Positions 1 through 37,751 of a DNA stretch of 37,751 bases are shown here, piece after piece. Position numbers and translations under genes: made by a program. The notes below the pieces were generated by a model. It worked only from the letters and a program-made list of their open reading frames with translations, was not told the DNA's origin and did not search any database. The stretch is from Nocardia sp. BSTN01 (GTDB lineage: Bacteria > Actinomycetota > Actinomycetes > Mycobacteriales > Mycobacteriaceae), in assembly GCF_015354405.1 (NCBI RefSeq), contig NZ_JADKYP010000061.1, positions 1 through 37,751 on the forward strand, written 5' to 3'. Positions within the stretch are counted from its first letter, which is position 1; each line of letters opens with the position of its first letter.

Positions 1-93
1 TTCAAACTCGGTGATGGCCTCGAAGCTCTCACCGGACACGGCCGGTTGGGTGAGAATTCGAGGCTCCGGCGCCTGCTTGCTACCGCTCAATGA
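1..93 (+). CDS. 3' end of an unrecognised open frame
   Basis: Frame 1 is open from the window edge to a TGA at 91-93 and encodes 30 residues rich in Leu, Gly and Arg. No family is recognised. The frame could be the C-terminus of a gene that starts outside the window, or chance in high-GC DNA. Between it and the IS110 element (94-164) I see no gene. Confidence 0.2.
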   Translation, partial: FKLGDGLEALTGHGRLGENSRLRRLLATAQ

Positions 94-173
94 CCGAGTG
101 GGGTTGTACTCCTTGCCTGTTGATCGCGGAGTGAGCAGGGCCATCGCCGGGTGAGATGCGTCCTGTTAGGAAC

Positions 174-315
174 CCGGCGACTTCGGCATCCGCCGCCACG
201 CGGCGCGATGCGGAGATCCCTGTTGGTGAATGTCTGGTACTGCATCGACTCCCGCGACGAGAACGCTCACGCCGGATCTGGGTGAAGCATTGTCGAGCAG
301 ACGGGAGTTGGATCG
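174..315 (+). ncRNA. candidate IS110 bridge RNA region
   Basis: This is the non-coding 5' region of the IS110 element. In the IS110 group (as shown for IS621) the region upstream of the transposase encodes a structured bridge RNA that pairs with donor and target DNA. A nested hairpin is visible: GCATC (186-190) pairs with GATGC (207-211), and GCCGC (192-196) pairs with GCGGC (200-204). The location and hairpin support the call. The guide loops were not resolved, so the RNA itself is an inference. Confidence 0.35.
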
Positions 316-1701
316 TTGGAGTTGCGGCTGGGTATCGATGTCGCTTGCCGGGCAGCGCACCAGGCCAGCCTGGCCGATGAGCAAGGCAAATTTCTATGGT
401 CAGGTCGCAAGTTCCGCACCACGACCGGTGATCTGCAGCGGCTGTGGTCGATGCTGCCGGCCGGGACCGCCCCCTCGTCGGTCACCGTCATCATGGAGCC
501 CACGCGCAACGCCTGGGTGCCGTTAGCGGCCTGGTTCCGTCGGCAGGGCGCCACCGTGATTCTGGTGCCACCCGAACAATCTGCCGACCTGCGTGACTAC
601 TACTGCAAGCACACCAAGTCCGACCGCTTGGACTCGAAAGTCCTTGCCCGGATCCCACTTCTGCATCCCGAGGGCATGCACACCGCGACCGGGCTCGGCC
701 CCGGTGACACGATGCGCAGGGCGGTCAAGCTGCGCTCCAATCTGGTCAAACGCCGCACCAGCATCCTCGCGCGATTGGATGCACTGCTCGAACTCCTCGG
801 GCCCGGCTGGCATGCCGCGCTCGGCGCGGACCTGGCCAACAAGACGCCCTTGCGGTTCCTGGCGCATTACGCGGACCCACACATCGTGATCCGGTTGGGC
901 CGGGCCCGGCTGACACGATTCCTCGCCCGGCATTCTCGCGGCAGCTGGCGCGAGGAGAAAGCCGACCAACTCCTCGCCGCGGCCCGTGAAACGCTCGAGC
1001 TCTGGTCTGATGAATTGGACTTCCCGGAGTTGGCCGATGACATCGCGATCGAGGCCCGGCTGGCCTTGCAGCTCACCGAGGAGATCAAGGAACTCGAAAC
1101 CCGCATCGCGGCACTGCTGGACAAGGCCGACCCGGATGGCATCGTCAGCTCGGCGCCCGGGGTCGGCCCGATTCTCGCAGCCCAGATCCTGGGCCGCTTG
1201 GGCGATCCCAACCGCTTCGACTCCCTGGCCGCGATCCGTTCCTTCAGCGGCCTGGTGCCCAAACTCGAATCTTCCGGATTGAGCGGAAGGCACGGTGGAC
1301 CAACGAAATCCGGAGACGCGTGCCTGCGCGAAGCGCTGTTCATGGCCGCTGAGCAGGCACGGCGCAGCGATCCCTCGCTGGCCGCGAAATACCACCGACT
1401 CATGACCGACAGCGGCAAACACCACAACTCCGCGGTCTGCCACCTCTCCACGACCCTGCTCACTCGCATCGCCGCCTGCTGGCGCCGCGGCGAGCACTAC
1501 GTGATCCGCGATGTCGACGGCAGCCCGCTCACCTCGGAACAGGGCCGCAGGATCGTCGCCGACCGATACACAGTCCCCGCCGACATCCGCGCCGCGCGAC
1601 GCACCACCAGTGCGAGGACGGGCCGACGACACCAGGAGTCGCACAGCGCTCCACCGATCGGCCCGTCAACAACCAAGGCTACGAGCCTTCCAGCGAGTTG
1701 A
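316..1701 (+). CDS. IS110-family DEDD transposase
   Basis: This 461-residue recombinase moves the IS110 element. The N-terminal RuvC-like DEDD domain is clear: D8 in GIDVA, E61 in MEPTRN, and D103/D106 in KSDRLDSKVLA. The C-terminal Transposase_20 domain (about 280-375) has the SAPGVGPILA start and the SG...TKSGD..LR segment, which contains the family's conserved serine region. The start is a TTG at 316 with GGGAG about nine bases upstream; no in-frame ATG gives the complete N-terminal motif. The protein is slightly long for the family. Its last 40 or so residues are a basic, low-complexity tail that may run into the right end of the element. No internal stop is seen, so the gene looks intact. 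Confidence 0.95.
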   Translation: MELRLGIDVACRAAHQASLADEQGKFLWSGRKFRTTTGDLQRLWSMLPAGTAPSSVTVIMEPTRNAWVPLAAWFRRQGATVILVPPEQSADLRDYYCKHTKSDRLDSKVLARIPLLHPEGMHTATGLGPGDTMRRAVKLRSNLVKRRTSILARLDALLELLGPGWHAALGADLANKTPLRFLAHYADPHIVIRLGRARLTRFLARHSRGSWREEKADQLLAAARETLELWSDELDFPELADDIAIEARLALQLTEEIKELETRIAALLDKADPDGIVSSAPGVGPILAAQILGRLGDPNRFDSLAAIRSFSGLVPKLESSGLSGRHGGPTKSGDACLREALFMAAEQARRSDPSLAAKYHRLMTDSGKHHNSAVCHLSTTLLTRIAACWRRGEHYVIRDVDGSPLTSEQGRRIVADRYTVPADIRAARRTTSARTGRRHQESHSAPPIGPSTTKATSLPAS

Positions 1702-1716
1702 CATCCGTTAGGAACT

Positions 1717-2011
1717 CAACGGCTCCTGCTACAGGGCCGGCGATTTCGCGAAAGTGCTACTCGGTGCCCGTCACCAGCGGATCACGCCCTACACGCCTCG
1801 GCACAACGGGAAAGTCGAGCGCTATAACCGGATCCTGGCCGAGGAATTCCTCTACGCCCGCGAGTGGACCTCAGATCTGCAGCGCCAGCAGGCGCTGCAG
1901 ATCTGGAACATCCACTACAACTATCATCGACCGCATTCGGCCGCCGGAAACCAGCCACCAGCAAAGCGACTCCACGCTGGCGTCACCAACGTCCAGGCCT
2001 CATACAGTTAG
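1717..2011 (+). pseudogene. IS481-type transposase, C-terminal fragment
   Basis: The frame reads from NGSCYR through TPYTPRHNGKVERYNRIL and HRPHSAAGN to a stop after SYS. This is the end of the rve integrase core and C-terminus typical of IS481-like transposases; the glutamate in KVERYN is the last E of the DDE triad. The N-terminal two thirds, including both catalytic aspartates, are absent. The fragment begins right at the right boundary of the IS110 element, so it cannot encode a working transposase. Confidence 0.85.
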
Positions 2012-2028
2012 CCTCAATACCGTTTACT

Positions 2029-2069
2029 TGGCCCCGTGAATCCTGAAGCTGGCCCCAGCCGCAAAGTAG
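2029..2069 (+). repeat. Direct repeat copy A, probable IS end
   Basis: This 41-bp segment contains TGGCCCC twice, 21-22 bp apart, and ends in CAAAGTAG. It matches 3489-3528 in the same orientation with one indel and two substitutions. Tandem short motifs at a terminus resemble the multiple terminal repeats of IS21-type elements, but they differ from the ends of the IS21 copy at 5623-8340. The parent element is not identified. Confidence 0.6.
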
Positions 2070-2227
2070 CGGGCGTGTCGTCCGGTGAGTCGCCCATAGC
2101 GTCACCGCCCGACCTGCGGATTCCAGGCCCCGTCGGCCCGGATATCCGGGCCTAGTGCCACGTCAGGCAACCTTCGAGCGTCGCCTCGATGCGAGTTATC
2201 GGAGACGGGTCACACCTGTGATCTTGT

Positions 2228-2326
2228 TTGTCGGTCCTACGCCGGTTCATGAAGGCCAACTCCACGCACCCGACCTATCAGGCCATGATCGAACTCGGCC
2301 GCGCCCAGAAAACAGTGTTGTGCCGA
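2228..2326 (+). pseudogene. Tn3-family TnpA, C-terminal fragment
   Basis: The frame contains LRRFMKANSTHPTYQAM followed by IELGRAQKT. This matches a conserved stretch of the C-terminal DDE domain of Tn3-family transposases (R-F-x(3-4)-N-x-x-HPTYQAM-x-E-x-GRAQKT). Similarity stops within a few residues after AQKT, where Tn3 proteins normally continue for about 100 residues. It is one of three TnpA scraps in the first 6 kb. Confidence 0.7.
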
Positions 2327-2437
2327 ATTTCGGGATGGCACTGGCATTCTCGTCCCGCGGTGTCGGTGCCCGCTGGGATACTTCCGGCATGGGGATCGAG
2401 GCTGTCGGGGGAAACGCGCCAGTAGCGCATCACGTAG

Positions 2438-2728
2438 ACGGGTCCGGCTGGTGAGCGCCCGGCGCGGCCGCGCGCGGCCTGGGCGCTACCGGTCCATGCA
2501 CGTCCACGGCTCCACAGTCTGTCGCCGGGGCCGATCCTGGCCGCTCTCGCGGCGATCGTGGGTGTGCCGGCCCTCATCGTGATCGCATTGGTCGTCACCC
2601 ACGCTCACGTCCCCCGCACGGACAACGCGCCGACGACGCAGGCGACCACCGCACGCCTGGTGGCGCCGGAACCTGCCCCGACAGAGGCACCGGCGCCGCC
2701 TTGCTACCCGTTCCAGATGTCTTGCTGA
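2438..2728 (+). CDS. Possible small single-span membrane protein, start missing
   Basis: The open frame follows a TAG at 2435-2437 and ends with TGA at 2726-2728. Its second half reads like real protein. One hydrophobic helix of about 20 residues (from ILAALAAIVGVP) leads into a Thr/Pro/Ala-rich tail that ends with two cysteines in CYPFQMSC. No ATG, and no GTG before the helix, is available in frame. The gene is therefore either N-terminally truncated at the nearby Tn3 junction or starts at a non-standard codon. No family is recognised. Confidence 0.3.
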   Translation, partial: TGPAGERPARPRAAWALPVHARPRLHSLSPGPILAALAAIVGVPALIVIALVVTHAHVPRTDNAPTTQATTARLVAPEPAPTEAPAPPCYPFQMSC

Positions 2729-2762
2729 TCGCGGGAAGCTACGCAGCGTTCCACGTCGGCGT

Positions 2763-2987
2763 TCATCGAACGCGCGGCTGCTCTCCTCGGCTGATCGCTT
2801 CCGCCATCTGCGTCAGCTGTGGTTCGCCGATGCCGTCGATTTCCCGCACGAGAAGGCGTTTCACGACTTCCACGGGTTGCCGGGCGGACCGGCGGTAGAC
2901 CTTATCGGCCGCGGCCTGAAGGTTGTCGCGCATCTGCGCTTCCAGGGCCTTTGCGGCGTCGCGGGGGTCGTAGTTCTGTGTCGCCAT
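2763..2987 (-). CDS. Hypothetical 74-residue helical protein
   Basis: The 74-residue protein starts MATQNYDPRD and is predominantly helical and charged, with no membrane segment or metal motif. The ATG is preceded by a purine-rich GGATGTGAGAG. It is divergent from the tyrosine-recombinase remnant that begins 266 bp away, and may be an accessory gene of the same transposon. The function is unknown. Confidence 0.5.
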   Translation of the reverse strand: MATQNYDPRDAAKALEAQMRDNLQAAADKVYRRSARQPVEVVKRLLVREIDGIGEPQLTQMAEAISRGEQPRVR

Positions 2988-3145
2988 CTCTCACATCCGG
3001 GTCAGCGCCTAACGGGTGAGGTGATCGTAAGAGCGCAGACCGACATCGCGGAAAGACCGCGACTAGGAGCGGGTGATCCATCGCCACGAGCGTTTCAGAT
3101 CTTTGAGCACACGCCGCGCGCCTGGCCCCCACGACAGGATGCTTA

Positions 3146-3244
3146 CCCCCCGGATAACGGTCTGTTATCACGAGTATCGTCAGATCCGGCCTGCGGCGAT
3201 GCCGTCGCGGCGACGACACGACCCGGCCCCGTTATCCGGGGCAA
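3146..3244. other. Candidate tyrosine-recombinase site upstream of the recombinase remnant
   Basis: CCCCGGATAAC (3148-3158) is followed after GGTCT by GTTATC (3164-3169). A second, inverted copy, GTTATCCGGGGCAA, lies at 3231-3244, ten bases before the recombinase start. The same sequence occurs as one perfect palindrome at 18199-18232. Paired inverted arms directly upstream of a tyrosine-recombinase gene resemble the internal recombination sites of TnpI-type Tn3 transposons. The functional assignment is inferred. Confidence 0.4.
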
Positions 3245-3253
3245 AGCGGAGAG

Positions 3254-3488
3254 GTGGACCCGATGGCGGCGACCGTGACCCGGATCCACACCGCCGCGCC
3301 CCGCACTGTGCGCGGATCGGCCGAGGCGTTCCTGGACACCATCGAGCCCGGCAACACCCGCCGCGCCTACGGCATCGCGGTCGTCAAGACCGCCGACCAC
3401 CTCGACGGCCGCGATCCAGACGGACTGCCCGACCCCAGCCGGGCCCTGGACTCGGTCACCGACGACGAGATCGGCGCAGCCTCGAATC
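3254..3488 (+). pseudogene. Tyrosine recombinase/integrase, N-terminal remnant
   Basis: The frame starts at GTG 3254 or, better, ATG 3263. It encodes a core-binding-like N-terminus: a segment around GSAEAFLDTIEPGNTRRAYG, then SVTDDEIGAA. This is the SAM-like helical domain of site-specific tyrosine recombinases. It stops abruptly where repeat copy B begins (3489), so the catalytic domain with its R-H-R-Y residues is lost. Neighbouring Tn3 TnpA pieces and the upstream inverted sites suggest it was the TnpI-like resolvase of a Tn3-family transposon. Confidence 0.7.
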
Positions 3489-3528
3489 TGGCCCCGGAAT
3501 CCTGAAGCTGGCCCCGGCCCCAAAGTAG
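3489..3528 (+). repeat. Direct repeat copy B, probable IS end
   Basis: This is the second copy of the 40-bp sequence at 2029-2069. It begins exactly where the tyrosine-recombinase frame loses similarity, so the element it belonged to probably caused the truncation. Confidence 0.6.
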
Positions 3529-3565
3529 GTTCGCGCTCAGTGTGATTCGTCTACTGTTGCCGGGC

Positions 3566-3716
3566 GTGCGTCAGGAGTGGTCGACCGAGGATTTGATCGG
3601 GTGGTGGACGCTGGTCGGGAGGACTGGCGGCTGGTGGGCAACAAGTCGGGTGCGACTCGCCTGGGTTTCAGCTTGCTGCTGAAGTTTTTCGAACTCGAGG
3701 GCCGAAAGTGGGACAG
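3566..3716 (+). pseudogene. Tn3-family TnpA, N-terminal fragment with frameshift
   Basis: From GTG 3566 the frame reads VRQEWSTEDLIGWWTLV. After a frameshift near 3620 it continues as LVGNKSGATRLGFSLLLKFF and ELEGR. This is the start of Tn3-family transposases (DUF4158 domain, R-x-E-W-x-x-E-x-L...TRLGFALLLKFFE). The fragment ends by about 3716. It lies in the same orientation as the recombinase remnant but separated from the other TnpA pieces, which indicates deletion and shuffling. Confidence 0.7.
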
Positions 3717-3812
3717 AGCCATTAACTGACACACCCGCCATCGGTGGGAGCAGGACTCCAGGGTGCCGCCGCTACAGTTCGGGCACTTGTTGTGTGGAGA
3801 AGAGACGGGGTC

Positions 3813-5267
3813 ATGATAATCGACCAGCTCGAGGTGTCGTATGGCGAACAGTGGGGTTCGTGGCGCGGGACCGCTCATCCGACGCCGATGTCATCGACGG
3901 TCGCGGCGCGCAGACACGATCTCGGCGACTCCTACGCGGTGTTGCTGGCCGCGCACGAACGTCCGCTGCTGCGGGCCGAGTACTGGGGGAAGGACTGGGC
4001 GGCGCGGCAGCCGTGGCGGGTGTTTCTGTTCGACGACAGGTCCTTCGAGGTGCGGCTGCTCGAGTTGGAGCCGCACTCCGAGGGATGGTTGCGCATCGGT
4101 CGCGAGACGCGGTGGGAGTATGCCGACGCGGATCAGTACAGGTCAAGACAGGGCGAGGAAAGCACATCTGCCCCAGCAGACGAATTCCTGGTTCCGGCAC
4201 CGGCATTCGGCGACTGGCAGGTGTTCGCGCGATTGCTGGTCGCCCAGGGCGACGAGGTCGCCGACTCGGTGACGCTGTGTGATCGCCCTTCCCCTGCGGA
4301 GCAGTGGCAGAGCCCGCCGCGCGAGCACATGCCCGAGGATTACCGCCGATTGCTGGCCGAGAGCGGGCCGGGGACTCTCGCCGGCGTGCTGCGTCTGCTC
4401 GCGCCGGATGGCCCCGAGGGTTTCGATATGCGTTCAGAGCAACAGCGGCATCCACAGCCGGATCCGGACCCACTGGAGTGGGAGGAACCGAAGGCGCTGT
4501 TGTGGGGCGTCTTCGACAGCGGAGAGACCTGTTGGTGGCTGCCCATACGCGACACGCCGAGTCAATGGCTGGTCATTGTGGCGGGCAAGGGATTTCAGCA
4601 ACTCAACATCAGCACGACCGAATTCCTGCGCCGCTGGGTCGCGGGCGAGCTGGATCTGCCGGTCCTCTCGTTGCCACCGGTGGCCCGCACATGGACGGTG
4701 GAACCCGCCGGGCAGCCGGTCACGGTCCCCGACTTGCCCTCGGTCGGTCGAGATCCGCTGGCGCAGTTGGCGACCATCATTGGTCCCGGAGTCGCGCGAA
4801 CCTACGACTGGTCGCACATCGAACAGGAACTGGGGCTCCCGCTGCCCACCGACTACAAGCGTCTCGCCGAGTCCTACGGCGGCCCTGCTGGATTTCCACC
4901 CTTTCTCGGTGTGGAACTCAATGGCATCTTCGTGGCCGATCCGAACGAGCTCGCCTCAGAGCACGAAGGCTACGAACCGACGTTCGAAGATGACTACATG
5001 TGGTATGAGGTCGGCTCGGGACGCCAGGGGGGCAGACTGGCGTGTGCCAGTACCGAAGGCCGACAGATCGTAGGTTGGGACACCAGCGGCCCCGACATCG
5101 ACGCCTGGCCCGTGCTCGACGTCTACACCGGCGAGGTGTTGGCCCGCACCCTCACCGAGTTGCTCGTCGCCGAATTGACCGGCACCGGGCCGGGATTGAC
5201 CGGATTCGGATCCGGCGACCCGGCCGAAATGGCCCGGCCGATATGGGGTCCCGACAAGCCTTGGTGA
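3813..5267 (+). CDS. SUKH (SMI1/KNR4)-like protein, two domains
   Basis: The protein is 484 residues from ATG 3813, chosen because AGAAGAGACGGGG precedes it; an in-frame start at 3744 would add 23 unlikely residues. Two SUKH-like cores are visible. One is around residue 173 (MPEDYRRLLAESGPGTLAG) and one around residue 340 (LPTDYKRLAESYGGP), each with the LP-x-DY-x-x-L-x-x-x-GG pattern. The N-terminal 160 residues are beta-rich and Trp-rich. SUKH proteins are commonly immunity proteins against contact-dependent or polymorphic toxins. No matching toxin lies beside it, and it sits between two Tn3 remnants, so it may be an orphan immunity gene carried by mobile DNA. The family call is from pattern only. 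Confidence 0.7.
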   Translation: MIIDQLEVSYGEQWGSWRGTAHPTPMSSTVAARRHDLGDSYAVLLAAHERPLLRAEYWGKDWAARQPWRVFLFDDRSFEVRLLELEPHSEGWLRIGRETRWEYADADQYRSRQGEESTSAPADEFLVPAPAFGDWQVFARLLVAQGDEVADSVTLCDRPSPAEQWQSPPREHMPEDYRRLLAESGPGTLAGVLRLLAPDGPEGFDMRSEQQRHPQPDPDPLEWEEPKALLWGVFDSGETCWWLPIRDTPSQWLVIVAGKGFQQLNISTTEFLRRWVAGELDLPVLSLPPVARTWTVEPAGQPVTVPDLPSVGRDPLAQLATIIGPGVARTYDWSHIEQELGLPLPTDYKRLAESYGGPAGFPPFLGVELNGIFVADPNELASEHEGYEPTFEDDYMWYEVGSGRQGGRLACASTEGRQIVGWDTSGPDIDAWPVLDVYTGEVLARTLTELLVAELTGTGPGLTGFGSGDPAEMARPIWGPDKPW

Positions 5268-5274
5268 ACTCACG

Positions 5275-5607
5275 CACCGACACCCCGAGATCGGCGACCC
5301 GGGCGCTGGTGCTGGCGACGTGGGTGAACGACTCGGCGAACTCCGGTAGCCAGCTCATCATCTCCAGCACCATCTCCGGCAGATCCGCCTGCGGCATCAT
5401 TGCCGTGACCCGGTGCCGCAGGTCGATCAGGCCGGGCGGGTCCGGCAGCGCCGCCAGCGCGGCCACGTGCAGTTTCCCGTCCTCGTCCACCGACGCCGGG
5501 GTGTCGTCGCCGAGCCGGGCCGCCAGCTCCCGGTAGGCGGCGTCCAGGTCGTCGCCGAGGTCGGCCAGCAGCTCACGCGGGCTGCCTGGCAGCCCGAGCG
5601 CGTTCAT
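5275..5607 (-). pseudogene. Tn3-family TnpA, middle fragment
   Basis: The minus-strand frame reads through KLHVAALAALPDPPGLIDLR, then RHRVTAMMPQADLPEMVLEM and FTHVASTSARVADLGVSV. This matches the region just before the DDE core of Tn3-family transposases (LP-x-x-DLP-x-x-L-E-V-x-x-W...FTHVS). The similarity fades near the 3' end of the SUKH gene. The other end stops 15 bp from the IS21 end, so the IS21 insertion may have cut the transposase. Confidence 0.7.
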
Positions 5608-5622
5608 CCCGCCGTCGCGTGC

Positions 5623-5677
5623 TGATGGTGCTCGAGAAGAATCCCCAACGGGGACAACGGAAATTCCCCAGGCGGTT
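5623..5677. repeat. IS21 left terminal repeats
   Basis: It contains the outer motif TGATGGTGCTCG (5623-5634) and the inner motif AAATTCCCCAGGCGGTT (5661-5677). Both recur inverted at 8286-8340. In IS21 elements such multiple terminal repeats bind the IstA transposase. Confidence 0.8.
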
Positions 5678-5695
5678 GGGGTTTGAGGTTAGCAG

Positions 5696-6007
5696 TTAGG
5701 TGCGGTGTAGCGGGACGATTGTGGTGTCTGTGGGGATGCTAGGCCGGGCGGCTTCGGGGGTGGTGAGGAGCGCGACGATGGTGATGGCTTCTCCGCAGTG
5801 TGGACAGCTGCGAGTGGCTGCCGGCTGGGGTGCGGGCAGGGGCTCACGGGCCGGCTCGGCGGGGATGTTGACAGGGCGTTGGTTGCGTCGGTATTGAGCG
5901 GCGCTTTTGCATCGGGCGCTGCAGTAGATGCGGCGAGGGTGGGTTGCGGTGAACTCTGTCCAGCAGACCTGGCAGTTTCGAGTGACCGGCGCTGTTTCAG
6001 GAGACAC
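5696..6007 (-). CDS. Small zinc-finger accessory protein of the IS21 element
   Basis: The 103-residue protein has two Cys clusters. CQVCW...YCSARCKSAAQYRRN at about 12-42 is a zinc-ribbon-like start with a basic helix, and CPHCG lies near residue 72. Its start overlaps the istB stop by 11 bp, which indicates translational coupling. It ends about 20 bp inside the left inner repeat. A role in DNA binding or regulation of transposition is inferred; I know of no demonstrated function. Confidence 0.55.
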   Translation of the reverse strand: MSPETAPVTRNCQVCWTEFTATHPRRIYCSARCKSAAQYRRNQRPVNIPAEPAREPLPAPQPAATRSCPHCGEAITIVALLTTPEAARPSIPTDTTIVPLHRT

Positions 6008-6785
6008 GGGCGTTCACCGCCTTTCGCAGATTCTCGGCGGTTTCGCGGTGGTGGCGCAGTCGGTAGCTGGGTCCGTCGATGCCGACAACGGTTGCCCTGT
6101 GCAACAGTCTGTCCAGCATGGCCGCCGCGACTGTCGCGTCTCCGAACGCGGTTGCCCAATCAGCGATTCCGACATTCGTGGTCAAGATCGTGGACGATTT
6201 GAGGTAGCGCTGGTTGATCACCTGGAACAGTGCCGAGGCGCCGTCGCCGGGCAGCGGGAGGTAGCCGAGTTCATCGATGACGAGAAGTTTGGGTCCGGCG
6301 AAGAACCGCATGCAGGTGTGCCAGCGGCCCTCGAGGGCGGCCTTGTGGCATTTGGCGGCGAGTTCTGCGGCGGTGGTGAAGTAGACACGGTGACCGGCTT
6401 CGACCGCGCCGCGGGCCAGGGCGACGGTGAGCATGGTCTTGCCGACTCCGGGCGGGCCGACGAACAACACGTTCGCGGCGTCGTCGAGGAACCGCAGGCT
6501 GGCCAGGTCGCGGATGAGTATCTCGTCGACGCCGGGCTGGGCGGAGAAGTCGAAGTCGTTGAGTGTCCAGGGTTCGGGAAGGCAAGCGAACCGCAGCCGA
6601 GAGGTGAGCCGGCGTGATTCGGTGGCGGTGACCTCGATCTCGAGCAGCCTCTCCAGGGCCGCGGTGATCGAGATGTTCTCCGACCGCGCGGCGTCGAGGA
6701 TGCGGGGAAGGGCCTCGGCGGCATCGCCGAGTTTCAGGTAGGACAGGTGAGCGCGCAGCTGCTGATAGCGACGTGCTTCGCTCAT
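5997..6785 (-). CDS. istB: IstB transposition helper ATPase
   Basis: This AAA+ ATPase assembles on target DNA and recruits or activates IstA. From ATG 6785 it is 262 residues, the usual family size; an earlier in-frame start at 6887 would overlap istA and add a non-family leader. Walker A GPPGVGKT is at 110-117 and Walker B LLVIDELGYLPL at 168-179. The N-terminal helical domain (about 1-80) and the C-terminal Arg-rich segment (LLHRATVVGIDGPSYRLR) are present. It lies 34 bp downstream of istA. No disruption is seen. Confidence 0.95.
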   Translation of the reverse strand: MSEARRYQQLRAHLSYLKLGDAAEALPRILDAARSENISITAALERLLEIEVTATESRRLTSRLRFACLPEPWTLNDFDFSAQPGVDEILIRDLASLRFLDDAANVLFVGPPGVGKTMLTVALARGAVEAGHRVYFTTAAELAAKCHKAALEGRWHTCMRFFAGPKLLVIDELGYLPLPGDGASALFQVINQRYLKSSTILTTNVGIADWATAFGDATVAAAMLDRLLHRATVVGIDGPSYRLRHHRETAENLRKAVNARVS

Positions 6786-6819
6786 CTGCGGGATCGTTTT
6801 CTCCAACGGGATTTCGTCC

Positions 6820-8184
6820 TTACTGTTCTTGTTGTTCAATCGGAACACGTTGCGGGGCAACGGAAAGCCGTGCGGCGGTGGCCGCATAGACGGCGAGATC
6901 GATCACCACCTTCTGGGCGGGATCTGCAGAGCCCGAGTGGCCGCGCAGCCGCGCGGACTCGGCCAGAGCGGCCTCCGATATCGGACGCCGGGTCTTGTGG
7001 GTGCAGGGTTTGCTCGCATCGAACGCGGCCAGCACCGAGCGCTCCATGGCCACGACATGGCCCTCGTCGCGGACCACTCGCCCGGCGCCGTCGGGAGCGC
7101 GCAGGTGCGCGGCGACGATAGCGCCGGAAGAAGTGGCCAGGTGCAGGTGCTCGGCGCCGAGCCGGTGGATCACCGTCACCAGCGCGCCGGGCATGCCGGG
7201 TGGAACCGAGTACTGGTTGCCGCGCCAGGCGACCAACCCTTGCGCGGTGACCTTGCGCTGTTCACGGACCTCAGCGGGATAGGCCGATGGTGCTGGACGC
7301 AGCGATTCGGCCGCGGCCAGCTCACCGACGGTGGTGCGGTGTCCGTCGCGGACGCGTTTGCGGCTGTCCAGACGCGCGCAGAGCCGATCCAGCGCAACCT
7401 GGGCCTCGGCGATCGAGACGTCATCGCCGATGGTGCGCCACCATCGTTGCGCTGCAGCATGATTGGACTTCTCCACCACTCCTTTGCGGTTGCCGTGGCG
7501 AGGTGGGCAGATATCGATACCGACCGAATAGTGTTTCGCGACACCGGAAAACGCCGGGGTGATCCGCCCCGACTCCGGGTAACAGACCGTGGACATCCGG
7601 TCGAATCGCCACCGTCTCGTCACCCCACCCAATCGGATAGTGACCTGGTCGAGCGCTTCGACCAGGTGGGCGAAGTCCTCGGCCGGCGCCAAGACGCCGC
7701 GCCACAAACTCGAATGAGCCAACGCGCCGACCAGCAGATGCGCATGCCGCCCGGATCCCCAGCGCGCCGGTGGATCCGGCAACTCCACCCAATCCCACTG
7801 TGTTTCCTCACCGGGAGGGTGCGCGATGATCGCGACATCACGGCCCCGGGCTGCGTGGCAGGGCTCGCAGTGCGGGCGAAGCTCCAGCTTCCGGATCGCC
7901 GTGGTCAACGATTGATACGAGCCGGTGAACCCCAGCGCCACGATCTCGTCGAACAGCGTCGACGCCCACAAATGCGGGTCGTCGGCCAACCGGATCCGGC
8001 AGTAGTCGATGAACGGATCGATCAGCAACGGTGCCGTCCGGACCCGCTAGCCCGGCACACGCTCACCATTCAGATAAGCGCGAACCGTCTTGCGGTCCAA
8101 CCCCGTATGCCGAGCGATCGCCGATATCGACCACCCCTGATCACGAAGTGCATGCACTTCCACATCGCCCTCCAGCGACAGCAT
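6820..8184 (-). pseudogene. istA: IstA transposase interrupted by one in-frame TAG
   Basis: Reading from ATG 8184 gives the IstA N-terminal helix-turn-helix (MLSLEGDVEVHALRDQG, then ISAIARHTGLDRKTVRAYL). An amber codon follows at 8049-8047, and the same frame then continues at once as RVRTAPLLIDPF through the DDE domain to 6820. About 454 residues would result if the TAG were read as an amino acid, a normal IstA length. The DDE core includes TQWDWVELP, RMSTVCYPESGRI and RKGVVEKSNH. The C-terminal beta barrel region (WRGNQYSVPPGMPG) is intact. A restart at ATG 8028 would give a transposase without its DNA-binding domain. The cause may be a recent nonsense mutation, readthrough or a sequence error. 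Confidence 0.9.
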
Positions 8185-8285
8185 CCACAGCCTTCCCTCA
8201 TCAGCACCACGAACGACTCCGCGGATGATGAGCGACGCCGCAGCAACCAGCACACGAAATGCACCGGACACCAACAGGACAGGGA

Positions 8286-8340
8286 AACCGCCTGGGGAAT
8301 TTCAGCTAGCAGCACTGAGGAAAATCAACGAGCGCCATCA
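8286..8340. repeat. IS21 right terminal repeats
   Basis: It contains AACCGCCTGGGGAATTT (8286-8302) and CGAGCGCCATCA (8329-8340), the inverted partners of the left-end motifs. It lies about 100 bp upstream of istA, so it also holds the istA promoter region. Confidence 0.8.
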
Positions 8341-8834
8341 CCCGATCGCGGTACCTCGGCATGAACCACGGCACCAGCCACGATCACGGGCTCAACCTGT
8401 AACCGTTCCCCAGTTCCGAAGCGCTGTGCGCCTCCCCTCACGGGGAGCCTTGCCACCCAAATCCCAAGCTGCGGGGTTCCGCATAGGGCGTGATTCTTAC
8501 CAGCACCCCAGGCAGAGTGCGCGATCATTTTCCGGCACCGCAGCACATGCCAGCTCGCTTCCCAACCAGGGGAGGCCGCTCACAACCCGTTGTGCAAGAC
8601 GGTCGCCTATCGTCTCGGATCGGGCCCGTGAGATAGGCCCCGGGCCCGCCTACCGGATACCCCCGTGTTCGCTGGCGCCCGAAGGAGATCGGACCGAATC
8701 TCCGGCTCACCACTCCGGTCCCGCCCCCGACGGAGCGAGACCGTGGAGAAGCGGCTCCCCCGCCCCCACATTTCGCTACTGGGGGAGCCGCCGCCACGGC
8801 CGGGCCGCCGCGCCATCGATGGAAGAGATCGAGC
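8341..8834. promoter_or_regulatory. Gene-free leader with strong hairpin upstream of a micro-ORF
   Basis: I find no convincing gene in this 494-bp stretch. It contains an 11-bp perfect stem, GCGGCTCCCCC (8751-8761) pairing with GGGGGAGCCGC (8781-8791), with a 19-base loop. The stem is 43 bp before the micro-ORF start. There is no U-run after the stem, so a classical terminator is unlikely; a leader or attenuator structure is possible. Confidence 0.35.
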
Positions 8835-8918
8835 ATGGACATTCAAGGCATCATCAGCTTGCTGCTCAGTGCGGGCAGCAGTGTTCTCAGCCTCGGAAGC
8901 AGTGTGTTGAGCCTGTGA
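8835..8918 (+). CDS. 27-residue hydrophobic micro-ORF
   Basis: The ATG at 8835 has a good ribosome site, GGAAGAG, seven bases upstream, and the frame ends at TGA 8916-8918. The peptide starts MDIQGIISLL and then repeats an S-V-L-S-L pattern (SSVLSL twice). It is an uncharged, amphipathic or membrane-active-looking peptide apart from its one Asp. It sits after a strong hairpin and has no neighbour that explains it. It could be a small membrane or cell-wall peptide, a toxin peptide, or chance. Confidence 0.35.
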   Translation: MDIQGIISLLLSAGSSVLSLGSSVLSL

Positions 8919-8993
8919 CCACTTTCCGACGCTCAGGCTCCGGACCGCCTCGATAACGCATTGCGGCCTCCTGGACGAGGAGTTGGTGCCCTT

Positions 8994-9934
8994 CTATCGG
9001 TCGATGCCGCCATCGCGGCCGCGTTCGCGGCGCTGCTGTGGCCCGCGCTGCGGCCGCTTCGGCGACGGCTGCTGTGGGCCGGTGGTCTTCCCGGGTGTGG
9101 GCTGTGTGGCTCGCTGCGCGCGGGCGATGCGGATCTGGTTCTCGATGGTGCCGCGGTCATGACCGTCGACGACGGCCGCAGACCGCATCGCGGCCGCCCA
9201 CGCCGGGGAGCCCTCAGTCTTGTCGTAGGGCTGGTCGGGATCGATGCCGTCGCGACGCATGTGGATCTCGGTCAGCGCCTTGCGGGCCTGGCTGGCCATC
9301 GCCGCCGCGGCCGCCGCCCGCCCGGCCGGCCGTGTCCAGGCTCGCCTGCACGGTCATCATCAACTCGGTCAGCGCGTAGATCAGCGCCAGACCGGCCGCC
9401 TCCGGATTCGACGCCGCCCACAACATCCGCGCCACCGACCGGATGTTCCCCTTCTCCGTACCGGTGTGGCGGCGACGTTCGCGGGCCGGGATCCGGCCTG
9501 CGCGAGCCAGCTGCCGCGACAACCGGTCCAGCGGCCCAGGTTTGCGTTCGGTCCGCGCCGACGCCGCAGCGAACAGACCCGACGTCTGAGATGCCACCTG
9601 CGCCCGGCCGGCGCGATCGGTGACCGGGATCCGGGAGACCATGTCGCTCAACTGCCGCAGCTCCTCGATCGCCTCCTTCTCCGACCGCGGCTCCACCGCC
9701 TTCGGCCGCGCCCCCGAGCCGACCGTGATGCGCCGCCACTCGGCCAGCGCCTCCTCCCGCGCCGATACCGACTGATCCCACGGCGCCCACGACCGAATCG
9801 CAGCCAGCGTCATGTCCCGCCCGAGCCGACCACCGCCGTAGCGAATCGACTTCTCCCACTTGTCGGTCGTCAAATTGCGCTGCGCCGGCAATCGCACCGA
9901 ACCGGCTCCCGCAACAGCATTCGCGATCTGGTTT
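8994..9934 (-). pseudogene. Frameshifted plasmid-like hypothetical gene
   Basis: Two minus-strand frames join to one plausible protein. The upstream part (open from about 9934; GTG 9897 possible) reads LPAQRNLTTDKWEKSIRYGG through ALTELMMTVQASLDTAGRAG. After a shift near 9300-9320, in a run of gcc/cgg repeats, the downstream part reads MASQARKALTEIHMRRDGID and ends in a Gln/Pro/Arg-rich tail at 8994. The protein is helical and charged with Arg-rich stretches. It looks like a conjugation or plasmid maintenance accessory protein, but no domain is recognised. Confidence 0.4.
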
Positions 9935-10898
9935 CACCGTACACGCGAAAACTGTTGTACTGGAGAGTATTTCGAAGGCGCCAGCCGATCCCATCGCGAG
10001 GTCATGCGGGCTGCTCGGGGTGCCCGGCCGGGATCGGCGCGGCGGTCGACAGTGGTCCGGGAGTTCGGGCGACGGTGCGATCACGAAGTTCCAGTCCTGA
10101 TAGGTCGGCCGCTAAGGGCCGGCGGGCGGCATCGGCTGACTGTCGAGCGTGGACGAGATGCGTCCGGATTTCCTGCGGCGAAACCTGGAGGCGCCGGGCC
10201 ACACATGTCGACTCATCTGCAGCGGGTCCCCGCAGCGCGAAGGGACAATGGGGTGCTGCTCGAGAATCGACGCCGGCCGCGTGTCACGATGTCGCGAACG
10301 CGGGCGTTGCGAGGTATCAGGGCGGGCAAAGCGGCAGCAGAATTGTTGGGTCGCATGCCCTGGCACAGGGTATCCCTGATGAGGTACCCGAGGTCCTGAG
10401 CTCAAGTTAGACGTCGTCGAAACGGACCATCAGCAGGTTGAAGGAGATGGTCCAGCTACCTGCCTCCCCAGGGAGCTTGAGAGGCCGGAGCGACGGGTGC
10501 CCGCGACGCGGCCTGTTCAATGAAACCTCGCGCGCGACACGCGGTTTGGTCGCGTTGCCCCGGGCATCACCACTCCCACACCTGTGAGGTGCACCACACT
10601 CTGGTCAGTCTGATGGGGCGCACTCGTCGGCATGTTTGACCAAGGGACGGAGGGCGCAGAGTTGCATTTCGAAACGCGGTGGTCAAGTCGCCGTAGCCGG
10701 GTGTATCGGAGGAGTTCGTGGAGGGAAACATCCGGGGTCAGTCGAAGTAGGCGACCGATGAGACGCGGTGCCGACCCCTCGCGGTCTACCGCCGCCCACC
10801 CTTGGGCAACGGCGGTGTGTCGGCGGTTGCCCACGCATCGCGTGCTCCTCAATACACGGCGTTCGCATCCTGCAGCCTGATCGGAGGGTGCGAGATCC
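9935..10898. other. Gene-poor interval before the WXG100-like gene
   Basis: There are only short, weak frames here. A minus-strand frame (about 10002-10290) contains a helix-turn-helix-like stretch, CVARRLQVSPQEIRTHLVH. Another minus frame (10517-10900) contains a Leu/Arg-rich helix. Neither has a clear start or family. The 3' part should hold the promoter of the gene at 10899, whose ribosome site GGAGG is visible at 10884-10888. Confidence 0.3.
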
Positions 10899-12650
10899 AT
10901 GGCAATAGAGATTCCTCACAAGGTAGCGTTGTTTCTCAATTTCGCTGGGGTGCCCTATCCCGATATAAACGAGGACCAAGTGCGCGCGCTGGGCAAACAT
11001 GTAAGGACCTTCGCGAATAGCGTGGCCGACACTCACGCCAGCGCAACCGGCGTTATCAAAGATATGGGTAACGTCTACTCTGGCTACTCCTACCGGGCGC
11101 TAGTTGCGGCATGGGCGCAGATGTCGAAGTCTCATATGGCCGATCTCGACGCGGCATGTCGGGTGGTTGCTGACGCTCTGGATGCGGCTGCTGTGGTCAT
11201 CAGGGTGACCAAGATCGCGGTCCTTGCCGAACTTGCTGGATTGGCAGCGAGTTTCGCGGCTGCGACGGCCGGATCAATCGTAACCGGCGGTCTGTCGGCT
11301 GCAATCGAACAGGCGATTGTTACAGCTGCACGCAAGATTTGCGAGGTCATGGAACAGGCGCTGATCGCGTACATTCTGTTCGAAGTCATCGAGAAGGCGA
11401 TGGAGCCGCTCCGGGATGTAATCGACCGTATCGTTCGCGGAATAGTGGACGAGGCAGCGGGGCACTTGCTTGAGCCTCCGCCGGGTCAGGCCGAACACGT
11501 GCTGTATATCGAGCCCGACGAGGTCATCAACCACGCTCAAACCCTCGAGATGTTGGCGGACGACATGCTACAACACGCGTCGAATTTTGCTAAGAAGGTT
11601 GCGGCGCTCGACTTCACATCCCGCGCGTTTGACGATAGCGCGGATGTTGGACCCGCCGTCCTGGATCCGTCCGGACACGCCACATCCCAGCAGATTCCGC
11701 ACTCCCGTCCCACTGCGCTCACGAGCTCTGCTCTCCACACAGCTCCGCCCAATGCGCTGAACACGGACTCGAACGCTTCCGAATCTCCGCGCGACCACGT
11801 TGGCGCGGGCACGGCCCACAGGGAGACCGACGCCTCCCAGTCCCAGGTTCATCATCCTCGAGCCGTCGCCCCTACGGCGCGTTCGGAGGTTCCATCGAAC
11901 GGCAATTTCGATGATGTGCGCCCGAATTCGGCGACGACCGGTGACACATCCGACAGACGCATCGGGCCGGCGACAGCAAATCCTGGTGGTGCCTCCAGCT
12001 CCGGAGATGTCGTGGCAAGTGCAGAGTCTATCGGGCAGGTGATGGCGAACCCACCCGATACCACACAGCCGGGCCACGGCGATACGTCGGCGCGTAATGC
12101 AGAACAGTGGCCGATGGCTGATCTGAGGGCAGCATCGACTACGGACCAGTTGGGGGGACTCCCGTGGTCGACCGGACAGGATCGGCCGGGTGGTCCTGCC
12201 GGGGAGCCAGGTAGCGTCGAAGGCCACCCGGCGCGTGCCGAGTTGAAACCTGGAGTGTCTCCCGAAAGGAAATCCGGTCAAAGCATCACGCCCTGGCGTC
12301 GGCGTACTAGTCGACATCGCACCCGAGCAGAGTCCGTCCGCAAGGCTAAACCGAGTGGTCCGACACCATGGACCGGAGGTGGTACTTCACCGAGAACAGA
12401 GCCTGCGACGGTCTCGCGACAGGATGGACGATCGACGCCCCGACCGGCCGAAGAGTCGGCGAAGGCTCCGAAAAATGGTGTCGGAGCAAACGCTCCGGAC
12501 GCCGACCCTATTTTGGAGGAGAGCTTGGGCCAGGCCGGCGCAGTGCAAGCGCCGAAATCGGCACATCAGGAGCGTCCGACAGTCGTGGCGCCGTCGATCT
12601 CTGGCGATAAACGTCCAGAACTAAGCCTCGAAAACCTACCGGGGCTGTGA
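10899..12650 (+). CDS. WXG100-like (T7SS) carrier protein with disordered tail
   Basis: The protein is 583 residues from ATG 10899, with GGAGG about 10 bases upstream. Residues 1-95 form a WXG100-like helical hairpin (MAIEIPHKVALFLNFAGVPY at the start, AAWAQM near the turn) of the type found at the N-terminus of CpnT-like secreted polymorphic toxins in Actinobacteria. Residues about 100-200 are hydrophobic and helical (LAELAGLAASFAAATAGSIV). From about 240 to the end the chain is a Ser/Pro/Thr/Gly-rich linker with no folded toxin domain. The usual layout is WXG domain, linker, C-terminal toxin; here the toxin part is missing, and a separate frame (12771) follows. Type VII export is inferred. 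Confidence 0.7.
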   Translation: MAIEIPHKVALFLNFAGVPYPDINEDQVRALGKHVRTFANSVADTHASATGVIKDMGNVYSGYSYRALVAAWAQMSKSHMADLDAACRVVADALDAAAVVIRVTKIAVLAELAGLAASFAAATAGSIVTGGLSAAIEQAIVTAARKICEVMEQALIAYILFEVIEKAMEPLRDVIDRIVRGIVDEAAGHLLEPPPGQAEHVLYIEPDEVINHAQTLEMLADDMLQHASNFAKKVAALDFTSRAFDDSADVGPAVLDPSGHATSQQIPHSRPTALTSSALHTAPPNALNTDSNASESPRDHVGAGTAHRETDASQSQVHHPRAVAPTARSEVPSNGNFDDVRPNSATTGDTSDRRIGPATANPGGASSSGDVVASAESIGQVMANPPDTTQPGHGDTSARNAEQWPMADLRAASTTDQLGGLPWSTGQDRPGGPAGEPGSVEGHPARAELKPGVSPERKSGQSITPWRRRTSRHRTRAESVRKAKPSGPTPWTGGGTSPRTEPATVSRQDGRSTPRPAEESAKAPKNGVGANAPDADPILEESLGQAGAVQAPKSAHQERPTVVAPSISGDKRPELSLENLPGL

Positions 12651-12770
12651 CCATCCAGTGTAGGACGTAGATGGGCTCCGTAGTCTAAGCGTCGTTCAGG
12701 AGATCATTCAGACTATTCCTCGAACAGATCATGTCCAATCCGGTTTGCAGGTGCGCTGGGAACAGCCCGC

Positions 12771-13949
12771 TTGACGAGGGCAACCCGTGAACCGATTTTC
12801 AGAATAGATAAGGATAATCGACTGTTAGGAGAAGAAGCGGCTTCGATGCTGCGTAAGGCGGCTAGAGAAATGGGGAGGTGGCTTCACGAATTCGGTCGTA
12901 ACTACCCGAAAGCTGGTTCAGTGCTGCGCGAAGCGGCTGAGGTAACTGTGGAGACGGATGCCGTAACCGCGGAAGCCATTCACTCCGCCCTCCCAGATGT
13001 GGCCGTTCGGGAAGTGGATCGAGCTTCGCCCTGGTCGGAAGAGCTTCGGCTACCGGCCCTCGAACGTGAAGGCAATGGGTCTCTCGGCTTCCGGGGTTAT
13101 CCAAATCCACCGGAGTTCAGAAAAGGGCTACCGCTCGATGCGAAGAGCGCGGCGCCCCATTGGATCACCTACGGCGGACCTGACCGTCAACATGTTCTAG
13201 TAGGTACGGTTCATCGCTCTGCCCCAGAGCATCCTCAGACGATAGCGCTGCTTCGGCAAGCCGAGGATTGGATTGGCAGAACAGAAAGTTACGGAGATAA
13301 TCGCGTAATGTTTATCGAGGGGCGGGTCGGGCGCACGCAAAGAAAGTCCTATAGCAGCATTGAGCACGCTGCCGAAGATGGCGAGATGGCGATGCTGGAG
13401 TATTTGGCGGATATCCATGGCATCCGCAAGATCTCTCTGGAGGGAGAACCGGGGTTACAAGAGGCACGTCTCCTGCGGGCAGGAATTCCGCCGCAGAGCC
13501 TTGCCCTGCATCATGTACTACGCATGGCACCGCAGGCGGCTCGACGGGGTGAGGACTTCAATTCTCAGATTCCGTCGATATTTCGAGGTTTGCATTTTAT
13601 GCGAACCGAAGGAATGACTGCTGACGATGCGGTAAACGCGTTCCAAAATATTATGGCTACACATTATCCAGACATGGGATTTCCTCGCAAATTCACCTCC
13701 GAGGATGTCGAATGGATAAGTAAGCAGCAATTGGGCAAGCTAGTTGTTCCGCAAGGTGCTCAAACCGAGTTGGAAAGAACAGCAGTAGCGGTCGATCGGA
13801 CACGACACGATGTCGCGCAAGAATTGTTGGGAAAATTTCAGGCGGCGGGGCGTGCGACCTTTACTGCCTATGGACAAGCCCACATTCCATATATTGTGCC
13901 GAAGCTCGCCGCATTCAAGGGGGCATCGACGGTAGCACTGACTGCTTGA
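12771..13949 (+). CDS. Tiki/TraB-like (GxxH) putative hydrolase, possible T7SS effector domain
   Basis: The 392-residue frame lies in the same reading frame as the upstream WXG100-like gene, after stops at 12648 and 12681. The start is uncertain: TTG 12771 or ATG 12846. Motifs resemble the Tiki/TraB/ChaN/EreA superfamily: GTVH (145-148) after a beta strand, FIEG (181-184), LEGEP (223-227) and a final GQAH (368-371). In that superfamily the two GxxH motifs and acidic residues form the metal or catalytic site. Residues 1-115 are a helical linker. The DNA is visibly more AT-rich than its surroundings, a sign of transfer. It could be a separated toxin domain for the upstream carrier; no immunity gene is recognised next to it. 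Confidence 0.5.
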   Translation: MTRATREPIFRIDKDNRLLGEEAASMLRKAAREMGRWLHEFGRNYPKAGSVLREAAEVTVETDAVTAEAIHSALPDVAVREVDRASPWSEELRLPALEREGNGSLGFRGYPNPPEFRKGLPLDAKSAAPHWITYGGPDRQHVLVGTVHRSAPEHPQTIALLRQAEDWIGRTESYGDNRVMFIEGRVGRTQRKSYSSIEHAAEDGEMAMLEYLADIHGIRKISLEGEPGLQEARLLRAGIPPQSLALHHVLRMAPQAARRGEDFNSQIPSIFRGLHFMRTEGMTADDAVNAFQNIMATHYPDMGFPRKFTSEDVEWISKQQLGKLVVPQGAQTELERTAVAVDRTRHDVAQELLGKFQAAGRATFTAYGQAHIPYIVPKLAAFKGASTVALTA

Positions 13950-13971
13950 ATTCCGCCCACGCCGGACCTGC

Positions 13972-14199
13972 ATGAAGAGCAGATACAGCTCGGGCGGATA
14001 CCCGTTGACCGCTGTGGACGAGGTCGGCTATCTCCCGCTCGAATCCGAAGTTGCGAACCTGTTGTTCCAACTGGTCTGGATCCACTTCGAGCCTGCAAGC
14101 CTAACGGTGGCCAGCAACAACCGGTTCGGCTGGTGGCACCTGCTGCCCCACTACGGGCCAAAGCGCCCCGGAAATCTCTCGCCGGCGTCCCAGACGTGA
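13972..14199 (+). pseudogene. IstB ATPase fragment (second IS21-type element)
   Basis: The frame contains AVDEVGYLPLESEVANLLFQ, then LVWIHFEPASLTVASNNRFG. These are the Walker B segment (VDEVGYLP) and sensor region (SNNRFG) of IstB proteins. Everything upstream, including Walker A, and everything after FGWW is missing. The sequence differs from the intact istB at 5997, so it comes from another IS21-type element. It marks the downstream edge of the toxin-like locus. Confidence 0.75.
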
Positions 14200-14570
14200 C
14201 ACCGATTGACGCAGCCGTCTTTGTCCTGGAACAGATTGCAGGGCGGAGGATCATGCTATCTGCGCGTGGCCAAAGCAGATCTGCTGAGAGTATCCTGGCG
14301 TTCTCAACGCCTGAACGGCCCCGGCCATGCGCCAGCGCATTCAGCGGATGTCTGCGCAGTCGCCGTCGTGGTCGATTGTCACCGCCTCGCGACAGCCAAT
14401 CTTGCCGCAGAGCCGTGGGGACCTGGGTCGCTACGCCACTGCCCTCGCTTCCGGCAAGCCGCGAAAGTTGAACACACGACGACACCAGTTAAAAGTCTTC
14501 TGCTCCAGAATGGCTCTCGTCAATCTATGCAGCGCAGCCGCAGACGGTATTCCGGAGTCGAGTTGAGGTG
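14200..14570. other. Interval without a supported gene
   Basis: Frames here have no conserved features and no convincing start sites. The interval probably contains decayed IS DNA following the istB fragment. Confidence 0.4.
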
Positions 14571-15266
14571 TCACTGGTGTGACGGATCTTTGTCTCCGGA
14601 GGTGGTTCGGTCGGACGGTGCCGTCCCGATCGAAGCCGATATCAGTTCGAACAGACGTTGCCCCGCCTGCTCGTCGCCATCCAAATGCAGAGCGCCGGAG
14701 CGCAATGCGGTACTCGGAGTGATCCGCCCGTCCCAGATGGCACGAAGGGTTTCCAGGGTGGCCGTCAAGGTTGCGTCGGGTGTTTCGCTCGCCGCATTGC
14801 GACTGATGCGGATCGAACCGTGCGTAATTTCGGCGAGATAGGTGGTGTTGTCGATGCGCATCTCATAGACGTCTCCGAGTTCGCCGCATCGCGCCGACTC
14901 GAAGCTCGCCTTGATGCTGAGCAGCAGCGAATCTACGCCGAGGTCGCCCTCCGGCTGTGCGGGAGCCCGACTTCCCCAGCGCCCCAGGTTCAGGAGGATG
15001 GGCTCGAGGCCGAGACCCCACTCCGTCAGTTCGTACAGACGCACACGAACCGGGGGTGGCAGATCCCGCCGCTGCACCACCCCACACTCGGTCAGTTCGC
15101 GTAGCCGCTGGCTCAATACGTTCGGGCTCACGCCTGGCAGGCCGTCAAGAAGATCGTTGAAACGTTTAGGTCCGAGCAGGAGGTCCCGGACCACCAATAA
15201 GGCCCATCGCTCGCCGACTATGTCCAGCGCCCGCGCAACACCGCACGGATCCCGATAGCTACGCAT
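14571..15266 (-). CDS. HxlR-family regulator with SCP2-like C-terminal domain
   Basis: The 231-residue protein starts at ATG 15266. Residues about 8-100 are a winged helix of the HxlR type (CGVARALDIVGERWALLVVR, LLLGPKRFNDLLDGLPGVSP, LSQRLRELTECGVV). Residues about 120-215 resemble an SCP2 sterol-carrier-like fold, a known addition in actinobacterial HxlR proteins that may bind a hydrophobic ligand. The gene is divergent from the FMN-binding protein gene at 15340 with a 73-bp spacer, so it probably controls that gene and itself through the shared spacer. Confidence 0.9.
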   Translation of the reverse strand: MRSYRDPCGVARALDIVGERWALLVVRDLLLGPKRFNDLLDGLPGVSPNVLSQRLRELTECGVVQRRDLPPPVRVRLYELTEWGLGLEPILLNLGRWGSRAPAQPEGDLGVDSLLLSIKASFESARCGELGDVYEMRIDNTTYLAEITHGSIRISRNAASETPDATLTATLETLRAIWDGRITPSTALRSGALHLDGDEQAGQRLFELISASIGTAPSDRTTSGDKDPSHQ

Positions 15267-15290
15267 GCGGTCAGGTTATCGCCTCCTATT

Positions 15291-15306
15291 CAAGGATTAA
15301 TACTTG
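15291..15306. promoter_or_regulatory. Candidate HxlR operator
   Basis: CAAG (15291-15294) and CTTG (15303-15306) form an inverted repeat around an AT-rich 8-bp centre, GATTAATA. It lies in the short spacer between the divergent hxlR-type gene and the FMN-binding protein gene. HxlR-type regulators usually bind such AT-rich dyads. No binding evidence is available. Confidence 0.4.
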
Positions 15307-15339
15307 TTTTTTAGGAGTGAAGAAGTCTACCTTGAGATC

Positions 15340-15861
15340 ATGAGTCTCTCCCCCACCCAGGCCGGACGCTTGCCGCAGGGCGATGTGAGCCTGCTTGACA
15401 CCCCCGTAGCTCAGGAACTGCTCACCAGCACCTCCCTCGCGCGACTGGCCTATATCGGTAAGGACGGCACCCCGCGCTTGATCCCGGTCAACTTCTTGTG
15501 GGACGGCCACGAGGTGGTCGTCGGCGCGTTCGGTGATACCTACAAGATCCGCGACCTGCGCGCTCGCCCGGATGTCGCGATCACCATCGACACTGCCGAT
15601 AAGCCGCCGCGGGTACTGATGCTGCGCGGGCCGGTCACCCTGACGGAGGTCGAAGGTGTGTTGCCGGAGTACGTCACCATGCAGCGCCGAGAGATGGGCG
15701 ACGAGGCGGGTGACGCCTACATCGAGGCGATCGATCAGCCGGGGCTCCGGATGGTCCGGATCGGTCTACGCCCGACCTGGGTCGCGGTTTTGGATTTTCG
15801 GGAGCGGTTTCCCGCTGTGGCGCCCGAATCGGTCGTGGCCGCTTTCCGAGCCGGTAGATAG
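15340..15861 (+). CDS. Pyridoxamine 5'-phosphate oxidase-like FMN-binding protein
   Basis: The protein is 173 residues from ATG 15340, preferred over the in-frame TTG 15304 because family similarity begins near residue 20. The split-barrel pattern is clear: LLTSTSLARLAYIGKDGTPR then LIPVNFLWDGHEVVVGAF, with KIRDLRARPDVAITID forming the dimer and flavin-binding region. Proteins of this group bind FMN, F420 or heme and act on small redox substrates. The substrate cannot be told from sequence. The divergent HxlR regulator suggests induction by a reactive small molecule. Confidence 0.85.
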   Translation: MSLSPTQAGRLPQGDVSLLDTPVAQELLTSTSLARLAYIGKDGTPRLIPVNFLWDGHEVVVGAFGDTYKIRDLRARPDVAITIDTADKPPRVLMLRGPVTLTEVEGVLPEYVTMQRREMGDEAGDAYIEAIDQPGLRMVRIGLRPTWVAVLDFRERFPAVAPESVVAAFRAGR

Positions 15862-15888
15862 CTGCCGGTAGATAGCTGTTGCGATTTC

Positions 15889-16827
15889 TTACCGGTGGCG
15901 TGGATCGTCGTCCACACCACCGGGATACGGCTCGGCTGCGCCGGTTATCTTGCTGGGGTTGGTCACCGAATAAATCCCAGCTATCTCGCTCCGGTCAGGT
16001 GAGAGATCGAATACCACCGCCGCCACGGGGATGCCGCCGGAGAACACCAATGCGCATCCGTCTCCGGAGACCGATCGATACTGGACACTCATTTCGTGTC
16101 GATAGTTGGCTGTAATCGCAGCGAACGCGGCCAAGACCGCGTCACGCCCGCGCACCGGCTGCAGACTGTAAGCAGGGCCAACCCCTCCACTGTCGGTCCA
16201 TAGCGTCACATCCGGTGCGAGTAGCTGGAAAAGGGCTTCCATGTCGCCACCGACTGCGGCGGCTACGAACCGCTCCGCAACTTCAAGCCCCACTTCTGGG
16301 GCGACGCGACGCCGCGGTCGGCGAGCTTGCACGTGTTTGCGGGCGCGACTGGAGAGCTGTCGCACGGCCTCAGGGCGGCGGCCGATCATGTCGCCGATTT
16401 CGGGGTGGCTGAATCCGAATACCTCGTGCAGAACGAATACCGCGCGCTCGAGTGGCGATACGGTTTCCAATACGACCAGCACGGCCGTACTCAGCGACTG
16501 CACGCGCTCGATCGAATCGGAGGCATCCTCGGTGCCGGCCAGCAGTGGCTCCGGAAGCCATGGGCCGACATAGGTCTCCCGGCTCCGGCTGAGTTCCGCA
16601 CGGCGAGCAAGCGCCTTGTTGGCCGCTATTCGAATGAGATACGCGCGACGGTTCTCCACCGGAGCCGCATCTGCGCCGCGGCATCTGGCCGCCCAGGCGA
16701 GCCATACCTCCTGGAGAACGTCTTCGGTGTCACTGACGCTTCCCAGCATGTTGTAGACCACCGAGAACAGCAGCTCATGGTGGTCGAGGAATTGCGCGGT
16801 GACTTCATCCGGATGTAGTGGCGACAT
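15889..16827 (-). CDS. sigJ: ECF41-type RNA polymerase sigma factor (SigJ-like)
   Basis: The 312-residue protein starts at ATG 16827. Sigma region 2 spans about 5-90 (HHELLFSVVYNMLGSVSDTE, DVLQEVWLAW) and region 4 about 110-170 (LSPLERAVFVLHEVFGFSHP-like segment, IGRRPEAVRQLSSRARKHV). A WLPEPLL motif lies between them. The C-terminal domain (about 180-300) is SnoaL-like and contains VTNPSKI, matching the NPxK motif of ECF41. In ECF41 this extension replaces an anti-sigma factor and tunes activity. The divergent cupin-DoxX operon is the likely target, as ECF41 genes typically control an adjacent oxidoreductase-type gene. Confidence 0.9.
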   Translation of the reverse strand: MSPLHPDEVTAQFLDHHELLFSVVYNMLGSVSDTEDVLQEVWLAWAARCRGADAAPVENRRAYLIRIAANKALARRAELSRSRETYVGPWLPEPLLAGTEDASDSIERVQSLSTAVLVVLETVSPLERAVFVLHEVFGFSHPEIGDMIGRRPEAVRQLSSRARKHVQARRPRRRVAPEVGLEVAERFVAAAVGGDMEALFQLLAPDVTLWTDSGGVGPAYSLQPVRGRDAVLAAFAAITANYRHEMSVQYRSVSGDGCALVFSGGIPVAAVVFDLSPDRSEIAGIYSVTNPSKITGAAEPYPGGVDDDPRHR

Positions 16828-16894
16828 CGGCTACCTCCTTGTTCCCTTCCAGGGAGTCTGTCGATCCCGCGTGTGTGACATCCAACCGTCATTT

Positions 16895-16910
16895 TGTGAT
16901 GCGTATCACA
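16895..16910. promoter_or_regulatory. Perfect Crp-type site TGTGA-N6-TCACA
   Basis: TGTGA (16895-16899) and TCACA (16906-16910) are spaced by TGCGTA. The dyad extends one more pair of bases on each side (TTGTGAT/ATCACAA). This is the exact consensus of Crp/CAP-family proteins, including mycobacterial Crp. It sits between the divergent sigJ-like gene and the cupin gene, so it could link both to cAMP or a related signal. Confidence 0.6.
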
Positions 16911-16923
16911 ATTCGAGCTTTGG

Positions 16924-16950
16924 TGTCACGGCTGCGCGCATCGAACCGCT
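16924..16950 (+). promoter_or_regulatory. Candidate ECF41-dependent promoter
   Basis: TGTCACG (16924-16930) is followed after 16 bases by CGCT (16947-16950). The reported ECF41 consensus is close to TGTCACA-N16-CGTC, so the -35 differs by one base and the -10 by two. It is oriented toward the cupin gene 74 bp away, and lies just downstream of the Crp-type site. Confidence 0.35.
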
Positions 16951-17023
16951 CTGTGTTGTCGCCGAATGATTCTGCGGATGAATCAGAACGGTCGACATTG
17001 CAGGGCCTAGATCGGAGGACACA

Positions 17024-17638
17024 GTGACCGAGACGAACATGCCCGAGCGCGCTCTGCTCGTGCGCCACGACGAAGCTGAGAGGCTGGACACGATGGGAGT
17101 GCGACTGTACGCCGACCACACAACAACCGGCGGCACGATGAGCGCTAACCGCACATTCCTCGCTCCTGGGGTGGAAGGACCGCCGCCGCACTACCACACC
17201 ACCTCAGCGGAGTTGTTCTACGTACTCGACGGCAAGCTACGGGTACTCGCTGGAGAAGAAATCGTAACCGTGGGTGACGGCGACTTCCTTCTCATCCCTC
17301 CTCACATGGTGCACGCCTGGGCGGCGCCAGCGGACTCGTCGGCTGACGTACTGATCGTTTTCACCCCAGGCATAGAGCGGTTCGAGTATTTTCGCCTCGG
17401 CGAACGCATACGCCGAGGCGAAGCGAGTCCGACCGAAATTCTCGATACTCAAGAACGATTCGACAACTACTTCACCGACAGCCAGATCTGGCGCCATGCG
17501 CAACACCATGACAACCGCCCACATCTGGAAGGAAGTCAACAGCGTGCGCAGTTTCTGTCCAGCGCTGTCCTGCAGCCACAAGCGAATCCACCGGCAGGAG
17601 CGCTCGACGAAGGTGCCGAGGACGGCGAGAAGTCATGA
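17024..17638 (+). CDS. Cupin-domain protein
   Basis: The 204-residue protein starts at GTG 17024 with a GGAGG run upstream. One cupin barrel spans about residues 35-115. GPPPHYHTTSAELFYVLDG carries the metal-binding H-x-H and E, followed by GDGDFLLIPPHMVHAW with the last His. The C-terminal 70 residues are charged and less conserved. The ATGA overlap with the DoxX gene shows translational coupling. Substrate is unknown. Divergence from the ECF41 sigma factor suggests a role in an oxidative or envelope-related response. Confidence 0.85.
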   Translation: MTETNMPERALLVRHDEAERLDTMGVRLYADHTTTGGTMSANRTFLAPGVEGPPPHYHTTSAELFYVLDGKLRVLAGEEIVTVGDGDFLLIPPHMVHAWAAPADSSADVLIVFTPGIERFEYFRLGERIRRGEASPTEILDTQERFDNYFTDSQIWRHAQHHDNRPHLEGSQQRAQFLSSAVLQPQANPPAGALDEGAEDGEKS

Positions 17639-17985
17639 CCGTCGCTGGCATCGTGGTGTCGGCGCTGTTGATCGTGGTATTCGTACGGTCGGCACTGCCA
17701 AAGATTCGCAGATCTGAGTCGGTCAGCGTTACCGCCCAGCATCTGGACGTGCCTGTCGCGATGATGTATGGGGTCGGATACCTTGAAATACTCGGTTCTG
17801 TCGGTCTCGCGGCCGGAATGGCCTTCGCGCCCTTCGGCATTGCCGCAGCCGGCTCGTTGGCCCTGTTGATGCTCGGCGCGACCGGGTCTCATCTACGGGT
17901 TCGTGACTACGCTACGTCGGCCGCACCGCTGCTGATAGCCGCTGTGGCAGCGGCTTTGGTCGCAATCAACTGCTTTCGTGTCTGA
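17635..17985 (+). CDS. DoxX-family membrane protein
   Basis: The 116-residue protein has four hydrophobic helices: near the N-terminus (AGIVVSALLIVVFV), around 45-65 (GYLEILGSVGLAAGM), around 68-88 and at the C-terminus (PLLIAAVAAALVAI). The motif after helix 1 (RSALPKIRRSESV) and the short length fit DoxX-like proteins, which are often linked to thiol or quinone redox balance. It overlaps the cupin gene by 4 bp and is the last gene of this operon. Confidence 0.85.
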   Translation: MTVAGIVVSALLIVVFVRSALPKIRRSESVSVTAQHLDVPVAMMYGVGYLEILGSVGLAAGMAFAPFGIAAAGSLALLMLGATGSHLRVRDYATSAAPLLIAAVAAALVAINCFRV

Positions 17986-18359
17986 GGCAGGCGGTCGAGC
18001 CGGTCGGCGGCGTTGACGAGCGCGAATGCAGTAGACGCGGGCACGCCGGGTGGGGATGGTTTCCAGGACCGGCTCGGTCGATCCGCAGAGAGTGTTCGTG
18101 CAGCAGTGCGGATCCGGGTCGCGGTCGCGCCATCGAGTCCGTCTCTCCCCTTCGCTCAGAAACAGAGTCGCAACATATCGCGGCAGACCGGATTTCATCT
18201 TGCCCCGGATAACGGCTGTTATCCGGGGCAAGCATATCGGTTCACAGCCACACCACGGTCCAGCTCGAAAGCGAAACCTGCTCTAGCGAGCCCTCTTCCC
18301 GACGTGTGCCCGAAAGTCGGCCGATAATACGACGGCCCTGGGTGTAAGTGCCGGAGAAA
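17986..18359. other. Gene-free interval with palindrome
   Basis: I see no gene between the DoxX stop and the kinase stop (both genes end here, converging). The only structure is the palindrome at 18199-18232, described separately. No poly-T run follows it, so it is not a typical intrinsic terminator, although its position between convergent genes would allow that role. Confidence 0.4.
18199..18232. repeat. Perfect 15-bp-arm palindrome shared with the 3.2-kb locus
   Basis: CTTGCCCCGGATAAC (18199-18213) and GTTATCCGGGGCAAG (18218-18232) are exact reverse complements around GGCT. The arms recur at 3148-3158 and 3231-3244 beside a tyrosine-recombinase remnant. It could be a recombination site of that recombinase family, an excision scar or a protein-binding dyad. 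Confidence 0.6.
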
Positions 18360-19613
18360 TCAGGCCCGCCACCTGGCCAACATTTCGCCGAATTCTTCTT
18401 TTGACACGAGTGGCCAGCCATTGCCGGGCTCATGCCATAGACGCATCATTGGATGAAGTCGCTCGACGGCGTTTCCGATCGGCTGTGGATCTCTAGGATT
18501 GCACACCAAAGCTAATGCTCTCCAATGCTCCATCTGGCGGTAATGTTGTAAGCTACTCTCTGGATTCGCGGGAACAAATGAGGTCAGGCGCTTATGTGCC
18601 ATGCGGTCGGCAGCGGCACGAACCTCAGGCGGAATTCCCAGTTGGCGATTGGTTGCCGCGCGAATGCCGTGCACGAGATCGCCAGCACCGGCGAACTCCC
18701 AATCAATTACTGTGGATTTCGTAGGAGATCTCGAAATTGCGTTTGCAAAATGTATGTCATTATGACTTGGCACTGCAGGATCAGTGCGGGTCACGTCGGC
18801 TTTCATATACTGCGACGGTGGCCCTAGCCCGAGTTCTTCCGCGTTTGCCCGCATATGGGCCGGCATATTGCGGAACGCTCGATCGGCGTAGGAGATATTT
18901 GCTCGCTGCCACTCGGCGACACTCCCCTGGAGCTCTGGCGGCAGCCGGCCTCGTTTCGCAAGCAACTCCATTTGATCTACAATATCCGGGAACCATGTCA
19001 TGAAATTCGGATCTCGGAGCGGTCTCGCCTCTCCGGGAACCCAGCCGCTTATCATGAATTCTCTGCCACTCACGGGATCGGTTCCAGCATAGAGGATCTT
19101 AGCACCTTCGAGGCCACAGTCATCCGCCATCTGCATGGCATCCTTCAGAGGCATCTGCTTTCGTAGGAAAGTCTCGGTCCGCTTATCGTTCTCGCTGTCG
19201 ACCCGTACGACGCCACGTCCCAGGCTCGTTTCCACTACTCTTAATTCACTATGGTTGCTTCGAAGGGCGTTTTCATGGGTCGACATAGACCGGTGAAGCA
19301 GAGTGCAGGCTTCGTCTTCGGACAGTGTTTTCTGGGGTCTACGGGAAACTCTTTGACTACTGCGCTTGATTTCGCTGTCGGCTGCGCGTTCAGTTTCGGC
19401 CTCCCCTTCTTCGCGGAGGGCAGTCGATCGATTGTGGATACCGCGGCCTGCTAAGAGATCTTGGCCGCTTGCTGCTTCGGCAGAATTGACAACCTCCTGC
19501 CCGGATTTCCGGGAGAACGCGGCCCACTTAGCGCCGATGACTTCGGAATCGTTCTTGAAGCTGGTGGCCACGCCGAGTAGCTCATGTGCAACGGCATTGA
19601 TCGGCTCCGGCAA
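18360..19613 (-). CDS. Choline-kinase/APH-fold kinase with long N-terminal extension
   Basis: The 417-residue frame has TTG 19613 as its first possible start; an upstream TGA closes the frame. Residues about 100-417 form an aminoglycoside phosphotransferase/choline-kinase-like domain. The catalytic loop HNDIHFAN is at 284-291 (D286, N291), and the metal segment IDWEFAGAGD starts at 303. HND rather than HGD fits choline/ethanolamine kinases. The first 100 residues are a hydrophilic Ser/Glu/Arg-rich linker like those preceding toxin domains in secreted polymorphic proteins. The DNA is AT-richer than its neighbours. It could be a metabolite kinase, an antibiotic kinase, or a detached toxin module whose carrier has been lost. 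The substrate is not determined. Confidence 0.7.
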   Translation of the reverse strand: MPEPINAVAHELLGVATSFKNDSEVIGAKWAAFSRKSGQEVVNSAEAASGQDLLAGRGIHNRSTALREEGEAETERAADSEIKRSSQRVSRRPQKTLSEDEACTLLHRSMSTHENALRSNHSELRVVETSLGRGVVRVDSENDKRTETFLRKQMPLKDAMQMADDCGLEGAKILYAGTDPVSGREFMISGWVPGEARPLRDPNFMTWFPDIVDQMELLAKRGRLPPELQGSVAEWQRANISYADRAFRNMPAHMRANAEELGLGPPSQYMKADVTRTDPAVPSHNDIHFANAISRSPTKSTVIDWEFAGAGDLVHGIRAATNRQLGIPPEVRAAADRMAHKRLTSFVPANPESSLQHYRQMEHWRALALVCNPRDPQPIGNAVERLHPMMRLWHEPGNGWPLVSKEEFGEMLARWRA

Positions 19614-19667
19614 TGTTCGACTTCAATCTGTTGGCTGATCGACAAGGTAAGGATGGGCGAGGACTCG

Positions 19668-20255
19668 TCACCCCAACGCGTAGCGGTTCACGACCATTCC
19701 GCAGGAAAAGCTGTCCGACTGGAGCAAGCGGAGAGCGATGCTGTCCCTGTCGGCGAAAATTGAGCCACCGTTTCCGACTGCAACCGGATTTATGAACAAC
19801 TGCAACTCGTCCACGACTCCCGATGCTATAAGTGTCGACACGAAGCCTGTGCCGCCAAAGGTGATTATATCGTCCGTAGATTCACTCTTGAGCCTCTCGA
19901 TCGCGGAAGGTATGCCGCCCCGCGCGATCGTTGTGCGTTCCCATCGTGAAACGCTCAGCTTGTCGGTAAGGACGATTTTGGGGACCTCGACAATCCGACG
20001 TGCGAAGTCATAGCTCGGATCATGTTCGAACCGTCGGGCCGTGCCGGTCCAATGATCGAGATAGCCTTCTTCGATCATCGGTCGACTCAAAAGTATGGCG
20101 CCGATGGACGCGAAGATGGCATTGAACACCAGCTTCAAGTCGACGTCCCAATCCCAGTTCTCGTCCCACTCCCACAGTTGCCAACTCAGTGACGGATCGG
20201 ACGCGGAAACACGGCCATCCACCGACATTTGCATCTGTGCGATCAGCTTACCCAT
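19668..20255 (-). CDS. Dihydrofolate-reductase-like (RibD C-terminal) protein
   Basis: From ATG 20255 it is 195 residues. The start is chosen because GAAAGG lies ten bases upstream and the family begins with MGKLIAQMQMSVDGRV. The motif SVDG near the start, a catalytic-core region with ILLSRPMIEEGYLDHW, and the C-terminal FGGTGFVSTLIASGVVDELQ pattern fit the RibD_C/DHFR-like reductase family of NADPH-dependent enzymes. These stand-alone proteins are common in Actinobacteria and their substrates are mostly unknown. It reads in the same direction as the NmrA-type gene, 190 bp downstream of it. Confidence 0.85.
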   Translation of the reverse strand: MGKLIAQMQMSVDGRVSASDPSLSWQLWEWDENWDWDVDLKLVFNAIFASIGAILLSRPMIEEGYLDHWTGTARRFEHDPSYDFARRIVEVPKIVLTDKLSVSRWERTTIARGGIPSAIERLKSESTDDIITFGGTGFVSTLIASGVVDELQLFINPVAVGNGGSIFADRDSIALRLLQSDSFSCGMVVNRYALG

Positions 20256-20445
20256 AAAGAAATTACCTTTCTGTGTGATAATTGTGAGTCGAATTTCGCC
20301 TGTCAAATGAGCTCGCATGCTGAGATTTCTCATTGATCAAGAATTATCGATCGCTGTCCTCCATCTGTCACGAAGGTCGGTGTGTGCGGATTGGGGCCGA
20401 TCGTGAGGGTTGGTGGAATAGCTGGGGCCGTTTGTGTGGTTCTGC

Positions 20446-21396
20446 TCAACCGGCCCTTCGCGGGCGGATCGCGGTTGAATAGTCGGAGATCGGTCCGGTG
20501 TCCAACACTGCCGGCACCAGTTCGTCTCGAATGAAGTCCTCGATTCGGTATCTGGCGGTAGTAGAAGGAGCGGGGTCGGTTGGCGGCATCTGTCCCATTA
20601 CTGTGGTCAGTGCCCATGTTTCGTTGAGAAGAGTCGCGAAAGAGCGGCCGGTACCGGCAGCGATGAGATCTTCGATATCCGCTTCGGCGCTTATCTGTTC
20701 CACCGAAATTCGGCGGCCGATATACGCTGAGATGAGACCGCTCACTTCACGCAAAGTGATTTTCCTGACAGGGGGCAGTGCAAAAGAACTGATTCCTCTG
20801 AACTGAAGACCGCTCAGGATTTCAGCCCCTGCAATACCGACATCTCGCGCCGCGACCAATCCCAACTGAGCGTCAGGACCCAATGGAGTGCGCAAGATGG
20901 CCTCCTCACGGAGGGGCTCGAGAAAATAATACAGAATTTCGAAAAAGCTGGTTGGGTGGAGATGCGTGATATTCAGGCCGGACACTGCATTCAATTGCGC
21001 CTCGACGTTTGCGTGTCCTTCGATCAACCCGCCCGCCCGATTGTCGTTGGCACCCATCACGCTCACGACTACGACGTGACGGAGTCTGGCTTTTCTGGCA
21101 GCAGTCGCGTATCCGCGCGCGATGTCGATCTGGTACTGAAGGAAATCGGTTGCCGCAGGGTGCGGAGGGACGATGAGCATGGCGCCGTGTACGCCCGTGA
21201 AAGCGCGTTCCAGATATTCCTCGTCGTGAAGGTCGCCGATGAAGAGATCAGCGCCGGCCGCTTCGAGTTCCTTCAGGCGGACATGGTCGCGCCCCATTGC
21301 CCGGACCTTGTGTCCGGATCGCAGAAGCTCGCGTACTGTATGGCCGCCCACATGGCCGGTGGCAGCAGTCACAGCATAAATCCGAGTAGGTTCCAT
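20446..21396 (-). CDS. NmrA-type NAD(P)-binding Rossmann protein
   Basis: The 316-residue protein starts at ATG 21396, with GGGAG just upstream; family similarity begins here (MEPTRIYAVTAATGHVGGHT). The nucleotide loop is TGHVGG at about 12-17, followed by AMGRDHVRLKELEAAGADLF for cofactor specificity. The middle segment (VVVVSVMGANDN) and the HPTSFFEIL segment fit atypical short-chain dehydrogenases of the NmrA/azoreductase-like group, which may be redox sensors or quinone reductases. No Tyr-x-x-x-Lys catalytic pair is obvious. It is divergent from the glyoxalase-fold gene at 21717. Confidence 0.85.
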   Translation of the reverse strand: MEPTRIYAVTAATGHVGGHTVRELLRSGHKVRAMGRDHVRLKELEAAGADLFIGDLHDEEYLERAFTGVHGAMLIVPPHPAATDFLQYQIDIARGYATAARKARLRHVVVVSVMGANDNRAGGLIEGHANVEAQLNAVSGLNITHLHPTSFFEILYYFLEPLREEAILRTPLGPDAQLGLVAARDVGIAGAEILSGLQFRGISSFALPPVRKITLREVSGLISAYIGRRISVEQISAEADIEDLIAAGTGRSFATLLNETWALTTVMGQMPPTDPAPSTTARYRIEDFIRDELVPAVLDTGPISDYSTAIRPRRAG

Positions 21397-21649
21397 CTCA
21401 TGCTCCCGAGTCCGAACAGAACGTTCAACTAGAAGAAGACGCGGGAGCCGGCCCGAACTGACCACAGAAGTCTTAGGTCGGTGCTGCTGGGCTGGTCGGC
21501 GGGTCCTAATCGGCGTGCCATAGCACTGATACGGCGGCAGTGGACGAATCGACCACCGGAGCCGGGTGTCGCAAACAGTGTCTAAGTTGTCTGATGCGAC
21601 GCTATCTAGGCCGGCGGGCGCGGCCATAGGATCCTTCGAGTCGCCAGTG

Positions 21650-21667
21650 CGGTGCCATCAGGCACCG
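21650..21667. promoter_or_regulatory. Inverted repeat upstream of the glyoxalase-fold gene
   Basis: CGGTGCC (21650-21656) and GGCACCG (21661-21667) are perfect inverted arms around ATCA. They lie 50 bp before the glyoxalase-fold start, in the 320-bp divergent spacer shared with the NmrA-type gene. It may be an operator or an mRNA leader hairpin. Nothing else is recognised in the spacer. Confidence 0.35.
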
Positions 21668-21716
21668 ACATCCTCTCGTCGCTCGTACAGCGTCTCAAAC
21701 CCACTTGGAGCCGTTC

Positions 21717-22175
21717 ATGAGTCTTATTTCCGCAACCGGCGTTCACCACATACGCCTGACCGTCACCGATATCGATGGTTCGCGTGCGTTCTACGAGAAC
21801 GTGCTGGGATTCAAAGTTGCGGCCGAATCAGCCGGGCGCCCCGATGACTTGCCGGTTCGCAGCGATCCGGCGCAGCTGTACGGCGGGGTAGTCTTCGAAA
21901 CGAACGGCATGTTGTTCGGGCTCCGGCCAGTGGCCGACCGTTCAGACCGGTTCGACTCCACCCGAGTCGGTCTCGACCATCTCAGCTTCTCCGTACCAAC
22001 AATCGATGACTTGTATGCGATCGCAGATCGACTAACATCGGCGGGCATCGAGCACGGCGAGATCACTGACCTGGAGTCGTTCGGGATCGTCATACTCTCG
22101 TTCACGGACCCCGACGGGATCCACCTCGAACTCGCGGCCCCGCGGCGGGCCTCCACGCCGCCAGAAGACGGGTAG
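21717..22175 (+). CDS. VOC-superfamily (glyoxalase/dioxygenase fold) protein
   Basis: The 152-residue protein starts at ATG 21717 (GGAG nine bases upstream; an in-frame start at 21705 adds four residues). Two beta-alpha-beta-beta-beta modules are visible. The first begins GVHHIRLTVTDIDGSRAFYE and contains NVLGF; the second begins GLDHLSFSVPTIDDLYAIAD and ends FTDPDGIHLEL. Possible metal ligands are the His in each first strand and the Glu in HLEL. Glyoxalase, ring-cleavage or antibiotic-binding roles are all possible. Confidence 0.9.
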   Translation: MSLISATGVHHIRLTVTDIDGSRAFYENVLGFKVAAESAGRPDDLPVRSDPAQLYGGVVFETNGMLFGLRPVADRSDRFDSTRVGLDHLSFSVPTIDDLYAIADRLTSAGIEHGEITDLESFGIVILSFTDPDGIHLELAAPRRASTPPEDG

Positions 22176-22183
22176 GTAGGCGC

Positions 22184-22705
22184 GTGCATCTGTATACAAG
22201 GCGCTGTCGTCTGCTCGAGTACACCGTTCGGATAATGAACCCGTGGGCGGTAGACATTGAACCGAGCGCCATCGGGAAGCGGAGAGCATTCTTCGATTGT
22301 CTTGCCGTCACCATCGGAATAGACTCCGGCGATCGGCCGCTGATTACAGACGCGGTGCAGACGATCCGGCGTCTGATGGAAGACACCGGCGCCGCGCAGG
22401 TTGTGGTGGAGGGTCTGCCGCCGAACGGGCAGGCCCTCGCCCGCGCGGACAACAGAATGCCGCCGGTCTTCGACATCCTTGTTGAACTCGCCGATACATT
22501 GGACCTGCTGGACGAACTGGTCGAAAGGCTTGAAGAGTACGGCGAAAACGTTCATTTGATGCCATTCGGCTGGAATTGTGACCTGCATTTCGATCCGGCC
22601 GGTCGTCAAGGAGCGCAAATGATTGTCGGTTCCGTGGCCGATATGCCCGTGCCTTCCAGCTCGGCCGGCTGCGAGTCACGACGGGGGCTCCTGAGGCGCC
22701 GATGA
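22184..22705 (+). CDS. Hypothetical protein
   Basis: The 173-residue frame has strongly GC-biased third positions, so it looks coding. The start is GTG 22184, nine bases after the VOC stop, or ATG 22235. The central part contains alternating helices and strands (PLITDAVQTIRRLMEDTGAA, then VVVEGLPPNGQALAR) and an acidic leucine-rich helix (LVELADTLDLLDELVERLEE), followed by MPFGWNCDLHFDPAG. No family is recognised. Position suggests co-transcription with the VOC gene. Confidence 0.5.
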   Translation: MHLYTRRCRLLEYTVRIMNPWAVDIEPSAIGKRRAFFDCLAVTIGIDSGDRPLITDAVQTIRRLMEDTGAAQVVVEGLPPNGQALARADNRMPPVFDILVELADTLDLLDELVERLEEYGENVHLMPFGWNCDLHFDPAGRQGAQMIVGSVADMPVPSSSAGCESRRGLLRRR

Positions 22706-24005
22706 CCGGTGCGTTAGGACGCCAATGACCCCAAACCTGCTGCGGCAGTTCAAGGCTCGCTAGCGAGCATGCCGACTTCATACGCAGCCCGACTGCCGTC
22801 GGGAGAGGTCGGCTCCGACAGGAGGAAACCTCCGGCCTACACAAGTATCTACCACCCAAGGAACCGAATGAATACCGCACATCTCCCGACCAACGCGGAC
22901 GCGTCCGAAAACGGACGCAATGAACCAACATACGCCGCACCGCGGTCTCGAGTAGAGGAGCCCGAGATGATTGTCAATGTTTGGTGGCACAACGGGCTTG
23001 TGCTCTCTTACCGCGCAAAGGAATCTGCCGCGCGGCGGTTTGCACTTGCATTCAACGCGACTCATCCTTCTGACTCGGTGTCACTGTGTTCGGAGAAAAG
23101 TCACGGCCCTCATGCTCGAATGCCCTGCGAACGCAACTGGATCGGGCCCTGACCGAGCGAGCGTCTTGTTTGCCGGCGATCGGCTCGTTAACCGTTTTGA
23201 TCCGGTCGGCTACTTCGCGCCGTTTTCAGTCTCGAAGTTCGATCAGCGCTTCGAGCTGGTGGTTCTTCCGCCCTGCCGATGCTTTCCACATCTATTCAGA
23301 CGGTGGCGCTCGACGGCACCCTGCAACTCGGAGCACCTACTTACAAGGAGAAGTTGCCCTACCGGTATCCACGCTCTCCGATCACACTCGAATCTGCGCC
23401 CCAGATCTCGATCTTCGTCGGATTGGCGGCGAGAGCCCGCCCCGCCGCCGGGCCGAACCAGAACCCCGCGGATAATGTCCCATACGCGTAGAAGTCATCG
23501 GACCCGACTCCCCGCGGCACGCGATGGGAGCGCAGGGCCACTCGGGCATCTTGGCGACCTCAATCTGTACAAAGCGAGGCCGCTGGCTGAAGCCGCCGAT
23601 GCGGTCCGCCGCGCGAGGAACTAGCTGCCGGCCTGAATGTCGACGTGATGTCGTCTATGACCAGGAGGTCGTCGTCGAGAGCCGAGCCGGCTCTGCCAGA
23701 TGTTCGATCTCGAAACGGTCTGACCTCAACGGCCTTGCGGGGCATCGCTGATCCCGAACACTCGCCGCTGGAGCATCCGCGCACCGGCCGGGTCGGCGCG
23801 GCCGATCATGCAGCAGCAGCCATTGAATTGCTGTGCCCTCGAATGCCCGCGCAAGGCGAGCGCCGAGGGCCGGTGGCTGGTCTGTGAACGACCGTGAATG
23901 ACATCGGGCCTTCGGTGCAACCCGCTCAACACTGTCATCCCAGCGTAAGATGGCGTCTCGGGCTCGGGCTTGTCGCGCCATTCTTTCCCACTCCCCGGCG
24001 GACCG
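22706..24005. other. Degraded interval with gene fragments
   Basis: No intact gene is supported. A plus-strand frame from ATG 22868 (AAGGAA upstream) has a plausible segment MIVNVWWHNGLVLSYRAKES but ends at 23152 with an unconvincing tail. A minus-strand frame at 23359-23541 has a protein-like segment, YAYGTLSAGFWFGPAAGRA. The minus strand at about 23700-23950 resembles a TetR C-terminus. The interval reads as decayed genes from more than one source. Confidence 0.35.
23726..23981 (-). pseudogene. Possible TetR-family C-terminal remnant
   Basis: The minus strand reads ARLARAFEGTAIQWLLLHD. After a one-base shift it continues as ADPAGARMLQRRVFGISDAP. This pattern (A-x-FEG-x-A-x-QWLL...DP) is like the C-terminal helices of TetR/AcrR regulators. 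The DNA-binding domain is absent and the frame is broken. The call rests on a short motif. Confidence 0.25.
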
Positions 24006-24719
24006 CTAGAGACTTACTCCTGTCTGGCGTATTCTCGCAAGCCAGGCGCTGGCGTCGATAATCTTCCCCTCGGGGATGCCGTGTAGCGAGCTGGCCTGGG
24101 AGTCGACGAACACACGGTATCGACTCTCTTTTATCTCCTCCACGATCCAGCCTGGGCTGAACGCCTCCCGGATGGCAGTGTCGCTGATCTGCGGCCCGAA
24201 TCGTGGTCCGATATCGGACATCGCCAGCACATGTACGTAACCGCCCGGACGGCATGCACTGTACAAATTCCGTACATACGTGCTTCGGTCCCCTGGATCG
24301 AATTCGTGGAACAGTGCGCTGTCTATGATCGTGTCGAAGCTGCAGGTGCCAGGGATGAGCCGCAGCGCGTCGGCGACGTGGAAACGAACTGTGACGTTGT
24401 GTATGAGTGCGTTCTCCTTGGACCGCTTGATTGCAGCGCGTGAAGAGTCGATGCCGGTGATCTCGTAGCCGAGGCGGGCGAGGTGAATGGTGTGTTCTCC
24501 TGTGCCACAACCGATGTCCAGGACTGTACCGCGAATCCATCCTTCGCGCTCCAGTGCGGTGATCGCGGGCTGCGGTTCACCGATTACCCAACTTGCCGCC
24601 TTGGACTCGTATGCAAGGTCGAAAAAGGAGAACGAGTTTGACGCCGTATGCGGGGGGTGGGTGAACTCGAATGTCCCGCCGGACCCATCTGTACAGCGTC
24701 CGCTGTTGGTCAATTCCAT
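24006..24719 (-). CDS. Class I SAM-dependent methyltransferase
   Basis: From ATG 24719 it is 237 residues; AGGTAGG lies nine bases upstream, and an earlier frame start at 24896 adds a non-conserved leader. The Rossmann core is clear: motif I VLDIGCGTGEHTIHLA, then GIDSSRAAIKRSKENA, then VADALRLIPGTCSFDTIIDS, then a segment ending RPGGYVHVL. This is the thiopurine/UbiE-like methyltransferase type acting on small molecules. It lies downstream of the cupin-aminotransferase-beta protein operon in the same direction, after a 232-bp gap, so it may join the same pathway under its own promoter. Confidence 0.85.
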   Translation of the reverse strand: MELTNSGRCTDGSGGTFEFTHPPHTASNSFSFFDLAYESKAASWVIGEPQPAITALEREGWIRGTVLDIGCGTGEHTIHLARLGYEITGIDSSRAAIKRSKENALIHNVTVRFHVADALRLIPGTCSFDTIIDSALFHEFDPGDRSTYVRNLYSACRPGGYVHVLAMSDIGPRFGPQISDTAIREAFSPGWIVEEIKESRYRVFVDSQASSLHGIPEGKIIDASAWLARIRQTGVSL

Positions 24720-24806
24720 GGATAACCTACCTGTTGGAGCGTGTAAGCGACATCTATCGACGTATTTGCCGCTGCGATACCAGACGGTACCTATTGGTTT
24801 TGTGAT

Positions 24807-24822
24807 CTCCCATGATTGGGAG
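24807..24822. promoter_or_regulatory. Inverted repeat upstream of the methyltransferase
   Basis: CTCCCA (24807-24812) and TGGGAG (24817-24822) flank TGAT, 88 bp before the methyltransferase start. It could be an operator or the terminator hairpin of the upstream operon. No U-run is seen. Confidence 0.3.
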
Positions 24823-24951
24823 CGGTAAGCAGGAAGGGATCGGGTGATCATAAGGCATCCGAGAAGGTCACCGTATGGACGAAGCAACTCGAACATGTAG
24901 CCGTTTCAACGGCACCCCGGCCTGGAGAGGACTCTAATGGGTTCGGTAGAA

Positions 24952-25335
24952 TTATACGCTTGGCAAATGTTGGAAATCGAACCTTTTTCCGCTAATGCGT
25001 GTGACAAGCGGGCCTCGACGCGGTGTTCCGTTCAGGTCGTAGAAAATTGCGCTTGCCGAGCCAGTGAATTCGTCGTCGTTCACAGTCAGCTCGAAATGAA
25101 CGATTCCTTTGCGTGCTGAATCCAGGTCCTGCCGGTCGACGGTGAACTCCAGGAACGCTCCCGCTACTTGCGCGCCTTCAGCGCGCCAGCTACCCATGCC
25201 ATTACTGTCGCTAGTATCACGATTTCCGAGGTCCGGATTGGACTGCAGCATAGTGCCATCCGCGTGAAACGTCATCACGTGGTACCCGAAGGGCGCTCCC
25301 TCGGCATGAACTTCCCAGACCCCCACGATGCTCAT
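24952..25335 (-). CDS. Small beta-rich protein, lipocalin-like pattern
   Basis: The 127-residue protein starts MSIVGVWEVHAEGAPF and shows regular beta strands (YHVMTFHADGTMLQSNPDLG, GMGSWRAEGAQVAGAFLEFT). The G-x-W start and the HADGTM strand-turn resemble small lipocalin-like or DUF beta-barrel proteins that may bind or act on a small ligand. No membrane segment or catalytic motif is seen. Its ATG overlaps the aminotransferase stop by 4 bp, so it is translationally coupled to it. Confidence 0.7.
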   Translation of the reverse strand: MSIVGVWEVHAEGAPFGYHVMTFHADGTMLQSNPDLGNRDTSDSNGMGSWRAEGAQVAGAFLEFTVDRQDLDSARKGIVHFELTVNDDEFTGSASAIFYDLNGTPRRGPLVTRISGKRFDFQHLPSV

Positions 25336-26510
25336 GATGCCTCACATAGAGCAGCCAACAATTCGATGCCACGGTCGATCTCGGAGTTCGGTACGTTCGC
25401 AAAACTAAGGCGGATCCTGTTGCGCGGCGGGTTGGCGTCTGCGTAGAACAGCGTGCCGGGAAGGAACGCCACGCCGGCCTCCAAACCCCTGGCCGCTAGT
25501 GTATCGGCCGCGAAATCGCTTGGGCCCTCGAGCCACACGAACATTCCGCCTTCGGGCTCGATCCAGGAGAAGCCGGGCGGCAGATGTTTCTCGAGCGCCG
25601 CGGTGAGCGTCGCGAGCTTCAGCGCATAGCTTTCCACAATTCGCGTCACGTGCGCAGTTTCTGCCTCACTGCCGAGAAAGGTGGCAGCGACAGCCTGATT
25701 GAAGGTCGAGGTCTGCATGTCGATGCCTTGCTTCAGAGCAAGGACGTCTTGCAGCAGATCGACCGGCATCGCCGCGATGCCGATTCGCAGGGCTGGGGCA
25801 AGGGTTTTGGACAACGACGTGATGTACACGGTGTTCTGCGGCGCGAATGCCCAAAAGGCGGGCAGTGGCTCACCCCGGTATCGCAGATCGACATACACGT
25901 CGTCCTCCACCACCATGACGCCGTGCCGGATGATCACATCGGCCACATGTCGGCGTCGGTCGGCCGACATGGTGCGTCCGGTCGGGTTCTGGAACGTCGG
26001 GAGCAAATAGACCAACGCGACATCGTATTGCGCCAGTGCGGCATCCAATGCCTCGGGCCGGATGCCACACTGATCGGACTCGACTCCCACGACGATCGCT
26101 CCGTGACTGCGGAACACCTTCACCGCGGGACCGTAGGTCGGGGTCTCCACCAGCACCACGGCACCCTTATCGAGTAGCGCCATGCAAACGCTGTGCAATG
26201 CGCCCGAGCCGCCCGTCGCAATGTGCAGGCGTTCCGGCGAACAGGTGATCCCACGTCCTGCGAGCAGCGAATGCGCCTTCTCGAGCAGCGGTGCAAACCC
26301 CCGAGTCTGTCCGTACTGCAGCATCGAATTCCCATACTCGGCAAATGCGTCAGCCGCCAGCGAGGCGACAAGTTGACCGGGTAGCAACGCCGGATCCGGC
26401 GCGCCGACGGCGAACGAGATCACGTCGGGGCGGCGGGACAGGGCCGCGAACATATCGTCTATCGGTCCACTGCTCACCGCGGTAGCGCCCTGGCTGGGTC
26501 CGGCCATCAC
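25332..26510 (-). CDS. PLP-dependent aminotransferase, 2-aminoadipate/MocR-like fold type I
   Basis: The 392-residue protein covers the full fold. GGSGALHSV at about 98-106 binds the PLP phosphate, a segment around PTFQNPTGRTMSADRR holds the conserved NPTG, VVEDDVYVDLRY holds the PLP-ring Asp, and SLSKTLAPALRIG holds the Schiff-base lysine. The C-terminal RIRLSFAN holds the carboxylate-binding Arg. There is no GntR domain, so it is a stand-alone enzyme. It overlaps the cupin gene upstream and the small beta protein downstream by 4 bp each, defining a tight operon. The amino acid substrate is unknown. Confidence 0.9.
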   Translation of the reverse strand: MMAGPSQGATAVSSGPIDDMFAALSRRPDVISFAVGAPDPALLPGQLVASLAADAFAEYGNSMLQYGQTRGFAPLLEKAHSLLAGRGITCSPERLHIATGGSGALHSVCMALLDKGAVVLVETPTYGPAVKVFRSHGAIVVGVESDQCGIRPEALDAALAQYDVALVYLLPTFQNPTGRTMSADRRRHVADVIIRHGVMVVEDDVYVDLRYRGEPLPAFWAFAPQNTVYITSLSKTLAPALRIGIAAMPVDLLQDVLALKQGIDMQTSTFNQAVAATFLGSEAETAHVTRIVESYALKLATLTAALEKHLPPGFSWIEPEGGMFVWLEGPSDFAADTLAARGLEAGVAFLPGTLFYADANPPRNRIRLSFANVPNSEIDRGIELLAALCEAS

Positions 26511-26971
26511 AGTCGGACACTTACCGGCGCGAGCTGGTGGCGCAGCCGAGAGACAGCGTCGGCCACTTGGGCGTCGTATTCCGGAGTCAGTATCACGTCG
26601 TCGTTGAACATGGGATCGGTGCGCATTTCCACCGCGACCAGATCGTCCGTATCGCTGAGGTTCACCGCCACGTGCACCACTCCCTGAGGGATGTAGAGGA
26701 ATTCGCCCGGCCCATGTAGGTATGGCACCAATTCCGGTCCGATCAGCGTCGCCGCTCTACCTCGCACACATACGACGATGATTTCGCTGTCCGCGTGGTA
26801 GTGGGCCTGAGATATCTTCCCCGGCGCCATGTTGACCATTCCCGCCGAAATACCTTTGCTCCCACATGTTTCCCGGGTGATGCAGGGGATCAGATGTTGC
26901 CCCTGGCGTCCGATCTTCTCTGTGACGTCGGCTGCGGCTACCACCCGCACTGCCTGCGAAATATCATCCAT
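26507..26971 (-). CDS. Cupin-domain protein, first gene of the operon
   Basis: The 154-residue protein is a single cupin barrel. MAPGKISQAHYHADSEIIVV carries H-x-H and a downstream acidic residue, and GPGEFLYIPQGVVHVAVNLS carries the last His. Such small cupins act as isomerases, dioxygenases or ligand sensors. It is followed by the aminotransferase with a 4-bp overlap. The start ATG 26971 has a divergent spacer of about 500 bp upstream, containing an imperfect dyad ATAC...GTAT near 26980-27000. Confidence 0.8.
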   Translation of the reverse strand: MDDISQAVRVVAAADVTEKIGRQGQHLIPCITRETCGSKGISAGMVNMAPGKISQAHYHADSEIIVVCVRGRAATLIGPELVPYLHGPGEFLYIPQGVVHVAVNLSDTDDLVAVEMRTDPMFNDDVILTPEYDAQVADAVSRLRHQLAPVSVRL

Positions 26972-27478
26972 GACACACCAATACTGTTCGGTCGGTATGC
27001 TTTAGGTTAAGCTGTTCTCGCCAGTGGGAACTCCAGGTGGGACACCGAGAAGGTAAGGCGTTCGGAAGGATGCCGGCAGCTGGATGACCGGACCGTTCAC
27101 CCCCGGTGTTGACGGTCCAGACTGATCAAACCATGTACGTCCCTCCTGGGGCATCCGCAGGTTTTGTTCATTGCTCCGGTGTGGGGATGCAACCTGTTAT
27201 CGGTCAGTGAACCTCGTATCAGCCGGGATCCATCACGATCAATACGTGCTAGAACGTGTTGGCCGCAGCGCGGCAGTCGGTCCTGACGGCAGCAGCCTGG
27301 CTGAGCGAGCTTTGCGGGCGTGTTGGTGTCGGCGGCGAGCCGTTGGCGGACTGGCTTGCCGCCGCCTAGTCGGGGACCTCGAGCAACCGCTCGTATGCGA
27401 CTTACCGTAGCAATAGCAGCCTCGGGCCATCGACTAGGCCGATTGTTTTGCTGTGGTCGGCTCCGGCATAATTCTGCC
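26972..27478. other. Gene-free spacer
   Basis: I see no gene between the cupin start and the zeta-like gene. It should contain both promoters. A 22-bp sequence at 27155-27176 recurs at 33691-33712. Confidence 0.4.
27155..27176 (+). repeat. 22-bp repeat, copy 1
   Basis: This segment (CAGGTTTTG core, then TTCATTGCTC) matches 33691-33712 at 20 of 22 positions in the same orientation. The parent element is unknown; it may be the end of a lost IS. Confidence 0.4.
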
Positions 27479-28513
27479 GTGGAAGATTTAGGATTATCTG
27501 CCGCTGAGGCTCTACAGGCGGGGGCTCGTCGGCTCCGTATCGCGTTGGTCGAGGGGTGTGAAACGCTGAGCTCTACTGGGCGCAATTACGCGAGCGCGAT
27601 AAGGCGTGCCCGGCGAGATTTTATGCTTTCCGATGCGGAGATGCGCAGAATTTTCGAGAGAAGAATCGTTGCAGATGAATTGGAAGGCAGAGCACGCAGC
27701 CTTCCCTCCGGGGAGCGCCCAGAACTCGTAGTCGTGCTTGCTCAGCCTGCAGCAGGGAAGTCGACTGCCGTCCGCGACATCGAAGACTCCTTCCAAAGTC
27801 GAGGTGGTGCAGTTCCGCTGATTGCCGACGACTATATGAAATATCATCCGCAGTTCAATGAATTACATGACCTCGATGATTTTACGGCTGGCGACCATAT
27901 TTATCCGGTAGCATAAAAATGGCTCGATATGGCCATTGATCATATTATCGCCAATCATGAACATGTCATTCTCGAAGAGGGAGCGGGCAATATCCACCGT
28001 GCCGTTGATGTTATGCGGCGCTTTCAGCGCAACACCTACGGCTTGCGCGCCGAGGCAGTGGCCGTGTCCGAGGTAGAGAGCCGTCTATCCATTCCGACTC
28101 GTTTCCTGGACGAGCGGACCAGGTCTGGCGTGGGTCGCTATGTGCCGACCAAGGCACATGATATGTGTTTCACAGGATCAGCCGAGTTGGTTCGCTCACT
28201 CGAGTCCAAGACCCCACCGGTGGCGGTCGACGTGGTGCGTGTGCGTTCCAGGACCGGTGTGCTGTTCGAAAGCCATTGCCTACCGTCGGGTGAGTGGAAC
28301 AAACAGCCAGAGGGTTGGGAAGCAATGCAGCATGAACGGAACCGGCCATTGACGCCTGCGGAGGAGCGCGCATACGCCGATAAACTACAGGGCCTTCGGG
28401 ATGGAATCGATGCCGGACGACGCCTATACCCCGGTGAGGAGAAGGTATGGAACCGATTGTCAGACGAAGCCGACCAAGTTGAAGGCCTTGCCCGTCCCGG
28501 CCTCCAGCTGTAA
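27479..28513 (+). pseudogene. Zeta-toxin-like kinase with in-frame TAA
   Basis: From GTG 27479 the frame encodes a helical N-terminus, Walker A AQPAAGKST (88-96) and the ADDYMKYHP segment (116-124) in which the acidic pair and Tyr mark zeta toxins. A TAA at 27914-27916 (codon 146) then interrupts. The same frame resumes immediately as KWLDMAIDHIIANHEHVILE and continues through SGVGRYVPTKAHD to 28513. Reading through would give 344 residues, a normal size. Zeta toxins phosphorylate UDP-N-acetylglucosamine and block wall synthesis. No epsilon-type antitoxin is seen. The stop may be a mutation that disarms the toxin. Confidence 0.8.
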
Positions 28514-28801
28514 ATCCGACCGAGCCGAAACGCTCATGATCGAACCGAGGATGTCGCCAGCGGTCGAGATGTGCATTGGTTCGGTACTGGAATCGGTTAC
28601 ATTGCAGCGCGGGTGTGGCATCGATGCCTTTGCCGCTCTCGTTGATCCGCGTTCGGGCACCGAGCATTTCGGTGGCGAGCCCGGAAATCGGGTCAGCGGC
28701 TGCGGTTTTGAGACCGCACATGTAACATGGGTTTTCGCTTCGACTGCCTACCTGCCGATCATGTAACCCAGTCGGGGTCGTGAGCAGTATGGTAGGGCGT
28801 T

Positions 28802-29629
28802 GTGTTCGTTGATCCGGCTGGGGTGTGGGGGGAGTCGTCGGAGTGGGACGAGACGCTGCACTACGAGTCTGCTGTGGACATCGTCACAAGTCTCATGGCG
28901 CAATGCACGGCGGTTGAAACGCTGGCCGAGCGGGCGGATGACTCCGTCGTCCGAGACGATATGGGCTTCCTGCGCCGGGCATACCTCGCTGAACTGTCCA
29001 AACTGGCTCCGGACAACAGAGCCGCGGTGGCCAGGGTAGTTCGGGACAACGGGACGAGACTAGCGCATGTTATCGAAGCCTCGCGGCTACAACTGTCGGC
29101 GCCGCCCGACGCCGGACACTGTCGGCTCGGTTACGAGGAACATGCGACTGTTTTCGAAAACCGTATTGCCCCGGAGACTCTTGCCAGGCTCCAAACCAGT
29201 GAGCAACCTATAGCTGTGATCGTTGCAGGCCAGCCCGGGTCCGGGAAGACAACGACGCTTCGCCACTTGTACCGCAACTGGGACGGTGCTGCTCCGGCCT
29301 TCATCGACCCAGAGTTGTACTTGGCGTACCATCCGCGCAGCTGGGATCTCGTACTCGCGGACGACGCCCAGGCTGGTGACATCGTCATGGGAGATGCGCT
29401 GGGCTGGGCAGCCATGGCAGTCGAACTCGCGATCCAGCACCACAGCGATGTGTTACTCGAGGTCGGGACTAACCTTCCTGACGATGCGAACGCTTTCGCC
29501 ACTGTCTTCCAGGAGGCCGGATATCGAGTGGAGGTAGAGCTGATGGCGGTACCGGAGGCGATCAGCAAACTCCACCTCATGATTCGCTACCATTGTCGTC
29601 ACGGAAACTGGCAGGTCCTCTCGCTGTAA
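28802..29629 (+). CDS. Zeta-toxin-like kinase, short C-terminus
   Basis: The 275-residue protein starts at GTG 28802. Residues 1-130 are helical. Walker A GQPGSGKT is at 143-150, and the substrate segment IDPELYLAYHP at 168-178 is the zeta-type acidic-Tyr pattern. The later helix (EVGTNLPDDANAFATVFQEA) and the strand with MAVPEAISKL follow. The chain ends soon after at MIRYHCRHGNWQ, whereas related proteins continue through an R-Y-x-P...HD segment like that of the gene at 27479. The protein therefore looks C-terminally truncated and may be inactive. It is the second zeta-like gene in tandem; the 288-bp gap between them holds no antitoxin I can recognise. Confidence 0.75.
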   Translation: MFVDPAGVWGESSEWDETLHYESAVDIVTSLMAQCTAVETLAERADDSVVRDDMGFLRRAYLAELSKLAPDNRAAVARVVRDNGTRLAHVIEASRLQLSAPPDAGHCRLGYEEHATVFENRIAPETLARLQTSEQPIAVIVAGQPGSGKTTTLRHLYRNWDGAAPAFIDPELYLAYHPRSWDLVLADDAQAGDIVMGDALGWAAMAVELAIQHHSDVLLEVGTNLPDDANAFATVFQEAGYRVEVELMAVPEAISKLHLMIRYHCRHGNWQVLSL

Positions 29630-30198
29630 CGAAAGACCGTGCGTGAGACTCCTTCACTGCTCAGACCCGCAAGCGAGGGGCACGCAACTATTTCGAGCAG
29701 AGCATCGCCGGCTTCGCAGGCGGATCTTCCCACTGCACCAGTGCCTCACAGCCTGTTGACCCCCACACTGCTGAGGAGATGATGCGTCGATGTCGATGTC
29801 GATGATGCCGCCAGGGCGTACGCGGTGCATCGCCGACTATATAGGCGCGACCGGGTAAGGACGCGCTGCGATCTAGCGTTCGACGTCGACGTGGTCTTTG
29901 GAGTTGTGCGGTGACGACGACGCCGGGCAATCCAGCGGGGGCGATGCCCAGCAGTGGCAGGTTGTGCGTATTTCGGCCGATTTCTGCGATGGAGTCCCTG
30001 ATCGTGTTGACCAGTTCAGTCTCCCGGCAACCAGCTTGATCATGCGAATGCGGCCCGCCGGCAGTGTAGGGTCTTAAAAGCCATGGCCCAATCTCAGAAT
30101 GATCGGCCGTAGCGTGGCCATGATTTTGAGATTCGTTCCTCCGCTGGCCAGTTGGTAGATGATCTTCGCCGGTTGCGGTTCGGAGCAGGAGGTTCGGA
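29630..30198. other. Interval without a supported gene
   Basis: A minus-strand frame through this interval contains one protein-like segment (IAEIGRNTHNLPLLGIAPAG) but no start or family. I treat it as possible relic DNA following the truncated zeta gene. Confidence 0.3.
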
Positions 30199-31440
30199 TC
30201 AGATCGGGTCGAGGCGATGTATGCGGGCGTTGAGATAACGCTGCTCGAGCAGGCTTGCGGTGAGCTGTGCGGCCTGACGGTAGCTTTCGACCGCTCCCGT
30301 CGGGTCGCCGGCCATTTCCAGAAGGTGGGCACGCACGGCGTGGGTCCGGTGGTGGCGCCGCATCACGGGATCGTCGAGCAACGGCTCGACCAGGGCCAAA
30401 CCATCCTCGGGACGGAGGGCCATCCCGACTGCGACCGCCCGGTTGAGCGTCACGACCGAGCTCGGCGCCACCCTGGCCAGCATGGCGTAGAGCAGACTGA
30501 TCTGCGGCCAGTCGGTACTTTCCCAGGTCGCAGCCTCCGCGTGCACGGCCGCGATCGCGGCTTGCAATTGGAACCTACCCACATGCCCACGAGGCAGTAC
30601 TCGCTCGAGGATGCACACTCCCTCCGCGATCAGCTGATGATCCCACCGCGAACGGTCCTGCTCGGCCAGCGGCACCAGATTGCCACCGTCGGTGCGCGCG
30701 GCAGCGCGGGCGTGAGTAAGCAGCATCAAGGCCAATGCGCCCGCGGCCTCGTCGTGGTCCGGGATCACCGCGTGTAACTGCCGGGTGAGGCGGATGGCGT
30801 CTTCGGCCAAGCCCGAATCCACCAGCTCACCACCGTCGGAGCGCGTATGTCCCTCGGTGAACAGCAGATGGCAGACGTCCAGTGCCGACGCGATACGCGC
30901 TGGCAGATCGGCCGCGGTCGGGAGGGCGAACACCGCGCCCGCCGCCCGCAACGTGGATCGCGCGCGCGTCAAACGTTGCGCCATCGTGCGTTCCGGCACC
31001 AAATACGCAGCGGCGATCTGGGCGGTGCTGAGGCCGCCGACAGCGTGCACAGTCAGGGCGACCTGCGAGGAACGACTCAGGCTCGGGTGGCAACACAGCA
31101 GAAACAGCCGCAACGTGTCGTCGCCCTCGTCGGGATGCTGGTGATCGGCCGGTAACGCGAGGTACGTATCGCCAGGCTGCGCCGTGGCTACTGCTTCTTC
31201 CCGACCTGACCTTGCGCGATCGGCACGTAGCCTGTCGATCAGTCGTCGCGAGGCGACTCGAATCAGCCACCCGCGAGGGTTGTCGGGCACGCCGTCGCGA
31301 TCCCATTGCCGCGCTGCGGCTTCGGCCGCCTCCTGCGCCGCGTCTTCGCAGTAGCCGAGGTCGCCATGCCTGCGCAGCAGGGCGGCGAGGACGTGTGAGG
31401 ATTCGCGCCGCCACACGTCCTCCACCACCCGTGTACTCAC
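30199..31440 (-). CDS. ECF42-type RNA polymerase sigma factor
   Basis: The 413-residue protein starts at GTG 31440, which overlaps the stop of the DGPF protein (GTGA). Sigma region 2 spans about 1-85 (LAALLRRHGDLGYCEDAAQE, NPRGWLIRVASRRLIDRLRA) and region 4 about 110-165 (QVALTVHAVGGLSTAQIAAA, LVPERTMAQRLTRA). The long C-terminal part (about 180-413) is the TPR-like domain of ECF42 (LLFTEGHTRS, then ALALMLLTHARAAARTDGG and AEAATWESTDWPQISLLYAM). ECF42 sigma factors have no anti-sigma factor and are co-located with DGPF/YCII proteins, as here. Confidence 0.92.
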   Translation of the reverse strand: MSTRVVEDVWRRESSHVLAALLRRHGDLGYCEDAAQEAAEAAARQWDRDGVPDNPRGWLIRVASRRLIDRLRADRARSGREEAVATAQPGDTYLALPADHQHPDEGDDTLRLFLLCCHPSLSRSSQVALTVHAVGGLSTAQIAAAYLVPERTMAQRLTRARSTLRAAGAVFALPTAADLPARIASALDVCHLLFTEGHTRSDGGELVDSGLAEDAIRLTRQLHAVIPDHDEAAGALALMLLTHARAAARTDGGNLVPLAEQDRSRWDHQLIAEGVCILERVLPRGHVGRFQLQAAIAAVHAEAATWESTDWPQISLLYAMLARVAPSSVVTLNRAVAVGMALRPEDGLALVEPLLDDPVMRRHHRTHAVRAHLLEMAGDPTGAVESYRQAAQLTASLLEQRYLNARIHRLDPI

Positions 31441-31829
31441 TGGTCGTCGCCGCCCGGCCACATGGCGGGCCGCAGCTCGACTGTTTCGCCCGGACCCGCG
31501 AACCGCGCGGCGATCTCCTCGGCACGGGTCTGGTTGTCTACATCGATCAGGAAGAACCCGGCCAGATGCTCCTTGGCCTCCGACTACGGACCGTCGGTGA
31601 CAAGCGGCTTTCCGTCACCCCACCGGTACAGCCGCGATGACTCGGGTGCTCCCAACGCTTCGCCCGATATCATCTCCCCCTTTTCCTGTAACTCTTCGAG
31701 CAGCTTCTCGAACTCGGATCCCAGACGGTCCCGCTCCGCCTGCGGCAGGTCTCGATACTCGGGCAGGTAGTCGGAGGTCGGATGCCCCCACGGCTGTGGG
31801 TTGGAGTGAATCATGATCACGTATTTCAT
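31437..31829 (-). pseudogene. DGPF/YCII-related protein interrupted by in-frame TAG
   Basis: From ATG 31829 (AAGGAG six bases upstream) the frame reads MKYVIMIHSN through VTDGP. A TAG follows at 31586-31584, exactly where the family has F or Y in its DGPF signature. The same frame continues at once as SEAKEHLAGFFLIDV to a TGA at 31437 that overlaps the sigma start. Reading through gives about 130 residues, the normal size. The protein is the usual partner of ECF42 sigma factors. The single nonsense codon could be mutation, error or recoding. Confidence 0.85.
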
Positions 31830-32250
31830 CTTCGGCTCCTTGATCGATGTCGCGGATGCGTCCGGACGACCCATCCTTGCCTGAGACGTCGTAGCCCCGC
31901 ACGTCGGGTCGACACTCCGGCTGCGGGCGATCGGGCCATTTCAGGTGACACGCAAGACTCGGCTGGTCACGTCAAAGCTCGGTGAGTCCTTCCGCCGTCG
32001 TGAAGGTGTTGAGCAATGGCCACGGAATTGAGACTGCCCGCCGGTGGCCATGGCGCGAGAATGCCGAAAAACGCAGGTCGAAGGTGGCCAGTAATTTGCG
32101 ACCCTACAGACAGGTTGACGCCACCGTTCGCGCCGTGTGTCTTCTTGTTGAAGCGTGCTGTACCGCAGCAACTTTCAGATCTTCCGATATGTGTCAGTCC
32201 CTGGCCCCACTCCATGTCGAGCCCAGCCGCCACTTCTTGCGCAGGAATCG
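31830..32250. other. Interval without a supported gene
   Basis: The first part should hold the promoter of the DGPF-sigma operon. The rest contains only short unconserved frames leading into IS3 relics. Confidence 0.35.
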
Positions 32251-32410
32251 CCCTGCAACCCAGCACCTCGCATCAGCCGCTCGACTCGTTTGTGGCCGAC
32301 CGAGATCCCGCGCCGGCGCAGCTTCGCCTGGACCCGCGGTGACCCGTAGGCCCCGCCGGAGCTGGTATGGATGTCAACGATCTCAGCCAGTAGCTCCTGG
32401 TCGGCCTGCC
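32251..32410 (-). pseudogene. IS3-family OrfB, N-terminal fragment
   Basis: The minus strand reads QADQELLAEIVDIHTSSGGA, then YGSPRVQAKLRRRGISVGHK and RVERLMRGAGLQG. This is the HTH_21 region at the start of IS3-family OrfB. The integrase core is absent. It is in the opposite orientation to the IS3 relic at 32487, so it belongs to a different copy. Confidence 0.8.
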
Positions 32411-32555
32411 TTAACCATCCGTATCAGGTCGAGGACGCGATGCGCAGAACTCGAAGTAGGGGCTGCTGCACGGATCGGTGACAACTTGACCTGCCCCACC
32501 GGTTGGGTTCCAACTCCGGTTGCTAACTGACAGCCTTACCGAAAGGCTGACCCGC

Positions 32556-32700
32556 GTGCCACACGCCTATCCCACTGAGTTCCGAACCCGGGCAATCGCT
32601 TTGGTCCGAGCAGGCAACCCGCCAAGCAGACAGCTGTCGAGCTGGGCATCCATCCAGTCACCTTACGCCAACATCTGCGAGCACTGCCCGAACTTCCGCA
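32556..32700 (+). pseudogene. IS3-family OrfA, frameshifted N-terminus
   Basis: From GTG 32556 the frame reads VPHAYPTEFRTRAIALVRAG. After a one-base shift near 32620 it continues KQTAVELGIHPVTLRQHLRA. This is the OrfA helix-turn-helix. The leucine zipper and the -1 frameshift region are lost. The following 150 bp contain a protein-like segment (ILAVQRTDARELAYDAQRRG) that I cannot assign. Confidence 0.7.
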
Positions 32701-32863
32701 CCGATGCCACCTACCTGCCTATCCTCGCCGTCCAACGCACCGACGCTCGCGAACTCGCCTACGACGCTCAACGCCGCGGCTGGATCACCGAAGCCGAATG
32801 CCACTACCAACTCATCGCCGCCTCGACGCCGCCATCACCGACATCCAGAAATCAGCCAGATAA

Positions 32864-33082
32864 GGTCTGGACAACGCGATGATCGAATCGTTCTGGTCCT
32901 CGATGCAGATCGAACTGCCCGACCGCAAGAAGTGAAAGACCCGCCTCGAACCCGCGAACGCGATCTTCGACTACATCGAGGTCTTCTACAACCGCCAACG
33001 CCGCCACTCGTCCCTCGGCTACCGCACCCCGATCGAGTACGAACTACTCTCCGAGAAGACACTCGCAACCGCTGCCGGTTAG
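32864..33082 (+). pseudogene. IS3-family OrfB, C-terminal fragment with in-frame TGA
   Basis: The frame reads GLDNAMIESFWSSMQIELPD, then RKK, a TGA where the family has Trp, then KTRLEPANAIFDYIEVFYNR and RHSSLGYRTPIEYELL to a TAG at 33080. NAMIESFW carries the last Glu of the DDE triad. The upstream catalytic Asp residues are deleted. Confidence 0.85.
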
Positions 33083-33120
33083 CCACCAACACTGGAACCC
33101 GAGAGATGGGGCAGGTCAGA

Positions 33121-33459
33121 TTAGTGGGTGTTGTTGTAAGCCTCAATGATGTTTTTATGAATTCGTCCGCGGCTGGATACCTGGTATCCGCTGTCGCGTG
33201 CCCAATCCCGGATCACCGCGGTCTGTTGCTTGTTGGCCGTGGTGCGGGTTTCGATGGCCTTAGTCTTACCGCGCGGGATGCGTCCTACCCTTCGGGCAGG
33301 CAGGGTCCAGGGCTCCAACGCCGCTCGTAGCTTGCCAGCGTTCTTCAGCGACAGATCGATCTCGTATTCCACGCCGTCGATACTGAAGTGAACCGTCTCA
33401 TCGGCTTTGGACTTCCCGTCGTAGTCGTCCACCAGCTCGACGATGACCCTCTTCGCCAT
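33121..33459 (-). CDS. lsr2: Lsr2-family nucleoid-associated protein
   Basis: The 112-residue protein starts at ATG 33459 and has the full family length. The N-terminal dimerisation domain runs MAKRVIVELVDDYDGKSKAD through EYEIDLSLKNAGKLRAALEP. A basic linker and the C-terminal DNA-binding domain follow (IRDWARDSGYQVSSRGRIHK). SSRGRI corresponds to the RGR-type AT hook that contacts the minor groove. Lsr2 silences AT-rich foreign DNA in Actinobacteria. Given the foreign DNA on both sides, this may be an accessory copy carried by an island rather than the chromosomal master copy. The gene starts 3 bp inside the IS3 relic boundary. Confidence 0.95.
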   Translation of the reverse strand: MAKRVIVELVDDYDGKSKADETVHFSIDGVEYEIDLSLKNAGKLRAALEPWTLPARRVGRIPRGKTKAIETRTTANKQQTAVIRDWARDSGYQVSSRGRIHKNIIEAYNNTH

Positions 33460-33690
33460 GCAACACCCTTCGATCGGCTAATACCGGACGTCGTGAAATG
33501 CTAATCGACGGGGCCCGGCTCGACCAACGGGGCACGCTCGCGCCGCGAGCCCGATGCCGGTCACCACTGCCCCGGCGGACGCGAGCGCTGACCCGAACAA
33601 GGGAGGTACCTTCCCGCCCGATGTTGGCGCGCCGAACTGATCAGATCCTGGATTCGAAGCTCATCCGGGAAGGTACTTCTTCCCGGTCAA

Positions 33691-33712
33691 CCACAGGTTT
33701 TGATCATTGCTC
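33691..33712 (+). repeat. 22-bp repeat, copy 2
   Basis: It matches 27155-27176 at 20 of 22 positions in the same orientation and overlaps the end of the HEPN-like remnant frame. Confidence 0.4.
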
Positions 33713-33870
33713 GTTGCCATGCCGGATACCGCTCTCGTCACTGGTGTAGCCGTGGATCTTCATCCACCCGTCCAGCGGCGCGCCGTGGATACTCGTGCCG
33801 GGGTCGAACTTCAACTTCTTCAGCGTGAACGGTCGACGCCCCGGTGGCCCCACGTGCTTAGCGGGGCGTC
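33704..33870 (-). pseudogene. Possible C-terminal remnant of an abortive-infection (HEPN-type) protein
   Basis: The minus strand reads GTSIHGAPLDGWMKIHGYTS, then DESGIRHG, and a stop. The pattern GYTSDE-x-GIRHA is characteristic of the C-terminal region of a family associated with AbiJ-like or HEPN proteins. Upstream codons are not convincingly similar, so only a short tail is preserved. Confidence 0.3.
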
Positions 33871-34065
33871 GCGTCCAGGATGGCCTCTGGATTTCCCACC
33901 TTTGGAGATTGGTAATGAGTTGTGACGCAATACACTTCAGAGGCCAGGTGACGACAAGTCACGGTATCAGGTTATATCCTCCGTCCATTTCATGCATCGT
34001 CGGCCAGGGTTCGTCTGAGGCTGCCTTCATGCTGAAATGCGGGGGTTGTGTCAGGAGGTATCACC

Positions 34066-34212
34066 ATGGGAAATCTTCCCGAGCTCGCCATGGCCAACTC
34101 GGAGCGGCTGCCGGAGGGGGCGAGTCCCGCGCTGCGTGCCGCGCTCGAGCGTCGCCTGAATCAGACTGAGCGACCCGGGGGGTTCAATTCGTTCATCGGC
34201 TCCGGTAAGTAA
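34066..34212 (+). CDS. FxSxx-type ribosomal peptide precursor
   Basis: The 48-residue peptide starts at ATG 34066 with a perfect AGGAGG seven bases upstream, the best ribosome site in the window. The leader is helical and charged (MGNLPELAMANSERLPEG, then SPALRAALERRLNQ), followed by a PGG turn. The C-terminal core is FNSFIGSGK, containing F40-N41-S42-F43-I44, which matches the FxSxx motif of precursors modified by FxsB-type radical SAM enzymes. In the known family the peptide ends at that motif; here GSGK extends it by four residues. The maturase and an exporter follow directly, which supports the call. Confidence 0.8.
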   Translation: MGNLPELAMANSERLPEGASPALRAALERRLNQTERPGGFNSFIGSGK

Positions 34213-34233
34213 TCGGCTGCGAAGCGTCGGCCA

Positions 34234-34263
34234 CCGGTGGGCTCGGCGAGCCGAGCCCACCGG
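34234..34263 (+). terminator. Intergenic hairpin between precursor and maturase
   Basis: CCGGTGGGCTCGGC (34234-34247) and GCCGAGCCCACCGG (34250-34263) are exact 14-bp inverted arms around GA. It lies between the precursor stop and the maturase ribosome site. No U-run follows. Such hairpins often cause partial termination or protect the 3' end of the upstream mRNA, giving more precursor than enzyme. The role is inferred. Confidence 0.6.
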
Positions 34264-34291
34264 GTAGGCCGCACTGCCCGAGGAGTGGGAA

Positions 34292-35536
34292 ATGGGATCG
34301 GTTTCGCTGTCGTTGAGTCATTTCCGAGAGCGAGTTCTGTGGCCCGCCGTTGGATTAGATGTTGCTGAACTCCGTCGCGGCGGTTGGGAACCGTTGCCGT
34401 TCAAGGAGTTCATCATCAAGATCCACAGCCGGTGCAACTTGGCGTGTGACTACTGCTATGTCTACGAAATGGCCGATCAGAGTTGGCGTGAGCAGCCGAA
34501 GACGATGTCTCGACAGGTTTTCGATGATGCCTGCCGAATGATCGGTGAACACGCTCGCGTCTTCGGTTTGCCCGCTGTCGATCTCGTGTTACACGGTGGT
34601 GAACCGTTACTTGTCGGACATCGAGATCTGGAGTACTTTGCCCGGCGAGCGCGAGAGCTGATAGAGCCGATCGCTGAGGTGCGAGTTGGGATGCAAACCA
34701 ATGGTGTCCTGCTCGATGAAGAATTCCTTCGCATTTGTGATCGATGGCGTATCCGGATCGGAGTCAGTATTGATGGTGACGAAAAGGCGAACGATCGGCA
34801 CCGCCGTGATCGGCGGGGTTCGGAAAGCTACTCCCGGGTCGCCGACGGGTTGGCGAAGCTGACTACCAGCAACTGGCGTCACCTATTCTCCGGACTACTG
34901 TGCACGATCGACATCGACAACGACCCGGCACAGACCTACGAGGCGCTCACGAAGTTCGATCCGCCAGCTGTCGACTTCCTTATGCCGCACGGCAATTGGG
35001 TGACACCGCCACCAGCATCAGGTATCCACGACAACACCACACCATACGCCGACTGGCTGATCAAGATATTCGATCGGTGGTACAAAGCGCCGGTGCTGGA
35101 AACCCGAGTACGTCTCTTCGATGACATCATCGACCTCCTACTCGGCGGTGACGCGGTATCGGAGACGGTAGGACTGGCACCGGTTCGACTCGCCGTGATC
35201 GAGACAAACGGCACCTTAGAGCAGGTCGACGAATTGAAGTCGACATTCGCGGGTGCGACCGAACTCTCGCCAACAGGTGTGGGTAACCCGCTCGATCTGG
35301 CTCTACAGGAGCCCTCGATCGCCGCTCGCCAGATCGGTGCTGCCGCGTTGAGCGACACCTGCCTGTCTTGCCCGGTGCATTCCGTATGTGGCGGTGGGCA
35401 CTACGTCCACCGCTATCGCGAGGCCACCGGATTCCGTAATCCATCGGTGTACTGCGCCGATCTGAAAAAGCTGATCGAGCACATCGAATCGGCCGTCAGT
35501 GCGGATTTGGGGTTGCTCGATACCTATGGGGCGTGA
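34292..35536 (+). CDS. fxsB: FxsB-type radical SAM/SPASM peptide maturase
   Basis: The 414-residue protein starts at ATG 34292 with GAGGAG upstream. The radical SAM cluster motif is C48-x3-C52-x2-C55 in SRCNLACDYCYVYEMAD, followed by the GGEP-type motif HGGEPLL (101-107). The N-terminal phrase PFKEFIIKIHSRCNL and the C-terminal SPASM cysteines (C357, C360, C366, C388 in DTCLSCPVHSVCGGG and SVYCADL) fit the FxsB family. These enzymes use S-adenosylmethionine and auxiliary iron-sulfur clusters to cross-link precursor side chains, with three-residue cyclophanes reported for the family. The Phe-Asn-Ser of the adjacent precursor is the likely target. It overlaps the exporter gene by 4 bp. Confidence 0.92.
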   Translation: MGSVSLSLSHFRERVLWPAVGLDVAELRRGGWEPLPFKEFIIKIHSRCNLACDYCYVYEMADQSWREQPKTMSRQVFDDACRMIGEHARVFGLPAVDLVLHGGEPLLVGHRDLEYFARRARELIEPIAEVRVGMQTNGVLLDEEFLRICDRWRIRIGVSIDGDEKANDRHRRDRRGSESYSRVADGLAKLTTSNWRHLFSGLLCTIDIDNDPAQTYEALTKFDPPAVDFLMPHGNWVTPPPASGIHDNTTPYADWLIKIFDRWYKAPVLETRVRLFDDIIDLLLGGDAVSETVGLAPVRLAVIETNGTLEQVDELKSTFAGATELSPTGVGNPLDLALQEPSIAARQIGAAALSDTCLSCPVHSVCGGGHYVHRYREATGFRNPSVYCADLKKLIEHIESAVSADLGLLDTYGA

Positions 35537-36780
35537 TGAATAGCTCCAGGCTGCTCGCCAACCGGAACTTCATTCTGCTGTGGTCCGGTAATGCGGCATC
35601 GCTGGTGGGGTTCCACGGGGTCCGGATCGCCTATCCGTTGCTAGTTCTCGCTGATACCGGCTCGCCGACGGCGGCAGGGTGGATCGGGTTCGCCTTGAAC
35701 CTGCCCGGGCTGCTCTTTCAACTGGCCGCCGGGGCGGTCGCGGACAGTTCCCATCGCATACACACGCTGATTCGGTGCCAGTACATCGGGTTGGCCGCGA
35801 CCGGCGTCGCAGCTATTGCGATCGGAGCGCACCTGCCCCGTCTGTGGCTGATACTCCTGGCCGCCGCGTTCATCGAGGGCAGCGTCTATGTCTTCGGCGG
35901 TCTGTGCGAACTCGGCGCGATCCGCGATGTGGTGTCCACCGCACAGCGCCCCTCCGCATTCTCCTTCCTCGAAGCCGAACAACCGATAGCAATCCTGATC
36001 GGGCGAGCCACCGGTGCGGCGATTTTCGGTGTAGCCCCCTGGCTACCGTTCCTCGCCAACGCCGCATCGTCTCTGTACTGCCTGGTCACGCTGAGAATGA
36101 TCCGTTCGAACGTGCCTGCACCTGCACCTGTCGAGACCGGCAGCAGTGCCAACATCGTCGACGGTATACGCGTTGTGTGGACCCAACCGTTCTTGCGAAC
36201 ATCGACGTTGATCAGCGGGTTGTCGAACATCGTCATCCAGGTCGTCCTGCTGCTGATCCTGGTGGAACTACACAGCAGCCTGTATCCCGCATGGACGGCT
36301 GGGCTGGTACTCGGCATGGCAGGTGTCGGTGGAGTCCTCGGCGCGGCGGCCGCCTCGCGACTCACCGCGCACGTTTCTCCTCAACGCCTCTATCGGGCGT
36401 CGCTGTGGGCATGGACAGTCCTGCTTTTGCCGATCGAGCTGAGCACCAGCCCTTTCGTCCTGGCAGCATGCTGGTGCGGAATCGGTGGGGTAGGCGTGCT
36501 GACCAATGTGGCGCTAACCATCTACCGAGTCGAGGCAATACCCGAGCACACGCTCCTGCGCGCTGTCGCGGCGATGACGCTCGTGTGCGAGGGAGCGGTC
36601 GCACTCGGTGCACTGGCCGCAGGCTACCTACTCGCCACGGCCGGGATCGTACCTACGCGAGGGATAATGCTCGCCGCGATGTGCGCACTGGCCGCCTACG
36701 CAAGCACCCACACAGCAACCAGCAAAGATGATTCGGTCTTCATACAGCCGTCATCCGACCCGGAGAACAAACAACACTAA
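35533..36780 (+). CDS. MFS transporter, probable exporter of the modified peptide
   Basis: The 415-residue protein has about 12 hydrophobic helices, beginning NFILLWSGNAASLVGFHGVR and including GWIGFALNLPGLLFQLAAGA and a central IVIQVVLLLILVELHSSLYP. The overall pattern, with a loop AGAVADSSHRIHTLIRCQY after helix 2, is that of small-molecule or macrolide-type MFS exporters (MFS_3/MefA-like). Its ATG overlaps the maturase stop, so it is translationally coupled. The operon position implies export of, or resistance to, the FxSxx peptide. No dedicated leader peptidase is encoded nearby. Confidence 0.88.
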   Translation: MMNSSRLLANRNFILLWSGNAASLVGFHGVRIAYPLLVLADTGSPTAAGWIGFALNLPGLLFQLAAGAVADSSHRIHTLIRCQYIGLAATGVAAIAIGAHLPRLWLILLAAAFIEGSVYVFGGLCELGAIRDVVSTAQRPSAFSFLEAEQPIAILIGRATGAAIFGVAPWLPFLANAASSLYCLVTLRMIRSNVPAPAPVETGSSANIVDGIRVVWTQPFLRTSTLISGLSNIVIQVVLLLILVELHSSLYPAWTAGLVLGMAGVGGVLGAAAASRLTAHVSPQRLYRASLWAWTVLLLPIELSTSPFVLAACWCGIGGVGVLTNVALTIYRVEAIPEHTLLRAVAAMTLVCEGAVALGALAAGYLLATAGIVPTRGIMLAAMCALAAYASTHTATSKDDSVFIQPSSDPENKQH

Positions 36781-37751
36781 CGGCCGAGATGGGTCCGGTG
36801 TCGTGATCACAGCGGTCTCCATCGTCGGACTATTCCCAGCGGCGGGTTTGAACTAGAATCGAAACGATTCGGCATTCCACCCGCTGCGGTATCGTCGCCG
36901 CTGTTGAGACCGTGTTTGCGCACGGGCCCTGTTGTCGGCGTCTGTGGGGGCCTGCTAGGGAGGCGGGGCGAGGGCGTCCAAGCGCCGGGTATGCCGCCGT
37001 ACCGGCTACTTTTCCTGACCTGGTGGGTAAGAACACGCCGTTCAGTCCCGATGAGCCTTACAGCGCGTTCATCGACGCCGCCCGGACCGGAAAGGATCCA
37101 ACCCGTTCGTCGCAGCTGGTGTTACAGGGATACCTACGTTCGATCCCACCATTTCCCGCATGGGAGGGATCGACACTCGGGCGACCTACAACAATGTGCG
37201 AGATAACCCGCAGTCTCGCGCGTTGGCCGATCGGCGAGTGGGAGCTGTCCGAACTAGCCGGGCACAATGTCCGCGTCGACGGCTGTGTGAATATCGGCTA
37301 GGACCTCCTCGACGATCTGCCGCGAATCCGCGATCTCCCTCCGGCCGCTGCTGAGCGGCTCCGAATACCTGACCGCGTACATCCGCCACCTCGGCGACCA
37401 TCCGGTCACCGGCCGCGAGGACGCGGCGCGGTCGCGCCGTCGGCGGTGGCCGTGTGCGTCTGTCCGGTCGTCGGCCCAAAGGTCTCCCGGGCGGTGGATC
37501 TCCTCGCGATGCTGGCACATACCCTGCACAGCGACGACCCCTGACCATCAATACCAACGTACATCGGTGGCGTTCCGGCTTGCTGGAACTTGCCGCGCGA
37601 ACCTTCCGCCGCAACGACACCGCGCTCATCCGTTACGCCGACACCTACGTCCGCTGCCGGACGGACCGGAAATTAGCTCGGCCCGAGCGAATTCCGCGCC
37701 CCGTTGTGACCTGTCGTCCGGAATCGCCGAGCCCGCTATCAGAAACTCGGG
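36781..37751. other. Interval without a supported gene
   Basis: Several frames cross this 970-bp stretch on both strands but none has a clear start and family. A minus-strand segment near 37254-37370 reads like real protein (GRREIADSRQIVEEVLADIH) but the frame upstream of it is arginine-rich noise. A plus-strand segment near 37010-37130 (DLVGKNTPFSPDEPYSAFID) is also protein-like. These may be ends of decayed genes. Confidence 0.35.

Follow-up and report, generated by a model that had tools for sequence, protein, structure and literature searches.

What would a short operon of Nocardia make, in which a small peptide gene is followed by a radical SAM/SPASM gene and an MFS transporter gene, and which of its parts belong to this copy rather than to a wider group? 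The window, as we call the whole stretch of DNA that was analysed, is a 37,751-nt contig (G000:C165) from a 7.8-Mb Nocardia genome, and the closest named relatives for the operon locus are also Nocardia. In our view, the genes most probably (about 0.8) form a triceptide-type RiPP operon, in which a Phe-Ser cyclophane would be installed on the core FNSFI, followed by host proteolysis and MFS export. The features are listed below in the order precursor, maturase, MFS.

34053..34058, + strand: Shine-Dalgarno sequence AGGAGG of the precursor gene, 7 nt ahead of the ATG
34066..34212, + strand: precursor gene, 48 aa; leader MGNLPELA..SPALRAALERRL, core FNSFI, tail GSGK
34183..34197, + strand: core FNSFI; predicted link of the Phe-1 ring to the Ser-3 beta carbon, the chemistry by MscB analogy
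34198..34209, + strand: C-terminal tail GSGK, four residues; length four in 21/23 precursors
34234..34263, + strand: hairpin in the precursor/maturase interval, without a T run and not conserved; possible expression tuning
34292..35536, + strand: FxsB-family radical SAM/SPASM maturase, 414 aa; TIGR04269 459.6 bits, ChlB 9gm3 238 bits
35536..36780, + strand: MFS transporter, 414 aa; PF07690, PF05977; 1-base overlap with the maturase stop

An earlier note on this DNA had described a precursor ending in FNSFIGSGK, an AGGAGG site, a SPASM enzyme and a coupled MFS gene, and all of these were confirmed. The precursor frame runs from an ATG at 34066 to a TAA stop ending at 34212, and the MFS ATG at 35536 shares one base with the maturase TGA (an alternative in-frame start is the GTG at 35533). 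According to the available text of one account, a peptide, a radical SAM enzyme and an optional transporter are an ordinary layout for cyclophane and thioether RiPPs (PMC9062424). No tailoring gene beyond the trio was found before the contig end, which comes only 971 bp past the MFS gene, so an additional downstream gene is possible in the window genome. Transposase genes are also present in the window.

Based on the profile search, the maturase belongs to the FxsB family: it scores 459.6 bits against TIGR04269 (curated cut-off 370), and the next model, YhhB, stays below its own cut-off. The radical SAM residues Cys48/52/55 (CNLACDYC) and the SPASM-type Cys357/360/366 are Cys in 76/76 aligned sequences, the window included, and Cys388, the fourth SPASM-type residue, is Cys in 75/76. 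Thus, the FxsB-type maturase with complete cluster cysteines proposed earlier was borne out. We take IPR026335 to be the InterPro entry for TIGR04269. MscB (IPR026335) is described in the available text of its paper as forming a C4(Phe)-Cbeta(Ser) bond (PMC11002830). The present system resembles FxsB/MscB in its score above the cut-off, in the Phe-x-Ser core with a hydrophobic fifth residue and in the upstream position of the precursor, but it departs from the FxSxx-COOH form by having four residues after the core in 21/23 precursors, from one to nine cores, and an MFS gene in the operon at 18/26 loci. The closest solved structure by sequence is ChlB (9gm3; 238 bits over 362 residues) of the ChlB/ChlBH system (fused radical SAM and aKG-HExxH; PDB 9gm3, 9gmc), and a paper title suggests that several cyclophanes are made per peptide. 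ChlB/ChlBH differs from the present system, in which sister loci encode the hydroxylase by a gene of its own and the window genome has none.

The 86-nt interval between precursor and maturase includes a hairpin at 34234-34263 (CCGGTGGGCTCGGC..GCCGAGCCCACCGG). It had been given as a 14-bp hairpin; the 14-nt arms are present, but the folded form has 13 bp and a 4-nt loop. The folding energy of the interval is -49.1 kcal/mol (z -4.2), and no T run follows the hairpin. A perfect stem of at least 10 bp (loops of 3-8 nt) was found in 5/21 intervals examined, the window among the five, while the interval of the nearest relative, L021, has no stem above 4 bp. A clade-wide conserved attenuator was rejected on these two counts, but the hairpin may still tune expression in the window operon.

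Relatives of the maturase and the hydroxylase gene

The genus-wide search gave matches at E <=1e-30 in 35/151 genomes; 21 of those 35 have a near full-length match with an identity of at least 61%, and G069 adds a partial match (71%). An evenly drawn sample of 397 genomes from the order gave 57% as the best identity outside the genus. When 40 maturases were placed in a tree, that of the window fell into one Nocardia clade of 28 (support 100/99), whose 27 other members are 62-80% identical to it. Its closest neighbour is L021 (N. australiensis, 80%; 91/73), and L105 joins next (97/93). The same-genus maturases L107, L113, L114 and L116 branch outside the clade. The tree places L107 (86/51) and after it L007 (81/36) next to the clade, both weakly. 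With L006 added (64%, absent from the tree), the clade comprises 29 maturases at 26 distinct loci. Pieces with less than about 330 aligned residues (L078; L081, split over two frames) and the duplicate L112 were omitted from the tree and counts, and L001-L020, except L007 and L006, were used only if no longer copy existed.

Nine of the clade loci are multi-core, 13 are single-core and four are without an intact precursor directly upstream. Counted by enzyme, 7/29 maturases have no intact upstream precursor (L022, L033, L082, L111 and the first maturases of L023, L032 and L108), the upstream region of L033 being cut by the contig end. Homologous loci without a conserved precursor frame had been named in advance as evidence against the proposal; apart from these seven exceptions, the frame is conserved.

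Eight multi-core loci with long flanks carry a gene of ~900 codons for a LuxR-type regulator upstream and an MFS gene directly downstream, and have no HExxH gene; the LuxR-type helix-turn-helix was confirmed by profile in two of them. The ninth multi-core locus, L006 (short flanks), has an MFS gene. At 10/13 single-core loci, including the sister L105, tblastn found a HExxH gene downstream of a maturase, and two of the HExxH proteins were profile-checked with TIGR04267 (aKG-HExxH-type peptide beta-hydroxylase). The single-core loci without this gene are the window, L021 and L110. The window locus has no HExxH gene and its genome, which is 99.65% complete, no TIGR04267 match, and the operon is thus not an FxsB cluster with an aKG-HExxH gene.

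On the maturase tree, the minimum number of changes is one for core type (23 rows), three for the HExxH gene (24 rows) and five for an adjacent MFS gene (25 rows). These are few events, and the maturase tree alone cannot separate gain from loss. The operon had been called reduced, which agrees with the lack of a tailoring gene up to the contig end, but the reduction is better read in another way: the compact window operon looks like the outcome of the loss of an aKG-HExxH hydroxylase gene.

Could the window locus be decaying and yield no product? Several relatives are decayed copies, and the transposase genes of the window would fit such a course. However, the three frames are intact and all cluster cysteines are kept, and in the comparison of the window with L021, dN/dS is 0.16/1.02 for the MFS gene and 0.32/0.61 for the precursor gene. 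This makes decay highly improbable.

Precursors, cores and tails

The precursor frame of the window is more than a product of chance, as follows from the profile searches. It was retrieved at E 3.0e-23 by a precursor profile that includes the window row and at E 5e-22 by a profile without this row, the next best frame standing at 0.15; when the two nearest rows were also removed, the window frame was still retrieved at E 6.6e-21. Among the precursor pairs that were compared, dN is below dS in 8/8; the pairs are short and non-independent. TIGR04268 is presumably the accession of the FxSxx-COOH precursor model. At E 0.1, the NCBIfam precursor models matched 0/6 precursors, among them a terminal-core peptide of L007 that was expected to match, and the window precursor hit a single NCBIfam model, which is unrelated, at 0.041 and far below that model's cut-off. 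The last five residues of the window precursor are not FxSxx, since GSGK follows FNSFI, but in other respects it is laid out like an FxSxx-COOH precursor. The peptide has one core and so does not belong to the multi-core type.

By BLAST, pattern, reading-frame and profile searches, 23 clade precursors with 42 cores were gathered. They have a common leader and FxSFI, and the number of cores per precursor is 1, 2, 3 or 9; the nine repeats are those of L106. F1 and S3 are found in 42/42 cores, a count that is partly built in because both were in the pattern used to collect most precursors. Position 2 is Asn in 30/42 cores, position 5 is Ile in 41/42, and position 4 is Phe in 33/42, otherwise Ala (7, all in L106), Thr (1, L028) or Ile (1, L035). 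Exactly four residues follow the last core in 21/23 precursors, none in L027 and six in L108. L027 therefore ends in the canonical form FNSFI-COOH and has the sole terminal last core among the 23. Left out of this set were L107 (two copies, FCSFI plus six residues), L033 on the opposite strand (FCSFI plus seven), the second copy of L110 (LHSFI plus four), the degenerate L022 (FQAFI plus three), a frameshifted FNSFI plus four in L108 and the orphan L134 (FNSFI plus four).

A core that is not terminal had been considered unusual. The extension is real, but it is common to nearly all clade members, and with a length of four in 21/23 it is a group trait and not a peculiarity of the window copy. 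Tail sequences differ (GSGK, ASGK, NAGE, EPGV, APVK and others). Since the length is constrained and the sequence is not, the four residues suggest a spacing or follower role and no sequence signal. An extension exclusive to the clade was also considered and rejected: the same-genus, non-clade L107 has FCSFI followed by six residues. Furthermore, candidate precursors with non-terminal cores were found in the distant loci L045 and L049 (FGAFNQHSSSPW) and L008 (FNSRHNGG). What is specific to the clade, judging from the peptides compared, is the constant tail length of four.

L007 and L140 (the latter found later and not in the maturase tree) each have two to three separate terminal-core precursors (FNSFL, FGSFV, FTSFA, FSSFV). 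Near 48 more distant maturases, a terminal FxSxx was found at L007, L044, L058, L061 and L062, that of L044 probably by chance; this search demanded a ribosome-site match and gives a lower bound, and few loci underlie the comparison with canonical ends. All of L140-L144 were scanned, and FxSxx ends beside a maturase were found only in L140.

The second Phe, which had been regarded as distinctive, did not prove to be so: terminal-core relatives read FNSFL, FGSFV and FSSFV, and Ala replaces it in 7/9 L106 repeats. This residue could take part in a two-ring product, with F1-N2-S3 and F4-I5-G6 both bridged, as F4 is kept in 31/33 cores outside L106 and ChlB is named a multiple cyclophane synthase in a paper title. 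However, the window residue after I5 is Gly, which is without a beta carbon; this position is variable elsewhere (G, A, S, N, E, D, V, T), and the L027 precursor ends before it in its last core. F4 is itself replaced not only in L106 but also in L028 and L035, and the terminal-core peptides of L007 and L140 stop one residue past F4, so that a second ring is impossible there. Two rings are thus very unlikely, and the single Phe-Ser cyclophane is preferred.

As for processing, a trypsin-like cut before GN (KR/GNFNSFIENK/GNFNSFI, the slashes marking the cuts) fits L006, L024, L027, L029, L030, L031 and L034. It fits L109 partly, where one of the three cores follows Ser, misfits L106 (HAFNSAIANDD repeats) and fits the single-core precursors partly. 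Trypsin-like processing of the multi-core precursors is an idea that these motifs raise.

The MFS lineage

The MFS tree of 34 rows contains one clade of 25 (support 100/100), which consists of 18 operon-linked proteins, that of L033, encoded next to a HExxH gene that runs on the opposite strand, and six standing alone (L127-L131, L133). The clade splits into two halves (support 99/98 and 98/88), and for the 17 operon-linked rows present in both trees, the division into single-core and multi-core is the same for the MFS as for the maturases. The exporter had been assigned to the system from its position, and this assignment gains from a lineage that is operon-linked in 18/25 cases and follows the maturase split. 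A general pump recruited by chance is weakened as an explanation by the operon-linked clade. Nine paralogous MFS (42-49% identity to that of the window) form a separate clade; for three of them, L028, L107 and L115, an FxsB maturase is encoded on the opposite strand no more than ~4 kb away. Counted by locus, an MFS of the clade is in the operon at 18/26 loci, and 8/26 have none downstream on the same strand; export by the clade MFS is thus not universal.

These eight loci also bear on another explanation, in which the peptide would serve a conflict system as intracellular signal or effector, a role suggested for other FxSxx systems, and the MFS would transport something unrelated. Based on the available text of one paper, FxSxx peptides and radical SAM genes are found in actinobacterial VMAP-ternary conflict systems (PMC7159879), with which the operon shares an FxSxx-type peptide and a radical SAM/SPASM gene. 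It differs from the systems described there in that the window is without a zincin-like HExxH gene and has an MFS gene instead, and that multi-core loci have a LuxR-type regulator of ~900 aa. The presence of the MFS gene in the operon at 18/26 loci and a lineage that tracks the maturase split argue against an unrelated substrate, and we find a conflict-system peptide improbable compared with an exported product.

The six standalone MFS frames are all open to the end. The MFS gene is preceded by a hydroxylase remnant of 116 residues in L127 (E 4e-32) and of 43 residues in L128 (E 5e-5), by 55 residues of a maturase tail in L131 (E 1e-8), and in L133 by 211 maturase residues without the radical SAM cysteines, adjoining an apparent LuxR piece (39 residues, E 0.003); the L133 remnant is close to a contig end, and an assembly fault is possible. 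No convincing operon remnant was found ahead of the MFS gene in L129 and L130. The flank of L131 and L133 is that of the intact L109 and L106, an 851-residue protein (ClpB-like by eye) at 93-99% identity, so the operon was lost in place; L131 has ~0.6 kb where L109 has ~4.9 kb.

The orphan pair L129/L130 gives dN 0.16 and dS 0.77 for the MFS gene (ratio 0.21), and the four operon pairs range from 0.13 to 0.28. For L131 against its operon sister L109, dN is 0.087 and dS 0.225 (ratio 0.39), and L133 against L106 gives 0.30. These two ratios, above all four operon pairs, hint at relaxed constraint.

It is possible, although we hold it only tentatively and rather doubt it, that the product is a secreted Nocardia competition peptide, with the MFS as immunity pump and exporter; non-producers that have deleted the biosynthetic genes would keep the pump and with it their protection from producing relatives, arrays of up to nine cores would raise the dose, and the fixed four-residue tail would be a follower that maturation removes. 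An open pump gene kept after the loss of production is the pattern expected of an immunity gene. On the other side, the six standalone MFS come from perhaps five events and two of the six are without any remnant, eight loci keep the maturase without the clade MFS, the dN/dS of the orphan L131 is higher, and an unrelated second MFS substrate would give the same pattern.

Proposed pathway and what the clade offers

For the triceptide-type operon, we suggest the following pathway. The ribosome would translate the 48-residue precursor, and its leader would be recognised by the FxsB-family radical SAM enzyme. By analogy with MscB, the Phe-1 ring would then be joined to the Ser-3 beta carbon in FNSFI, which removes 2 H and closes a cyclophane of three residues. 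Next, a host protease encoded outside the operon, in which no leader protease gene was found, would cut off the leader and perhaps also the tail of four residues, and the product would be exported by the coupled MFS, perhaps serving immunity as well. In multi-core relatives, the same cyclophane unit would be made two, three or nine times per precursor. Two sequences run against this scheme, the paralogous precursor of L110, which reads LHSFI, and the degenerate L022 copy, FQAFI. The computed [M+H]+ of the GluC piece RPGGFNSFIGSGK is 1323.680 unmodified and 1321.665 with one cross-link; that of the trypsin piece LNQTERPGGFNSFIGSGK is 1908.956 and 1906.941, respectively.

The chemistry would be of a known kind, and what appears particular to the clade is how its peptides are laid out and an exporter retained in some relatives that have lost the other genes. 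The literature searches showed no paper on FxsB loci of Nocardia that have an MFS gene, or FxS precursors with an extended tail or several cores. Paired loci that have or lack the HExxH hydroxylase, and a series of one to nine cores with variable spacers, are natural variants for enzyme work, and the minimal window operon of precursor, enzyme and exporter is easy to express. According to the available text of a 2025 paper, triceptide bioactivities are not yet elucidated (PMC12257519). The clade gives a handle on this role, with one MFS lineage in 18/26 loci and two in-place operon losses that spared the MFS gene; this lineage, and the frame kept after operon loss, allow a direct test of whether the product is a competition peptide that is secreted. 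The interest of the finding is moderate because the chemistry is expected, yet the clade can test what triceptides do.

Precursors of related and more distant loci

In some relatives of the window operon one precursor carries several cores. The precursor of L106, a locus of the same Nocardia maturase clade, contains nine cores within about 4400–4790 of its own numbering; for the most part they are HAFNSAIANDD repeats, and the last two are FNSFI. In L107, an FxsB locus from the same genus but outside this clade, two near-identical precursors with the core FCSFI, bearing Cys at position two, were found in tandem (4619–5016). The candidate precursors of two more distant FxsB loci, L045 (933–1124) and L049 (5686–5859), both end in FGAFNQHSSSPW, and with this common end the motif is thus neither terminal nor FxS.

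Paired maturases and decayed copies

Three clade loci (L023, L032 and L108) each contain two maturases, one followed by genes for an aKG-HExxH-type hydroxylase and an MFS protein and the other by neither, with seemingly one intact precursor (core FKSFI) between them. Fragments of a decayed precursor and maturase were located 5′ of an intact maturase in L108 (about 12418–12860) and in L022 (3226–3800), another clade member.

Gene neighborhood in the window

The contig of the operon also carries mobile elements and other genes:
316–1701, + strand, IS110-type transposase (mobile element)
3744–5267, + strand, protein with an SMI1/KNR4 domain
5997–6887, − strand, IstB-like protein (mobile element)
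10899–12650, + strand, WXG100-like protein
28802–29629, + strand, protein with a Zeta-toxin-like kinase domain, matching PF06414 at 93.7 bits
33121–33459, − strand, Lsr2 (both Pfam domains matched)

The WXG100-like and SMI1/KNR4-domain products are two separate proteins, their genes lying ~5.6 kb apart. The Lsr2 gene is located on the upstream side of the precursor gene in divergent orientation. Acquired clusters are often controlled by silencers such as Lsr2.
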